64,000 nucleotides of DNA from Oscillospiraceae bacterium. GTDB lineage: Bacteria > Bacillota > Clostridia > Oscillospirales > Acutalibacteraceae. The translations under genes and the position numbers were made by a program. The stretch is from assembly GCA_009785335.1 (NCBI GenBank), contig WQWM01000001.1:124001-188000 (forward strand), in the 5' to 3' direction. Every line of letters starts with the position of its first letter. Position 1 is the first letter of the stretch. Positions 1-64,000 of this stretch are shown piece by piece. The notes beneath the pieces were generated by a model. It saw only the letters and a list, made by a program, of their open reading frames with translations. It did not search any database and was not told the DNA's origin.

Positions 1-1
1 C

Positions 2-130
2 GAAATGTCGGCGGAGTTGGAATTGTATCGGCTGTATGCCTATTCTACCGGCTTGAAATCAAAAGAGCAAGTGGAAGAGGCTGTTAAGCGCATTCTCGAA
101 GATACTGAGGAGGAAAGCCCCAATGAATGA
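2..130 (+). CDS. 3' end of an unidentified CDS (partial; ...EMSAELELYRLYAYSTGLKSKEQVEEAVKRILEDTEEESPNE*)
   Basis: Open frame from the window edge to TGA at 128-130, overlapping the ATG of the next gene. Confidence 0.6.
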   Translation, partial: EMSAELELYRLYAYSTGLKSKEQVEEAVKRILEDTEEESPNE

Positions 131-458
131 TGAACTATTCCGCCAAGGCGATGCCGCCGAGGAATTTGACGGCGATGTGCTGGACGATCTGGGCGCAGAC
201 ATCGTCAGCGTGGTTGACGAAGAGGGCAAAGAGCACGTGTTCGAGGAACTCGACCGCGTGGACGTTGGCGAGCACACCTATGTTGCGCTGGCCCCCCTCG
301 TTGGCAGCGAGGAAGACGAAGAAGGCGACGACGAACTCATTCTGCTGCGTGTTGAAGAAGAGGACGGCGAAATTTATCTGTCCATCATCGAAGACGAAGC
401 AGAGTTCGACTCCGTTGGCCGTGTCTTCAGCGAACGCTTAGGCATCCCATTTGAGTAG
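123..458 (+). CDS. DUF1292 (YrzB-like) acidic protein
   Basis: Acidic 111-aa protein with DUF1292-like pattern (DIVSVVDEEGKEHVFEELDRVDVGEHTYVALAPL). Confidence 0.8.
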   Translation: MNDELFRQGDAAEEFDGDVLDDLGADIVSVVDEEGKEHVFEELDRVDVGEHTYVALAPLVGSEEDEEGDDELILLRVEEEDGEIYLSIIEDEAEFDSVGRVFSERLGIPFE

Positions 459-544
459 AAAATAATTAGCCGCGGTCTGTCGTCGCTTGTTGAGAAAACC
501 GCGAAGCGACTGCTCACCGCAGGTGCTCTGCTGAGTGCGATAAG

Positions 545-711
545 CACGCAAGAATGACCCTACAACGTATTAAATCGGGAGCTTAGCTCCAACGAAGGAT
601 TGCAGACCTCCCGGCTGGGTTCGCGCAAGCGGTGCTCAGTTGGACGAAGGGAGCGTGAGCGCGTTGGGCGGCAACCCACCTGCTTTTTGTGGGCAGGTCA
701 TTTCATGCGTG
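545..711 (+). ncRNA. Candidate structured RNA closed by a long terminal stem
   Basis: CACGCAAGAATGACC (545-559) pairs with GGTCATTTCATGCGTG (696-711); internal GGAGC-TTA-GCTCC hairpin; no good ORF. Confidence 0.35.
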
Positions 712-745
712 GCGGCTTGGCGGAGCGTACTGAGAAATAGGAACA

Positions 746-1423
746 ATGGAATTATACACCCTTGCGCAGCAAGTGATTGACTTTGCTGCCACCGAACACG
801 CAATTGCATATGTCAGGCAGGATACGAGAATGGATGGTTCTGTTTTCGCATCCTTTCATTTTGTTGACTGTGAAACCATGCAAACCCGCCCCATTTCCGA
901 AGGCGCGTATCTGCAAGTGAAGTTCGGCGACCTAGGTCCTTATCTGGCCGACAGCCTAGCCGAGCCTTACGCCTGCCGCAGTGCACGGTTGCCCGGCGGC
1001 GGCTGTGCCGTGTTGCGCAGCGACGCCATGCTGTGCCTTTATGAGCCCGATGGCAGCCACGGCGCGGAGTTTTTTCTGGGCTATCGCGATGCCCCCGCGC
1101 ACGACATTGTCTCCACCGACGACGGCCTATGGTACACCGTGCCGGCGCGCAACGCCATTGCTTTGTTTTCGTTGCATGCCTGCGAAATGGTGCTGCGTGT
1201 GGGCGGCTCGGGTGTGTTCAATCGACCATTGGGCATTGCCGGTTACGGCGAGCGCCTGCTCATTAGCTGCACAGCCTCAAACATGGTGCGCACGCTGCAA
1301 ATGCCCGGCTACGACTTAAAAGAAACCGTCGATATTGCCCGGCCATTTGAAAAATTTTTCATGATACAGGGCAGGCGTTTTGTGTTTAGCAACGGCGAAC
1401 TGCTCGCCGCGGAGGTATTTTAG
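746..1423 (+). CDS. Hypothetical protein (225 aa)
   Basis: Long ORF immediately upstream of the MraZ-like gene. Confidence 0.7.
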   Translation: MELYTLAQQVIDFAATEHAIAYVRQDTRMDGSVFASFHFVDCETMQTRPISEGAYLQVKFGDLGPYLADSLAEPYACRSARLPGGGCAVLRSDAMLCLYEPDGSHGAEFFLGYRDAPAHDIVSTDDGLWYTVPARNAIALFSLHACEMVLRVGGSGVFNRPLGIAGYGERLLISCTASNMVRTLQMPGYDLKETVDIARPFEKFFMIQGRRFVFSNGELLAAEVF

Positions 1424-1425
1424 CG

Positions 1426-1977
1426 ATGTTCAAAAGCAACCATTCTGTTGCCTTGGGGCCCAATGGTGAAATCACATTCCCCACTGCTGTGCGGCGCGAA
1501 ATGCAGCGTCAATGGGGAGGGAATCCACCGCTGATGGCCTTTGGTGTGCAATTTTTATACATATGCCACGTGGACGCAACCGAAGAATTGTTCATGCGCA
1601 TCCACGATCGCTTGTGCGCTGCCTTTGGCACACATGACCCGCAAGTGGTTGATTATCTGCACGCCGTTGAGCGCAGCATGGCCAAGCTAGAGCTGCTGCC
1701 CAATGGACGTTATGCGCTGCCGCCGCAAACGCGCGCATTGCTCAACTCCCCTAAAGACGGCCTGCTGACGCTGCTGGGCATTGACGACCACTTTGAGCTG
1801 TGGAACCGCACAGAACTGGAAACCCAGGTGCGTCTGCTGCAGCGCAAAGGCGACGACGAACCCCGCGCGCTGTTAGAAACCAACATCTGCCTGCATGGTG
1901 AGCAGTGCTCGTTGATGAAAGACGGCATGGCGGTGCCCAAGCGTTGCGGGCAGTGCTTGTATTTACGCCTGCCTTAA
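1426..1977 (+). CDS. MraZ-like double SpoVT/AbrB-fold protein with C-terminal Cys cluster
   Basis: Two swapped-hairpin half repeats (GEITFPTAVRREM; LLPNGRYALPPQTRALL...LTLLGIDDHFELWNRTELETQ) plus tail CLHGEQC...CGQC. Confidence 0.7.
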   Translation: MFKSNHSVALGPNGEITFPTAVRREMQRQWGGNPPLMAFGVQFLYICHVDATEELFMRIHDRLCAAFGTHDPQVVDYLHAVERSMAKLELLPNGRYALPPQTRALLNSPKDGLLTLLGIDDHFELWNRTELETQVRLLQRKGDDEPRALLETNICLHGEQCSLMKDGMAVPKRCGQCLYLRLP

Positions 1978-2035
1978 CCACTGCGGTGGGCTCCTCGCTT
2001 CGCGGTGTTCTAGTTATAGCCTCAAAAAAATCCCC

Positions 2036-2095
2036 CGCGCACAGCGCAACTAAAGTTTTTTGCGCAACTTTTTTTCAAAAAAGTTGCAAAAAGGA
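2036..2095. repeat. Dispersed palindromic element (GCAACTTTTTTT-CA-AAAAAAGTTGC hairpin with CACAGCGCAACTAAAG left arm)
   Basis: Near-identical inverted copy at 29576-29628; related copies at 3330, 29706 and 60977. Confidence 0.7.
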
Positions 2096-2101
2096 GAAGA
2101 T

Positions 2102-3202
2102 ATGAACATACTCGTCATCAACGCAGGCAGCTCGTCGCTGAAGTATCAGCTGCTGAACATGGAAAACGAAACGCTGCTGGCCAAAGGCGGCGTGGAGCGC
2201 GTGGAGGATTATCTGCATGCGCTTGACCAAGTGCGCCAAGAACTCACCGAGCCCGTGCATGCCGTGGGACATCGCGTGGTGCACGGCGGCGAAAGCTTGA
2301 AAGAAAGCGTGGTCATCACCAACGATGTCCTCGCGGAAATCAAGCGTTGCAGCGAGTTCGCACCGCTGCACAATCCGGTGAACATCGCCTGCATTCGGGC
2401 AGCCACAGAAATTTTTGGCGCAGACGTGCCTAATGTTGCGGTGTTCGACACCGCCTTTCACACCACCATGCCACAGCATGCCTATATGTTTGCCCTGCCC
2501 TACGAATACTACGAACAATATGGCATCCGTCGCTATGGCTTTCATGGCACGTCGCACCAGTTTGTGAGCCAACGCTGCGCCGAGCTGATGGACAAGCCCA
2601 AAGAGCACCTGAAACTCATCACCTGCCATTTGGGGCAAGGTTGCTCCATCACCGCCATCGATGGCGGAAAAGTGATTGACACCAGCATGGGCTTCACTCC
2701 CTTGGATGGCTTCATGATGGGCACACGCAGCGGTGGTGTGGACCCCTCTGCAGTACTTTATCTGATGGAGCGGGAAGGTTGGAGCCCTGCGCAAGCCAGT
2801 GATGTGCTCAACAAGCAATCCGGCGCGCTGGGCATCAGCGGCGTAAGCAACGACGAACGCGACATCAAAGTTGCCGCCGACCAAGGCAACACACGCGCCC
2901 AGCTTTCACGCGAGATGCTGCGCTATCAAATTCGCAAGTTTGTGGGTGCTTATGCTGCCGCACTCAACGGCGTGGATGCCATTGTGTTCACCGGCGGCAT
3001 TGGCGAAAACAACTGGGATACCCGCGAAGCCATCTGCGAAGGACTAACCTATCTTGGCATGAACATTGACACCAACATCAATGCCGTGCGTGTGCGCGAG
3101 GGCGAACTGCGCATCAGCACCGATGATTCGCGCGTGCAGGTGTGGGTCATTCCCACCAACGAAGAGCTACTCATCGCTCGTGAAACCGCACAGCTGCTAT
3201 AA
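2102..3202 (+). CDS. ackA: Acetate kinase
   Basis: MNILVINAGSSSLKYQLL, GHRVVHGGE, GIRRYGFHGTSHQFVS, VFTGGIGEN motifs; start after AAAAAGGAGAAGAT. Confidence 0.95.
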   Translation: MNILVINAGSSSLKYQLLNMENETLLAKGGVERVEDYLHALDQVRQELTEPVHAVGHRVVHGGESLKESVVITNDVLAEIKRCSEFAPLHNPVNIACIRAATEIFGADVPNVAVFDTAFHTTMPQHAYMFALPYEYYEQYGIRRYGFHGTSHQFVSQRCAELMDKPKEHLKLITCHLGQGCSITAIDGGKVIDTSMGFTPLDGFMMGTRSGGVDPSAVLYLMEREGWSPAQASDVLNKQSGALGISGVSNDERDIKVAADQGNTRAQLSREMLRYQIRKFVGAYAAALNGVDAIVFTGGIGENNWDTREAICEGLTYLGMNIDTNINAVRVREGELRISTDDSRVQVWVIPTNEELLIARETAQLL

Positions 3203-3272
3203 GTGCCTGCGGGCGCGAAGCTCTTACTACTTTTTTTGCAAAAAAAGTAGTACAAAAAAACCTAGAATTTAT

Positions 3273-3312
3273 AAAGCCCCCAATTCTCTGCGTGGCAGGA
3301 AGTGGGGGTTTG
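3273..3312 (+). terminator. Rho-independent terminator after ackA
   Basis: AAGCCCCCA...TGGGGGTTT hairpin with T-rich tail. Confidence 0.6.
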
Positions 3313-3329
3313 CTATTTTCATAATCGTC

Positions 3330-3386
3330 CACCGCGAAGCGGCTAACGTTCTTTTTGGTTCTTTTTCTTTCAAGAAAAAGAACAGA
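3330..3386. repeat. Dispersed palindromic element copy
   Basis: GCGAAGCGGCTAACGTTCTTTTTGGTTCTTTTTCTTTCAAGAAAAAGAAC, same architecture as 60977-61037. Confidence 0.65.
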
Positions 3387-3388
3387 AG

Positions 3389-4531
3389 CTAGCGAATATT
3401 GCGGATTTCATCCCACAGGCTGTAGCGCAGGGAGATGAACTCGCGGGATTGGTCAACAAAGCGTTGATAGGGCGGCAAGTTCGTCGGGAACAAGACTGGG
3501 TCACCACGGCGGCTAAAGTTTTCATAGTCGACCACTTCGGTGTGCGGGAAGGCGTAGAATACCGCTTCGGCGTTCTGGCGTGCCACAGCGGGTTCCAGCA
3601 GGAAGTTGATGAACATTTCGGCACCAAGCTGGTTTTGCGACGTGGCCGGAATGATCATGCTGTCTACGAAAAAGTTCACGCCTTCTTCGGGGAACACAAA
3701 GCGCAGGTCTTCATCCGTCAGTGTGCGCATGAGCAGGAAGCAGCCCACATAGTAAGGGCCCAATGCAGCATTGCCGCCAATCATAATGTCGTAAATTTCG
3801 TCACCAACATATTGACGCACCAGCGGGGCTTGGTCACGCAGCAGTGCGGCGGCGGCGTGCCAGTCTGCTTCGTCTTCGCTATTCACATCAAGCCCAAGAA
3901 TAAACTTGGCCACGGCAAACGCATCGCGCGATGATTCAAACATCAAAATTTGCCCAGCATAGCGCTCTTCCCACAGCGCAGTCCAGCTGGTGGGCGGTTC
4001 TTGCACAAGGTTGTAGTTATAAATCAGCCCAGTCATGCCCCACACGTAAGGCACGGAATATAGCCCGCCGGGATCAAACCACAGATCAAGCATATCAAGG
4101 CCGTGCACTTCGCGCTGAATGAATTGCAAGTTGGGGATGTTATCAAAGTTGATGCGATTGAGATTGCCCTCGTTAATCAGGCGTTGAATCATGTAATCGC
4201 TGGGAAAAGCTAGGTCAAAACTCTCACCACCGGCGGTGAGACGGGTGTGCAGTTCGTCGTTGGTGTTGAAGGTGGAGTAGTTGACGTTGATGCCGGTGAG
4301 TGTTTCAAACGCGCGCACGATGTGCAGCTCTGGTCCGGTGGCGATGAACTCGCCCCAGTTAACCACGTTGAGGGTAGTGCCGGCCAGGTCGCGGGTGTAT
4401 TCGCCTAGCAGTTGGTCTTGAATGAGGCTGAGACCGCCGTCGTTGGCTGTTGCGCCGCAGCCGGTGAACACAACGGCCACGCTTGCGAGCATGACCACGC
4501 CCAGCACCAAGGCAAGAATGCGTTTTTTCAT
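3389..4531 (-). CDS. potD: Spermidine/putrescine ABC transporter substrate-binding lipoprotein
   Basis: Lipobox FTGCG, periplasmic binding protein pattern (NVVNWGEFIATG), last gene of pot operon. Confidence 0.9.
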   Translation of the reverse strand: MKKRILALVLGVVMLASVAVVFTGCGATANDGGLSLIQDQLLGEYTRDLAGTTLNVVNWGEFIATGPELHIVRAFETLTGINVNYSTFNTNDELHTRLTAGGESFDLAFPSDYMIQRLINEGNLNRINFDNIPNLQFIQREVHGLDMLDLWFDPGGLYSVPYVWGMTGLIYNYNLVQEPPTSWTALWEERYAGQILMFESSRDAFAVAKFILGLDVNSEDEADWHAAAALLRDQAPLVRQYVGDEIYDIMIGGNAALGPYYVGCFLLMRTLTDEDLRFVFPEEGVNFFVDSMIIPATSQNQLGAEMFINFLLEPAVARQNAEAVFYAFPHTEVVDYENFSRRGDPVLFPTNLPPYQRFVDQSREFISLRYSLWDEIRNIR

Positions 4532-4542
4532 GTGGATCTCCT

Positions 4543-5361
4543 TTAGGTTTGTTTATTTTGGCGCTTTGCAGCGCGTGCTTGCAACAGATTGCTGCCCAGC
4601 AGCAACAGGAACATCATCACGAAGATCAGCGTGGTTAGGGCGTACATATCCGGCCGCACCAGCATGCGGATTTGCCCGAAAATATGCAGCGGCAGCGTGG
4701 TAAATGGCCCAGCTGTAAAGCGGCTGATGACGAAATTATCCAGCGAAAGCGTGAAGGTGATGAGAAACGCACTGGCAATGCCTGTGCTGATGCTCGGCAG
4801 CGTAACGCGAAAAAACGCCATCACCTGCGAGCAACCCAGGTCTTGCGCAGCCTCAGCCAAGTGGGGGTCAGTTTGGCGCAGCTTGGGCAACACAGACAAT
4901 ATCACATACGGCAAACACATGGTAATGTGCGCCAGCAGCACCGTGCTAAAACCCAGCACAAACTGCTGGTTAAACAACGCACCACCGAAGATAAACAGCA
5001 TCATCATCGAAATACCCATGACGATTTCGGGGCTCATCAGCGGAATATTATTGGCCCCTAAAGCAATGCGTTCGGTGAATTTTCGGCGCAGGCGGTCAAT
5101 ACCCACCGCAGCCAGTGTGCCCAGCAGCACGGTAATCACCGCCGTGGAAAGCGCGAGAATCAGCGTGTTGCGCAGCGCAGCCTGTGCTTCAAAGTTGGTG
5201 GTGAACAGGCGCATATACCAATAAAAACTAAAGCTTTCGAAGTTGCTGGTGGTGCGCCCACTGTTGAACGAAAACACCACAATCACCGCAATGGGCAGAT
5301 ACAAAAACAGAAATATCAGGCCTGCATACACAGTAGATAAAATACCATTTTTTTTCTTCAT
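4543..5361 (-). CDS. potC: Spermidine/putrescine ABC transporter permease
   Basis: Inner-membrane permease EAA motif (EAAQDLGCSQVMAFFRVTLP); GGAGG 8 nt before ATG at 5361 (longer ORF start rejected). Confidence 0.9.
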   Translation of the reverse strand: MKKKNGILSTVYAGLIFLFLYLPIAVIVVFSFNSGRTTSNFESFSFYWYMRLFTTNFEAQAALRNTLILALSTAVITVLLGTLAAVGIDRLRRKFTERIALGANNIPLMSPEIVMGISMMMLFIFGGALFNQQFVLGFSTVLLAHITMCLPYVILSVLPKLRQTDPHLAEAAQDLGCSQVMAFFRVTLPSISTGIASAFLITFTLSLDNFVISRFTAGPFTTLPLHIFGQIRMLVRPDMYALTTLIFVMMFLLLLGSNLLQARAAKRQNKQT

Positions 5362-5376
5362 TGGCATTTCCTCCAA

Positions 5377-5488
5377 TGTACAATTGACAATGGACAATGA
5401 ACAATGTTTGATGGGCTTTGCCCATACCCATTTCAATTGCGCAAAGCGCAAACTAAAATTGTCAATTGTTCATTTTTAATTGTTAATT
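5377..5488. repeat. MITE-like inverted-repeat element inside the pot operon
   Basis: About 26-bp imperfect terminal inverted repeats (ACAATTGACAATGGACAATGAACAAT / revcomp of ATTGTTCATTTTTAATTGTTAATTGA). Confidence 0.6.
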
Positions 5489-6325
5489 GACAAAGGCTCC
5501 TTTCTCACGGTCGCCCATGCGGTTGAGCACCAGCATGCACACCAGAATAATCAACATCAATATCAACGAAAACGCGGCACCTAGGTTCGTTTCATTCAGC
5601 ACGCGGTCGTTGATCACATCGCCAATCAAGCGCACACCACCAAGGCGATCGTTGATGAAAAACACGCTGACCGATGGCACAAACACCATGATAACGCCGC
5701 TCATCACGCCGGGCATGCTCAGCGGCACAATCACCCGCCGCAGCACCTCCCAACGGCTGGCACCCAAGTCTTGCGCAGCCTCAACCAACTGCACGTTTAG
5801 GCGTGCCATCACCGTGTAAATCGGCAAAATCATGAACGGCACAAAGTTATACACCATGCCTAATATCGCCGCGCCGGGGGTGTTGATCATGCCTAGGCGT
5901 GGCAGACCAATGCCCGCAAGCAAGTTGTTAATTAGCCCGTTGTGCTCCAGAATATAGCGCCATGCATTCGTTGCAATGAGGAAGTTCATCCACATGGGCA
6001 CCATAATCAGCAGCATGAGCACGCGCTGCACCGATTGCTTGCTTTGCGCCATGAAATGCGCAAGCGGAAACGCCAGCAATAAGCTGATGCCTGTGGCCAG
6101 TGCGCCATATAGCAGTGAATCGCCGAACATGCGCAGATAGGTTTCGCGTCGGGCTGGGTCAAAAATGTACTCGAACCATTGCAGGCTAAAGCGGCCATCG
6201 TTGCCAGTGAACGCGAAATAGGCTACCAGCACCAGCGGTGCGAGGATAAAAATCACGGTCCACAGCGTGAATGGTGCGTTGAGCAATGCCGTGCCGAATG
6301 GGAGTTTGCGCTTATTCATCTTCAT
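5483..6325 (-). CDS. potB: Spermidine/putrescine ABC transporter permease
   Basis: Permease with EAA motif ([21 protein letters not shown]), operon context. Confidence 0.9.
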
Positions 6326-7439
6326 CCTCCTCCAGAGGATTACTCAGCTCGTCAAACTCATCTGAAAAGCTGGAGTAGTCGCCGATGAGGTCGGAATACT
6401 TCGATTTTTTCATCACGTGGATTTCTTGCGGATCAATCATAATGCCAATCACATCGCCTACAGCATATGCGTCGGTGCATTGTATCATCCACTTAAAGCT
6501 CTGCACATCCACGATGTATTCATAGTGCACGCCCTTGAATGTTGCGCTGGTAATGGTCCCAGGCAACACACCATGTGCAGCAGGCACAATGTCCACATCT
6601 TCGGGGCGAATGACCACATCAACCTTCTCGTTTTTGGCAAAGCCTTTGTCCACACAGGTGAAAGTCATGCCAGCGAATTTCACCTTCAAATCTGCCAGCA
6701 TAATGCCGTCGATGATATTGCTTTCGCCAATGAAATCTGCGACAAAAGCGTTTTTCGGCTCGTCATAAATATCTTTGGGTGTGCCGATTTGCTGAATGAC
6801 GCCCTCGTCCATCACCACAATGGTGTCGCTCATCGAAAGCGCTTCTTCCTGGTCATGCGTGACATAAACAAAGGTAATGCCCAGTTGCTGTTGTATGTTC
6901 TTGAGCTCCACCTGCATGTCTTTGCGCAGTTTAAGGTCAAGTGCGCCGAGGGGTTCGTCCAGCAGCAGCACGCGCGGTTTAACCGCAAGTGCACGGGCAA
7001 TGGCTACACGCTGCTGTTGCCCGCCGGATAGCGAAGCAATCGTGCGTTTTTCGAAGCCGGTGAGGTTCACCATCGCCAGCATTTCGGTCACACGATCATG
7101 TAATTCTTTTTTCGATAGCTTGGCCAGTTTCAGCCCGAACGCCACGTTTTTGTAAACATTGAGATGCGGAAACAAGGCATAGCGCTGGAAGATGGTGTTG
7201 ACCTGCCGCTTGTGCGGCGGCACGCCTGCGCAGTCGGTGCCGTCGAAGATGACTTGTCCGTCATCGGGTTGCAAAAAGCCTGCAATTATCCGCAAGGTCG
7301 TTGTTTTACCACAGCCGCTGGGTCCCAGCAGCGTGATGAACTCCTTGTTGCGAATATACAGGCTTAGATCTTGCAGGATGGGCTGGCCGCCCAACGCAAT
7401 GTTCACGTTGCGCAAGTCGATGATGATATCTTTTTCCAA
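6312..7439 (-). CDS. potA: Spermidine/putrescine ABC transporter ATP-binding protein
   Basis: Walker [10 protein letters not shown], signature LSGGQQQR, Walker B LLLDEP. Confidence 0.95.
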
Positions 7440-7483
7440 TTATCTACAACCTTCCATTGCTAGACGTAGCTAGGTATTCTATG

Positions 7484-8083
7484 TTAGACGATGGGCACGA
7501 AATGATGTGCCTCGATGTAAGAACCCGAGAATATGCCATAAAACCAAAGAGCATCTGCCTCAATGAACATATCTATGTTAATTCCCAAAATCTCCAATGC
7601 CTGTTCAAAAACATGGTCAAAACGCACTGCTGCTTGCACGCCATCCTCCTCGATTATTAAAAGCACAGCGTGCACACGCTCTTCAATAATCACACTCCAA
7701 TCAACCACTTCGCCCATCACGCGAATCAACTGCCCCTCATAAATTTGCGGGATTTCAAGCAGCTCAGTAAGTGTAACAGACATATAAAGCGAAAAATCAG
7801 GCACCTGCATCCATATGTCAGGAATGGTTTCCATGTGCCATTCATCACGCGTGTATTGCGTGTCAGCGATGAGAAACATCGTCAGCGCAGAAATGGTCGC
7901 CAACGCGACAATCACAATGATCGCAACCGCAATAGCAGCCGAGCGCATGCCGCTTGCCTGTGCGGGTTTAGGCGTGGTTAAGTCACGCTGCTTTGCCACC
8001 GCACGGCGGCGTGGGCTTGCGTTGCAGTGCGGACAAATGCGCTCGCCATCATCAATGAGCCGGTCGCAGTTTTTGCAATACAC
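7484..8083 (-). CDS. Zinc-ribbon domain membrane protein
   Basis: N-terminal CKNC...CPHC ribbon followed by one TM helix. Confidence 0.75.
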   Translation of the reverse strand: MYCKNCDRLIDDGERICPHCNASPRRRAVAKQRDLTTPKPAQASGMRSAAIAVAIIVIVALATISALTMFLIADTQYTRDEWHMETIPDIWMQVPDFSLYMSVTLTELLEIPQIYEGQLIRVMGEVVDWSVIIEERVHAVLLIIEEDGVQAAVRFDHVFEQALEILGINIDMFIEADALWFYGIFSGSYIEAHHFVPIV

Positions 8084-8170
8084 AAGCGCAGCCCCCTCGC
8101 AGCAGTTTTCACGTTATACTATACAGCAAATGGGCACAAATGTCAAGCGTTTTTTTGCAAGAATAAAAAT

Positions 8171-8200
8171 GTCCTATGCTAGCAAAGGCCGGCATAGGAC
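8171..8200 (-). terminator. Hairpin/terminator after giant repeat protein
   Basis: GTCCTATGC...GCATAGGAC followed by T-rich tract on minus strand; 27/30 copy at 15921-15950. Confidence 0.6.
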
Positions 8201-8222
8201 ATAGTAGCGATAGCAAGGCAGT

Positions 8223-11200
8223 CTATGCGCAGTTTTCCAGATACCAGCAGAACAACGTGCCTGCCAGCCGGCCGCCTGCAAACATCAGCAGCGGCACGGC
8301 AATGCCAAGCATAACACCTGCCATAATCACCAGGAACGTGCGCCACCAATTGTTGTTATTGTTGTTGCCGGGCGCTTCTTCCCACGCGGCGTAAACGGTC
8401 AGGTAGCTATCATCGGTTCCATCGGTCGCAGCGGCAATAGACGCAGGGTTGCGCGGCGTGCTATCCAGTGCCCAAACTTCGGTGGAATTGGTGACAATCA
8501 CAGTACTGCCGCCTACATTCACATACCAATGCAGGAAGACATGACCCGGGCGAGTGGCTGCAGGCACCGCAAAGTTGTGGGTATAGGTTGCGCTGCGGCT
8601 GGTGGTAGGCGTGCCCTCACCGGTGATGCTGCCGCCCGTGGCATCAAACAGCACGGTATAAATGCGCACAAACTGTGCCACTAAGGGGTCAGTGTTCTGC
8701 AACACGCTGGTGGATTGCAGCATGGTTTCGCCATCTTGTGACCAACCCACGAAGTGCCAGTTGGTGCCGATATCCGCAGGTGGGGGCAACGCACCAATGG
8801 GAGCGCCGATGGTCACATAGCCGTGCGTGCCGTAGCTTTCGCCATCAGCAATCAGTTCAATGCGGAAGGGGGCTTCATCCCACTGGGCGGTGAGCGTGGC
8901 ATTGGCCGTGCCCATGGTGACTACTTCACCTTCCAGCGTCGTGCCTGCACCGGTGATGATCCAGCCGGTGAATACGTAGCCGATGCGGGTTGGGCTGCCG
9001 CCAAGGTTGAATTGCTCACCCCAGCGCAGAGGCTCGGTAGGACCAACCACGCCCGTGCCGCCTTCAAGGTCAACGGTTAGCGTGAAAGCGCGGCGCACAT
9101 AGCGCAACACAAGCACCGTGGAGCCATCTGCGGCAATGGTGCTGCTGAGCAAATTGCCCGCATAGTCAGCGTCAAACACGTAATTTGCGTCATCGAAGAA
9201 GCCGGGAAATGCCTCAACCAATACGCCGGTTGTGCCGCCAATGAAGTTGGTCACTATCGGGTCGGCAAAGGTGCCATCAGCATTCTCCAGTATCACATGC
9301 ACTGCCCAGACGGTATCATTGCGCGGGGTGAAGCGTGCCAAGAATGTCGCTGCAATGCCGGGGTAGGCAATGGCGGGGTCAATGTTGGTGTGGTCTACAA
9401 TGGTGGCAGCGGTAATTTGCATGCCGCCTTCTGCTGCGGTAAACCAGCCGTTGAAGTCATAGCCCTGGCGGTTGAGTGCTGCGGGCAAGGTGAAGTTTTC
9501 GCCAAAGGTAACGGTGAATGCTTCATATGTGCCATCAGCCAACTCAAATTGCACGCTGTAAGAACTGGCCTGCCAAATGGCAAAGAATTGTGTGGGAATT
9601 GAAGGATCTGCAAGTGTGGCTTCGCTCAACAATGCTGCGGTGACTACGCTAGCGGCGGTGACCCAGTCACCTTCTCCGTCGGCTTGAGTGTTCCAGCCCA
9701 GCAAAGTGTGGCCGGTGCGCTGCACATTGGCGGGCACAGGCAAGGCATCATCAATTTGCACCTGTGCGGTCACGTCAGCGGTGCTGCCGTCAATGTTGCC
9801 GCCGCCGAGCACAAACTGTACATTATACTGCCCATCATAAAGCCACAGCGCATAAACCGAAGTGGGTGTTGACGGGTTTTGCAGACTAAGTTCGCTGAGC
9901 ATGGCAAGGGTGAGCGGTTGGCCAGGTGTGACCGCAATGCCGCCGCCATTGGGTGCGGTGAACCAGCCGCCAAAAGTGAAGGCAGTGCGAGGTTGCAGGT
10001 CGGGTTCGGGCACATCGGCACCCAGCAACACGTCAAACTGCGTATCGCCTGCAATCGTGCCGCCCATGGGATTGAACACCAAGGTGAAGGTGTCGGGGCT
10101 CCATTGGGCATAGAGGGTTTGGTCGGCGGCCACATTCCAGATGGTGGTTGCATCCACCGCATCTCCGCCTGCGTTGTGCCATGCGTCAAACACATGTCCC
10201 GCGCGGGTAGCCGTGGGCAATGTACCAACGGCCTGCTCAAACGTCACCGTGCGTTGGAACACAGGCAGGTGCGAGCCGTAGTTCAGGTTGGTGTATAGGC
10301 GGAACTGATTGGGTGCCCAGGTGGCCGTTACTGTGGTGTTAACAGTCGCCATGGTCACTGTGCTGCCCACCACGCTTGCGCCGTCGTCCTGGCCAACGGT
10401 AATTTGCCAGCCGCTAAAGGCGTAGCCGGGTTTTGTGGGCGTGCCGACGAGCGTGTGAATCTGTCCCCAGCGTAGTGGTTCGCTGGGTGAAGCAACGCCA
10501 GAGCCGCCATCTAAATCAACGGTGAGGGCGACGGTGTTGCGCAAATAATGCACAACCAACACAGTGGTACCATTGGCCGCGATATCGCCGTTGAGCACAT
10601 TTGATGCATTTGCGCTGTCGAAAGTATATAATGCTGCGTCAGGCGAGGTGTAAGTTGCATCGGCAATGGTGATGGCTGCGCCGGTTGTGCCGGTTTGCGG
10701 CACGGTGCCTGCGTGGCTAAAGTTGCCATCGGCGTTTTGTGTGTAAACACGCAGGTTCCAGGCGGTGTCGTTGCGCGCAGTCCATTGCGCGTAGATCGTT
10801 ACATTGCCATTGACGGCCAAGGTGGTGGCATGGTCAACTGCCGTGCCGCCTTCAGATGCCGTGAACCAGCCTTCAAAGCTGTAACCCGCACGGCTGAGCG
10901 TAGGCAGCACATCATAGGCTTGCCCAAACGCCACGGAACGCAGGAATACATCCGTAGCATCGCCGTGGTTGACGTGGGTATATAGGCGGTGCACGTTGGG
11001 CGTCCAGCGGGCAGTGACAACGGTGTTCACTTGACCAACGGTGACTACATTGCCCACCACAATGGCACCCTCGGTTTGGCCGGTGGTGATTTCCCAGCGG
11101 TCAAAGATGAAACCGTAGCGTGCTGGCGTGCCGGTGAGGGTATATTGGCTGCCCCAGCGCATGGCGTCGCTTGGTGAATCAACGCCTGTGCCGCCTGCCA

Positions 11201-14200
11201 GTTCAACCGTGAGAGTGACCGTATTGCGCACATAGTGCACACGCAGCACGGTGGAGCCATCTGCTGCAATGGTGCCGCTGAGCAAATTGAGCGCATGACT
11301 AGGGTTGAAGGTATACAATGCCGCGTTGGGCGAGGTATAGGTTGCGTCAACAATGGCAATGGCTGCGCCGGTGGTGCCGGTTTGCGACACAGTGCCTGCG
11401 TAACTGAATGTGCCATTCGCGTTTTGCGTGTAAATGCGCACAGCCCAGGCCGTGTTGGTGTTGGGCGCCCAGCGGGCATAGAACGTAGCCGCTGCCGTGG
11501 GCGGTAATATAGCCGGATCAATGGTGGTGGCGTTCACCGGGGTTGCGGTGGTGATGCGCGTGCCGCCGCTGTCTTCGTCCGTGTCATACCAGCCCACAAA
11601 GTTGTAGCCCGTACGCAGGGGTTCGGCGGGCAGCACCATAGTACCATTAAAGGTCACTGTGGTGTTTTGCGCGGCAGGCGCGCCGCCGTTTGCGTCAAAG
11701 GCAACGGTATAACTGCGCGCCGTCCACACCGCAGTGGCAGTGGTGGCTGCCGTGCCCATTACCACGGTGTTGGTGCCGCTGAGCGATGCGTTTTCGCCTG
11801 TTACCGTCCAGTGGCTGAAGATGAAGCCAACACGGGTGGGCGTTTGCGGGATGATATATTGCGTACCCCATGCTTGAGTTACACTGAGCACATCAACGCC
11901 GGTGCCGCCTGCTAGGTCAATGGTGAGCGTAAACATGCGGCGAGCATAGTGCAGGCGCAGCACGGTAGTGCCATCGCCGGCGATAACGCCCGTGGGTGAA
12001 TGATTGTCGTGGCCTGTGTCCAGCACATACCAGTCCGGGTTGGGCGAAGTGTATTCGCCTGCAGCCGACACCGCGCTGGCCGTTTCGCCTTGGCGTTCAA
12101 TTACATTTTGCACCGTAAAGTTGCCGCTGGCATCTTGACGGTAGATATGGATGGCCCAATTGGTGTCGGTGCGGGGCACCCAAATGGCGTAGATAACCAA
12201 GTTGCCATTATGAGCGAGCTCGGTGTCTTCGTCCACCACATAGCCATCGTAAGTGCGCCACTCCACAAAATCCCAGCCTGCGCGTGACGGATTAGCGGGC
12301 ATCACACTGCCCACAGCTTGCCCAAAGGTGATGGCACCCGCGTCCACATAGTCATGCTCGCCATAGTTGAGATGGGTCATCAGGCGATGTTGGTTCGCAC
12401 TCCACTGCGCAATGGCGTGGGTCGCTGCCGTGCCCATGGTGATGGTGGTCATCGTAGCACTTGCGCCCGCTGGGGTTACATTCCAGCCGGTGAAAGTGTA
12501 GCCGTAGCGCGTGGGTTCGCCGCCCAAGTCATACACATAGCCCCAACGCAGTTCATTCGCGGGCTCAGTCACGCCCGTGCCGCCAGCCAAATCAAGGGTG
12601 AGCGGGAAAGTGCGGCGGGCGTAGTGCACAACCAGCACACTGCTGCCATTGGCTGCGATGTTGCCGGTGACAATATTGTCATCATGCGTGCTATTAAATA
12701 CATAGCGTGCTGAATCGGGCACGGTGTAGTTGCCCGCTGGAGTGATGGCCGCGCCGGTGGTGCCGGTGCGCAGTGCATCCTGCGTGCGGGTGAACGTGCC
12801 ATTGACGTTTTGCGTATATACATGCATGCGCCATTCGGTGTCGTCACGCGGTATCCAGCGCGCATAGATGGTAACATTGCCATCCACGGCAAGTGTGGTC
12901 GCATCGGTAACCAGAAGGCCGCCGCTGGTGCGCCAGTCACCAAAGTTGTAGCCGGTGCGCGTGGGATCTGAGATTGTGTCGATCCCCAGAGACTGCCCAA
13001 ATGTGACATTGTGCCGGAACACAGGTTCATGGGTGCCGTAGTCTAGGTTGGTGTAGAGGCGGTGTGTGTTTGGTGTATAATGCGCATACAGCGTGATATC
13101 ACCGTCAACGTTGTGCACAGAGGTAGCCGAAGCCGCATCACCTGTTGTGCTGCCGATTCGCCATTGCCCAAAGGTGTGCCCGGTGGGTGGAGTTGGTTCG
13201 GGCAATGTGCCGAATTCATCAGCAAAGCGGCTGGGACGATCGGCAGGCGTAACACTGCCGCCACCTGCATTAAAGTTCAAGTTGTGCATGTTGCCCAACC
13301 AGCGAGCATACAGCGTGTGGTCAACCATGTTGGTCACGGGGTCAATATTTTGCCGTTGCGTGCCAGCGGTAGGCGCAGTCCACCAGCCCTGAAAACCAAA
13401 ACCGGTGCGCGTTGGCGTGGGCAAGTTATGCTCTGCGCCTTCGTTGCGGTCAACGAAAGTTGGTGTGACAGTGCCGCTTTGGGGATTGAGCGTGATGCGC
13501 ACAGGGGTTTCCACATAGCGGAAGCTCACCGTGCGGCCTGCGGTAATGTGACTTTGCCAACTCGCCACGGGCAGGTTACCTTCAGCGTCGGCATAGATGG
13601 TTTGCAGCCAAGTGTCACCTGCTTGATTGAAAATCGCCACAGCATGCAGCCGGTGGCCAGGAATGACCAGCGGGGTAGCTGTTACATAGTCACCCGTGCG
13701 CACGTCATCAAGGCGTGTTCTGGCTTCGCCCGGCCACGGGCCGTTGGTGAACTGCACGTAGTCGTTCATCAACGCTAGCGTGTCTTGGTTACGGAACTCC
13801 ACAATTACGTTGCCCGCCACTGTGCGATAGTTGCGTGCAGCGCGACGCGCGGCACCGCCAAACTCTACATTCCAACCCGCAAAATTGGTGTGCGGCACGC
13901 CAAGGCGCAAGGTGTTGTGGCGCAAGCGAGCATAATTATCGCCGCTATAGGCCGGACGCACAAAATTGTCGATCGATTGCCAATAATTCCACCAATATGC
14001 AGAACTTGCGTTGCGGTAGGTCGTGGTGTCGCGCCAGTTGATGTTAATGCGGCCGCGCATGCGAATTTGACTGCCGCCGCCCGCCCCGCGAGAAAAAACA
14101 TTTGCAGTGAAATAGTTGCGATTGGTAGATAACATATGCGTGGTGCCCGAAGTAGCTCCGGGGGTATAAGTACCTGCACCGAGACCAGTGCCTGCAGCGG

Positions 14201-15482
14201 TGCCTGCTGCACCACGTCCCCAGCGAAATACTGCATCCGCTTGCCGTGGGTCAGGCGAGTTTGCGCCACCGTAATAAGCATAGCGCCTTTGCGACGGCAC
14301 GTTATCGTTATTCCAGTCGATAATCACGCGGGCATCTGCATTTCCGGCTACTTCCACTTGCTTGTAGCCCAACACTAGATCTGGAATCGCGTGTGCTGTT
14401 TGGGCAGTGGCCAGATTAGCAACGGGTGTAAAGCGTTCGCCACGCGGGCTTAGACCAACAGCAGCAGGAGCTCGAAAACGCTCATTAACCGTGATTGTGC
14501 CCCAAACACTGTTGGTTGTGCCCATCCAAATTTCATTGTTGGCGTTATTTCTGTTGCCAATATTGCCGTGAATGCGACCGCCTAGGTCAGGGTAGTTAGC
14601 GGCACCGGCTAAGTAAGGTCCGGCCATGCCAGCACCAAAAGCAGCTTGACCATCATAAAGACGACCTGACTGACTGGCAATACCACGAATCCAGTCAAAG
14701 GGTAGGTGGTTAGTGTGACGATGCGGTTCTGCATGCTGGTTCCCGGGACCAACCACGCCAACAAAGCCACCTTCATCGTAAAAACGACCGCCTATTGTGT
14801 GCAACCCAACAAAGGCCATAGTGCCGCGGCCACGATCGCCGCCTATCCAGTTGCCCAGCGATGTGCCGCCGGCCATGAGTGAGCGCCCCCACACAATGGA
14901 ATAAGCCTGAATGGTGTGCCCGGGCACGCCATCTAAGTCAAACGTAGCCGTCCAGCGCATCAGATCGTAGCTGCGGCTATATAGACCAAGCGCAGTGATA
15001 TACCCACCAGTGAGCTGCCACTCGCGGTCAAGATGCGTAGGAGTGTTCACGCGGTTAGTGTATGTTTGCGTGAAACCCGCTAGGCCGCCTGTGCCGCCGC
15101 TGCGCCCGCCAAGATTGTACATCTGCGTGCTGATGACAATGTTGGTGACGCGGGCGGGAGATGTGGTTTGAAAACGCACGCGGGCAAATGGCTCGGTGTG
15201 GGCAACACTGTCGTCATAAGCACCTGCGCCGAAGTTCGAGTTCGTCCACTCGCGCACAGCAGTTTGCCGCCCAGCCATGGTTTCATGATTGGTCATGTCT
15301 GGCTGCAGCCACAGGGTTTCGGGCACCTGCAACGCCACATGCGGCGGCGCAAGCGAGGTAATCACATCAGCCGTGGCGGGTGTAACCACTGTTGGGCTGG
15401 CTGTGGCACCAATGGCTAGCATGCTCGCTAGCACGGCGATAGCCAGAAGCACGCTAAGCATGCGGCGTAATGATTTCTTCAT
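8223..15482 (-). CDS. Giant secreted repeat protein (2419 aa) with many InlB/Listeria-Bacteroides-type repeats and five copies of an interspersed MucBP-like module
   Basis: Signal peptide MKKSLRRMLSVLLAIAVLASMLAIGATA; recurring GYxFxGW...TLYAxW repeats and DTxWxxxxYTQNxxGxF modules; C-terminal TM segment. Confidence 0.85.
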   Translation of the reverse strand: MKKSLRRMLSVLLAIAVLASMLAIGATASPTVVTPATADVITSLAPPHVALQVPETLWLQPDMTNHETMAGRQTAVREWTNSNFGAGAYDDSVAHTEPFARVRFQTTSPARVTNIVISTQMYNLGGRSGGTGGLAGFTQTYTNRVNTPTHLDREWQLTGGYITALGLYSRSYDLMRWTATFDLDGVPGHTIQAYSIVWGRSLMAGGTSLGNWIGGDRGRGTMAFVGLHTIGGRFYDEGGFVGVVGPGNQHAEPHRHTNHLPFDWIRGIASQSGRLYDGQAAFGAGMAGPYLAGAANYPDLGGRIHGNIGNRNNANNEIWMGTTNSVWGTITVNERFRAPAAVGLSPRGERFTPVANLATAQTAHAIPDLVLGYKQVEVAGNADARVIIDWNNDNVPSQRRYAYYGGANSPDPRQADAVFRWGRGAAGTAAGTGLGAGTYTPGATSGTTHMLSTNRNYFTANVFSRGAGGGSQIRMRGRININWRDTTTYRNASSAYWWNYWQSIDNFVRPAYSGDNYARLRHNTLRLGVPHTNFAGWNVEFGGAARRAARNYRTVAGNVIVEFRNQDTLALMNDYVQFTNGPWPGEARTRLDDVRTGDYVTATPLVIPGHRLHAVAIFNQAGDTWLQTIYADAEGNLPVASWQSHITAGRTVSFRYVETPVRITLNPQSGTVTPTFVDRNEGAEHNLPTPTRTGFGFQGWWTAPTAGTQRQNIDPVTNMVDHTLYARWLGNMHNLNFNAGGGSVTPADRPSRFADEFGTLPEPTPPTGHTFGQWRIGSTTGDAASATSVHNVDGDITLYAHYTPNTHRLYTNLDYGTHEPVFRHNVTFGQSLGIDTISDPTRTGYNFGDWRTSGGLLVTDATTLAVDGNVTIYARWIPRDDTEWRMHVYTQNVNGTFTRTQDALRTGTTGAAITPAGNYTVPDSARYVFNSTHDDNIVTGNIAANGSSVLVVHYARRTFPLTLDLAGGTGVTEPANELRWGYVYDLGGEPTRYGYTFTGWNVTPAGASATMTTITMGTAATHAIAQWSANQHRLMTHLNYGEHDYVDAGAITFGQAVGSVMPANPSRAGWDFVEWRTYDGYVVDEDTELAHNGNLVIYAIWVPRTDTNWAIHIYRQDASGNFTVQNVIERQGETASAVSAAGEYTSPNPDWYVLDTGHDNHSPTGVIAGDGTTVLRLHYARRMFTLTIDLAGGTGVDVLSVTQAWGTQYIIPQTPTRVGFIFSHWTVTGENASLSGTNTVVMGTAATTATAVWTARSYTVAFDANGGAPAAQNTTVTFNGTMVLPAEPLRTGYNFVGWYDTDEDSGGTRITTATPVNATTIDPAILPPTAAATFYARWAPNTNTAWAVRIYTQNANGTFSYAGTVSQTGTTGAAIAIVDATYTSPNAALYTFNPSHALNLLSGTIAADGSTVLRVHYVRNTVTLTVELAGGTGVDSPSDAMRWGSQYTLTGTPARYGFIFDRWEITTGQTEGAIVVGNVVTVGQVNTVVTARWTPNVHRLYTHVNHGDATDVFLRSVAFGQAYDVLPTLSRAGYSFEGWFTASEGGTAVDHATTLAVNGNVTIYAQWTARNDTAWNLRVYTQNADGNFSHAGTVPQTGTTGAAITIADATYTSPDAALYTFDSANASNVLNGDIAANGTTVLVVHYLRNTVALTVDLDGGSGVASPSEPLRWGQIHTLVGTPTKPGYAFSGWQITVGQDDGASVVGSTVTMATVNTTVTATWAPNQFRLYTNLNYGSHLPVFQRTVTFEQAVGTLPTATRAGHVFDAWHNAGGDAVDATTIWNVAADQTLYAQWSPDTFTLVFNPMGGTIAGDTQFDVLLGADVPEPDLQPRTAFTFGGWFTAPNGGGIAVTPGQPLTLAMLSELSLQNPSTPTSVYALWLYDGQYNVQFVLGGGNIDGSTADVTAQVQIDDALPVPANVQRTGHTLLGWNTQADGEGDWVTAASVVTAALLSEATLADPSIPTQFFAIWQASSYSVQFELADGTYEAFTVTFGENFTLPAALNRQGYDFNGWFTAAEGGMQITAATIVDHTNIDPAIAYPGIAATFLARFTPRNDTVWAVHVILENADGTFADPIVTNFIGGTTGVLVEAFPGFFDDANYVFDADYAGNLLSSTIAADGSTVLVLRYVRRAFTLTVDLEGGTGVVGPTEPLRWGEQFNLGGSPTRIGYVFTGWIITGAGTTLEGEVVTMGTANATLTAQWDEAPFRIELIADGESYGTHGYVTIGAPIGALPPPADIGTNWHFVGWSQDGETMLQSTSVLQNTDPLVAQFVRIYTVLFDATGGSITGEGTPTTSRSATYTHNFAVPAATRPGHVFLHWYVNVGGSTVIVTNSTEVWALDSTPRNPASIAAATDGTDDSYLTVYAAWEEAPGNNNNNNWWRTFLVIMAGVMLGIAVPLLMFAGGRLAGTLFCWYLENCA

Positions 15483-15617
15483 GTTACATTCTCCTCATCA
15501 ACAATAGAGTCCGAATAAGTATAACATGAACCATAATAAATGTCAACAGTTTATGGAAATATTGTTAAATTACACAAAATAAATATTCGTTGTGGCAATG
15601 GTATACGGTCGCTGAAA

Positions 15618-15677
15618 ATAAAAAATTACGCATCCACAAAAGTGAATGCGCGAACTGTGCGCGGCGACTCGCCGCTG
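15618..15677. repeat. Direct repeat copy 1 containing GCGGCGA-C-TCGCCGC palindrome
   Basis: About 60 bp, imperfect copy at 15717-15775. Confidence 0.65.
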
Positions 15678-15716
15678 TAAGCATTGAACAAAAAAGATGC
15701 ACGTTTCTCGCGGGAG

Positions 15717-15775
15717 ATAAAAATCACGCTCCCACGAAAGTGAAAGCGCGATTTGTCTGCGGCGACTCGCCGCTG
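15717..15775. repeat. Direct repeat copy 2, overlapping the CCA end of tRNA-Ser
   Basis: ATAAAAATCACGCTCCCACGAAAGTGAAAGCGCGA...GCGGCGACTCGCCGCTG. Confidence 0.65.
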
Positions 15776-15862
15776 GCGGAAGCGGAGAGATTCGAACTCT
15801 CGTGCCCTTGCGGGCAACCGCATTTCGAGTGCGGCTCGTTATGACCACTTCGATACGCTTCC
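15774..15862 (-). tRNA. tRNA-Ser(CGA), CCA encoded
   Basis: GGAAGCG/CGCTTCC acceptor stem, CCGCA-CTCGAAA-TGCGG anticodon arm, long variable arm, GTTCGAATC T-loop. Confidence 0.93.
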
Positions 15863-15872
15863 GTACCTTACT

Positions 15873-15901
15873 ATTATAAGGCATTGGGAGGCGAATGTCA
15901 A
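15873..15901 (-). promoter_or_regulatory. Consensus promoter of tRNA-Ser(CGA)
   Basis: TTGACA-17-TATAAT on minus strand. Confidence 0.8.
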
Positions 15902-16018
15902 GCAAAAATTGCAAAAAGATATCCTATGCTAGCACAGGCCAGCATAGGACACAGCGAGGAGACTCTCGTACAGGCTGGCGTAATGCACAGCGAAGCGACC
16001 AAGCCCCACCGCAGGTGG

Positions 16019-16095
16019 TGGCACCCCCGGCGCGACTCGAACGCACTACATTCCGCTTAGGAGGCGGACCCTCTATCCTGGTGAGGTACGGGGGC
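16019..16095 (-). tRNA. tRNA-Arg(CCT), CCA encoded
   Basis: GCCCCCG/CGGGGGT acceptor stem, TCCGC-CTCCTAA-GCGGA anticodon arm, GTTCGAGTC T-loop. Confidence 0.92.
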
Positions 16096-16111
16096 GTGTT
16101 TCATATGAGAT

Positions 16112-16250
16112 GCGCCGAGTAATACTCGCCGCCTATAACGTATGTGCGGTGGGGTGCGCGTAATACGCGCACGCTGTTGATTAAAGCACGCGCGAATATC
16201 ATTCGCGCCCAACCTCTTAGGCCTTATAGGCGGGGAGTATTACTCCCCGC
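16112..16250. repeat. Inverted-repeat element containing several perfect palindromes
   Basis: 22-bp arms GAGTAATACTCGCCGCCTATAA / TTATAGGCGGGGAGTATTACTC (1 mismatch); internal GTGCGCGTAATACGCGCAC and GCGCGAAT-ATC-ATTCGCGC. Confidence 0.65.
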
Positions 16251-16254
16251 ATTC

Positions 16255-16653
16255 TTAATAATTGCCCATGTCCAAGACTGTTTTCAGTATACCCTTAGTA
16301 ACACCTTCTGCGGCTGCAGTAAGAATCGACAGGGAGCGTGGTGCACCAACTTTTGCGGCAACCTCTTTTGTCTTATTCCAATTTTGCTCGTTGTGGATAT
16401 TCGCGAGAAACTCATGCCCAGCTAAAGTAATGTCTGCTATTTCATATGCCGCACCGCCGAAGGAATAACGAGCCTTTCCTTCTATTAAGCCTCGTTCAAT
16501 CATCTTGATGGTAGAATAAATCATATCTTCTTGAGAAAAGCCCAAGTCAGGCATACAATGCAGCATGATGTGTTGAACTCGCTCGCTAACCATCCCTTGA
16601 TTTTCTTCTAAGCACAATAAAATCGCACGAATACAATCAGGGTTTAGCTTCAT
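16255..16653 (-). CDS. DUF2513-like protein
   Basis: MKLNPDCIRAILLCLEEN...SFGGAAYEIADITLAGHEFLANI pattern. Confidence 0.7.
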   Translation of the reverse strand: MKLNPDCIRAILLCLEENQGMVSERVQHIMLHCMPDLGFSQEDMIYSTIKMIERGLIEGKARYSFGGAAYEIADITLAGHEFLANIHNEQNWNKTKEVAAKVGAPRSLSILTAAAEGVTKGILKTVLDMGNY

Positions 16654-17191
16654 TCGCTGCCTCCCACTTCGCCGCCACAAGCTCATGCGCGGCATTGAAG
16701 ACCGTTTCGCCCAAGCGGTGCAAGTCAACGTTATCCTCTTGCGCACACACGCGAGCGAAAACCTTGCCCATCACCTGCGCCTTGGTGGTGTCGGGCGTTT
16801 CGCGCTTGGCAAGAAGATATTGCGTGAAGGCACTGCTATCGGCAATGGTGTCCCAAAACTCGCGGGAATGATTGATGAGCGTGTTGTTCATGGTGGTCAC
16901 CGCAGCCTCGGCCAGCAACGCAGGCTGCAAAATTTTACGCAGCGCATACTGCGCGGAATAGACCATCAACACTTGCAAATGCTGCTCACGCGCAGGCGTG
17001 AGACTAAAACCAAAGCTTTCTGCAATGGCAATCACCTCGGGCGACTTGGCCGACATGCCCGCAAGCTCGCGCCCGAGCCGCTTGGCAGCACCAAGCAACC
17101 CGGCTTGACGCAGTTGTTCGGTCTGTGCCGCCATTTCGTCCAGATTTTCGTTATTTTCTTGTTGCCCAAAGATTTTGATGTCAGTGTCCAT
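16637..17191 (-). CDS. Hypothetical protein (184 aa)
   Basis: ORF overlapping the next gene by 17 nt, operon-like. Confidence 0.65.
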   Translation of the reverse strand: MDTDIKIFGQQENNENLDEMAAQTEQLRQAGLLGAAKRLGRELAGMSAKSPEVIAIAESFGFSLTPAREQHLQVLMVYSAQYALRKILQPALLAEAAVTTMNNTLINHSREFWDTIADSSAFTQYLLAKRETPDTTKAQVMGKVFARVCAQEDNVDLHRLGETVFNAAHELVAAKWEAANEAKP

Positions 17192-17194
17192 GCT

Positions 17195-18046
17195 CTAACC
17201 TTTCGCTGCCAGTTTTCGTTTCATGCGCGATTTATACCCAAGCAACAACGCCAGCTGCGCATCGTTCATTTGTGCCTGCCCCACGGTCGCTGTGCCATAC
17301 ATCCCACGGAAATCGCTGCCGCCAGTCACCAACATACCCGCTGCTTTGGCGATACCAAGCAGTTGCTTTTGCGTGTCGCGGCTATTTGCCGGGTGCAACA
17401 CCTCAATGCCGTCAAGACCTGCGGCAATCAGCTCGTCAAGTATATCTAGGGCACAGGCATTTTCGCCAGGATGCGCCAACACCGCAATGCCGCCCGCCTG
17501 ATGAATGGCCTGCAATACCTCTTGCGGCGAGGAAAATATTGCGGGAGATAGTATATTATCGCGGCTTTGGGGGTCAAACAGCTTGTGATAAAACTCGCCG
17601 CAAAGCTGGTCAGTCAATCCGCTTTCCGCCAGTGCGCGCATCAAATGCTGGGGATACACACAGGTGCTGCCCTTTGCGCATTCTTTCACCAGCTCAAGGC
17701 TCACGGGGAACCGTCGCAGAAACTTGGCCACAATGGATTGCATCGACTGTTTTCGTGCAATGATGTTTTGGTGACACAAACCCTCCAGCCGTGTGGGATT
17801 GTCCGCAAGATAGCACAGCAAATGCAGTTCACAGCCATCGGCAGTTGAGCAAGAAATCTCCACGCCGTGTAGCACCGCAATGCCGTGACGTTCACCCAGC
17901 ATGCGCGCACGCACGGTGCCTGCCATGCAATCTTGGTCAACGATGGCAAGGTGAGTAATCCCCTGCGCTTTGGCTAGCGCAAGCAAATCGTCAATGCCCA
18001 TGGAGCCCATGGAAAGCCGTGTGTGACAATGTAAGTCGCCGGCCAT
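17195..18046 (-). CDS. PHP-domain phosphoesterase
   Basis: DLHCHTRLSMGSMG, AIVDQD, VLAHPGE motifs; TTGCAA-17-TATAAT upstream. Confidence 0.9.
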   Translation of the reverse strand: MAGDLHCHTRLSMGSMGIDDLLALAKAQGITHLAIVDQDCMAGTVRARMLGERHGIAVLHGVEISCSTADGCELHLLCYLADNPTRLEGLCHQNIIARKQSMQSIVAKFLRRFPVSLELVKECAKGSTCVYPQHLMRALAESGLTDQLCGEFYHKLFDPQSRDNILSPAIFSSPQEVLQAIHQAGGIAVLAHPGENACALDILDELIAAGLDGIEVLHPANSRDTQKQLLGIAKAAGMLVTGGSDFRGMYGTATVGQAQMNDAQLALLLGYKSRMKRKLAAKG

Positions 18047-18128
18047 TGCGCTGCCCCCTTATGGAATAAGATGGGTATCTATCTTACATTATACAGCATT
18101 TGAGTTGCAATTGCAAGCATTATTTTGT

Positions 18129-19454
18129 TCAATTTAACATGTTTCGCTGATGGTATTCACATATACGCCACTTCAAGCCTTTATATTGCTGCCATTCGCC
18201 GGTTTTCACCAAGTTCCAATCAGGGTGATTATCCAAGTTCGGAAAGAACGTATCAGCTTGTTCTGCGGTAACTTCCACTTGGGTTATCATGGCTTTTTTG
18301 CACTGCGGCAGCAACATTTCATAAACCACTCCCCCGCCTGCAACGAACACCTTGCCCAGCGATTTTGCTTTGGCCACGGCTTCGTCAAGCGTGTGGCAAA
18401 CATGCACATGCCTGCCACGCGGCTTGAAATTCGTGTTACGCGTTATCACCACAATTTTGCGCCCAGACAACGCAGGAATGCCGGATGATGACTTGGGCAG
18501 GCTGTCATAGGTTTTGCGGCCCATCAGCACAACATGGTCTATGGTGGTGTGCTTAAAGTGCGCCAAGTCGCCGGGGATGTTAAACAGCAGTTCGCCCTCG
18601 TTGCCAATGGCCCAGTTTTGGTCCAGGCAGGCAATGGCGGTGAGGGGGGCTTTTTTACGCCGCCTTTTTCGCCGCCAATCTCGCAAAAATTGAAACAAAA
18701 TAAATGAGACATAAAGCAAAAGCAAATGAATATTATCCCGCGCCCACACCTGTGCACGCCAAAGAAAGCTTGGCATTTCAACAGCAAAAAATTCTGTTGC
18801 GAAATAAGCATCCGCATACAAAAAGCCTTCAACGCTTAGTTCATCCAGCAGGGCAAAAAAGTTCACGCGCACTTCGTCGTATGTAGTTCCCCGCATTATA
18901 TGTGTGCGAAAATTATCGTTGCGCGGCAGCAGCGAAATGGGAAAGGTGTCGCGCAGACGTTCAAATTCTGCAAAGCTAACTGCGTGATCGCCAAAATAAC
19001 GAACATGACGGGTGCGCCCAGAGCGCCGCTCATATACTTCCCAGCCAAACAGGCGTTGGGTGGTGAACGTGAGGTTGTCCCAGTCCACAATGTATTCGTC
19101 CACATGCCAGTTACGAAAGCGCAGCATACGCAATTCGTTGGTTTTCGGGTCTAATGTAGGGGGAAATAGAGGAAAGTTTTCATCTATACTGTAGCGCAAC
19201 TGACCATCTATCACCGTAGCAATCAAAGGAGATTCACCCGGCAGCAATAACTCCGGCACGCCATCGTTATTCATGTCCAGCAGCACTATTCTTGGCGGTG
19301 TTCGCCTGGCTGTATGTATTGGCTCTGCCACCTGCCAGTAAACCTGCCAATATTGCTCCTGCCAAGCGGGTGGCTCGTCCTCCTGCGCAACAGCAAAGAA
19401 CGCATAGCCGCCCAGCAACGCAAGCACAGCAAGTAATATCGCGAATTTCTTCAT
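18129..19454 (-). CDS. Membrane-anchored fusion: N-terminal extracytoplasmic domain + TM + C-terminal dihydrofolate reductase
   Basis: MKKFAILLAVLALLGGYAFF signal anchor; LLDMNNDGVPELLL; TM NIHLLLLYVSFILFQFLRDWRRKRRRKK; DHFR motifs AIACLDQNWAIGNEGELLFNIPGDLAHFKHTT, VLMGRKTYDSLP, VFVAGGGVVYEMLL. Confidence 0.88.
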   Translation of the reverse strand: MKKFAILLAVLALLGGYAFFAVAQEDEPPAWQEQYWQVYWQVAEPIHTARRTPPRIVLLDMNNDGVPELLLPGESPLIATVIDGQLRYSIDENFPLFPPTLDPKTNELRMLRFRNWHVDEYIVDWDNLTFTTQRLFGWEVYERRSGRTRHVRYFGDHAVSFAEFERLRDTFPISLLPRNDNFRTHIMRGTTYDEVRVNFFALLDELSVEGFLYADAYFATEFFAVEMPSFLWRAQVWARDNIHLLLLYVSFILFQFLRDWRRKRRRKKAPLTAIACLDQNWAIGNEGELLFNIPGDLAHFKHTTIDHVVLMGRKTYDSLPKSSSGIPALSGRKIVVITRNTNFKPRGRHVHVCHTLDEAVAKAKSLGKVFVAGGGVVYEMLLPQCKKAMITQVEVTAEQADTFFPNLDNHPDWNLVKTGEWQQYKGLKWRICEYHQRNMLN

Positions 19455-19456
19455 GC

Positions 19457-20179
19457 TCACTCCTCTTTTTCTTTGGGCAGCAATGCCCACACCAGCACAT
19501 AACCACCCAAACACATCGCCGCAAAAATCAGACTCAGCCGCAGGGCGTTGCCATCCATTGCACTGAAAATCTCCCCGAGGGTATGCAGCGGGCGGGTGAA
19601 TAAATCCCAACTGTTCAGGCGCAACGCACCGCGACCCATCCAAATTGCCCAGCCTGATAGCAGCGATGTGACCAACACCAGCAGCCAACTCCATAGCGTG
19701 CCGAGCCGCCGCGCAACCTGCCGTTGCAGCATCGCAAGCGAAACAAAGCCGAACAACACGCCCATGCCCACACCCGCGATCATCAGCAGCAGCGAAAACC
19801 ACGCAGCGGGGTCGGTGGTGAAGAGGAAAACCCACTGGTTATTTCGGCTTGCAACAAAGTTGACGTCGTTCAAGTGCAGCAGGCTGGTGAGCAGATATGG
19901 CGCGTTGGGGTAAAATAGCAACCACAGCGGCCAGCAGATCCACCCCAGCACGCGCCGCACGCGTTTGGGGGAATCCGCACCGCGAAGCACGCCGCAGGCA
20001 AACACCAGCGGCAGCCATGCGAGGAACATATTCCAGGGCATCCACCCCCAGCCATAGCGAAAGCTGGTGGCGAACAGCACAATTTGCAGCAATGCGGTGC
20101 CGACACCCAGCACGATGAATATGCGGGCGAACTCGCGCGGCAGCCACGCGGGATGCAGGGTGATGAGGTGGTTTTTCAT
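19457..20179 (-). CDS. DUF1361-like multi-pass membrane protein
   Basis: WNMFLAWLPLVFA...WLLFYPNAPYLLTSLLHL. Confidence 0.75.
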   Translation of the reverse strand: MKNHLITLHPAWLPREFARIFIVLGVGTALLQIVLFATSFRYGWGWMPWNMFLAWLPLVFACGVLRGADSPKRVRRVLGWICWPLWLLFYPNAPYLLTSLLHLNDVNFVASRNNQWVFLFTTDPAAWFSLLLMIAGVGMGVLFGFVSLAMLQRQVARRLGTLWSWLLVLVTSLLSGWAIWMGRGALRLNSWDLFTRPLHTLGEIFSAMDGNALRLSLIFAAMCLGGYVLVWALLPKEKEE

Positions 20180-20188
20180 GGGGACTCC

Positions 20189-20515
20189 TCAAAATTCGAT
20201 ATGATGGTAGGGGATGAATGCTCCAGTTAGACGCACACGATTGCCTTCCCACGTGATTTCTGGATGGCGAGCGATATCGTGCTGCGCATCGCGCTCTAAA
20301 AAGAAAACACGATGTCGCACCGGGTAAGCAATTTTGCTGCGTGTGCGTGGACCCGGTGCCCAACGCACAAACACTTGATGCTGCTCACAAGGGGAAACGT
20401 GAACTTCACCGTCCACAAAGAAAATGAACCGCACACCAAATGCATTCAATACTACAAAGACCAGCAACGGTATTAGCAGCCCCAGCATTGCCCAGCGTAG
20501 CTTTCTTTTCTTCAC
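20189..20515 (-). CDS. Small membrane-anchored hypothetical protein
   Basis: Single N-terminal TM, operon-like spacing. Confidence 0.6.
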   Translation of the reverse strand: MKKRKLRWAMLGLLIPLLVFVVLNAFGVRFIFFVDGEVHVSPCEQHQVFVRWAPGPRTRSKIAYPVRHRVFFLERDAQHDIARHPEITWEGNRVRLTGAFIPYHHIEF

Positions 20516-20519
20516 GCTA

Positions 20520-21188
20520 TCACCCCATCCCCATCAACTTCAGCGCCTGCGCGGCAGCAGCTTGCTCGGCGAGCTTTTTGCTGCGCCCACGCCCCACACC
20601 CAGCACATTGGAGTGCAGCCGCACCTCCACCACAAAGACTTTCTCATGGTCGGGCCCCTGCTCCTCCACCAGCACATACTCCACGGACTCAGATGGGTTT
20701 TGCTGCACGATTTGCTGGAGCTCGGTTTTGCTGTCGGCCATGGCAAACTTGCCCTGCTGCAAAAAGCGATGCACGAAGGTCTTGCAAGGCTCAATGCCGC
20801 CGTCGAGGAACATCGCAGCAAGCACGGCTTCAAAGGCATCTGCCACCATGCTGGGGCGATTGGCACCGCCAGTTGCAGCCTCGCCGCGACCAAGCCGAAG
20901 CGCACCGCCGAGGCCGATCTCCTGCGCATAGCCGAACAGCGCGGGCTCGCACACGGCAGCGGCACGCATCTTGGTGAGCTCGCCCTCGGTTTTGTCGGGA
21001 TGCTGTGTATGCAGCCATTCAGCCGCCACAAAGCCCAGCACGCTGTCGCCCAGGAACTCCAAGCGTTCGTTGCTACCATGCGCCAGCTTACGCTCGTTGG
21101 CATAGCTCGAGTGCGTCAACGCCCGCTCAAGCAGCTCAGGCTGGCGGAAGGTGTAGCCGATGTTTTGTTGCAGTTGGTTGAGTGTCAT
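20520..21188 (-). CDS. rnc: Ribonuclease III
   Basis: NERLEFLGDSVLG signature; C-terminal dsRBD. Confidence 0.95.
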   Translation of the reverse strand: MTLNQLQQNIGYTFRQPELLERALTHSSYANERKLAHGSNERLEFLGDSVLGFVAAEWLHTQHPDKTEGELTKMRAAAVCEPALFGYAQEIGLGGALRLGRGEAATGGANRPSMVADAFEAVLAAMFLDGGIEPCKTFVHRFLQQGKFAMADSKTELQQIVQQNPSESVEYVLVEEQGPDHEKVFVVEVRLHSNVLGVGRGRSKKLAEQAAAAQALKLMGMG

Positions 21189-21189
21189 G

Positions 21190-22398
21190 TTAATCCCTTT
21201 CTGGCGTGAGTAGGGTTTGCGTGGCGGGGCAATATAGCGCAACCACATGCGAGCCAAAGCCGCCACCATAAACAAAGCGGCTAATCAAAATAAAGTTGCC
21301 TGCACGCAGCAGATAGTCGCCGCCATTCATGCCACTATAACCACGAAAAGCTTCTTCGCCGACTGTGTTGCCGTTAGTATCTAGGCGATATAATATCAAT
21401 TCCCCGCCATCATAATCGTAAAAACCATATTCATCGCAGATGATGAACGCATACAAATGACCATTAACTTCCAATATATCACCCACATCATCGCGCAGCA
21501 ATGAACTTTGTGTGCCATCGGGACGATATCGATACAATTCGTGAGGCAACTCAAGCGCGTATACCCACCCGCCCACGGTCACTGTTCGTGGGTGCGGGTC
21601 AACTGACCATTCTTGCAGCACGCGATTATTTTCATCAATGCGTAGAGCTCCGCCAAAAGTTCGAAGCATCACACTGCCATCATCTAGGTTATGCCAAATG
21701 TGCGAATCCCACTCAAGCCCACCTTGCGCTGTGTGGATAACATGACGTTGCATTGTGTCAAACTCAAATGCCTCCATTTGCCACGAATCATTGCCAAACG
21801 CTGTGATCAATAACAGCGAATTGCTTGCCGCATTATACCAAATTTCAGTTGCCGCCCACCAAATGTCATCATTTATTCTCGCCCCCTGCGCAAGGCGTAT
21901 GCGTGAGCCATCGGATTGTATCAAATACAATGTATCATGGACTGGTCGCGCATCAAAATTGCGCACACGCACAAGCAAGCCCTGCGGCGTGATGCCCGCG
22001 ATAGTATCCCATTCCTCCAAATTTGTGCGCCGATTAATGTCATCTAGTGCAATTCTTGTGCCCGCCGTCCCCCATCTTCTTCCTGACATATAAAAATGCG
22101 TGGGCGACAACGCATAATGCGCAGCAAAACGATATCCCTCCCCGCGCGTGAATTCTCGCGGGAAGTTTTCGGAAAAAATCGTCCACTGCCCCAGAGGACT
22201 GAATGGCTGCGAGTCAGTTTCTTCCGCTGTTGTGGTTTCTTCTTCCAACGTTGTATAAACTTCCACGACAGTTTCGGCATCATCGCCAGTTTCATCAGGG
22301 CTGCGGTTGCCTAACATAGGCACAACCAGCAACGCAATCATCCCCAGCAACAGCACTGCAAGTGCCGCCGAAATAATCATAAGCACGCGTTTGTTCAT
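21190..22398 (-). CDS. Membrane-anchored secreted protein, paralog B of tandem pair
   Basis: MNKRVLMIISAALAVLLLGMIALLVVPMLGNRSPDETGDD..., nearly identical N-terminus to the next gene. Confidence 0.8.
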   Translation of the reverse strand: MNKRVLMIISAALAVLLLGMIALLVVPMLGNRSPDETGDDAETVVEVYTTLEEETTTAEETDSQPFSPLGQWTIFSENFPREFTRGEGYRFAAHYALSPTHFYMSGRRWGTAGTRIALDDINRRTNLEEWDTIAGITPQGLLVRVRNFDARPVHDTLYLIQSDGSRIRLAQGARINDDIWWAATEIWYNAASNSLLLITAFGNDSWQMEAFEFDTMQRHVIHTAQGGLEWDSHIWHNLDDGSVMLRTFGGALRIDENNRVLQEWSVDPHPRTVTVGGWVYALELPHELYRYRPDGTQSSLLRDDVGDILEVNGHLYAFIICDEYGFYDYDGGELILYRLDTNGNTVGEEAFRGYSGMNGGDYLLRAGNFILISRFVYGGGFGSHVVALYCPATQTLLTPERD

Positions 22399-22399
22399 G

Positions 22400-23572
22400 T
22401 TAATCCCTTTCTGGCGTGAGTAGGGTTTGCGTGGCGGGGCAGAACAATGCTTCAAAAGACAAGTTACGGCTTCCGTAGTAAAAACCATTGGCGATCATAT
22501 AAAACTCGCCCAAACGCCTCACGCCATGGCCATTGTTGTGTCCGAAGCCGCCACGCCAAATTTCGTTTTGTCCATCCAATGTGAAAATGGTAAACCCGCC
22601 ATCGCCGTCACCTTCATAGAATTCATCGTAAAACATGAATGGTCCAGCTTGCCACAAACGTCTTCCATCATGCTGAATCTCTTCGTGCGGAACATTGCCT
22701 AGTGGCAAGTCAACATCAAGCGCGCCAAAACGACGCATGCTCGTGCGGTTTTGTGCATCAATATGCATGACTTCGCTATCGTCATTTGTGCCCCAAAAGT
22801 CATAAATCACGCCCCCATCCGTCAAGTTAAGCCAGTGTGTAAAGTCAAACCACTCATACGGATACGTACTGCGTAACCGTTGCATAGAATTAGTGCGCAA
22901 GTTCAAGCCATGCAACTCGCGATTGCCATCACCAGAAAAGAATAGCAATGTGTTGCTCGCAGCATTCAGCCATGGGTCAAAAGCGTGATCCAGCACTATA
23001 CGTAGTTCATCTTGACCATGCGGCAAAAACCAAGTGCGTGCCACAAAATTCACCTCATCAGGGTCATCTGTCCAAAAGCCTAGGCTCGCCGCTAATATCA
23101 GCCCTCTATCCGTCACACCAACAATTCGCGGGTTTAACGTCCGGCCACTAAATTGTCTTGGCAAAATAATTTCTGTGCTGTTGCGAATATCGTTAATGTC
23201 TGCACGCAACAAAACGTTATCCACTAACCCATTGCCTTGCTCGTCCAAACCACGAAATGCAAAGCTGATACCATAAAAATATTGCGGTGTTGTTGCCCAC
23301 GTGGCTGTAAATACATAATCACCGCCAACGACAGCATTGCCTAACGCTACCCCATCATGCAGCTGCACTGGCACGTTGATTGGCGGGCGTGTGGTCGCTT
23401 CCGTCGTGGTTTCCTCTTCAGTTGTGGTGATAACCTCAGTAGTGGTTTCGACATCATCGCCGGTTTCGTCAGGGCTGCGCCCGCCTAGCATAGGCACAAC
23501 CAGCAACGCAATCATCCCCAGCAACAGCACTGCAAGTGCCGCCGCAATAATCATAAGCACGCGTTTGTTCAT
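22400..23572 (-). CDS. Membrane-anchored secreted protein, paralog A of tandem pair
   Basis: MNKRVLMIIAAALAVLLLGMIALLVVPMLGGRSPDETGDD, Thr/Glu linker, ends CPATQTLLTPERD like paralog B. Confidence 0.8.
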   Translation of the reverse strand: MNKRVLMIIAAALAVLLLGMIALLVVPMLGGRSPDETGDDVETTTEVITTTEEETTTEATTRPPINVPVQLHDGVALGNAVVGGDYVFTATWATTPQYFYGISFAFRGLDEQGNGLVDNVLLRADINDIRNSTEIILPRQFSGRTLNPRIVGVTDRGLILAASLGFWTDDPDEVNFVARTWFLPHGQDELRIVLDHAFDPWLNAASNTLLFFSGDGNRELHGLNLRTNSMQRLRSTYPYEWFDFTHWLNLTDGGVIYDFWGTNDDSEVMHIDAQNRTSMRRFGALDVDLPLGNVPHEEIQHDGRRLWQAGPFMFYDEFYEGDGDGGFTIFTLDGQNEIWRGGFGHNNGHGVRRLGEFYMIANGFYYGSRNLSFEALFCPATQTLLTPERD

Positions 23573-23595
23573 CGCAAAGCCCCCCTTTTCCCTAC

Positions 23596-23640
23596 ATTAT
23601 ACCACGCGTGCGTGAAAATGTCCAGTTACAATCTTGTAAC
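23596..23640 (-). promoter_or_regulatory. Promoter (TGGACA-17-TATAAT) with abutting palindrome GTTACAAGATTGTAAC
   Basis: Palindrome 23625-23640 directly upstream of the -35. Confidence 0.65.
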
Positions 23641-23697
23641 CATTTGCACAAAAAGCAAGCGACGAGGCCGAAGCCCCGCCGCGAATATTATGTCACT

Positions 23698-24342
23698 TTA
23701 CGGTTGATGAGATTCCGTTGTCCAATACCCATCGGTTTCAGCTTGGTCTGTGTCAGGATTGCGCGCATTATAGATGTTGTACATGTATCCTGTTTTGCCG
23801 TATCTGCCAAATTTGCTTTGGTCATATCGATCACTATCCATGCAGATATGTGTTGCTTTCAGCGCAACCACTATTCTGTCACTGCGTTTAAAATTTTGTT
23901 TTTCCCATAAATATTCGCACTCTATGTTTAAAAAACATTCCGCAATTCGTGGTGCATTCACAACCACGGCCTTTTCAGCGGTCAAGCCAGAAGCGGTTAT
24001 TTCATCGGTCTCGTATTGGTTGTTTTCAACAGTTTTGAAACATTTTTCATACAGATCGCTTGAAGGAAAATTCAACACGCAACAGCCTGTTTTCTTTAAT
24101 GATTTATACATATGCCCGCCCTTAGAAACCCAACTCATAATACAGATAAACTCACCAGAGTCTGTGACGAAGGTCGTGTATTGTTGCAAGCAAGCATTTT
24201 CTTTGCCGTTCGCTTTCCAGCCTGTCACAAGAAACATCGGTGACGGAATAGCTGTCATCAGTTCTTGCCACGAAAAATGCTGCAACTCGCCCGGCCAAGC
24301 CTCTTGCATATTTTCGGGCTTAGTTGAAAATTCTTTTTTCAT
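23698..24342 (-). CDS. Flavin reductase-like FMN-binding protein
   Basis: Split-barrel flavin reductase pattern (PSPMFLVTGWKANGKENACLQQYTTFVT). Confidence 0.75.
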   Translation of the reverse strand: MKKEFSTKPENMQEAWPGELQHFSWQELMTAIPSPMFLVTGWKANGKENACLQQYTTFVTDSGEFICIMSWVSKGGHMYKSLKKTGCCVLNFPSSDLYEKCFKTVENNQYETDEITASGLTAEKAVVVNAPRIAECFLNIECEYLWEKQNFKRSDRIVVALKATHICMDSDRYDQSKFGRYGKTGYMYNIYNARNPDTDQAETDGYWTTESHQP

Positions 24343-24401
24343 CGGGGTTAATCTCCTTTAAAAGGGACGAGAATACCTCTCGCCCCTCTAGCTATTAAAA
24401 T

Positions 24402-25829
24402 TTACGCCTTCGCTTCTTTCTTTTTGCTCAGCGCCCAGCCCACGCCCATCACAACCACGAACAGCGCGAGATACCACGCAACCATCCACTGTTGGCGATC
24501 AATCACGGCATAGATCAAAAAGATTGCACCAGCCGTGGCAATGCCCGGCGCGATGAAACGGTTAAAAATGCCCAAGTCTTTTTGCTTCACCATCACCATG
24601 ATGAACATGGGAATGAAGAAAGCGTTGAAGGTGATGGGAATCAATGCGGAAATGTTGAAGCTGAACACCGCATCGCCTGGAAGTAGGAAGCTAAGGTAAC
24701 GGAACCAGCCTGCATGTTGCGCGCCGTTGATGAACATCCACACAGCAATCAACAGCAAGTTAAGCGCGGCCGAGTTGTTCGGCATATTGGTTGCAGCGTC
24801 CACCTGCCCGAAAATGGCGGGTTTGGGGCCGCGTTGGCGTGCCGCAATGGTGTAGAACGCGCGTTGCCCGGCAACCGTCAAGCCATTGAGCGTGCCCAAG
24901 CACGAAATGACGATGAACACAAACAGAATAGTGCCGCCGGTTTCGGTGAATATGTTGGCAAAGGCTGTGCGTGTGCCGCCGCTTGCCGCAAGGACTTCGG
25001 TTTCGGCCGCGCCGAAAATACCGATGAAGTATAACACATAAATCGTGGTGATAATCAGCAGCCCGCCGGTGAGCGCGATGGGCAAGTTGCGCTTGGAGTT
25101 CTTGATTTCGCTGTTTAGGTTCATCACGCAGTCAAAACCAACATAGGCGAACACGGTGGCGATGAGTGCCGACAAAAATGCGCTGCCAGCAGACTCTGCA
25201 CCAACGGAAATCCCAGCCACGCCAGTGAAATCGCGTGCTACATAGGAGAAGTTTTCCACGGTTACACCATTGGCAAGCCCGGCAATCAAGCCGATGATGC
25301 CCATGCCGATGAGTGGAATAACCTTGATGAAAGTGCCCGAAATCTGAATTTTTTCGCTGATTTTGGGGCTGAGTGTGTTGATGACATAAATCGCAACCAA
25401 ATATACCAGTGCGATGGCGAAGGTTTCGCCGCTGAAGAATTGGTTAACGCCGCGGCTGGTGTGCCAACCGAACAGCTCCACCGTGAAGCGTGCCGACACC
25501 CATGCGAGGATGCCCGTCATAGATGGATAGAAGAACGTGGCCATGAACCAGCCGAACAGGTAGCCGAATTTGTCGCCCACCAGCACGTCAGAGAAGTCCA
25601 ACAGGCCGCCCACTTTTTCGTGCCGCGTGGACAACACGCCCAGCACATAGGCGAATGCCAGAGTGATTAAGCCGCCGATTGCCCAGGCAGCAATGCCAAT
25701 CCACATGCGGCCGCCAGCATAGGCGACGATTTCTTCGTTGCGGAAGAAGATGCCGCTGCCGATGATCGTGCCCACCACCATGCACATAGCCATCAGCAGT
25801 CCAAATTTGCGTTTTAGTTTGTTTTCCAT
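24402..25829 (-). CDS. APC family amino acid permease
   Basis: GTIIGSGIFFRNEEI motif, about 12 TM segments. Confidence 0.88.
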   Translation of the reverse strand: MENKLKRKFGLLMAMCMVVGTIIGSGIFFRNEEIVAYAGGRMWIGIAAWAIGGLITLAFAYVLGVLSTRHEKVGGLLDFSDVLVGDKFGYLFGWFMATFFYPSMTGILAWVSARFTVELFGWHTSRGVNQFFSGETFAIALVYLVAIYVINTLSPKISEKIQISGTFIKVIPLIGMGIIGLIAGLANGVTVENFSYVARDFTGVAGISVGAESAGSAFLSALIATVFAYVGFDCVMNLNSEIKNSKRNLPIALTGGLLIITTIYVLYFIGIFGAAETEVLAASGGTRTAFANIFTETGGTILFVFIVISCLGTLNGLTVAGQRAFYTIAARQRGPKPAIFGQVDAATNMPNNSAALNLLLIAVWMFINGAQHAGWFRYLSFLLPGDAVFSFNISALIPITFNAFFIPMFIMVMVKQKDLGIFNRFIAPGIATAGAIFLIYAVIDRQQWMVAWYLALFVVVMGVGWALSKKKEAKA

Positions 25830-25960
25830 GAAAAATTCACCTTTCAGTCATATTTTATCTATTATATCACGTTGCGCGCGCGTTGTCCAGAAAAATTTTT
25901 TGCAACATTTGCATTTTTCATGCATTTATGCTAAAATGGATAGGAAAGGATGGTGCAACC

Positions 25961-26752
25961 ATGGACTTACGACTAACATTCAATGAGGTTCCAGCGGAAT
26001 ACGACCGACTGCGGCCTCGCTACACCGCGGAACTGTTTGCAGATGTCATCAGGTTTTCTGCGCTTGATGCAACAAAGCACGCGCTGGAAATCGGCATTGG
26101 CACAGGGCAAGCAACGTTGCCGTTTTTGCAAACTGGCTGCGCAATAACCGCAGTGGAGATTGGCGACCGCTTGGCGCAGTTTTCGCGAGAAAAATTTGCA
26201 GCATTTTCACGTTTTTCGGTCATCAATCAAGATTTCGAACTTGCCGAGCTGGAGGGAAACAGCTATGACCTTGTGTATTCTGCATCCGCGTTTCATTGGA
26301 TTGCGCCAGAAGTCGGCTTGCCGAAGGTGCTGCGGCTGCTAAAGCCTGGCGGCGTGTTTGCGTGGATATCCGTGCAGCCAACTTACGCGCAACAACATAT
26401 GCATACTGAAATACAGAAGATATACGAGACGTATGGCGATTACGGCTTCGGCACAATACCATTCGACCGATTGCCCGAAGCGCACGCAAAGCAACAGGAA
26501 AGAAGAAGTGCGTTGGCCAAGTATGGCTTTGTTGGCATTGAAGACAACTTGTATCGCGGCACAAGGACATTAAGCGCCAGCGACTATGCAACATTGCAAA
26601 GCACGGCAAACGATCACAGGGCAATGCCCCTAGCGGAACGCACTGCATTGCTGCAAAAACTTGAAGATGCAGTTAACCGTTGTGGCGGTGAGTTCACCTT
26701 TGCGGACAAATATCTGTTGTGCATGGGCAAAAAGCCCGCAAAAAAGTCTTGA
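25961..26752 (+). CDS. Class I SAM-dependent methyltransferase
   Basis: ALEIGIGTGQAT motif I, DLVYSASAFHW, LLKPGGVFAW. Confidence 0.88.
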   Translation: MDLRLTFNEVPAEYDRLRPRYTAELFADVIRFSALDATKHALEIGIGTGQATLPFLQTGCAITAVEIGDRLAQFSREKFAAFSRFSVINQDFELAELEGNSYDLVYSASAFHWIAPEVGLPKVLRLLKPGGVFAWISVQPTYAQQHMHTEIQKIYETYGDYGFGTIPFDRLPEAHAKQQERRSALAKYGFVGIEDNLYRGTRTLSASDYATLQSTANDHRAMPLAERTALLQKLEDAVNRCGGEFTFADKYLLCMGKKPAKKS

Positions 26753-26777
26753 CAAGCACCCCCACCTGTGCTATACT
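26749..26777 (+). promoter_or_regulatory. Promoter of rpsF operon
   Basis: TTGACA-17-TATACT; the -35 overlaps the stop codon of the upstream gene. Confidence 0.85.
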
Positions 26778-26876
26778 ATAAAATTGCGGAACCTATCCGC
26801 ACCCTGCATGCTTTCATCAGCACAGGGAAATCTTCTTGGCCGCAACACGCGGTCCACCGTCCATAAGGAGGAAACT

Positions 26877-27176
26877 ATGGCACAACACAACTACGAAGCG
26901 ATGATGGTGTTTTCCATGCTGCCCGGCGAGGAAGGCATCAACGCGCTCAAAGAGCGTTTTCAAACCCTCATTGAGCAAAACGGCACACTGGATGCAGAGC
27001 AGACCAAAGACATGGGCAAACGTCGCTTGGCCTACCTCATCAACAAAAGAGAAAACGAAGGCTACTACATGCTGTTTGTGTTCAGCGCGGCACCGGAATT
27101 CCCCGCCGAACTTGAGCGCGTGGCTGGCATCACCGACGGCGTACTGCGCTGCATGGTGATTCGCCGGGAGGGTTAG
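26877..27176 (+). CDS. rpsF: 30S ribosomal protein bS6
   Basis: YEAMMVFS...GKRRLAYLINKRENEGYY; followed by ssb and rpsR. Confidence 0.95.
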   Translation: MAQHNYEAMMVFSMLPGEEGINALKERFQTLIEQNGTLDAEQTKDMGKRRLAYLINKRENEGYYMLFVFSAAPEFPAELERVAGITDGVLRCMVIRREG

Positions 27177-27177
27177 C

Positions 27178-27645
27178 ATGAACTATGCGATGGTTATGGG
27201 TCGTCTCACTGCCGACCCGGAGCTCAAAAGCACAGGCAGCGGCGTTTCGGTTTGTTCTTTCACCGTGGCGGTTGACCGCCGCTTCAAAGGCCAAAACCAA
27301 GAGCGCGAAACGGACTTCATCCGTTGCGTGGCCTGGCGCCAAAGCGCGGAATTCCTCAGCCGTTACTTCAAAAAAGGCAGCATGGTTGCCGTGATGGGCA
27401 ACATTCAAGTGCGCAGCTATGAAGACAAAAACGGCAACAAACGCGAAGCCGTTGAGCTGGTGGCAGAGAACATCCACTTCACTGGCGAGCGCAACCAAGG
27501 TGGTGGGGGCGGAAACTTCCGCGATCAACCTCCCCTGCCCGAACCCCCACCCGAACGCGGCAACGCCCAGCAGCAATCGTCTTATTCCACCGCAAGCGCG
27601 GCAGACTTTGACGAAATTGCAGGCGACGACGATCTGCCGTTCTAA
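27178..27645 (+). CDS. ssb: Single-stranded DNA-binding protein
   Basis: MNYAMVMGRLTADPELKSTGSGVSV OB-fold; acidic C-terminus DDDLPF. Confidence 0.97.
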   Translation: MNYAMVMGRLTADPELKSTGSGVSVCSFTVAVDRRFKGQNQERETDFIRCVAWRQSAEFLSRYFKKGSMVAVMGNIQVRSYEDKNGNKREAVELVAENIHFTGERNQGGGGGNFRDQPPLPEPPPERGNAQQQSSYSTASAADFDEIAGDDDLPF

Positions 27646-27734
27646 TGTAGCCCCCTCAGCCGCAGCTAAGCTGCGCCAGCTCCCCCGCAAACGGTGGAGC
27701 CTATCTATACACTTAACATTTAAGGAGAAATACC

Positions 27735-28004
27735 ATGGCTTATAATCCCAACTCGCGTGACCGCGAAGATCGCGACGACCGTCGGCCGCAACGCCGCCGC
27801 CGTCGTAAAGTTTGCTCGTTTTGCGTAGACAAAGTAGAGCATATTGACTACAAAGACGTGGCACGCCTGAACAAATACATCAGCGAACGGGCGAAAATTC
27901 TGCCCCGCCGCATGACTGGCACCTGTGCCAAGCACCAGCGCACCCTCACCACTGCAATCAAACGTGCGCGCATGGTGGCCCTGCTGCCCTACACCGCAGA
28001 GTAA
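27735..28004 (+). CDS. rpsR: 30S ribosomal protein bS18 (Cys-containing)
   Basis: [16 protein letters not shown]...[12 protein letters not shown]. Confidence 0.97.
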
Positions 28005-28057
28005 CGCGTATTAATTTTTTGCGGCGTAATTTACACGACCGAAGCGAAAAATCTAAG

Positions 28058-28202
28058 TTTGTTTGGCGGGTTGCTGTAGTGTGCAGGTTCTGTGCGGCAC
28101 AGCACTGCCAACCATGTCAGGCGGGGAACCGAGCAGCATTCCGCAGACCGTTGCGCGCGCCACAGTCCGCCTGTGCGCTACATCAACTTGCCAAACAAAC
28201 AA
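28058..28202 (+). ncRNA. ffs: Small signal recognition particle RNA
   Basis: ACCATGTCAGG-CGG-GGAA-CCG-AGCAGCATT domain IV; long rod closed by GTTTGGC..GTTG / CAAC..GCCAAAC. Confidence 0.9.
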
Positions 28203-28234
28203 AGCAGTCAACATAAGTTGGCTGCTTTTTCATG
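28203..28234 (+). terminator. Terminator of SRP RNA
   Basis: AGCAGTCAAC-ATAA-GTTGGCTGCT followed by TTTTT. Confidence 0.85.
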
Positions 28235-28301
28235 TTTAACTTGACTTCTCAACTTGCGTATGCTATAATGATGGCAACTTAGATTTGTGGGAGGCATTAC
28301 G

Positions 28302-28883
28302 ATGAAAAAAACACTTTGTTTGTTGCTTTGCATGCTCTTGCTGGTTGCCACACTTGCCTTGCCGGTCTCTGCTCAGGCCGATGTTTCCACCGCTACATTT
28401 AACATCGATCTTCCTTATTCCACCCATATTTCTTCCCGTGGGGAAGACCTAATCATTTCGCTGCAAGCACCTGGTGATTGGGCAATTGTCGCTGTCGCTG
28501 TTGTCAATGACTCCGTGGATTGGTTAACATTTTCGACTACACATGGGCATGGCGACACAGAAATTATCGCTCGCATTGCGCCGAATCAAAGTCATTACCG
28601 TGCCGTCTTGTTGAATTTTACATCTGCCTGCGGCGAAACCCGGCAGATTCACGTTGCGCAATATTCTGGCAGAGCCGATAACAGACTAGCACGCTGGTGG
28701 GGCAGCCTATCTTTCTCGTCTCCGTCTGGTTGGCAATGGGTGCCGTTTGTGTTGCTTGCGCCATTTTATATAATTGCTATGTTTGCAATTACGGTGTGGG
28801 ACTCCCTTCCATATTTCCTGTCGATATTGGCTATTTTGGTTTTACCAATTTTCATGATTTGGGCTTGGTTTTCTATCTGGTAA
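28302..28883 (+). CDS. Secreted/membrane hypothetical protein
   Basis: Signal peptide MKKTLCLLLCMLLLVATLALPVSA; two C-terminal TM helices. Confidence 0.75.
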   Translation: MKKTLCLLLCMLLLVATLALPVSAQADVSTATFNIDLPYSTHISSRGEDLIISLQAPGDWAIVAVAVVNDSVDWLTFSTTHGHGDTEIIARIAPNQSHYRAVLLNFTSACGETRQIHVAQYSGRADNRLARWWGSLSFSSPSGWQWVPFVLLAPFYIIAMFAITVWDSLPYFLSILAILVLPIFMIWAWFSIW

Positions 28884-28910
28884 TTTGCACTAAAAATAAA
28901 CATGCTTGCA

Positions 28911-28938
28911 AAGCAGCCAACACAATGGCTGCTTTTTT
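28911..28938 (+). terminator. Rho-independent terminator
   Basis: AAGCAGCCA-ACACAA-TGGCTGCTTTTTT. Confidence 0.85.
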
Positions 28939-29033
28939 ATTACCAAAAATCGCCATGTAAACACTTGCATAACTTTCCTGCTTTCGCGCACAATACATCT
29001 TGTTACCACAAATTGAAGTGAGGATGATTGCAG

Positions 29034-29573
29034 ATGAAAGCAACCGGAATTGTGCGGCGCATTGATGACCTGGGCCGCGTCGTGATACCAAAAGAAATTC
29101 GGCGCACCATGCGCATACGTGAAGGCGACCCCTTAGAAATTTTCACCGACGCAAACGGTGAGGTTATTTTCAAAAAATATTCGCCTGTGGGCGAGCTTAG
29201 CTCTGCCACCAAGCCCTATGCCGAAGTGCTGTGCCGCAGCGCAAACCTGCCTGTGCTCATCACCGACCGCGACCGCGTGATTGCTTGCGCGGGTCTGAGC
29301 AAAAAAGAAGTACTTGAGCGCCGCCTGACTAGCGCCCTCGAAACGCTCATCGAAAACCGTGCGAGCTTTAACTCCACCAGCGGTGAACGCCTGCGCCCCA
29401 TTGAAGGCTTGGAGCGCGATGCCGCCGTGGCCTATCCCATCATCGGCGGCGGCGATGTGTCCGGCTGTGTGGTCATGCTGCAAGATGAAAACGGCACGCC
29501 GCCCTCCCCCACCGACGTTAAGCTTATTCAAGTGGCCGCCTCCTTCCTCGGCAAACAAATGGAGGATGGCTAG
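29034..29573 (+). CDS. spoVT: Stage V sporulation protein T
   Basis: MKATGIVRRIDDLGRVVIPKEIRRTMRIREGDPLEIF + GAF-like C-terminal domain. Confidence 0.95.
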   Translation: MKATGIVRRIDDLGRVVIPKEIRRTMRIREGDPLEIFTDANGEVIFKKYSPVGELSSATKPYAEVLCRSANLPVLITDRDRVIACAGLSKKEVLERRLTSALETLIENRASFNSTSGERLRPIEGLERDAAVAYPIIGGGDVSGCVVMLQDENGTPPSPTDVKLIQVAASFLGKQMEDG

Positions 29574-29575
29574 CG

Positions 29576-29628
29576 TTTTGCAACTTTTTTAAAAAAAAGT
29601 TGCGCAAAAAACTTTAGTCGCTTCGCGA
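29576..29628. repeat. Dispersed palindromic element, inverted copy of 2036-2095
   Basis: Revcomp reads CGAAGCGACTAAAGTTTTTTGCGCAACTTTTTTTTAAAAAAGTTGCAAAA. Confidence 0.7.
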
Positions 29629-29646
29629 TGACCATTTAAAACACAT

Positions 29647-29685
29647 GAAAAGCCCATTCTCTGCGTGCCAGTGAGTGGGCTTTTC
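29647..29685 (+). terminator. Terminator after spoVT
   Basis: GAAAAGCCCA...TGGGCTTTTC hairpin. Confidence 0.7.
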
Positions 29686-29701
29686 ATTTTATCTAGCTAA
29701 T

Positions 29702-32353
29702 CTAGGTTTTTTTGGTTACTTTTTTTGCAAAAAAAGTAACACGTTTCTTCTTCGCGCGATTAGCCACAATCCCCATCACTTTCTCCAGCTCCAGCACCAC
29801 AGTGGGAATCATCGCAAGGCCAATCACCGCCCACCATTGCCGCCCTGTCATGGCCATAGTGCCAAACAAGGCGTGCAGCGGCGGCAGCGTGACCACCAGC
29901 ACCTGCAAGCCAATGCACAGCACATTGGCGAAGTTCATGCGGCGGTTGCTGAATGGCCCAATGGTCAACAGCGGCCGTGATGAACGCATGCTGTTGGCGT
30001 GCAGCACCTCCACAAAACTTAGCACGGTAAACGCCATAGTGCGGCCGAGCACCACGTCATCGCCGCAAATGCCAAAGATACGCCGCCCCAGCATGAACGC
30101 CAGTAGCGTGACCGCGCCCATGAGAATGCCCTCCATGGCCATGTGCACCGCCATGGTTTTGTCAAAAAAGCTTTGCCCAACCGATTTAGGCGGCTGCTTC
30201 ATGATGTGCGGATCAGCGTCCTCCAGCCCCAGCGCAATGGCCGGCGCGGAATCCGTGACCACGTTCACCCACAACAGTTGAATGGGCAGCAGCGGCGTGG
30301 GTTGACGCATCAACGATGCGGCAAACACAGCCACGACCTCCCCGATATTCGAGCTGATGAGAAAGTGCACAGCCTTTTTGATGTTATCGTAAATTCCCCG
30401 TCCGGCCTGCACGGCATGCACAATGGTGGCAAAGTTGTCGTCCGTCAATATCATATCCGCTGCGCCCTTGGCCACTTCCGTGCCGGTTTTTCCCATAGCA
30501 CAGCCGATATCTGCTGCCTTAAGTGCGGGCGCGTCGTTCACGCCATCGCCGGTCATGGCCACCACATGGCCTTGTGTACGCAGTGCTTTCACAATGCGCA
30601 TTTTGTGCTCGGGCGTTACCCGTGCGAACACACGGCAGCTGCGCAGCCGTTGGTCAAGTTCGCCGTCATTGAGGCGATCTAATTCTGCCCCTGTGATAGC
30701 CGCCTGCGTGCCATCCGCTCCCACCATACCTAGTTCTCGCGCGATGGCAACGGCTGTTGCTGCATGGTCGCCGGTAATCATAATGGGGATAATCCCGGCG
30801 GTTTTGCACACCTGCACGGCATGTTTGGCTTCGCGGCGCGGTGGGTCATGCAGACCCAGCAAACCCACAAACATCAGCTCATCTTCTGTGGCCTGCTGCG
30901 TGCTCGCCACAGGTTTCTGCGCCACTGCAATCACGCGCAGGGCTCGCCCGGCCATGCTCTCCACCTGCGTGGTGATTCGCGCCCGCTCATGTTCGCTAAG
31001 TTTACAGCGCGGCAGCAACACATCCGGCGCACCTTTGGCGATCATCTGCAAGCCCTGCGGCGTGCGACAAACCACACTCATGCGTTTGCGGGTGCTGTCA
31101 AAGGGCAGCTCAAGCAGGCGCGTATAACTCGCTCGCTCCTTCATCACGGCAATGCGTCGCAGCGTGGCTGCCTCCACAATAGCGGTTTCTGTTGGGTCGC
31201 CGGTGAATGTTTGCCTTCGGCGCTGTGCGGCCACTTGTGCGTTGCAGCACAACGCAGCCAGCCGCAGCATCTCTTTGGCGGGCACGCTGCCGGGAATTAA
31301 ATCGCCCGAAAGATCACACTGGTGCGTTACGGTCATCTTGTTTTGCGTGAGCGTGCCGGTTTTGTCGCTGCAAATCACACTGGCACAACCAAGGGTTTCC
31401 ACAGCCGGTAATCGGCGGATAATCGCGTTTTTGCGTGCCATGCGCTGCACACCGATGCTCAGCACCACGGTGACCATCGCAGGCAGCCCCTCGGGAATGG
31501 CTGCTACGGCAAGCGAAATGGCCAGCATAAAGCTCTCCAAGGGCGGCACATGCTGCAAAAAGCCCAGCAGAAAAATCAACACGCTGATGCACATTGCACC
31601 AACGCCCAGCTGTCGGCCCACTTTTTCAAGGCGTTGCTGCAGAGGGGTGGGCGGGGCTTTTTCGTCGCTCAGCATCCGCGCGATTTTCCCCACTTCGCTG
31701 GCCGTGCCCGTTGCCGTCACCACCGCTTTGCCGTGCCCGGTGAGCACCATGGTGGAACTGAGCAACGTGTTGCGGCGATCACCCAACGGGGTTGCTTGCG
31801 CCAGCTGCACATCAGCCAGCTTGCGGCAAGGCAAGCTTTCGCCGGTGAGTGCACTTTCCTGTGTGGTCAGCTCCACCGCCTCAATCAAACGTGCGTCTGC
31901 GGGAATCAAATCACCGGCCGTCAACAACAGGATATCGCCGCGTGCCAGTTGCTCCACCGGCACACGCATGGTTTTGCCGCCACGCAGCACATGCGCCGTG
32001 GGCGCGGTCATTTTGCGCAAGGCCTCGAGAGATTTCTCCGCACGGCCTTCCTGTATCACCCCAATGAGCGCGTTGATCATCACAATGCCGGTGATGATGA
32101 CAGAATCCAGGTAGTCACCGCTGCCGTGAATCAACGCAGACACCGCTGAAATGCCCGCCGCAACCAGCAGCGTAATGACCATGAAATCCTTGAACTGCGC
32201 CAGAAAACGCACAAACCAAGAGCCCCGTTTGCGCGTACTTAAGGTATTGAGTCCATCTTGCGCAAGGCGGCGACGCACTTCATCCAGTCGCAACCCCTCA
32301 GCAGCATCGCTGCCTAGTTTGCGCAGCGTTTCGGCTGATGATAACCAATGCAT
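29702..32353 (-). CDS. P-type cation (calcium-type) transporting ATPase
   Basis: DKTGTLTQNKMTV, GDGVNDAPALKAADIGCAMG, TGES motifs. Confidence 0.93.
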   Translation of the reverse strand: MHWLSSAETLRKLGSDAAEGLRLDEVRRRLAQDGLNTLSTRKRGSWFVRFLAQFKDFMVITLLVAAGISAVSALIHGSGDYLDSVIITGIVMINALIGVIQEGRAEKSLEALRKMTAPTAHVLRGGKTMRVPVEQLARGDILLLTAGDLIPADARLIEAVELTTQESALTGESLPCRKLADVQLAQATPLGDRRNTLLSSTMVLTGHGKAVVTATGTASEVGKIARMLSDEKAPPTPLQQRLEKVGRQLGVGAMCISVLIFLLGFLQHVPPLESFMLAISLAVAAIPEGLPAMVTVVLSIGVQRMARKNAIIRRLPAVETLGCASVICSDKTGTLTQNKMTVTHQCDLSGDLIPGSVPAKEMLRLAALCCNAQVAAQRRRQTFTGDPTETAIVEAATLRRIAVMKERASYTRLLELPFDSTRKRMSVVCRTPQGLQMIAKGAPDVLLPRCKLSEHERARITTQVESMAGRALRVIAVAQKPVASTQQATEDELMFVGLLGLHDPPRREAKHAVQVCKTAGIIPIMITGDHAATAVAIARELGMVGADGTQAAITGAELDRLNDGELDQRLRSCRVFARVTPEHKMRIVKALRTQGHVVAMTGDGVNDAPALKAADIGCAMGKTGTEVAKGAADMILTDDNFATIVHAVQAGRGIYDNIKKAVHFLISSNIGEVVAVFAASLMRQPTPLLPIQLLWVNVVTDSAPAIALGLEDADPHIMKQPPKSVGQSFFDKTMAVHMAMEGILMGAVTLLAFMLGRRIFGICGDDVVLGRTMAFTVLSFVEVLHANSMRSSRPLLTIGPFSNRRMNFANVLCIGLQVLVVTLPPLHALFGTMAMTGRQWWAVIGLAMIPTVVLELEKVMGIVANRAKKKRVTFFAKKVTKKT

Positions 32354-32356
32354 AGT

Positions 32357-32899
32357 TTAGTCTATCCTTTCTCGCAACGTCGGCAGCGGTGGTTGAGTGG
32401 GCAAGTGGCGCAGGCAACTCAACCTAACATATCGCCCAGCTTCGTTGGCAGCATAACTCACCCGATAGCCATATCGTTCAATCGTATGCACACCCCGCAC
32501 AGGCAGCACGCCAACCTGCAACTCGCCCAGCAACCGTTCGGCGCGGTCACCATTAAGCGCTGCAAAGGCTTGCAGCAGATGCAGCGCAGCGGCATAGAAA
32601 TCACGATGCGGCATGTCAGGCAAGCCAGTGAGAGCCGCTGTGTGCACACGTCCACTGGGCAAAACATACACTTCCAGCAGTTCGTTGTTGCCCACAAAAG
32701 CTTGGTAGTTTCGCCCGCCCGCGTCGCCATCCTGCACGATAAAATGCGCTAAATCTAGGTGAGCACGACCCCGCGCGCTATCGTTGAAGCGCTCAGCAAA
32801 CAGATATAAGTCCATGCCGTAGCCCGTACTGCACGCAAACATGGGCACCAGCAAAATTGCACACAAGATGATTAAACTTGCGCGGCACACAACACGCAT
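32357..32899 (-). CDS. Putative lipoprotein
   Basis: LVPMFAC lipobox. Confidence 0.7.
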   Translation of the reverse strand: MRVVCRASLIILCAILLVPMFACSTGYGMDLYLFAERFNDSARGRAHLDLAHFIVQDGDAGGRNYQAFVGNNELLEVYVLPSGRVHTAALTGLPDMPHRDFYAAALHLLQAFAALNGDRAERLLGELQVGVLPVRGVHTIERYGYRVSYAANEAGRYVRLSCLRHLPTQPPLPTLRERID

Positions 32900-32936
32900 A
32901 ATTTCTCCTGTTAGTTGTATTGCGGGGCGCAAAAAG

Positions 32937-32967
32937 CCCCCATGCTTGTATATGCATGGGGGGACAA
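32937..32967 (-). terminator. Terminator of methyltransferase gene
   Basis: CCCCCATGC-N8-GCATGGGGG with T-tract on minus strand. Confidence 0.75.
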
Positions 32968-32978
32968 AGTTATGAGGG

Positions 32979-33740
32979 TTACGAGTGTTGACGTTTTTCT
33001 GCGCACACCAGCAATTGCAGCTCTTTGCTGGTGTGCGGCTTGCCCGTGTAGTCTGAAAACACGCGCAAAATCTCCATGCCGCGTGCTTGCAGAATGCTGG
33101 TCAGTTCATCTTTCGTATATAGACGCGTGGGGTTTTGAGGAACAATAACAGGTGCTTGCGCAACCTCGCCGAGGCGAATGCTGCCGCCGCCGAAGCGCAT
33201 CCTGCGGGTTTCGCCATCCCAGTCAAACGCCGCTAGAGCCAATTCTTTCTCGCCCAATTGCCAATGCCGCTTGGGAAAGAAACGCTGTGCGTGTTCCGCG
33301 TTGCAAATATCCATAAAATGCTTGCCGCCGGGCTTAAGCGCACGTGCAATCACGTCAAAAATCTTCAAGTTTTCTTCATCTGTTTCCAAATAGCCAATCG
33401 CACCATCTGCTAGGTTGAGCACAACATCAAATTCGCTTTCAAACTCCACGGCGCGGATATCTGCACAGATAAACGTTGCGTTCAACCCATGTTTCAGGGC
33501 TGATTCGCTTGCGTCATCCACCAACTCTTGTGTGATATCCACGCCCACAACGCAAAAGCCTCGGCGTGCAAACGCAAGCGCGTGGCGTCCATAACCACAA
33601 GCCAAGTCGAGAATCCGCTCGCCGCCTTGCAGCTGCAACGCTTGGATGATAAATTCCACCTGATTTTCGGTGTCTTCCGTCCACGTTTGATGTTTCATGT
33701 CAAGCGACCAGCCGGTTTTATACCAACATTTATCTTGCAT
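32979..33740 (-). CDS. Class I SAM-dependent methyltransferase
   Basis: ILDLACGYGRHALAFARRG motif I; overlaps gpmI end by 11 nt. Confidence 0.9.
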   Translation of the reverse strand: MQDKCWYKTGWSLDMKHQTWTEDTENQVEFIIQALQLQGGERILDLACGYGRHALAFARRGFCVVGVDITQELVDDASESALKHGLNATFICADIRAVEFESEFDVVLNLADGAIGYLETDEENLKIFDVIARALKPGGKHFMDICNAEHAQRFFPKRHWQLGEKELALAAFDWDGETRRMRFGGGSIRLGEVAQAPVIVPQNPTRLYTKDELTSILQARGMEILRVFSDYTGKPHTSKELQLLVCAEKRQHS

Positions 33741-35244
33741 GAATCAGGCTCTCCCCATCCATCGCGGCTGGCTGCGCAATGCCCATGATGCCAAGCATCG
33801 TCGGCGCAATGTCACACAACCTGCCGCCTGTGCGCAATGTGCAATCGCGCCCAGCTACCAAGAAAGGCACTTCATTCGTTGTGTGCGCGGTAAAGGGCGA
33901 GCCATCGGGCTCTGCCATTTGGTCAGCGTTGCCGTGGTCGGCGGTCAACAGCATAATGCCGTTTTTCGCAGCCAGAGCATCCCACACACGGCCAACGCAA
34001 GCATCCACCGCTTCGGTGGCGGCAACGGCGGCAGCGAAATCACCTGTGTGCCCCACCATGTCGCAGTTGGCAAAGTTCACCACAATCACATCGTATTTAT
34101 CCTGCGCGATGAGCTGTTCGAGTTTTTCCGTCACAACATACGCGCTCATCTCCGGCTGCATATCATATGTGGGCACGTCCGGCGAGTCAATCAGCACGCG
34201 ATCCTCACCGGGATACACCGTCTCCGTGCCGCCATTGAGGAAGAACGTCACGTGTGCGTACTTGGTATACTCCGCGATGCGCAGCTGCGTCAGCCCCTGC
34301 TCAGCAATCACCTGCCCCAGCGGGTAATCAAGCGATTGCGGCGCATAAGCCACTTGCACGTTGGGCATGGTTGCATCATATTGCGTCATGCACACGAAGG
34401 TTAAGTCAAGCATGTTTTCACGCGCAAAGCCATTGAAATCAGGGTCAACAAAGGCGCGGGTGAGTTGCCTAGCACGGTCTGGACGGAAGTTAAAAAATAC
34501 CACGCTATCGCCGTCAACGATAGGCTTGGCATCGTTGGCCACGCCGGGCAGCACGAACTCGTCGGTCACGCCAGCGTCGTAGTTGGCCTGCACATATTCT
34601 CGCCCACAGGTGAATTGCTCGCCTGTGCCATGCACCATGGCATCATAGATTTTCTGCACACGGTCGAACTTGCGCTCACGGTCCATGCCATAATATCGCC
34701 CTGCAACGGTCGCGATTTTGCCACCGAGCTCCTGTGTTTTCTGCCAAAGTTCGCCTAAAAAGTCAATACCCGAAGTTGGCGGCACATCGCGGCCGTCTAG
34801 CAGTGCATGCACGTAAACTTCCGTCAAGCCTTGTTGTTTGGCAAGCTCAAGCAACGCATACAAATGCGTGTTGTGGCTATGCACACCGCCGTCGCTAACG
34901 AGGCCAATCAAGTGCAGGGCAGTGTTGTTTTGCTTGGCTTTGTTGATTGCATCAAGCAGCACAGCGTTGGTGAAGAAGTCACCGTCGTCAATCGCCTTGC
35001 TGATGCGCGTGAGTTCTTGATACACCACACGCCCAGCACCGATGTTTGTGTGGCCAACTTCGCTGTTGCCCATTTGACCCTCGGGCAGACCAACAGCCAT
35101 GCCGCTGGCTTTGATGGTAGTGTGTGGGTATTTGGCGAACAGCTCGTCCAGCCGAGGGGTTTTCGCAGTCGTGATTGCATTCGCGGACGTGGCATCGGCG
35201 ATGCCGTAGCCGTCCATAATGCACAGGCAGATGGGTTGTTTCAT
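33730..35244 (-). CDS. gpmI: 2,3-bisphosphoglycerate-independent phosphoglycerate mutase
   Basis: CLCIMDGYGIAD, MGNSEVGHTNIGAGR, HALLDGRDVPP, TADHGNADQM. Confidence 0.97.
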   Translation of the reverse strand: MKQPICLCIMDGYGIADATSANAITTAKTPRLDELFAKYPHTTIKASGMAVGLPEGQMGNSEVGHTNIGAGRVVYQELTRISKAIDDGDFFTNAVLLDAINKAKQNNTALHLIGLVSDGGVHSHNTHLYALLELAKQQGLTEVYVHALLDGRDVPPTSGIDFLGELWQKTQELGGKIATVAGRYYGMDRERKFDRVQKIYDAMVHGTGEQFTCGREYVQANYDAGVTDEFVLPGVANDAKPIVDGDSVVFFNFRPDRARQLTRAFVDPDFNGFARENMLDLTFVCMTQYDATMPNVQVAYAPQSLDYPLGQVIAEQGLTQLRIAEYTKYAHVTFFLNGGTETVYPGEDRVLIDSPDVPTYDMQPEMSAYVVTEKLEQLIAQDKYDVIVVNFANCDMVGHTGDFAAAVAATEAVDACVGRVWDALAAKNGIMLLTADHGNADQMAEPDGSPFTAHTTNEVPFLVAGRDCTLRTGGRLCDIAPTMLGIMGIAQPAAMDGESLIHAR

Positions 35245-35275
35245 AATATCCTCCGATGTTTTATTACAGAATTCA

Positions 35276-35323
35276 CCCCTTGACAACGCCCTATTATTAT
35301 GGTATAATAGAGGTGTCAAGGGG
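35276..35323. promoter_or_regulatory. Consensus promoter TTGACA-17-TATAAT (+) inside a CCCCTTGACA/TGTCAAGGGG inverted repeat
   Basis: -35 at 35280-35285, -10 at 35303-35308; arms 35276-35285 and 35314-35323. Confidence 0.85.
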
Positions 35324-35415
35324 ATTGACGCTGCCGACAAGGTAGCCCCTCGTGATTTTACAATCCCATAAAGACTAACCGCTGCCTTGGCTACTGGAGG
35401 CGGTTAGTCTTTTTT
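35315..35415 (+). ncRNA. Candidate antitoxin-like small RNA
   Basis: Starts downstream of consensus promoter, ends at 12-bp perfect terminator hairpin + T6; no ORF of note. Confidence 0.65.
35371..35415. terminator. Shared (bidirectional) terminator
   Basis: AAGACTAACCGC...GCGGTTAGTCTT then TTTT on + strand. Confidence 0.8.
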
Positions 35416-35478
35416 ATTGCGTTTGTCTTCTTGGGTCATCAAAAACAAAATAATTGCCATGATAACTAAGTATTCCAT
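35404..35478 (-). CDS. 24-aa hydrophobic peptide, candidate type I toxin (MEYLVIMAIILFLMTQEDKRNKKD)
   Basis: SD GAAAGGGGG 6-8 nt before ATG; consensus promoter upstream; stop codon inside terminator stem. Confidence 0.65.
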   Translation of the reverse strand: MEYLVIMAIILFLMTQEDKRNKKD

Positions 35479-35588
35479 ACGCTCACCCCCTTTCGTTGAC
35501 CGAAATCAACGTCCGGAGGAACTAACCACGCCACAGCGCGCCTGCGGCGGGCAGGTCGCTTCGCTGTGTTCTATTACAGGCTCATAAA

Positions 35589-35617
35589 ATTATAGCACAA
35601 GATTGCGTGGGTGTCAA
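35589..35617 (-). promoter_or_regulatory. Consensus promoter of the 24-aa peptide transcript
   Basis: TTGACA-17-TATAAT on minus strand. Confidence 0.85.
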
Positions 35618-36429
35618 GCGGGCACAAACAGCGGCCGCCAGTCCAACACAATATCCCCTCGCGGGTCAGTGTCATATCTCGCCCAAATGCGCTCAGCTTC
35701 TTCCTCACTAACTGCTATATACATCACAGTTTCCCAGTTATCTCTGCTTTCATGCGTTATATATTGCCGAACATAATGATTCATGTCCTCATCCCAGCTA
35801 TCACGTGAACGAAATCCCACGGCAAAGCGCAGCTGCCCGTCTACAAAATGATAGAGGTCTGTCCAATAGCTGCCCATACGCCCGCCATATTGTATTGCAC
35901 CGCCGGGATGAACGCGCATATGTGTGTTGTTTGATACACCCTTTTGCAACTGCTGCACCGCCACGCCATCAACAATGGAGTACATGTCGAACAATACAGG
36001 AAATCCGCCCGCAAAACGTATGAGCAAATCATCCACGCCATTGCCACTAATATCGTACAGCGCATATTCGATGGGCATTCTCATGCCGCTCCAGCCGATT
36101 GAAATCGCATTTATTTCTTCAAATCCCCACTGCGGTTGCATGACAAAATGTTGCTGCAATGGATTTTCTGCTGCACGCAAGAAAGCGCTCTCAAAGTTTT
36201 CTCTAAAATCTTGTATAAACTCCGCATAAGCCCGCAACACAAACGAAAACGGGTCGGCTTCATCCACCTCAACGGCAATGACAAATGGCTCGGTGACGCG
36301 AGCGGGTTGGGTTGTGGTGGCTTCTTCGGTCGTTTCATCAACATAGGTAGGCAGTTCTTCCCCCACAGGCGCAGCACAAGCCGCCAAAAACAGCAAGGCA
36401 ATCACCAGCGTAAGCACACGTTTCATCAT
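35614..36429 (-). CDS. Putative lipoprotein with Thr-rich linker
   Basis: LLFLAACAAP lipobox; GGAAAGAGG before ATG. Confidence 0.75.
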   Translation of the reverse strand: MMKRVLTLVIALLFLAACAAPVGEELPTYVDETTEEATTTQPARVTEPFVIAVEVDEADPFSFVLRAYAEFIQDFRENFESAFLRAAENPLQQHFVMQPQWGFEEINAISIGWSGMRMPIEYALYDISGNGVDDLLIRFAGGFPVLFDMYSIVDGVAVQQLQKGVSNNTHMRVHPGGAIQYGGRMGSYWTDLYHFVDGQLRFAVGFRSRDSWDEDMNHYVRQYITHESRDNWETVMYIAVSEEEAERIWARYDTDPRGDIVLDWRPLFVPA

Positions 36430-36431
36430 AA

Positions 36432-37148
36432 TCATCCTCTTTCCATTATAAATTGCCAAAGCAAAATTAAACCCATCAACACTGGCTGGTGCGCGAGATA
36501 TACCCAAATGGCACGCCGACCCAGCCACGCAAGCGGTCGGCAGCGCGGTTTCGCCAGCCATTCGGGGAATCGCTCGCGCCACAAGCCCACCGCTGTGCCC
36601 GCCAAGAACAAAAACACCCACGGCAGGAGCGGAAAGTAATCCGCTGTGAACCACGCTGTGCTGGGCACACCCACGATAAACAGCACCAGCGAACGCGTGT
36701 GCGGCAACATGGGCATCACCATGCGCGCGACGACGAACAGTACGCCAAAGCACGCCAGTTGCAGCCACGCGGGGAGTTTATCCAACACCCGGCGCAGCAG
36801 GGCGAACAGCAGAATCGCCGCGGCAAGAAAATGCAGCACGCCAAAGAGGATCTCCAGCTGCATGCCAAACAGTCGCAGCGAGAACGTCACGGCTGTGACG
36901 CCCATGGCGATGCCTGCGAGTATTAGCCCGCGCTTGGTGTTGCTGCGCGAAAATCTGCAGCTAATGCCGCACAGAAAAATAAACGTGCCTGCGATAAACG
37001 GCTGCACGGGCATAGCTGCAGTGAACCACCTCGCCCACGGCTGCAGGCCAAACTCAAAGCCCCACAAAAACAGCGCGTGGTAGCATACCATGGCCGCCAC
37101 GGCAAGGCCGCGCAGCTCGTCCAATGTGTGGTAGCGTTGTGGTTGCAT
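36432..37148 (-). CDS. DUF1624-like (heparan-alpha-glucosaminide N-acetyltransferase catalytic-like) membrane protein
   Basis: RYHTLDELRGLAVAAMVCYH, multi-TM. Confidence 0.75.
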   Translation of the reverse strand: MQPQRYHTLDELRGLAVAAMVCYHALFLWGFEFGLQPWARWFTAAMPVQPFIAGTFIFLCGISCRFSRSNTKRGLILAGIAMGVTAVTFSLRLFGMQLEILFGVLHFLAAAILLFALLRRVLDKLPAWLQLACFGVLFVVARMVMPMLPHTRSLVLFIVGVPSTAWFTADYFPLLPWVFLFLAGTAVGLWRERFPEWLAKPRCRPLAWLGRRAIWVYLAHQPVLMGLILLWQFIMERG

Positions 37149-37173
37149 AAAATTTCCTGCGCTTTCTGAAATA

Positions 37174-37218
37174 GTTACAACATTGTAACTTTACAATGCC
37201 GCACGAGCATGATATAAT
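37174..37218 (+). promoter_or_regulatory. Promoter (TTTACA-17-TATAAT) with abutting palindrome GTTACAACATTGTAAC
   Basis: Palindrome 37174-37189 directly upstream of the -35. Confidence 0.7.
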
Positions 37219-37240
37219 AGGCAAAAAGGAGGGCATTGCC

Positions 37241-38173
37241 ATGAAATTGATTGCGATGTTGCTGGTGTTGGTGCTGTTGGTGGGCTGCGGCTCGGCGGCA
37301 GTGGTGAACGGTGATGACGACTACACCTCCACGGAGTACATAACCGAAACCACGACTGGAGAGACTGCCACGACCACTCCCGTTTTCCCGCGCGAGGCTT
37401 TCGTTACCTATCTACACGAAACACTGGTGCCGCGCCACGGGCTTGATCAGATTCATAGCGTGTTTTTTCACGACGAGCATATGCTTGTTGTTTATGGGCA
37501 TTTTCCGAGTTCCATAGCAATTTACAGCGTTGATGGCAACGATGTTGTATACGCAGAAACTCTCTCTTTCGGCAGTATACGCGGCGAAAAATATGGTCCC
37601 GATTTAGTCGCTATTCACGTGTTTGCATTTGAACACAACGAACAACATGGCATTGGCATAGAATATCGCGCCAAATACACCTATTGGGGCTCGATCGACC
37701 ACCACCTATTCATCAACGACGAGCGCATTACTATCACGCACGACACCACCACCGATAATATGCATCTTTGGCACGAATACAACAGCCTCATTACTCAATA
37801 CCTGCCCGGGGCATACATTACTACTCTTCTTGAAGCAACCGACTTTCATACCATCACCGACCATACAAACTGGCAACAGCTGCTCACTGAAGATTTCTAC
37901 TATATTAGCCTGCGCTTCCCCCTTGAATTCGGTTGGACTATTGAGCACGGCAGAGCTTGCTGGCAAACTGGCGAAGGCATGACAGCAGCCGTGGGAACGC
38001 CAATATCCATCGGTGTTTCGTTTCGGGATACCGGCGCCCCGCGCCGATTAACGCGCTGGGCACTCGAACCTGCAGCCAACTTTAGCAACCGCACCGAAGG
38101 CGAAATTCACTGGATAGATTTTATCATGCCCGACCACGACGTGACTGTTGTCATGTATATAGAACTTTTATAG
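37241..38173 (+). CDS. Putative lipoprotein with Thr-rich linker
   Basis: LVLLVGCGSA lipobox; linker TSTEYITETTTGETATTTP. Confidence 0.8.
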   Translation: MKLIAMLLVLVLLVGCGSAAVVNGDDDYTSTEYITETTTGETATTTPVFPREAFVTYLHETLVPRHGLDQIHSVFFHDEHMLVVYGHFPSSIAIYSVDGNDVVYAETLSFGSIRGEKYGPDLVAIHVFAFEHNEQHGIGIEYRAKYTYWGSIDHHLFINDERITITHDTTTDNMHLWHEYNSLITQYLPGAYITTLLEATDFHTITDHTNWQQLLTEDFYYISLRFPLEFGWTIEHGRACWQTGEGMTAAVGTPISIGVSFRDTGAPRRLTRWALEPAANFSNRTEGEIHWIDFIMPDHDVTVVMYIELL

Positions 38174-38261
38174 GATTCAAGCGCATTGATAATCAAAAAA
38201 ACCTTGCACTTTCCCTCTATCTATGTTATCATTAGTATACCATAATTTAGGGGGATTTGCA

Positions 38262-39431
38262 ATGTACAAGTTATTCTGCCGCGTATTCCAAAAAACCATG
38301 AAATTATCAGCCTGCTTCTTGCCATGGAACGAGCCCACTTTGCTGCACAGCATCGACGAATTGGTGCAGCACATCGCCAAAAGCGGCGCGAAACACGTGC
38401 TAGTCGTCACCGACGAAGTGCTGATGAAACTCAACCTGCCCACAGCCATGCTCGAGGGCCTGCAAGCCGCGGGCGTTGCCGCGCATGTGTATGACAAAAC
38501 CTGCCCCAATCCCTCCATCGAAAACATCGAAGCCGCACGCGCGATGTACGTTGAACAAGGCTGCACGGCTATTGTTGCCTTTGGCGGCGGTTCGCCCATG
38601 GACTGCGCAAAACTGGTGGGTGCACGCATTGCCAAGCCGCACAAAACCGTGGTTAAATTACGCGGGCTGTTCAAAATTTTGAAGAAACTGCCGCCGCTTT
38701 ATGCCGTGCCCACCACAGCTGGCACAGGCTCGGAAGTGACGATTGCGGCCGTGGCCACCAACCCCGCCACGCATGAAAAATTCGCCTGCATGGACCCCAG
38801 CCTGCTGCCCAAGTTCGCCGTGCTGGACCCTGCACTCACCCTTGCATTGCCCCCGCATATGACCAGCACCACCGGCATGGATGCTCTCACCCACGCCGTT
38901 GAAGCTTACATTGGCGGTAGCAACACCAAAAAAACTGCGCAAAATGCAGTGCAGGCAACCAAGCTAGTTTTCGCGCATCTTGAGACAGCCTACCAAGATG
39001 GCAGCAACCTCGAAGCCCGCAAAGCCATGCTTGAAGCTTCTTACATGGCAGGGGTAGCGTTCACCCGCGCATATGTCGGCAACATCCACGCCATTTCGCA
39101 TGCGCTTGGTGCGTTGTATCACGTGCCGCACGGCTTGGGCAATGCAATTGTCATGCCCCACGTCCTACAATTTTACGGCGAAAAAGCACACAAACGCCTG
39201 GGCGAATTAGCCCAAGCGGTTGGTTTAAACACTGCCGAGGAGTTCATCGCCGCCATTCGCGGCATGAATGAGCGCATGCAAATTCCCACTGGGTTTGCGC
39301 AAATCAAGGCTGAAGACCTGCCAGCAATTGCTGCCCGCGCCACCAAAGAAGCCAATCCGCTTTATCCCGTGCCGGTGATCATGACCCGCGAGGATGTGAT
39401 GGCGGTTGTGCGTGGGATGATGGAAGCGTAA
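38262..39431 (+). CDS. Iron-containing alcohol dehydrogenase
   Basis: FGGGSPMDCAKLV, AVPTTAGTGSEVT, HAISHALGALYHVPHGLGNAIVMPHVL. Confidence 0.93.
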   Translation: MYKLFCRVFQKTMKLSACFLPWNEPTLLHSIDELVQHIAKSGAKHVLVVTDEVLMKLNLPTAMLEGLQAAGVAAHVYDKTCPNPSIENIEAARAMYVEQGCTAIVAFGGGSPMDCAKLVGARIAKPHKTVVKLRGLFKILKKLPPLYAVPTTAGTGSEVTIAAVATNPATHEKFACMDPSLLPKFAVLDPALTLALPPHMTSTTGMDALTHAVEAYIGGSNTKKTAQNAVQATKLVFAHLETAYQDGSNLEARKAMLEASYMAGVAFTRAYVGNIHAISHALGALYHVPHGLGNAIVMPHVLQFYGEKAHKRLGELAQAVGLNTAEEFIAAIRGMNERMQIPTGFAQIKAEDLPAIAARATKEANPLYPVPVIMTREDVMAVVRGMMEA

Positions 39432-39476
39432 AAAGGACAATCGCGCTTCCTGCAAATAGTCAACATGTCTATAATC

Positions 39477-39567
39477 AGCATGTAGGGGCGGCAGTGATGC
39501 CGCCCGAAAGTTTAATGTTGCTATAATTTAATAGCCTCGGGCGGATTTGCATCCGCCCCTACATGCT
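39477..39567. repeat. 91-bp inverted-repeat element with 15-bp perfect arms (AGCATGTAGGGGCGG)
   Basis: AGCATGTAGGGGCGG ... CCGCCCCTACATGCT; each arm itself a hairpin. Confidence 0.8.
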
Positions 39568-39593
39568 ACGGCTCGCAGCAAATTTTATCCACC

Positions 39594-39673
39594 TGTAGGG
39601 GTGGCAATCTTGCCACCCGGGATTTTTTATTGCGAGTGAAAACAACACGGGCGGCAAAATTGCCGCCCCTACA
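39594..39673. repeat. 80-bp inverted-repeat element of same family
   Basis: TGTAGGGGTGGCAA ... TTGCCGCCCCTACA. Confidence 0.75.
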
Positions 39674-39687
39674 TGTATGCCATTATC

Positions 39688-40524
39688 CTAATCCTGCTCC
39701 GGCGCATCACGATATACCCGCTGCGGTTGCTGCATATACTCCGGCGGCGCAGCGTTGGGCTGGCACGGTGCATGCGCATAACGCGACGGCTCATAATACC
39801 GCGCTGTTTCATATGTATTGCGCTGCGGCTGGTCAAGCATATAGCGTTGCATCAGCAACTGCGATGCCGTCATGCAGTTGTCTTGGCGCGGGCTTTCTTC
39901 CATCTGCGCGGGCATTGCCACAGGCGCAGCGGGAATATCCACGATTTCGGGCACCGCGGCATCTGTCAAAACGGTTGAGCCCGCTATTGGTGCCACACCG
40001 CCAGTGGGTCCGCACGCCCACCAAGGCATTGCCACAGGAAAACTGCACTCGCGGCCATCCGGCGAGATGATGCGGAAATTGCGCACACAAAACCCGCGGC
40101 GGCATGGGTCGTTGCAGCTTTCGGTGTCGCAGCAACAGTTGCAGTTGGGCATCAGCGGCGGCATGGGCGGGAACGCCGTGGTTGTGCCGCAACACCCGCC
40201 GCCGCCAAATCCGGGTATACCGCAACCGCCCATGGGCACGCAACCCGGAAACATAGAACCGAAGTTATTCATTAATCCACCAAACATATTGCTATTACTC
40301 CCTGTTGTGTTATTCATGTTGTTTGCGTTTGCATTGTTGTTCGTGTTATTGTTTGTGTTGTTGTTGATGTTAACGTTTTGGTTGGCGTTCAGCCCGCCAA
40401 AACCGCAAGGATTACACAGGCCGCCGCCAAGCCCCCAGCCAAACCCGCAGGGAGCACCACCAAAGGGTGCGCCACCAAAACCCGTGCATATCCCGCCGCC
40501 AAAGCAAGTGCAATCGTTAGGCAT
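39688..40524 (-). CDS. Gly/Asn/Cys-rich low-complexity protein (spore-surface-like composition)
   Basis: MPNDCTCFGGGICTGFGGAPFGG...NINNNTNNNTNNNANANN...CNCCCDTESCNDPCRRGFC. Confidence 0.75.
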   Translation of the reverse strand: MPNDCTCFGGGICTGFGGAPFGGAPCGFGWGLGGGLCNPCGFGGLNANQNVNINNNTNNNTNNNANANNMNNTTGSNSNMFGGLMNNFGSMFPGCVPMGGCGIPGFGGGGCCGTTTAFPPMPPLMPNCNCCCDTESCNDPCRRGFCVRNFRIISPDGRECSFPVAMPWWACGPTGGVAPIAGSTVLTDAAVPEIVDIPAAPVAMPAQMEESPRQDNCMTASQLLMQRYMLDQPQRNTYETARYYEPSRYAHAPCQPNAAPPEYMQQPQRVYRDAPEQD

Positions 40525-40722
40525 ATGTAAATCCCCCTTGTTGGTATTGTATGCGATAATGCATTCATTGGTGCGGTATGACAACAAGTGAAAAAAATCT
40601 TGCGTATTTGTTAAAAATATGTTATACTATAAAGTAGTGAGGAATTTTTCGGCAATCGCGCGACAAAGAAGTATGCAAGGGAAAACTAAACCCCTGCAAA
40701 CAAATTTCAGGAGGAAGAACTT

Positions 40723-41187
40723 ATGAAACGCATTGCCCAACTTACCCTCGCCCTGCTGCTTGCCCTTGCCTTGATGCTGCCCGTTGCAGCCATCGCAAAC
40801 CTGGACGGCTCTGACCCCGAATGGGATGGCTATGCAAGCATCCGCCCCGCATCCGACATCCTCATCATTGGCGACATTGAGCCCGACGCCGAACCCGACT
40901 ATGACATTGACGCCGACGAACCCAACCGAGCACAATTCGCACGCACCCCTTACGACGACGTGAATTCCGTTGACGTACCCGAACTCGGCGGCAGCGGCAT
41001 CATGGCCATCAGCGGCGAACTCGAAGAAGGCTACATTGGCATCGAACCCATCGATGGCTATTTGGACATCGAGCCCATTAGCGCAAACGTCGGCCACAGC
41101 ATTCCTGTTGCGCTGTTTTATGTTGCATTGGGCGTGGCTGTGCTGGCTTTGTTGCTGGCTGTTGTTGCACTGGTGAAGAAAAAATAA
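40723..41187 (+). CDS. Small secreted membrane-tailed protein, paralog 1
   Basis: Signal peptide, NLDGSDPEWDGYxxIRP, C-terminal TM + KKK. Confidence 0.8.
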   Translation: MKRIAQLTLALLLALALMLPVAAIANLDGSDPEWDGYASIRPASDILIIGDIEPDAEPDYDIDADEPNRAQFARTPYDDVNSVDVPELGGSGIMAISGELEEGYIGIEPIDGYLDIEPISANVGHSIPVALFYVALGVAVLALLLAVVALVKKK

Positions 41188-41229
41188 TCATCATTGCATC
41201 TCTCAAACAAAATTTAGGAGGATTATCTC

Positions 41230-41676
41230 ATGAAACGTATTTTTCAACTTGCTTTAGCACTTGTTCTCGCCCTTGCTTTGATGCTGCCCGTTGCGGCCAT
41301 CGCAAATCTTGATGGCTCAGACCCCGAATGGGATGGCTACGAAGGCATCCGCCCCATGAGCGATGTGCTCACCATTGGCGAACCCACTGACGAACCTGTG
41401 GACGCTGTGGACGGTTATTTTGAGCTAGACGACAGCTACGAAATCCCCGAACGCAACCCCCTCGCCCGCGACGCAAATGCCAACGACGAGCTAGACTTCA
41501 TTGACGTGCCCGAACTTGGCGGCAGCGGCATCATGGCCATCAGCGACTATCTGGACATCGAACCCATCAGCGCAGAAACCGGCCACGGCGTGCCTGTTGT
41601 TCTGTTTTATGTTACGCTGGGCATTGCCGTGCTGGCACTGGTGCTGGCCATTGTTGCACTGGTGAAGAAAAAATAA
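41230..41676 (+). CDS. Small secreted membrane-tailed protein, paralog 2
   Basis: Same N- and C-terminal motifs as paralog 1. Confidence 0.8.
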   Translation: MKRIFQLALALVLALALMLPVAAIANLDGSDPEWDGYEGIRPMSDVLTIGEPTDEPVDAVDGYFELDDSYEIPERNPLARDANANDELDFIDVPELGGSGIMAISDYLDIEPISAETGHGVPVVLFYVTLGIAVLALVLAIVALVKKK

Positions 41677-41707
41677 TCATACCGCATCAAACCCTTAGGA
41701 GGAACCC

Positions 41708-42148
41708 ATGAAACGCATTTTCCAACTGGCGTTGATTACGCTGCTTGCAGTGGCACTCATGTTGCCCGCAGCCGCCATCATCAACACCGACGGCTCTGAC
41801 CCCAACTGGGATGGTGTCGAAGGCATCGTGCCCGCAATGAACGATATCATCTCGGATGAGTATGACGAAACCGCCAACCATAACGATGATTATCTCGGTT
41901 ATGTTGAAGTGGACGAACATTACGAAGTCCCCGAGCGTCATCCCCTGGCGCGTAACAACGAAGACTACGCAGAGATTGAGCCCATCAGCGCAGAAACTGG
42001 CGGCACCAACGGCTTGTCCAACACAATGGCGATTTTGATTTATTCCGCGCTTGGTTTGGCTCTGTTCGCGGTATTGCTGTCCATCATTGCGCTGGTCAAC
42101 GCTGGCCGCAAATCGTCTCGCAAAAAAATCAAGAACGATTTCTTCTAA
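41708..42148 (+). CDS. Small secreted membrane-tailed protein, paralog 3
   Basis: NTDGSDPNWDGVEGIVP, IEPISAETGG, C-terminal TM. Confidence 0.78.
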   Translation: MKRIFQLALITLLAVALMLPAAAIINTDGSDPNWDGVEGIVPAMNDIISDEYDETANHNDDYLGYVEVDEHYEVPERHPLARNNEDYAEIEPISAETGGTNGLSNTMAILIYSALGLALFAVLLSIIALVNAGRKSSRKKIKNDFF

Positions 42149-42157
42149 GGAACTGCC

Positions 42158-42997
42158 ATGGCATTACCCACGCAATTGTATGCAATGTTAACGCACGAAA
42201 GCCTCCCTCACGCCTTGTTGCTTGAGGGGGGCACGCAAGCTTTTCGGCGTGAAGTTGCCCTCGAACTCGCACAGGCACTGCTATGCGAAAGTCAGCCGCA
42301 CGACCCTGATCAAGCCAGCCTATTCGGCGAACCCGAGCCCACCCCAAAGCCCTGCAGCAGCTGCAATCACTGCCACAAAGCCCTGCAGAACATACACCCC
42401 GACCTGCACTTGGCCGAAGGTGGCACCGGCACACGCTCGTTTCATATTGATGCCATTCGCGACATTCGTCGGCAGGCGTCGGTGTTGCCCAACGAAGCCG
42501 AGCACAAAGTCTTTGTGCTGCACAACGCCCACAGCATGACTGCTGAGGCGCAAAACGCGCTGCTAAAATTGCTGGAAGAACCACCCGATTATGTCTGCTT
42601 AATTTTAACCGCACCGGCACGTAAGCTGCTGCTGCAAACGGTCATCTCCCGCGTGGCGACCGTTAATCTTGGCCCCGCCGCCGAAGAAGCGCTTGACCCC
42701 GAGCGCGAGGCATTGCTGCAACAACATGCCACGGTCATCACGCAGGCGATGTTGCATGGCGGGCGACCCTATGCCATGTTGCAAGCCACCGCTCCTCTCG
42801 AGGGCGACCGCGAGCTGCTGCGCGAGCTGCTGCCCTGCCTGCGCCGTGCCCTGCACGCACGGCTGATAGAAGACATCACCCTGACGCCGCGCGCGTTGCG
42901 GCTCATCGACGAACTGCGCACGCTGGAAGATGCGCTGCACCGTAACGCCAACCTGAATTTGCTCATCACACGGCTGGCGACAATGAACGAGAAATAA
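42158..42997 (+). CDS. holB: DNA polymerase III delta' subunit
   Basis: C-x8-C-x2-C-x2-C zinc site region, HNAHSMTAEAQNALLKLLEEPP. Confidence 0.9.
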   Translation: MALPTQLYAMLTHESLPHALLLEGGTQAFRREVALELAQALLCESQPHDPDQASLFGEPEPTPKPCSSCNHCHKALQNIHPDLHLAEGGTGTRSFHIDAIRDIRRQASVLPNEAEHKVFVLHNAHSMTAEAQNALLKLLEEPPDYVCLILTAPARKLLLQTVISRVATVNLGPAAEEALDPEREALLQQHATVITQAMLHGGRPYAMLQATAPLEGDRELLRELLPCLRRALHARLIEDITLTPRALRLIDELRTLEDALHRNANLNLLITRLATMNEK

Positions 42998-43042
42998 ACA
43001 TGCGGAGTTTGTTCTGCATTGTCAAATAGAAAGGGAAACCCT

Positions 43043-44392
43043 ATGGCCATCATCATTGGCGTGCGATTTCGCGAAATCGGACGCGTGTATTATTTCGACC
43101 CCGGCGAACACGAGGTAAACAAAGGCGACCGCGTGATTGTAGAGACCGCTCGCGGCATCGAATGCGGCGAGGTTGCGCAAGGCCGCACCGAAGTGCCCGA
43201 CGAAGAAATCAAGAAACCGCTTAAACCCCTGCTGCGCATTGCAACGGAGCAGGATCTCGCAAACGTGGCAGGCAAAGCGGCCAAAGAAGCCGAAGCCTTC
43301 AAGGTTGGCGAAGAAAAAATCGCTAAGCATGCGCTAGACATGAAACTGGTCAACGTTGAATACACTTTTGACGGCAGCAAGATTGTCTTCAATTTCACCG
43401 CCGATCAACGTGTGGATTTTCGCGCTCTGGTGCGCGATCTTGCTTCCAGCTTTCGCACACGCATTGAGCTGCGGCAAATCGGCGTGCGCGACGAAGCCAA
43501 ACTGCTGGGTGGCTTGGGCATTTGCGGGCGACCGTTTTGCTGCAGCACCTTCATGGGCGACTTCCATCCCGTGAGCATCAACATGGCCAAAGGGCAGGGA
43601 TTGAGTCTCAATCCCACGAAAATTTCGGGCACCTGCGGGCGACTGATGTGCTGCCTGAAGTACGAAGAAACTGCCTATGCCGACGCCGCAAAAACGCTGC
43701 CTCGCGTGGGTTCAACGGTGCAAACACCCGAGGGCCCGGGCCGGGTGACGGAAGTCAATGCTGTGTCGCAGGACATCAAGGTCAAGCTTGAAAGTCGCAT
43801 GGACGGCCCGCCTACGGTGTTCCGCTATGACAACGAAAAAGGTGTGATTCGCAAGCCTGCCAAGGAAACCGGGCTGCGCGACAACTCTCTGCTGGGCGAG
43901 CTGGATGCCAAACCGCTGCGTAGCTATGCAGAGCCCGCCGCGCCACCGCGCCGCGCCGAACAAAAGCCACAACGCCCGCGTAATCAACCGCGCAACCAAG
44001 AGCAAAAGCCCCGCACGCAGTCTAATCAAACACAAAAGCCCGCAGGCGAGCAAAGCGAAGCTGCACGCCCGCAGGCACGCAGTAATCAACCACAGAAACC
44101 TGCAGTCGAGAGAAGCGAAGCGACTCGCTCGCCGCAGGCGCGCAACAATAACCGCAACCGCAACAACAAAAACCGCAACCCGCAGCAGCAACAAGCTAAT
44201 GCTCCCGCCAGACAACAGCAACAAGCCACAACACCTGCGCCAAACCATAACGAAGCAACTGGCACACCGCAGGTGAGACGTGCTAACGCACCCAAGCCTG
44301 AGGGTCAACAGCAGCAGAGCAACCGCCGCCAACCGTGGCACCGAAATAAGCGAAAAAACAACAACAATGGCAACAATAATAACCAAAATTAG
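43043..44392 (+). CDS. ricT: PSP1/RicT (YaaT)-like protein with long Q/N/R-rich tail
   Basis: GVRFREIGRVYYFDPG, GGLGICGRPFCCSTFMGDFHPVSIKMAK-like, GTCGRLMCCLKYE; synteny with holB. Confidence 0.92.
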   Translation: MAIIIGVRFREIGRVYYFDPGEHEVNKGDRVIVETARGIECGEVAQGRTEVPDEEIKKPLKPLLRIATEQDLANVAGKAAKEAEAFKVGEEKIAKHALDMKLVNVEYTFDGSKIVFNFTADQRVDFRALVRDLASSFRTRIELRQIGVRDEAKLLGGLGICGRPFCCSTFMGDFHPVSINMAKGQGLSLNPTKISGTCGRLMCCLKYEETAYADAAKTLPRVGSTVQTPEGPGRVTEVNAVSQDIKVKLESRMDGPPTVFRYDNEKGVIRKPAKETGLRDNSLLGELDAKPLRSYAEPAAPPRRAEQKPQRPRNQPRNQEQKPRTQSNQTQKPAGEQSEAARPQARSNQPQKPAVERSEATRSPQARNNNRNRNNKNRNPQQQQANAPARQQQQATTPAPNHNEATGTPQVRRANAPKPEGQQQQSNRRQPWHRNKRKNNNNGNNNNQN

Positions 44393-44402
44393 GAGGAAAC
44401 CC

Positions 44403-44582
44403 ATGGCTTTTCGAATCAACGAAGAATGCATTTCCTGCGGCCTTTGCGAGGCCACCTGCCCCAACGAATGCATCAGCGAAGTGGACGGCGTGTTCGTCAT
44501 TGACGAAAGCAAATGCGCCGGCGACGACTGCAAAGAGTGCGTGGACATGTGCCCAGTTGGCGCAATTGTGCCCGCGCAATAG
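44403..44582 (+). CDS. 2[4Fe-4S] ferredoxin
   Basis: CISCGLCEATCP and CAGDDCKECVDMCP. Confidence 0.93.
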   Translation: MAFRINEECISCGLCEATCPNECISEVDGVFVIDESKCAGDDCKECVDMCPVGAIVPAQ

Positions 44583-44595
44583 CCCGCAAAAACAT

Positions 44596-44632
44596 AAACG
44601 CCCCGAAAATTGGGGCGTTTGATTTTTTTGTT
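44596..44632 (+). terminator. Terminator after ferredoxin
   Basis: AAACGCCCCGAAAATTGGGGCGTTTGATTTTTTT. Confidence 0.85.
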
Positions 44633-44652
44633 GTTTTACTTGAGAACAGACC

Positions 44653-44741
44653 CTCGTGTAGGGGCGGCAATCTGCCGCCCGTGACGTTTTATGGCGCATG
44701 AGAGCGATCCCCCGGGCGGCTAATAGCCGCCCCTACACGAG
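44653..44741. repeat. 89-bp inverted-repeat element, 16-bp perfect arms (CTCGTGTAGGGGCGGC)
   Basis: CTCGTGTAGGGGCGGC ... GCCGCCCCTACACGAG. Confidence 0.8.
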
Positions 44742-44754
44742 ATCACATTTCAAC

Positions 44755-45486
44755 TTAATACAATTTCGCCAGCATCTCGCGCGGCCACGCCAATTCAGCC
44801 TCATAGCCGCGTTCACTCAGCCAGTCAATCACGGCTTGCCAAGCGGTGCGCGCTTGTGCAACATTGCCTAGCTCGCTGTGCAGGCAAGCAATCGAGTATA
44901 ACGCATCGACCAGTTCGCGATCTTGTTCGTATGATTGCTGCCACAACGCAAAGGCTTCATCGAAATTCCCCTGCGCTTTGGCGGCGTCTCCTGTCGTAAA
45001 ATACGGCTTTTCGGCTTGCCCCAGTTTGTGCAACAGCAGCATATTCTGTCGCGTAGCTTTTTCACAGCCCAACTCGGCCGCCTGTGCATAGCCCGCCTGC
45101 GCACGCTCAAGATATTCCCAGCCGCGCAGTTCGAGCAAATAGGCATAGCTCAAATGATCTTCAGGGTCATTCTCAGGCAAGCGCTTTTCCAACTCCGCAC
45201 GTGCAGCGCGGTAGCTTTCTTCATCACTGCGATCAGCTTCATAGGCCGCAAGCAGCCGCTCGCCACGATGACGATAAGGCGTTTTGCCCGGCTCAAACAG
45301 CGTGTCAATGCGCACGCCCAATGCCTGCGCCAACAAGGGCAGCATGGCAATATCCGGCGCGGTTGTTTCGGTTTCCCACTTGCTAATGGCCTGCGCCGTG
45401 CAGCCCAAACGTGCCGCAAGCTGCTCCTGCGTGAGGTTAAATTCTGCCCGCAGATTCTTAATGTTTGTGCCAAGATGAAGTTTCAT
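44755..45486 (-). CDS. XRE-family HTH regulator with TPR-like repeats
   Basis: NIKNLRAEFNLTQEQLAARLGCTAQAISKWE + helical repeats. Confidence 0.88.
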   Translation of the reverse strand: MKLHLGTNIKNLRAEFNLTQEQLAARLGCTAQAISKWETETTAPDIAMLPLLAQALGVRIDTLFEPGKTPYRHRGERLLAAYEADRSDEESYRAARAELEKRLPENDPEDHLSYAYLLELRGWEYLERAQAGYAQAAELGCEKATRQNMLLLHKLGQAEKPYFTTGDAAKAQGNFDEAFALWQQSYEQDRELVDALYSIACLHSELGNVAQARTAWQAVIDWLSERGYEAELAWPREMLAKLY

Positions 45487-45540
45487 GGCATATTCTCCTT
45501 TCGGTTGATAATACCATGATACACCAGCGTGCACACAAAG

Positions 45541-46224
45541 TCAATCACCGCGTCGGCAAGCCGCACTCACCGCCCAAGCAAGTGCACAACCCAGCACCAC
45601 CCACAGCGGGTTGAACCAAAACATCGTGCCCACAATCACACACAGCAAAACAATCTGATGCCACTTTAAACCCTTGAGCTTGCCATAAGGCACATGCTCC
45701 CACGCAGTGAAAATCAGCAGCATCGCAAGCGGCGACGCGGGAATGCGCAAAAACAGCTCAGGGATAATCACCCGCGTGGCATCGAAATAGAGGGCAAGGT
45801 TGAGCAGTGTCGTCACGATAATTCCCACCACGCTTGCAGGCAAGAATCGGCGAAGCCGGGGAAATTTACGCGGCCAAGTGATGAGCACCACCATCATGAT
45901 GGTAGAAAACAGCACCGTGCGCCAGTTGGGGTGAAAGCCCCACATGCGATAGCTCAACAGCAACTCGTGCATGCTTGCGCCCACCGCGCCTGTGGCGAAG
46001 TAGCCCGCCGTTTGATGCATCGTCACACGCACCGCCAAGCCCATGCCCAGCCCGGGATATAATCCCGGCAACGGCCAAAAGCGCACAGGCAGTTTATGCG
46101 AAACATGCATCGCAACCAGCATCGCAACGCTCACGCCCCATTGCGCAAGCAACACGCGTGGCTCAATCACCAGCACGCTCAGCAGCAGCGGCAGCGCGGT
46201 GAGTATATATCCCAGAATCTTCAT
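45541..46224 (-). CDS. Multi-pass membrane protein, unknown function
   Basis: Hydrophobic ORF with several TM segments. Confidence 0.65.
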   Translation of the reverse strand: MKILGYILTALPLLLSVLVIEPRVLLAQWGVSVAMLVAMHVSHKLPVRFWPLPGLYPGLGMGLAVRVTMHQTAGYFATGAVGASMHELLLSYRMWGFHPNWRTVLFSTIMMVVLITWPRKFPRLRRFLPASVVGIIVTTLLNLALYFDATRVIIPELFLRIPASPLAMLLIFTAWEHVPYGKLKGLKWHQIVLLCVIVGTMFWFNPLWVVLGCALAWAVSAACRRGD

Positions 46225-46267
46225 ATAGTTTAGTATAACACACCCGCCCAAGAAAGGCAAGAATTTT

Positions 46268-47110
46268 ATGCGATTATTTGATTTGCACTGCGACACACTA
46301 ACCACAAAAATGGGGCACATCTCACTTGACCACGGCAAGCTATTCAAGCAATGGGCACAGCTGTGGGCGGTCTTCGTGCCCGATACCCTGCAAGGCCAAG
46401 CCGCTGCGGATTATTTCGACCGCATCGCTGCGTCTTACCACACACAGCACAGCGAAATTTCACGCGTTTGCCAGCCTATCCTGGCCCTAGAAAACGGCAA
46501 CGCCCTAGCAGGTGATTTGCAGCGCCTTGACCACATGCATGCGCTGGGCGTGCGCACCATCACCCTCACCTGGAATGGCGAAAACGAGCTTGCCTATGGT
46601 TGCCGCACGGGTTCGTCACAAGGGCTAAAGACCTTTGGCAAGCAGGCCGCGCAGCGCATGGTTGAGCTGGGCATCCACCCCGATGTGTCGCATCTGAACC
46701 CTGCCGGCTTCTGGGATGTCGCAGCCCTCGATAAGCCCATATTGGCCACGCACAGCACCTGTGCAACATTGGCACCCAACTTCGCCTGGCGCAATCTCAG
46801 CGACGACCAGCTGCGAGCTATCTTCGCAAGCGGCGGCCTCATAGGACTTTGTCTGTGCCAAGATTTCCTCGGCGGCGCGGGTGATGCACAAGCTGTGGCG
46901 CAGCATTTGGCGCACATGTTATCGCTGGGCGGCGAAGATTGCGTAGCACTGGGCAGCGATTTCGACGGCTGCACCGTGCACGAAAGCTTGGCAGGGCTGG
47001 ATAAACTGCCGCAGCTGCATGATGACCTGATCAGGCTAGGTTTTGATGAACATGTTCTGCCTAAATTTTTCTGGGAGAACGCTGAGAAATTCTTTATGAG
47101 CCCTGAATAG
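46268..47110 (+). CDS. Membrane dipeptidase-family (peptidase M19) protein
   Basis: FDLHCDTLT, HPDVSHLNPAGFWDVA, ATHSTCATLAPNFAWRNLSDDQ, LGSDFDG. Confidence 0.9.
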   Translation: MRLFDLHCDTLTTKMGHISLDHGKLFKQWAQLWAVFVPDTLQGQAAADYFDRIAASYHTQHSEISRVCQPILALENGNALAGDLQRLDHMHALGVRTITLTWNGENELAYGCRTGSSQGLKTFGKQAAQRMVELGIHPDVSHLNPAGFWDVAALDKPILATHSTCATLAPNFAWRNLSDDQLRAIFASGGLIGLCLCQDFLGGAGDAQAVAQHLAHMLSLGGEDCVALGSDFDGCTVHESLAGLDKLPQLHDDLIRLGFDEHVLPKFFWENAEKFFMSPE

Positions 47111-47152
47111 AACACAGCGAAGCGACGTGCTCCCCGCAGGGGCGACGCGACG

Positions 47153-47180
47153 AAAAAGCCACCCCAGAGGGTGGCTTTTT
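47153..47180 (+). terminator. Terminator after dipeptidase
   Basis: AAAAAGCCACCCC-AGA-GGGTGGCTTTTT. Confidence 0.8.
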
Positions 47181-47437
47181 GTTTTTCACGTCCTGCACAT
47201 TTCACGGTCTAAGCGTGGAGTGCAATATCATCATAACAAAACGTTAACCACAAGTCAATATATTTCGCGCTGAATTGTTGCAGTGCAGTGCAGAAAAATC
47301 TCGCCTTGGAAAATCCTTCCTGCCTGCTTTGCATCTTACGGAAAATCCTTCATCCACATCACAATTTGTGGCATCACGAATATTCACGCGCGAGAGCGGC
47401 AGAATAAATGCAGCTCTGCACATCAAATCATATAGAA

Positions 47438-47668
47438 ATGAGTGTATTTATGCAGTTTTTTGAAAATATCCGCCGCCGTCGCAGCCGTGCCGCAGCCGCC
47501 CGCCACCGTCAATGGTGGGAAACCGCAGCTGAATTCCCTGTTGAGCCACCTCCGGATTTCGATCCCGACATCGCGAATTTCCCCGCCAGCGAGTTCGACC
47601 CCATGGGCAGCTACACTGGCAACCCAATCGACGGTGGCTCGCCCGTGCAAGACGCCGACGACCTGTAA
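47438..47668 (+). CDS. Small hypothetical protein, basic N-terminus and acidic/Pro tail
   Basis: ORF ending just before a terminator; no clear SD. Confidence 0.4.
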   Translation: MSVFMQFFENIRRRRSRAAAARHRQWWETAAEFPVEPPPDFDPDIANFPASEFDPMGSYTGNPIDGGSPVQDADDL

Positions 47669-47678
47669 GATGGCGCAC

Positions 47679-47713
47679 AAAAACCACTCTGCGTGCTTGC
47701 AGAGTGGTTTTTT
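47679..47713. terminator. Bidirectional terminator
   Basis: AAAAACCACTCTGC-GTGCTT-GCAGAGTGGTTTTTT. Confidence 0.85.
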
Positions 47714-47725
47714 ATGTCATGTTAA

Positions 47726-47833
47726 CTAACAGCAGAAAATAGCCCCGAGAATCCCGCGCAGCACGAAAAAACTGCCCACTACGCCAGCAATGGCTACCAA
47801 CGAACTGGTGATATACGGCCAAACAGTATTCAT
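47726..47833 (-). CDS. 35-aa single-TM peptide following OFA transporter (MNTVWPYITSSLVAIAGVVGSFFVLRGILGAIFCC)
   Basis: SD AAGGAGTG before ATG; between transporter stop and terminator; absent from supplied ORF track on this strand/frame. Confidence 0.65.
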   Translation of the reverse strand: MNTVWPYITSSLVAIAGVVGSFFVLRGILGAIFCC

Positions 47834-47848
47834 GTCAACACTCCTTTA

Positions 47849-49108
47849 TCATGCAGCATCAGAAGTTATATGCTCCGGCGGCTCTTTTTTGCATGCCCGC
47901 TCAAACAGCAGCAGGAAGCCCAATTGCACCACAAACATCCCTGCTAGGGTAAGATACAAAAAGTTCAACGTCGAGCTTGTTTCTCCAAGCGGGCGCGGTG
48001 TAATGTCTAAAATCATCGTGGCGATTTGCGGCCCCACCAGCGCGGCAATGGCCCATGCCGTGAGCATATAGCCCTGAATGGTGGCCAGTTGCTTCATGCC
48101 ATATTGTTGGTTAAGAATCTCCGGCAAGCACGCAAAGCCTGCGCCGAAGAAAAATTGAACCACAAAGATGATCCCGAACGACGACAAGTAGTGAAGTCCT
48201 CCAATGCCCACAGCCAGCAAGCAAATGGCAATGGATGCAATGGACATCACATAATAGGGCAAATGTTTTTTGTTGGTTTTGTCTTGCGACGACGCCATAA
48301 TCAAGCGGCCCACCAAGTTGCCGCCGCCCGCCGTGAGCGTGCAGAACAGCACAATGAGTGCGCGGTTGAGGTTTTCATCTAGGCCCAGCATGATGTAAAT
48401 CTGCTGCTCGTGGCTCATCAACGCCAAGCCAGCCGCAATGTTGATAAACAACACCACCCACAGGAACGCAAACTTGGGCTTGAACACAACCTCTTTGATC
48501 GAAAGCGTGCGTGCAGCAGCCTCGTAGGGCTTGAGCGGAGGGCGGTCAATAATGACATACGCCACAAAACACAGTACGCCATATAGCCCAGTGAGAATGT
48601 AGAACGCTTGATAAACCGTGAATGTTTGCAGCAAAAAGCCGATAATCGGATTACCAATCAGCCCCGCCAAGCCAAACGCAGCAATCGCCAAGCCAGCCGC
48701 AAAGCCTTTGCGGTCGTCAAACCACATCATCAGCGTTTTCACGGGGGTCAAATAGCCAAGACCCAAGCCAATGCCTTGAACCGGCCCAAAGCCGATGACC
48801 GCCACCAGCGGGCTGCCAATTTGCACACCAATGGCGGTAATCAACCAGCCAGCGGTGAAGAAAATGAACGTGTATAACGAAGCACGTTTCACGCTGCGTT
48901 CCACCAGCTTGCCGCCAAAGGCCGCTGTCATGCCCAAGAAAAACAACGCCAGCATGAAGCACAAGGTGAGCAAAAACGGCGTGAACGCAGGAGCATGCAA
49001 GGCAATGTCCTCGCGGAACAACGTCCAGCAATACACGGAACCAGTGGAAAAGCTCATGAATATCATTGGCCAAAAGCCACTTATCCACTTTCCCTTTGGA
49101 ATTTTCAT
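47849..49108 (-). CDS. OFA-family MFS transporter (oxalate/formate antiporter-like)
   Basis: SFSTGSVYCWTLFREDIA, GFGPVQGIGLGLGYLTPVKTLMMWFDDRKGFAAGLAIAAFG. Confidence 0.85.
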   Translation of the reverse strand: MKIPKGKWISGFWPMIFMSFSTGSVYCWTLFREDIALHAPAFTPFLLTLCFMLALFFLGMTAAFGGKLVERSVKRASLYTFIFFTAGWLITAIGVQIGSPLVAVIGFGPVQGIGLGLGYLTPVKTLMMWFDDRKGFAAGLAIAAFGLAGLIGNPIIGFLLQTFTVYQAFYILTGLYGVLCFVAYVIIDRPPLKPYEAAARTLSIKEVVFKPKFAFLWVVLFINIAAGLALMSHEQQIYIMLGLDENLNRALIVLFCTLTAGGGNLVGRLIMASSQDKTNKKHLPYYVMSIASIAICLLAVGIGGLHYLSSFGIIFVVQFFFGAGFACLPEILNQQYGMKQLATIQGYMLTAWAIAALVGPQIATMILDITPRPLGETSSTLNFLYLTLAGMFVVQLGFLLLFERACKKEPPEHITSDAA

Positions 49109-49201
49109 AGCAAAAGTCCTCACTTTTTATAATATATAAATTCCGCTTTTGTCGCCCCCTTTGGGGGAGATGTCTCGAAGAGACAGAGGGGGTAACCTTT
49201 A

Positions 49202-50233
49202 TTATGTCAAAAAACCAAACACGCGAAACAAGAAGATAAACAGCGTCAGCGTCAGCGCCGAAAACGTCATGGTAATCATTAGCACCGAGCTGCCGATGTA
49301 GGTGTCACCGCCTAACTCCGCCTGCATCACATATGCACCAACGGCCATGGGCAACGCATTCAAAATCATGATGATGGTCAAGTCGCTGCCACGGAAGCCG
49401 AACGCAAGCGCAATGGCCACCGCAACCACGGGCATCAGCATCAGCTTGAACACTGAGGCGATGATGACATACTTAAACTTGGTGTCGAACCCATGGAACT
49501 TTAAGTTCGCGCCCACGCAAATCATCGCAAGGGGCATCACAATGCCCGCAAGCGCATTGAGCGTGTTGGCCAAGAAATCCGGCAAGGCATCTCCATAAAG
49601 GTTATCACCCAGCGCGTTTTGCCCAACAATCGTGTCGCTCAAGCCCAGCCCCAGCGCATTGAAAATCAGCCCTAAAATCACGCCAATCACAATGGGATTT
49701 TTGATGACCGAAAGCAAAACACTCAGCGACACTTTGCCAATATTTTTGTCGCTGCCTTTGGCATCTTGCACGGCAAACAGCACCGATGCCGTTGCATAAG
49801 ACATAATGAGCAAAATCGACACCGCCAACATGCTTTTGGGCAGCACATCTGGGTCGTGGTAGCCAGTGAACATCAACACAAACAGCGGTGGCGCAACCAC
49901 GGATAAGCTGCTGCGATATGCACTGTTCACAAACGCCGAAACCGAGCTTTTGTCGCGCATGAGCTTGGCCGTTAGCAGCCAAACCCCAAAAAAAATCACA
50001 ACCATCAACGCCATGTTGAAGAATATAAACTGCATGTCAAGCACGTTTGACAAATTGGCACGACGAATGGAGTTGAAGATAGTAACCGGGATGCCTGTGT
50101 AGAAGATGACTTTGTTGCCTTTTGCGGCAAATTTGTCGTCAACCATCCCCAGCCGCCGCAACACAATGCCAAGCCCCGCAAGCAAGATGAAGGGCATGGT
50201 GGTGTCTAGGGTGCGAACCATGTAGTCTAGCAC
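49202..50233 (-). CDS. AEC-family auxin-efflux-carrier-like transporter
   Basis: 10-TM-like pattern, MPFILLAGLGIVLRRLGMVDDKFAAKGNKVIFYTGIPVTIFNS. Confidence 0.85.
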   Translation of the reverse strand: MLDYMVRTLDTTMPFILLAGLGIVLRRLGMVDDKFAAKGNKVIFYTGIPVTIFNSIRRANLSNVLDMQFIFFNMALMVVIFFGVWLLTAKLMRDKSSVSAFVNSAYRSSLSVVAPPLFVLMFTGYHDPDVLPKSMLAVSILLIMSYATASVLFAVQDAKGSDKNIGKVSLSVLLSVIKNPIVIGVILGLIFNALGLGLSDTIVGQNALGDNLYGDALPDFLANTLNALAGIVMPLAMICVGANLKFHGFDTKFKYVIIASVFKLMLMPVVAVAIALAFGFRGSDLTIIMILNALPMAVGAYVMQAELGGDTYIGSSVLMITMTFSALTLTLFIFLFRVFGFLT

Positions 50234-50473
50234 AGTGATTACTCCTCAAAAAAGCAGCGAAGCACTTCACAGTGCCCCACCGCGGGGTGGATGTGCGGTG
50301 AAACGGGCCTCTTGCACGTGCTCAAATAGAACACAGCGAAGCGACTTTTGCGCGCCTTAGCGTGCACAAAGTAGAGCCCCACCGCAGGTGGTTTTTCGCT
50401 AGGCAAGGCTTGAGCAAGGGAAGTGTACAAAGGTACACGACCGAAGCGAAAACGCAGCATAGCGGAAAAAGAA

Positions 50474-50565
50474 TGGCGGAGAGCAAGGGATTCGAACCCT
50501 CGGTACGTTTAAGGCGTACACACGATTTCCAATCGTGCTCCTTCGACCAACTCGGACAACTCTCC
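50474..50565 (-). tRNA. tRNA-Ser(GGA), CCA encoded
   Basis: GGAGAGT.../..GCTCTCC-G-CCA, CACGA-TTGGAAA-TCGTG anticodon arm, long variable arm. Confidence 0.93.
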
Positions 50566-50577
50566 ATATAATACACT

Positions 50578-50606
50578 ATTATAGCACAGCCCTGCGATGA
50601 TGTCAA
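50578..50606 (-). promoter_or_regulatory. Consensus promoter of tRNA-Ser(GGA)
   Basis: TTGACA-17-TATAAT on minus strand. Confidence 0.85.
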
Positions 50607-50675
50607 CTAAAATTTCGCGCAGACGGCAAAACCCCAGCAGCAGGTGAGCTGCCGGGGTAGCGTAGTTGACAAAAG

Positions 50676-51359
50676 TTACTTAAAGAAAAAGCTTAAGCCG
50701 GAGAACAACGCTGCCGTGCCTGCGCTGCTGGCTGCTTTGCCGGCCAGTGCCGCCGTTTGCGCTTGCAACAGCAGGGCTTCTTCGCTGTTTGCTTCTAGTT
50801 GCCACCTGTGCAGCTGTTCTTCGTAGAGATTCACGGCTTCTTTCCATGATTCCGCCCTGAAGTTGACTAAGTAAGAGTAAATCTCATTCAGCGCAAGCGG
50901 ATAGCGATAGTTTGGCGGAATCAGGTTTACGTACTCCATTTTTGCGATGAGTGCATCTTCAAACGGTTTGCGTTTATAGTCCATATAACGCTGCAAAACG
51001 CCCTTTTCCTCAAACAGTTCTCGCAATTTTAACGACGTTAAAGACAATGGTATCTTGCCGTTTAGTATACGATTGATGTCTTTTTTCTGCTTTTCACTTA
51101 TGTCGAAGCAGGCGTTTAACTCATAGAAATTGCGAAATTCGCATACATCGGATATTTCTTCACGTTTTATCAACTGGTATAGATATTGGTTCGCGGGAAT
51201 TGCTTTATATTGCATCTGAAGCGCATCAACAAAATCCGATTCCGATGCTTCCAAATACGGCGTAATCACCGAATTCGCGGTTTGGATGACCTCTAACAGC
51301 GTTGGTGTATCTAGGGTTAAAACCGACGCTGCTTGCGGAATGGAAAGTGCTGTTGACAT
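50676..51359 (-). CDS. Hypothetical protein (227 aa), candidate phase-variable
   Basis: SD AGAGGAG before ATG at 51359; driven by poly-G-spacer promoter. Confidence 0.75.
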   Translation of the reverse strand: MSTALSIPQAASVLTLDTPTLLEVIQTANSVITPYLEASESDFVDALQMQYKAIPANQYLYQLIKREEISDVCEFRNFYELNACFDISEKQKKDINRILNGKIPLSLTSLKLRELFEEKGVLQRYMDYKRKPFEDALIAKMEYVNLIPPNYRYPLALNEIYSYLVNFRAESWKEAVNLYEEQLHRWQLEANSEEALLLQAQTAALAGKAASSAGTAALFSGLSFFFK

Positions 51360-51393
51360 AACAAAAAATCTCCTCTGTGAAATAGTAACTAAA

Positions 51394-51424
51394 ATTATAC
51401 CCCCCCCCCCCTTGTTTTTGTCAA
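51394..51424 (-). promoter_or_regulatory. Promoter with 19-nt spacer containing G12 tract
   Basis: Minus strand TTGACA-AAAACAA-GGGGGGGGGGGG-TATAAT. Confidence 0.75.
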
Positions 51425-51479
51425 GCCTTTTCGACAAAGTTTTTCATGTTTGTGAAAAACGACGAAAAACGCGCAGCAC

Positions 51480-51508
51480 TTGACAGGCTTTGCATTTCGT
51501 GATAATAT
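51480..51508 (+). promoter_or_regulatory. Promoter of small membrane protein gene
   Basis: TTGACA-17-TAATAT. Confidence 0.55.
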
Positions 51509-51541
51509 AGTATATGTAACAAGGATGGGGAGGGTTGCGAA

Positions 51542-51766
51542 ATGAACAAAGTAATTTCAATCGCACTGTTGGTTGCTGGGTTGATTTTGGTCGGCATGTC
51601 TGGCTACTACATCGTGCAAATCATCCGCCTTAACCTGTGGGATGACGTGATTTTCCGCGTGGTTAGCGTGCTGGCGTTCATCGGCGGCGGCGTTTTTGTC
51701 GGCCTCAGCAGAACAATACGAAACCAACAAACCTTGATAGAGCTGCTGCGTGACAAAGGAGAATGA
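51542..51766 (+). CDS. Small two-TM membrane protein (74 aa)
   Basis: MNKVISIALLVAGLILVGMSGYYIVQII... Confidence 0.75.
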   Translation: MNKVISIALLVAGLILVGMSGYYIVQIIRLNLWDDVIFRVVSVLAFIGGGVFVGLSRTIRNQQTLIELLRDKGE

Positions 51767-51767
51767 C

Positions 51768-51851
51768 ATGAAATTTCTCATCCTCATCGACAACTCCGCT
51801 CTTGCGCCTGATGTGGTTGCTGGTATGATAAAAGATAATTTTTCACTGTAA
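51768..51851 (+). CDS. Possible 27-aa peptide (MKFLILIDNSALAPDVVAGMIKDNFSL)
   Basis: AAAGGAG upstream, 1-nt gap after previous stop. Confidence 0.3.
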   Translation: MKFLILIDNSALAPDVVAGMIKDNFSL

Positions 51852-51869
51852 CATAACAAGGAGAACCCC

Positions 51870-52193
51870 ATGGCAAACTTCACCGTCTGCGAAACCAACC
51901 AAGTGACATATCTCGACATCCGCATGGCGATGGTGCAAGGCCTGCGCACGCCAGATGAAATCAAAGCCGCAACAAATGCTTGCGGCACGTGCGATGGCTG
52001 CAATGAGCATCTGCCGTGGATTTTAACCACCGTGTGCCGCTGCTTGGATATCACCATGACCGCAGTGATTGAAGCCATGCAAAACGGAGCCGACACCGTG
52101 GAAAAAGCCTGTGCGGCAACCACCGCAGGCACAGCACCAGATTGCGGACGCTGCAAAATCTTGATTGAGAACATTGTGGCCATTGGCCGATAG
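51870..52193 (+). CDS. Tandem BFD-like [2Fe-2S]-binding protein
   Basis: Two Cys-rich repeats ACGTCDGC and VCRC...DCGRC. Confidence 0.65.
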   Translation: MANFTVCETNQVTYLDIRMAMVQGLRTPDEIKAATNACGTCDGCNEHLPWILTTVCRCLDITMTAVIEAMQNGADTVEKACAATTAGTAPDCGRCKILIENIVAIGR

Positions 52194-52202
52194 GAGGAAA
52201 AT

Positions 52203-52700
52203 ATGGACAGACCAACCAAACCATTCGCCGAGGTGGCAGCCTTGCTCGGCCAAGCCACCCCCGCATGGGAGGCGCTCACCGGGCAAATTCGCTATCATTA
52301 CGAGATCGACGAAATCTGGCAAGAGGGCAAACCCACCCATAAGCACTACAACAACTTGTTTTTCAAGCGCAGCGGCAAAGCCCTGATTTCTTTGCACTTA
52401 CGTGAGGGCTATTTTCTTGCTTGTGTGGTGTTGGGTGCAGCCGAACGCGCAAAATTTGACGAGCAGCGCGCCGACTTTAGCGCAGCAATTTGCCAGGTAT
52501 ACGACGAAGCTGAGGTTCTGCACGACGGCAAATGGCTTGGCTTTGAACTACGCGATGATGCTCTCGTGGATGACATCTTCCGCCTGCTGCCGCTCAAGCG
52601 CAAACCCAACCGCAAAGTTTTCCCCGCAAGCGTTGATGTGTGCGGCCAGCTCGACATCGGCTTGGCGCACGGAGATATTACGCAAATTTTGATGAAGTGA
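52203..52700 (+). CDS. DUF3788-like protein
   Basis: Family pattern (DEIWQEGKPTHKHYNNLFFKRSGKALISL). Confidence 0.7.
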   Translation: MDRPTKPFAEVAALLGQATPAWEALTGQIRYHYEIDEIWQEGKPTHKHYNNLFFKRSGKALISLHLREGYFLACVVLGAAERAKFDEQRADFSAAICQVYDEAEVLHDGKWLGFELRDDALVDDIFRLLPLKRKPNRKVFPASVDVCGQLDIGLAHGDITQILMK

Positions 52701-52711
52701 AGGAGAATAAC

Positions 52712-53053
52712 ATGAACAACATACAATCTCGCTGCGGTCTTTGTTGCGACACTTGCGAATACAAAGTTTCCGCAGGTTGCAAGGGATGCATCGCCAGCGC
52801 AGGTTTTCCGTTTTGGGGTGAGTGCAATGCGGCGAAATGCTGCATGGAAAAAGGTCATGCACATTGCGGCGAATGCAAAAAATTGCCGTCACTTATCTCT
52901 GTCGACACGCGAACATATGACGCAACCATGTGCAACGAAATTTACGGCATGTCAATCGGCGACGGCGAGGACGAACACAACGACACTCCGCCTGGCAAGC
53001 GCATAGACCAATGCAGAGAATGGGCAAAGCAAGGCGCAAAGATAGGGGAGTAA
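52712..53053 (+). CDS. DUF3795-like Cys-rich protein
   Basis: RCGLCCDTCEYKVSAGCKGC. Confidence 0.75.
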   Translation: MNNIQSRCGLCCDTCEYKVSAGCKGCIASAGFPFWGECNAAKCCMEKGHAHCGECKKLPSLISVDTRTYDATMCNEIYGMSIGDGEDEHNDTPPGKRIDQCREWAKQGAKIGE

Positions 53054-53054
53054 T

Positions 53055-53450
53055 ATGATGACAAACCCAAACAAAAACATGCTCGTAACCCTCGGCGTGC
53101 GAGATGTGGCAAAGGCCATCGACTTTTACAATGGACTAGGATTCAAGGTGACTTTTGATGGCGGCGCAATGGGCGACTTTGAAATGGACGGCGTTAGGGT
53201 CGCATTGTACTGCCTTGACGCATTGGCAAACGATGTGAATGTGCACAATCCGCCCAAAATCTCAACTGGTTTTTCTGGCATCACATTAGCATATAATCTT
53301 GATTCAAAAGAAGCCGTTGATGAAATGCATGCAAAAGTGAAAGCGTTGGGCGGAAGCGTGGAGCACGCGCCAGAAAAAGCAAAAGACTGGAACGGCTACC
53401 ACTTTTACTTCAGAGACTTAGATGGACACTATTGGGAAATCGCCTACTAA
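53055..53450 (+). CDS. VOC/glyoxalase-family protein
   Basis: LGVRDVAKAIDFYNGLGFKV...FYFRDLDGHYWEIAY. Confidence 0.9.
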   Translation: MMTNPNKNMLVTLGVRDVAKAIDFYNGLGFKVTFDGGAMGDFEMDGVRVALYCLDALANDVNVHNPPKISTGFSGITLAYNLDSKEAVDEMHAKVKALGGSVEHAPEKAKDWNGYHFYFRDLDGHYWEIAY

Positions 53451-53469
53451 TGAGCTAAAGGAGACCACC

Positions 53470-53847
53470 ATGCTTATCCCCCACTTGCATTTTCGCGGCA
53501 AATGCGCACAAGCTATTGCGCTGTATGAAACCGCATTCAACACCAAGGCATACGACATCGTAAGCAACCACGATTACGACCCCGAAGCTTACGAGGGCGA
53601 CACACAAATTGCCCACGCGCGCATGCAAATCTGCGACCAAACCGTGTTTTTGAATGACCGCACAGACTTCGCGCATCCCGCGCATTTAATCGTACAATTC
53701 CCCAGCGTGGAAACCCTAATGGCGTGCTATGAGCATTTTAAAGATAACAGCAAAATCATCGATCCGTTTGAGCAAACCTCGTATAGTGCCTTAGTGGGCA
53801 ATTTCATGGACAAGTTCGGCATTCTATGGGGCTTTATGGCCGTGTAA
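53470..53847 (+). CDS. VOC-family (PhnB-like) protein
   Basis: LHFRGKCAQAIALYETAFNTK. Confidence 0.85.
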   Translation: MLIPHLHFRGKCAQAIALYETAFNTKAYDIVSNHDYDPEAYEGDTQIAHARMQICDQTVFLNDRTDFAHPAHLIVQFPSVETLMACYEHFKDNSKIIDPFEQTSYSALVGNFMDKFGILWGFMAV

Positions 53848-53869
53848 ACAATAAGTTAGGAGAACATAT

Positions 53870-55048
53870 ATGAACCGCAAACTTTTCACATCCGAATCCG
53901 TCACCGAGGGCCACCCGGACAAGCTCTGCGACGCCATAAGCGACGCCGTGCTTGATGCCATTCTCGCGCAAGACCCACAAAGCCGCGTGGCCTGCGAATG
54001 CGCAACCACCACCGGCATGGTCCTCGTCATGGGCGAAATCAGCACCACGAGCTATGTCGACATCCCCAAAATCGCGCGGCAAGTGATTAGCGATATCGGC
54101 TACAACGGCGGCGCGGCAGGCTTTGACGGCAACACCTGCGCCATCCTCACCGCCATTGACGAGCAATCGCCCGACATCGCCATGGGTGTGGATAAATCGC
54201 TTGAAGACAAAGCCTGCGGCAGCGACCTCGAAGGTGGCGGTGCTGGCGACCAAGGCCTGATGTTCGGCTACGCCTGCGATGAAACACCGGAGCTGATGCC
54301 CCTGCCGATTTCGCTCGCGCATGCCTTAGCTCGTCAATTAACTTTGGTGCGCAAGAACGGCTCGCTGCCCTATCTGCGGCCAGACGGCAAGACCCAAGTG
54401 ACCATCGAATACGATGAAAATGACAATCCCGTGCGCTGCGATGCCATTGTAGTGTCGTCGCAGCACTGCGAAAGTGTGAGCCTTGAGCAAATCCGCGCAG
54501 ATGTTACCCAACACGTGATTAAACCCATCGTGCCCGCCAATCTGCTCGACGACGCCACAAAACTTTACGTCAACCCCACGGGACGCTTCGTTGTGGGCGG
54601 CCCAGTGGGCGACAGCGGACTGACCGGCCGCAAAATCATCGTGGACACCTACGGCGGTTATGCTCGCCATGGCGGCGGCGCGTTTTCCGGTAAGGATCCC
54701 ACCAAAGTTGACCGCTCGGCGGCCTATGCTGCGCGCTATGTGGCGAAGAATATCGTCGCCGCAGGCCTTGCGCGCAAGTGCGAAGTGCAGCTGGCCTATG
54801 CCATCGGCGTGGCTCGCCCGGTGAGTGTGCGCGTAGACACCTTCGGCACCGGCAAGCTTGACGAAGCGCAGCTAGCTACGCTGGTGCAGCAGCACTTTGA
54901 CCTGCGCCCCACGGCCATCATCAACCGCTTCAACCTGCGCCGACCGATTTACAGGCAACTGGCAGCCTTAGGGCATGTTGGCAGAACCGACATCGACCTG
55001 CCTTGGGAAGCCCTTGACATGGTAGACACACTGAAGAACGCACTGTAG
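53870..55048 (+). CDS. metK: S-adenosylmethionine synthetase
   Basis: [59 protein letters not shown]. Confidence 0.98.
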
Positions 55049-55072
55049 GGGCGGATGCAAATCCGCCCGCAT
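55043..55072. repeat. TGTAGGGGCGGAT hairpin repeat overlapping the metK stop codon
   Basis: CTGTAGGGGCGGATGCAAATCCGCCC. Confidence 0.75.
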
Positions 55073-55180
55073 CACAAAAACACAAACGCCCCCGCCGCTA
55101 CCAACGTGCAAAGTTTTGCTTGCGTGATGGGCGTGGGTGTGCTATAATAAAAGTAATACTATTACGGAGGACATTTTACA

Positions 55181-56140
55181 ATGATCAGTAAACGCGATAT
55201 GCAAAAAGTAGATGAACTTTACCGTGCCGCTATGCAGAACAATGATGAAGCTCTAAATCAACTCAAGCGTCTTGCAGAAAATGAATGCTGGTACGCACAG
55301 CTTTATTTTGCAACGATAGCCGCGCTTCGTTACACAGAATTTGTTGCTTCGTGTTCGGTTGGTCTAATCGGCATGTGTGATAGACAACAGGATGGCGATT
55401 TTGAACGATTGTGGCAATGGCTCTGGAATGGTGCAATCAATACGGTCAAAGAACATAGGCAAAGCCTACAAGCAACTATAGATGTACATAATACCGCATA
55501 TAAATACAACCAAACCGAATCTCAGATTTTTATCATATTAGCTAAATATCAAGCTTTTGCACGCGCCCATAGTGCAAAACGATATAAGACCGCGATATTT
55601 AATTTAGTACAATCATTTTTTGCTGATGCGGATGTTCAAAACGCCGCAGATGCCTATCTTGATAGTTACTACAAAGAAAAAGTGTTTGTCGGTGGCAACT
55701 CACGACTAAAAGAAATTTTGGAAAGTTCATATTCGGAACAACTCAGCAGAGCCTCAAAAGATTTATTGGAGTGTTTTGGTAACGACGGATTCACGTATGC
55801 TTGGAAAGCACTATATGCATTATTGACTGCCGACAAAGCTTTTTCGGACTCGGAAGAGCATAAAAAGTTGTTGTTCGAAACTTTAGACGTGTTTGGACTT
55901 CACACTCTAATCAATTCATGGGCGGACGGAAACGATTCCACCTTGGAAGATAGTTTTAACAATTTTGAAAAACGTTTTGGGCCTCAATACAAAGCCCAAA
56001 CTTCCTCCACAAATCAAGAAAAATCACCTCCGCACAAAATGAAGGTCCACTGCAAGGTTTGCAACGCTTATGTATGGGTAGAACATGGTTTGGGCACATG
56101 TCCGCTCTGTCAAATGCCCAACGACTACAGATATGATTAA
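55181..56140 (+). CDS. Hypothetical protein with C-terminal zinc ribbon
   Basis: CKVCNAYVWVEHGLGTCPLC; upstream TTGCGT-17-TATAAT. Confidence 0.75.
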   Translation: MISKRDMQKVDELYRAAMQNNDEALNQLKRLAENECWYAQLYFATIAALRYTEFVASCSVGLIGMCDRQQDGDFERLWQWLWNGAINTVKEHRQSLQATIDVHNTAYKYNQTESQIFIILAKYQAFARAHSAKRYKTAIFNLVQSFFADADVQNAADAYLDSYYKEKVFVGGNSRLKEILESSYSEQLSRASKDLLECFGNDGFTYAWKALYALLTADKAFSDSEEHKKLLFETLDVFGLHTLINSWADGNDSTLEDSFNNFEKRFGPQYKAQTSSTNQEKSPPHKMKVHCKVCNAYVWVEHGLGTCPLCQMPNDYRYD

Positions 56141-56235
56141 AAAGAACTAAGTGTAGTCCTATGCCGCCGCAAACTCATAAAACCAACCGCCCTGCTCCAT
56201 CGGCAAGGCGGCTTCTCCTATTCCCTTTATCCCCG

Positions 56236-57819
56236 TTATGCTACAAAATTAACCGTAAAGTGGTGCGAACGCACCGTGCGCGAGCCAAAAAAGTTCATGC
56301 GCGCATTTCCACCAGTGAAGATTCTGTCGCCGATCCTCACCTGCTCCACATAGCCATGCGGGCATGTGCTCAGCACTTCAAACCATTGTGCCGCGTTGTT
56401 GCCCAGGGTGATTGCATTCCCCGGGAACCTGCGATTATAATCATCCACCATGCGTTGAATTTCCTGCGTGGTAAAGCTTGGGCTGCTGCGATTCACCGTT
56501 TCGGGGCTGGTTCGCCCACCGCGCAAATACGGCGAAGGCGGGCCGCCGCTCCATGCCCACTGTGCGCTGGCTGTGTGCCCCGCGCTGCTGGCAAAATACA
56601 GCGCATCGGCCACTGACCCATTATGGCTGACATACGTGCCGCGCACGCTGTTTGCCAAGGCCAACATGGGCGCGTGGAACTGCTGCGCAAAGCCTGAATT
56701 CCATTCTCCGTCAGACAAAATATGATGATTCACTTCTGTGGTGCGAAAGTTGTTGCGCTTGGCAATGGTATAAGCCGCAACCATCTGCGCCCGCATGGCT
56801 TCATCTGGCACGTTACCGCTGTGCCCAATTTCACGCCAAGCAATGCGTGCAATATACTCATCCAGCGGGAACTGCCGCCCCTCATGCGTCACAGTTGCTG
56901 GTGGGCTGGCATGTTGCGCAATGCGAATGCCGGGCGCATAGTAATAGTGCTGCAAAATCTGGCGATAGCTCCAGCCGCGGCGCGCAAACTCCATGGCACC
57001 TTCTTGGCTCATGCCAACGCCATGGCCAAAGCCCGCCACCTGGAACTGAAACGTTCCCTGCGTCACTGGCTGTTGTTGCCCGGGCGGTTGAATAATCGAT
57101 GGCCGATTAAACGCATTGCCCAGCATATTCACCACATCTTCCACATGCTGCCGTGCCGGTTGCGCAAAAGCCTGCGGCAGCTCCACTGCATATTCCACAA
57201 CGGGTGGTGCAGCAGGACTTGTGGCGGCAAACTGCGTGGTTAAGCCTGCACCGCACAACAGCACCGCTGCCGTTAAACTGGTTGCCGCCAGTGCACGCAC
57301 GCGATGACGCCGTACAGACGAATCTTGCGGCGCGGGTGCTATGTCCTGCAGCTCATGCTGGTTGCGTGTGAGATAGGCGTAGATTTGTCGGCGCTGTTGT
57401 TCAAGACGTTGCGCACAAAGCGGCAACATCACAATTTCCTGGTTGCCGCAGTGCAGCGCGAACCCGTTAAACAGGCCATCCGGCGAAAGAAACGCTTTGG
57501 CACCAATCGGGAAAGCTGCATCTTCAGGCGAGGGCGCAAGCTGTGTGTCCAACACATGCGCACGCACATGAGACGTGTAGCCCAACGCGTGCAGTAACGT
57601 GCGCTTAAGCGCGTTAAATTGGGCAGGCTCAGTGGCGATGACAAACACATCGCGGCGGCGCAAAAAAGTCGCTAGATTTTCCAGCAAGGCCTCGGCAGTC
57701 AATGCCGCCACCGTGGGAGGTGGTTCTCCACCAAAACACCGCGTGCACAGCTCCCGCAGGCACGCAACTTCTTGCGGCCACGGCTGCGTTTGCAGCGTGA
57801 ACAGCTGTATTTTTTTCAT
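56236..57819 (-). CDS. SpoIID/LytB-like protein with N-terminal cytoplasmic domain, TM, and permuted catalytic domain
   Basis: GHGVGMSQEGAMEFARRGWSYRQILQHYY precedes DEYIARIAWREIG...EAMRAQMVAAYTIAK...FASSAGHTAS...FFGSRTVRSHHFTV. Confidence 0.85.
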   Translation of the reverse strand: MKKIQLFTLQTQPWPQEVACLRELCTRCFGGEPPPTVAALTAEALLENLATFLRRRDVFVIATEPAQFNALKRTLLHALGYTSHVRAHVLDTQLAPSPEDAAFPIGAKAFLSPDGLFNGFALHCGNQEIVMLPLCAQRLEQQRRQIYAYLTRNQHELQDIAPAPQDSSVRRHRVRALAATSLTAAVLLCGAGLTTQFAATSPAAPPVVEYAVELPQAFAQPARQHVEDVVNMLGNAFNRPSIIQPPGQQQPVTQGTFQFQVAGFGHGVGMSQEGAMEFARRGWSYRQILQHYYYAPGIRIAQHASPPATVTHEGRQFPLDEYIARIAWREIGHSGNVPDEAMRAQMVAAYTIAKRNNFRTTEVNHHILSDGEWNSGFAQQFHAPMLALANSVRGTYVSHNGSVADALYFASSAGHTASAQWAWSGGPPSPYLRGGRTSPETVNRSSPSFTTQEIQRMVDDYNRRFPGNAITLGNNAAQWFEVLSTCPHGYVEQVRIGDRIFTGGNARMNFFGSRTVRSHHFTVNFVA

Positions 57820-57896
57820 ATTTACATCCTTTGTTTTTTCACATCTTTTTTCTGGGAGACGCAAGCGCAACGGCTAACGTAAACTGACTATAACAC

Positions 57897-57945
57897 AAAA
57901 AAGCCAAGAAATCAAGCGGTTAACGCAAGGTTTTCTTGGCTTTTT
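57897..57945 (-). terminator. Terminator hairpin
   Basis: AAAAAGCCAAGAAA...TTTCTTGGCTTTTTT. Confidence 0.75.
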
Positions 57946-58042
57946 CATGAACAATTTTTCGTTTGCCGGCATTTGCCGAAAAGAGTGTTAGCGAGCGGAA
58001 AAGCAAGGGCACGCTTTCCCGGAATTTTCCGTTTCGCCTATG

Positions 58043-58147
58043 TTAACCCAATGTGCTGCGAAGCAAAACGATGATTGCTGAAACAATCGTGACAACCAAA
58101 GCAATTACCGGCGAAAAGAAAAGCAGAAAGAAAAAGATATCACCCAT
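58043..58147 (-). CDS. 34-aa membrane peptide 3 (MGDIFFFLLFFSPVIALVVTIVSAIIVLLRSTLG)
   Basis: SD AAGGAGGAG before ATG; follows peptide 2. Confidence 0.7.
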   Translation of the reverse strand: MGDIFFFLLFFSPVIALVVTIVSAIIVLLRSTLG

Positions 58148-58158
58148 AAAACTCCTCC

Positions 58159-58269
58159 TTATTGAAAAAACCAAGCGAACATTGCAAATAGGATAATGGG
58201 CAGCAAAATAATTCCCCCAATGATCACGCCCCAAGAGGCCAGTAGGCCATGCCAAGGTTCACTAAACAT
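58159..58269 (-). CDS. 36-aa membrane peptide 2 (MFSEPWHGLLASWGVIIGGIILLPIILFAMFAWFFQ)
   Basis: SD GAGGAGGAG before ATG. Confidence 0.7.
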   Translation of the reverse strand: MFSEPWHGLLASWGVIIGGIILLPIILFAMFAWFFQ

Positions 58270-58298
58270 AAAAATCTCCTCCTCAAATCTTGTAACAG

Positions 58299-58427
58299 TT
58301 AGACACCCGCCGCCCATTGAACCGCATAATACATCGCCGAAAAGCTTGCAAAGATGATAAGACCAGAAACCACTAATAACGCAGCACCCAAGAGAAAGTA
58401 TACAACCCAAAACAGGGTTTGTGACAT
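58299..58427 (-). CDS. 42-aa membrane peptide 1 (MSQTLFWVVYFLLGAALLVVSGLIIFASFSAMYYAVQWAAGV)
   Basis: SD AAAGGAGAAC before ATG; downstream of sortase gene. Confidence 0.7.
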   Translation of the reverse strand: MSQTLFWVVYFLLGAALLVVSGLIIFASFSAMYYAVQWAAGV

Positions 58428-58468
58428 GGTGTTCTCCTTTCTTCATGCTTTGTCGGAATCTATGCCAA

Positions 58469-58494
58469 TAGGGGCGGATAAAATCCGCCCCTAC
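58469..58494. repeat. TAGGGGCGGAT hairpin repeat between sortase and peptide genes
   Basis: TAGGGGCGGATAAAATCCGCCCCTA. Confidence 0.8.
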
Positions 58495-58503
58495 AAACTA
58501 GTA

Positions 58504-59664
58504 TTAACTGCTTCTGCCAATGGGGTGCCAAACATCGCTGGGGTCAAAGGGATTTTGGCGGCCCTGTCGGTCAAACATGATTTGCGGCAAGCGCGGGTTG
58601 GGATTGTTGCGTATCGCTCCTGAGGAAAGACTGGCGGTTTCGCCGGGGCGTACGCGACGACCAAATACATACAAGAATGCATCCGGGAAGTCATAAATGC
58701 AGGTTTGCAGCGTGATGAGATAATCGCCCCAGCTCACATCAAGGTCAACCTCAACCAGGCTGCGTTGACGAATGGCACGAATAAAGCCATCAAAGTTCAC
58801 CGCCGTGGGGAAATCTGGCGTGTTGGCGCGGAACATATAGAAATTGTCGTGCTCCAACCGCCCATTCACAATCACCGAGGCAAAAATGAGATATTGATGC
58901 ACATCACCGTTCTCAAGGGTGAGAGTGATTAGCGGGTTGCGGCGCACGCCGTCTGCCGTGCGGAAACGTGGCAGGCGCGAGAAGATGGTGCCGTCGCGCA
59001 TGTGGTGGCCGTAGATAATCAGGTTGGTGGACATGGGCGTGGTGCGCACGCGGTTGCGGAAATCAAAAAACGGGTTGCCGTGGCGCGATGGGCGGCCATG
59101 CAAATCACGGTAAAGATAAAAGTCGTTGTCACGCGCCTGCACCACCGGCAAGTCAATGTCTGCGCCGGGCACTTCAAGCCAAGCCATCACGTCACGATTG
59201 ATGTCATGCAACTCTTCAAACGAGTAGCGGCCAATACGCACACGCGGTGCAATTATATTGCGATATCCCGCTGCGGGATGCTCCGGGGCTTCGGGGTCCT
59301 GTTCGGGCGGATTCTCGGCGCAAAATGCACAGTAGTCCATGTCCTCGGGCCATGGATTGCGGCACACGCTGCACTCATAGCCATATATCGGCACCGGACG
59401 AGCTTCAATCGCGTCCTGCATGGTGCGATGATGCATCCACGGCAACACCCCGGCCCAAACAATGAGAAAAACGGCAGCACCCACCGCAACCAGCGCAAAC
59501 ACATCAAACAGAATTTTGCGCAGGCGCTCCTTTGGGCTGTCGCCTTTGAGCGGGAACATGTGCTGCTCAAAAAAGGTTTTGCGCTTGCGTCCGCCTTCGA
59601 TCACCGCTTCTGTGGCGTCGATGGCTTCTTGCGATTCGGGCAGATCCCATGGGTTTTCGTGCAT
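58504..59664 (-). CDS. Class B sortase with Cys4 (zinc-ribbon-like) segment between TM and catalytic domain
   Basis: NLIIYGHHMRDGTIFSRL, LITLQTCIYDF...FGRRV; CSVCRNPWPEDMDYCAFC. Confidence 0.88.
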   Translation of the reverse strand: MHENPWDLPESQEAIDATEAVIEGGRKRKTFFEQHMFPLKGDSPKERLRKILFDVFALVAVGAAVFLIVWAGVLPWMHHRTMQDAIEARPVPIYGYECSVCRNPWPEDMDYCAFCAENPPEQDPEAPEHPAAGYRNIIAPRVRIGRYSFEELHDINRDVMAWLEVPGADIDLPVVQARDNDFYLYRDLHGRPSRHGNPFFDFRNRVRTTPMSTNLIIYGHHMRDGTIFSRLPRFRTADGVRRNPLITLTLENGDVHQYLIFASVIVNGRLEHDNFYMFRANTPDFPTAVNFDGFIRAIRQRSLVEVDLDVSWGDYLITLQTCIYDFPDAFLYVFGRRVRPGETASLSSGAIRNNPNPRLPQIMFDRQGRQNPFDPSDVWHPIGRSS

Positions 59665-59676
59665 AATTTACCTCCA

Positions 59677-60957
59677 CTATATCATCAATTGTCGTACTAA
59701 GTCAAGTGCGTGTTTCGTTGCCACGCTGCGGTTATAGGCGCGGTCACTTCGGCCGGTTTCAAGCTTAAGCGATTTGTGCTGGCTGCCATCTGTCGCATGC
59801 AGGAAAATTAATCCTGCGGGCTTGTCTGTGTCATCAGCTGGGCTTGCCATGCCAGTGACCGCGAGGGCCAAGCTTGCACCCGAACGAACTAGTGCCCCCA
59901 GTGCCATTTCTTGTGCACATTCGGCACTGACTGCGCCGAACCGTGAAATTGTTTCACATGAAACATTTAGCAAATTTTGCTTGGCTTCGTTGGCATAGGT
60001 AATAAATCCCCAGCCAAACACTTGTGACGCGCCGGGCAGGTCGGTCAATCGCTTGCAAATGCTGCCGCCAGTGCAGCTTTCTGCGATGGCGAGGGTTTTG
60101 TGCTGTGCATGCAACAGCTCAAGCACAACCTGCTCCAATGGTTTGTCGACGGAATAGGCGTAATTTCCTAACACATGTTGCAATTTTTTTATCGTGCAGT
60201 CACACATGTCCTCTGCCTGGGCTTGAGTAGCAGCCGCAGCACTGATGCGCAGATAGGCTTCACCTTCTTTTGCGTAGGGCGCGACGGTGGGGTTTGTGCT
60301 GCTTAAAAAGCTGTCACACAGCTCTGCCATGCGGCCTTCGCCAATGCCCATGGTGCGCAAGTGGTGCGACACAATCACACCGTCGCTGCATTGCTGTAAC
60401 ATAGGCGCAAGCATATTGGCAAACATGTGCTGTAACTCACGGGGTGGACCGGGTAGTAGAACCACGATTTTGGTTGCCCCCTCAGTCGCGCAGTCGCGCG
60501 CCAGCTCCCCCGCATGCGGTGGAGCCTGTAAGGTTTCGATGTAAATGCCCGGGGCGGTGCCATTTTCGTTATATAATACCGTGCAGCCTTGGGGCACCAT
60601 AGCCTGTTTACGATTGCTTTGCACGCAGGGCTGACAACGTACACGGAAAAAATCCTCAATGCATTGCATCTGCTTGGCGTCTTCTTGCAGCAGCAAGCCC
60701 AGTGCTTCGGCAACCACCTCTTTGGTTAAGTCATCTTGTGTGGGACCAAGCCCGCCCGTTAAAATAACGATGTCACTGCGCCCTAGCGCAAGCATAAAAT
60801 CCTCGCGCAGGCGTTGTGGGTTGTCACCCACGGTGTTCACGCGTTGCACAGAAATGCCCATGGCTGCCAGCTCGCGGCACAAAAACTGCGCGTTGGTGTT
60901 GAGGATTTCGCCCAGCAGCAGCTCCGTGCCGACGTTAATGATCTCGCACACTTGCAT
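59677..60957 (-). CDS. cinA: CinA family protein
   Basis: IINVGTELLLGEILNTNAQFL, VILTGGLGPTQDDLTKE, AESCTGGSICKRLTDLPGAS. Confidence 0.95.
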   Translation of the reverse strand: MQVCEIINVGTELLLGEILNTNAQFLCRELAAMGISVQRVNTVGDNPQRLREDFMLALGRSDIVILTGGLGPTQDDLTKEVVAEALGLLLQEDAKQMQCIEDFFRVRCQPCVQSNRKQAMVPQGCTVLYNENGTAPGIYIETLQAPPHAGELARDCATEGATKIVVLLPGPPRELQHMFANMLAPMLQQCSDGVIVSHHLRTMGIGEGRMAELCDSFLSSTNPTVAPYAKEGEAYLRISAAAATQAQAEDMCDCTIKKLQHVLGNYAYSVDKPLEQVVLELLHAQHKTLAIAESCTGGSICKRLTDLPGASQVFGWGFITYANEAKQNLLNVSCETISRFGAVSAECAQEMALGALVRSGASLALAVTGMASPADDTDKPAGLIFLHATDGSQHKSLKLETGRSDRAYNRSVATKHALDLVRQLMI

Positions 60958-60976
60958 ACAAACTCCTCCAAACAAA

Positions 60977-61037
60977 TCTAGAACAGCGCGAAGCAGCTAA
61001 AGTTCTTTTGGTTACTTTTCTTTCAAAAAAAGTAACG
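60977..61037. repeat. Dispersed palindromic element copy between cinA and thiI
   Basis: TAGAACAGCGCGAAGCAGCTAAAGTTCTTTTGGTTACTTTTCTTTCAAAAAAAGTAAC. Confidence 0.65.
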
Positions 61038-61055
61038 CCTGCGCGGCGAGCGCAA

Positions 61056-62228
61056 TCATGCATCAATCGCCATATATTTCGTGCCCTCAATGGCCTCATC
61101 TATCATTGTATCCAAGTCAAGTGCCGATTCTGCTTGTTCAACCAAAGAAAGTTTGGGGCGCGTGCGCGGGCGACGCGGCGTGAACACCGTGCAGCAATCT
61201 TCATAGGGCAAAATAGAGATATCAAATGTGCCGATTTGCCGAGCAATTTGCACGGCTTCGTCTTTGTCCATGCCAATTAGCGGACGAAACACAGGCATGG
61301 TGGTTGCGGCATCCGTGCAAGCGAGGGCTTCGAGTGTTTGACTGGCCACCTGGCCCAGACTTTCCCCTGTGATGAGCGCCCCGCAGTTTTCACGCTGGGC
61401 GATGATCTCGCTCACGCGCATCATCACGCGGCGCATGATGAGCGTAAATAGCTCCTCGGGGCAGCGGGTTTTGATTTGCTCTTGAATGGCCGTAAACGGC
61501 ACCACAAACAGACGAATGCGTCCGCTGTAACCCGCCACTTGGCCGAGCAGCTTATGCACTTTTTCCTCTGCGCGCTGGCTGGTGTAGGGCGGGCTGGCAA
61601 AGTGAATGGCCGCAAGCCGCAAGCCGCGCCGCGCCATCATCCAGGCAGCCACAGGGCTGTCAATTCCCCCGCTGATGAGAATAGCCGCATCACCTGCGGT
61701 GCCCACGGGCAAGCCGCCCGCTCCGCGGATTTGATTGGCATGGATGAAGGCGTACTGATCACGCACTTCAATGTTCACCGTCACGTCGGGCTTGTGCACG
61801 TCTACTTTAAGATGAGGAAAGGCATTGAGCAATTGCTCACCCACTTTTGCACAAATCTGCGGCGAGTTGAGTGGGAAAGTTTTGTCTGCCCGCTTGGCTT
61901 CGCACTTGAAGGTGCGAACACCAACGAGCTGCTCGTCCAGATAAGGCGCGCAGTGTTCTAGGATGGCATCCATACTTTTGGGCAGGCGCAGAGCACGGCT
62001 ATAGCCCGCGATGCCGAAAACTTGTCCCACATGCGCGGCAGCCCGGTGCATGTCCATTTGGCTGTTGGCAGGAATCACTTGCAAAGTGGACTGTTGCAAG
62101 CTAAATTGCCATTGGCCCAGTGGTTCAAGCGCACGCCGCAGGTTGCGCACAAGCTGTTGTTCGAAGGTGCGGCGGTTGTTGCCCTTTAGCACCAGCTCGC
62201 CGGCTTTGATCAAGAGAATTTCAGTCAT
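61056..62228 (-). CDS. thiI: tRNA 4-thiouridine synthase
   Basis: THUMP domain; LISGGIDSPVAAWMMARRG PP-loop. Confidence 0.95.
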   Translation of the reverse strand: MTEILLIKAGELVLKGNNRRTFEQQLVRNLRRALEPLGQWQFSLQQSTLQVIPANSQMDMHRAAAHVGQVFGIAGYSRALRLPKSMDAILEHCAPYLDEQLVGVRTFKCEAKRADKTFPLNSPQICAKVGEQLLNAFPHLKVDVHKPDVTVNIEVRDQYAFIHANQIRGAGGLPVGTAGDAAILISGGIDSPVAAWMMARRGLRLAAIHFASPPYTSQRAEEKVHKLLGQVAGYSGRIRLFVVPFTAIQEQIKTRCPEELFTLIMRRVMMRVSEIIAQRENCGALITGESLGQVASQTLEALACTDAATTMPVFRPLIGMDKDEAVQIARQIGTFDISILPYEDCCTVFTPRRPRTRPKLSLVEQAESALDLDTMIDEAIEGTKYMAIDA

Positions 62229-62309
62229 GGTTATATCTTTCATTTGTTATATGTAGGGGCAACCGTTCTCGGTTACCCATCGTTGCTAAGCGTGCACAGC
62301 GAAGCGGCT

Positions 62310-63440
62310 TTATCTTCTTAATAAAGTAGCTAGGGCTTCTGCCAGCGCATAGAGAAACGCGTCAATTTCTTGCCAAGTCGTCAAGCGCGATAGGCTGATG
62401 CGCAACGCGGAGGTCACGTAGCTGTCGGGCAGGCCCATTGCTTGCAACACGCGGCTTTTGGAGCCCTTTGCACAAGCTGAGCCCGACGACACATGCACAT
62501 TGCGCTCGGTGAGAAAGTTGATCATCACTTCGCTGGGCAAGCCAGGCACTGAAATATTGGTGAGATACGGCAACGCATCAGACGGGGAGTTGATGAACAC
62601 ACCCGGCATAGCTTGCAGCCCGGCCACCAAGCGGTCACGCAGTGCGGTGACATGGTTAAAGGCCTGCGTATGATCAGGGATGGCGGCAACAGCGGCGGCA
62701 AAGCCGGCAATCGCGGGGATGGGCTCGGTGCCGGGACGCAGGCGTTGTTCTTGCGAGCCGCCAAATAGGATTGGGCTGATTTTCACGCCGTTGCGGACAT
62801 ACAATGCACCTGCACCCTTGGGGCCGTGGATTTTGTGCGAACTGACCGTGAGGAGGTCTGCGCCCAGTTGCTGTGGATGAATGGGCAGCTTGCCAAAGGC
62901 CTGCACGGCGTCGCAGTGGATAAGTGCAGGGGCACCCGCTCGCCGCACCATGCGGCGAATCACATCAATGGGCTGCACGGTGCCCACTTCATTGTTCACA
63001 GCCATCAGGCTAACTAAGATGGTGTCGCGGTTGATGGCCGCAGCCAGATCTTCTTCTTTTACGCGGCCGGTGTGATCCACGCCGAGATAGACGACATCGT
63101 AACCACGACTGGCAAGTTCAGCACAGCTTTCGGCAGTGGAGGAATGTTCAACGCTGGAGGTAATGATACGACAGCCTTGTCTTGCACGGGCGGTGGCAGT
63201 GCCCAGCACGGCGAGATTGTTGGCCTCGGTGCCGCCTGAGGTGAAAATGATTTCACCGGGCAAACAAGACAAACCGGCCGCCACGGTAGCACGGCATTGG
63301 TTAAGCAAGTGCTCGGCCTGCAAACCAATGCGATGCATGGAACTGGGATTGCCCCACGTGACGCTAATCGCCTGTTGCATGGCTTGCACCGCCTCGGTGC
63401 AAACCGGCGTGGTTGCACTATTATCCAGATAAACTTCCAT
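62310..63440 (-). CDS. Cysteine desulfurase (NifS/IscS family)
   Basis: MEVYLDNSATTPV, FTSGGTEANNLAVLG, SSHKIHGPKGAGALYVR, VSSGSACAKGSKSRVL; operon with thiI. Confidence 0.95.
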   Translation of the reverse strand: MEVYLDNSATTPVCTEAVQAMQQAISVTWGNPSSMHRIGLQAEHLLNQCRATVAAGLSCLPGEIIFTSGGTEANNLAVLGTATARARQGCRIITSSVEHSSTAESCAELASRGYDVVYLGVDHTGRVKEEDLAAAINRDTILVSLMAVNNEVGTVQPIDVIRRMVRRAGAPALIHCDAVQAFGKLPIHPQQLGADLLTVSSHKIHGPKGAGALYVRNGVKISPILFGGSQEQRLRPGTEPIPAIAGFAAAVAAIPDHTQAFNHVTALRDRLVAGLQAMPGVFINSPSDALPYLTNISVPGLPSEVMINFLTERNVHVSSGSACAKGSKSRVLQAMGLPDSYVTSALRISLSRLTTWQEIDAFLYALAEALATLLRR

Positions 63441-63843
63441 GGTTTGTACCTCCTTTGCCCGGTAGTGTTCTTCTATTATACATGGTTATTGCTCCTATTT
63501 CAAGTCGGTAAGGGGAAAAAAATGAAAAAATGGCACCTGCCGGGGATTTTTGGGGCGGCTTTGGCCGCATGGCGAAGATTTTTTTACAGCTTTTGTCTTC
63601 TATGCACAGTATATGCGAAAGATCCGGACATGACATACTGCCAAACTTTCCCGCTGTGAAGCGCGGAAGTTCCCAAGGCTTGGAAAGACATGTTTTTACT
63701 CTGTGAATTTATCGCATTATTTCGGTGAAGTTATTGATTTTCATGCGTTGAAGCGTTATAATGCAATTACCCTTATTGCGGGAAACATATCGGCAATCAT
63801 GGGGATTTGGAAAACATGGACGTGCCTGGAAGGGTGGGAAAGG

Positions 63844-64000
63844 ATGAAATCATTTTCTGTGCATCAACAAATTGTACCCGTCTTGTTGCTGCAACACGCA
63901 AATTTGCCGCAGCAAGAGTGCCTGCTGCCCTTGCGAGCACAACCCGAGCGCTTGGCCAACCCTGACCAATTTTCTATGCAACTGTGCAGTGCGTTGCGCC
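63844..64000 (+). CDS. 5' end of unidentified CDS truncated by window edge
   Basis: GGGAAAGG then ATG; open to window end (MKSFSVHQQIVPVLLLQHANLPQQECLL...). Confidence 0.45.
   Translation, partial: MKSFSVHQQIVPVLLLQHANLPQQECLLPLRAQPERLANPDQFSMQLCSALR

Follow-up and report, generated by a model that had tools for sequence, protein, structure and literature searches.

A dihydrofolate reductase (DHFR) forms the C-terminal end of a putative membrane protein in an Oscillospiraceae bacterium, and this gene fusion is shared by two further species of the same genus. The fusion is the only DHFR found in the assembly of each of the three uncultured species. The sequence-only reading of the window (the whole 64,000-nucleotide stretch analyzed, from contig WQWM01000001.1) had proposed a membrane-tethered DHFR with an extracytoplasmic domain; sequence, conservation, and modeling support this proposal, while the tether itself is the part that we infer. 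The favored explanation, which is likely as a whole, is a real and conserved fusion that arose through gene overlap and a frameshift and whose DHFR works at the inner face of the membrane.

Layout and conservation of the fusion gene

The fusion gene (18129..19454; all genes and protein features of the window described here lie on the minus strand) begins with an ATG at 19454-19452 and ends with a stop codon at 18131-18129. It contains zero internal stops, which bears out the single uninterrupted 441-aa frame of the earlier reading, and every motif listed there is present in the protein. A strong Shine-Dalgarno sequence (GAGGAG) precedes the ATG. The intact ORF and its full-length homologs in two other genomes (G010 and G002) share one order of parts, namely a signal peptide, an outer domain, a membrane helix, a basic tail, and the DHFR. 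The signal peptide (residues 1-23, 19386..19454) has its hydrophobic core at residues 4-22 (hydropathy 2.48), followed by AVA↓QE. An AxA↓Q site after the core recurs in 4/4 homologs and, by pattern only, marks the peptide as cleavable; the N-terminal hydrophobic segment, which had been described as a signal anchor, is present and reads as a signal peptide.

Upstream of the fusion, rnc for RNase III (20520..21194, assigned by Pfam and synteny), a 108-aa ORF from the ORF list (20189..20515), and a gene for a DUF1361 membrane protein (19457..20179, Pfam 3.6e-36) are spaced only a few bases from one another, and 2 nt separate the DUF1361 stop codon from the fusion ATG. A PHP-domain hydrolase (17195..18046, Pfam) lies downstream, and a pattern scan places a promoter-like site at 18116-18088 between the two genes. 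The DUF1361 and PHP neighbors are kept in G010 and G002, and the order rnc, small ORF, DUF1361, fusion, PHP hydrolase, and a 184-aa protein is common to these genomes and the window genome (G000). Elsewhere, the window encodes a secreted protein of 2419 aa (8223-15482) that contains 13 Listeria-Bacteroides repeats (Flg_new) along with a hydrophobic helix at its C-terminus, as well as two tandem paralogs with near-identical N-termini and Thr-rich linkers and without a Pfam match (21190-23572).

Conservation in relatives, a point raised by the sequence-only reading, is seen in 2 of the 13 other genomes of the genus, where the full-length fusion with the same in-frame joint is 55% (G010) and 44% (G002) identical to the window protein. 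Among the fusion species, identity amounts to 82-95% for the neighboring genes, 68-72% for the DHFR, and 32-45% for the outer domain, which in the window protein is 45% and 32% identical to those of the other two species. The dN/dS of ~0.2 shows purifying selection on the DHFR part. For the outer domain, dN/dS is ~0.33-0.37, a rough value as synonymous sites are near saturation. The fusion DHFRs form one clade (support 100/99) beside the other DHFRs of the genus, and by this phylogeny the fusion in the three species has one origin.

The DHFR domain and its folate context

The C-terminal DHFR (residues 271-438, 18141..18644) is complete, as had been claimed. A domain search of the full protein matches DHFR_1 (PF00186) to residues 271-422 with 128.6 bits against a cut-off of 25 (E 2.2e-37) and leaves the N-terminal part without a match. 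The equivalents of E. coli FolA D27, F31, T46, R57, G95, G96, Y100, and T113 are kept; the substitutions M20L and W22F are common to other DHFRs of the genus, and W22 is a Phe in several members. AlphaFold on the four homologs alone gave a pLDDT of 42, and the addition of DHFR-only relatives to the alignment then repaired the DHFR part (pLDDT 88-98). With this model, Foldseek retrieves DHFR crystal structures (best E 5.6e-17; target-normalized TM-score 0.80-0.93). Judged by its catalytic residues and fold, the domain looks active in the NADPH-dependent reduction of dihydrofolate. It shares fold, catalytic residues, and cofactor-site glycines with bacterial FolA and is closest to the DHFRs of the genus. 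FolA, however, is a free enzyme of 160 aa, whereas here the reductase is the C-terminal part of a putative membrane protein and has lost its start codon.

The search for another folA, which the earlier reading had suggested, yields none in the G000 assembly, and G000, G010, and G002 have one PF00186 match each in assemblies that are 90%, 86%, and 70% complete. A second, unassembled folA is possible in these three MAG-like incomplete assemblies. FolC scores above cut-off in all three genomes and FolP in G000 and G010, with a partial match in G002; as both enzymes are present, the folate pathway would therefore need the fusion DHFR.

The thymidylate synthase of the three species is ThyX, and no ThyA is found in G000, G010, or G002. 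Across the genus, the two enzymes are mutually exclusive (8 ThyX versus 6 ThyA). The fusion protein has no thymidylate synthase domain and is thus no bifunctional DHFR-thymidylate synthase. ThyX does not convert tetrahydrofolate to dihydrofolate. Organisms with ThyX do not need a high dihydrofolate-reducing capacity and still require some DHFR (PMC1971073). Because the fusion species use ThyX and not ThyA, little DHFR should be needed in them, and with ThyX in use, a DHFR of low copy number at the membrane is plausible. With ThyX easing the demand, the locus is a natural experiment on how much relocation and slowing a central enzyme tolerates.

Two genomes of the genus without the locus (G003 and G006) contain ThyA, FolP, and FolC, and a PF00186 DHFR was not found in them. 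ThyA normally demands a DHFR, and the gap may reflect either incompleteness or another reductase. At G004:C10:38057-39104, folA adjoins thyX with few bases between the genes.

Origin of the fusion and comparison with other DHFRs

In genome G008, folA follows rnc immediately, with zero genes between them. It is therefore probable that the fusion clade gained the DUF1361 and outer-domain genes by insertion between rnc and folA. Stand-alone DHFRs start with a Met at the position that matches residue 271. The codon at this ancestral start is CTC in G010 and in the window (Leu271, 18642..18644), and ATG is kept in G002, where the +1 frame ends in an overlapping TGA (ATGA). An ATGA overlap is a usual sign of translational coupling. 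The same overlap links a stand-alone paralog of the fusion's membrane part in G002 (L019) to a GNAT-like gene, and some genes of the secreted DxNxDG family described below abut or overlap the next gene. One gene of this family is frameshifted into its neighbor (G002:C99, see below), which hints at how the DHFR fusion came about. Among the relatives examined, no intermediate was found in which folA and its partner are still unfused and overlap by ATGA.

Along the route that we infer from these comparisons, the ancestral folA behind rnc would have come to lie immediately 3′ to a type I membrane protein gene, whose product comprised a signal peptide, a DxNxDG-type outer domain, a membrane helix, and a basic tail. 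The two genes were probably coupled in translation via the overlapping stop and start codons (ATGA), and a small frameshift (indel) would have joined them in frame. The signal peptide would then export the fusion protein until the helix and the basic tail stop the transfer, and the DHFR would fold at the cytoplasmic face of the membrane and yield tetrahydrofolate with NADPH. As ThyX would lower the demand for DHFR flux, one membrane-bound copy may suffice. The locus clearly illustrates a fusion with a probable origin in overlapping genes, with the ancestral start codon still visible in G002.

Textbooks treat DHFR as a soluble enzyme, and it is a drug target. Protozoal DHFR-TS is a natural soluble DHFR fusion. 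DHFRs occur in 12 of 14 genomes of the genus (three as the putative membrane fusion, the others as ordinary stand-alone enzymes), in 125 of 396 genomes of the order, and in 73 of 398 genomes of the phylum. The long DHFR frames that were fetched and read from order and phylum comprise DHFR-FolC, DHFR-GNAT, DHFR-Lar_N, FolK-DHFR, and non-coding extensions; one further frame carries a C-terminal endonuclease/phosphatase-like part, assigned by eye as a Pfam match is absent. Independent soluble DHFR fusions lie at L114, L117, L118, L120, L125, and L132-L136. As candidates for further membrane fusions, the long frames of other genera were rejected, those read being soluble fusions or spurious open frames. 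Like the fusion described here, the natural soluble ones link DHFR covalently to a second domain by gene fusion, but their partners are soluble and often folate enzymes, and a signal peptide with a membrane helix is present in none of those read from order and phylum.

Among ~200 DHFR-positive relatives sampled (long frames read), no other membrane-tethered DHFR was found. A search of the open-access literature, with subscription journals mostly outside its reach, likewise turned up no description of a bacterial DHFR that is naturally tethered to the membrane. The coupling of DHFR to a membrane receptor-like domain had been called unusual; what is unusual is the membrane part and not the fusion as such, given the FolK, FolC, GNAT, and lactate-racemase-like partners in order and phylum. 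DHFR fusions are already known; the putative membrane-protein partner and the status as the only copy found set this one apart.

Predicted membrane topology, outer domain, and alternative explanations

The predicted membrane helix (residues 242-258, 18681..18731) is followed by the basic tail RDWRRKRRRKK (residues 258-268, 18651..18683), which is predicted to be cytoplasmic. Both had been pointed out before, and the helix is of moderate strength (Kyte-Doolittle 1.41, octanol-scale sum -11.3). The AlphaFold helix spans residues 242-267 with a pLDDT of ~80-86 and leads almost straight into the first DHFR strand. In G010 and G002, Kyte-Doolittle values for the helix are weak, but it is well positioned ahead of a basic tail and scores favorably on the octanol scale owing to Trp. 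It is clear and strong in the stand-alone paralog L019, which has the same layout without the DHFR and ends in the tail RRKQRRAKRKEST. Within the tether model, the helix of the fusion is the least secure element. Taken together, sequence and model make a DHFR tethered to the membrane likely. Like type I receptor-enzymes, the protein would combine a signal peptide and an outer domain with a single helix, a basic inner side, and an enzyme inside, but its enzyme is a metabolic reductase and neither a kinase nor a cyclase, and a known sensor domain is absent.

The presumed extracytoplasmic domain (residues 24-241, 18732..19385; ~215 residues) is, by alignment, distant kin of a multi-copy secreted DxNxDG family (alignment A3) that is without a Pfam name. 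The kinship concerns the first third, with a direct match of 3.7e-5 (47%) and an hhalign probability of 97.2% (E 3.2e-11) over 92 columns at the start of the alignment, which take in the signal peptide. The DxNxDG core is invariant in the family. In the fusion, the corresponding loop LLDMNNDGVPELLL (residues 58-71, 19242..19283) is a possible Ca2+ site, and its D60, N62, D64, G65, and L69 are invariant in the four homologs. The fusion and the A3 lipoproteins have the signal peptide and the N-terminal part with DxNxDGVxELxL in common; A3 members differ in being lipoproteins that lack a membrane helix and an enzyme, and neither homology past column 92 nor a lipobox Cys was found in the fusion. 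By these comparisons, the outer domain appears to be a fast-evolving outlier of the family. Much of its AlphaFold model stays below pLDDT 50, even with the DHFR-only rows added. Pfam, NCBIfam, and PDB searches match it to no named, ligand-binding, or sensor family, and a known sensor family is rejected on these grounds; the closest to a named domain is a sub-threshold FG-GAP match in one homolog only. The term receptor-like in the sequence-only reading is therefore not supported; a receptor role is possible, but only the topology and the conserved DxNxDG residues speak for it. In G000, G002, and G010 (L141, L142, and L143), a DxNxDG lipoprotein gene lies ~11 nt ahead of a downstream gene that is of one kind in all three genomes (MLVSPxDILLPAF..., aldolase-like by eye).

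The chance that a sequencing or assembly artifact links two genes is negligible. These assemblies do contain frameshifts that open a frame, as in G002:C99, where a DxNxDG lipoprotein gene is frameshifted into an overlapping PHP hydrolase gene and gives an open 470-aa frame (L159:2932-4345). This apparent secreted-PHP fusion is really a frameshift, as its true ending NLMQFNFISIERTTS is visible in the next frame, and it may stem from misassembly. The DHFR fusion, however, is joined in frame in the same way in three species that have diverged and were assembled separately, its ancestral start codon is replaced in two of them, and a stand-alone DHFR is absent. An assembly error is rejected because the frame stays open through large sequence change, and conservation in three species rules out both an assembly join and a chance open frame. 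A frameshift, an assembly join, or separate genes in relatives, which the earlier reading had set against itself, thus give way to an in-frame fusion with diverged outer domains. A use of the real frame in the manner of a bicistron, in which the full frame is seldom made and internal starts or proteolytic release supply soluble DHFR, is unlikely. The in-frame ATG at the ancestral DHFR start persists in G002, but as the codon is CTC in the window and G010, a separate soluble DHFR is unlikely in the window species. Moreover, other in-frame TTG/ATG codons near the junction lack a Shine-Dalgarno sequence, and no promoter-like site was picked up by the pattern scan in front of the DHFR part.

The weakness of the second hydrophobic stretch in G010 and G002 would fit a secretion of the entire protein, in which the helix does not stop the transfer and the external DHFR is non-enzymatic. 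This is very improbable, given the strong basic tail directly after the helix, an active site that is conserved though NADPH is absent outside, and a protein that is the sole DHFR found, alongside FolC and FolP. With the DHFR inside, an external ligand (Ca2+ via DxNxDG, or a surface ligand) might signal through the helix to DHFR activity, or the outer domain might site the DHFR beside a folate transporter or ThyX. The type I layout with a helix leading into the DHFR, the conserved fusion with invariant DxNxDG residues, and an outer domain that stays open in three species at the dN/dS given above speak for such a sensor. Its match to no known sensor or ligand-binding family, its low identity next to that of the neighboring genes, the lack of a transporter gene among the scanned neighbors, and the location of the ThyX gene elsewhere speak against it and leave it unlikely. 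A transmembrane sensor-enzyme, in which the outer domain governs or spatially channels the sole DHFR of the cell, has an outside chance at best; if true, it would couple one-carbon metabolism to an extracellular cue. Between signaling and a tolerated, now fixed accident, the accident is more likely.
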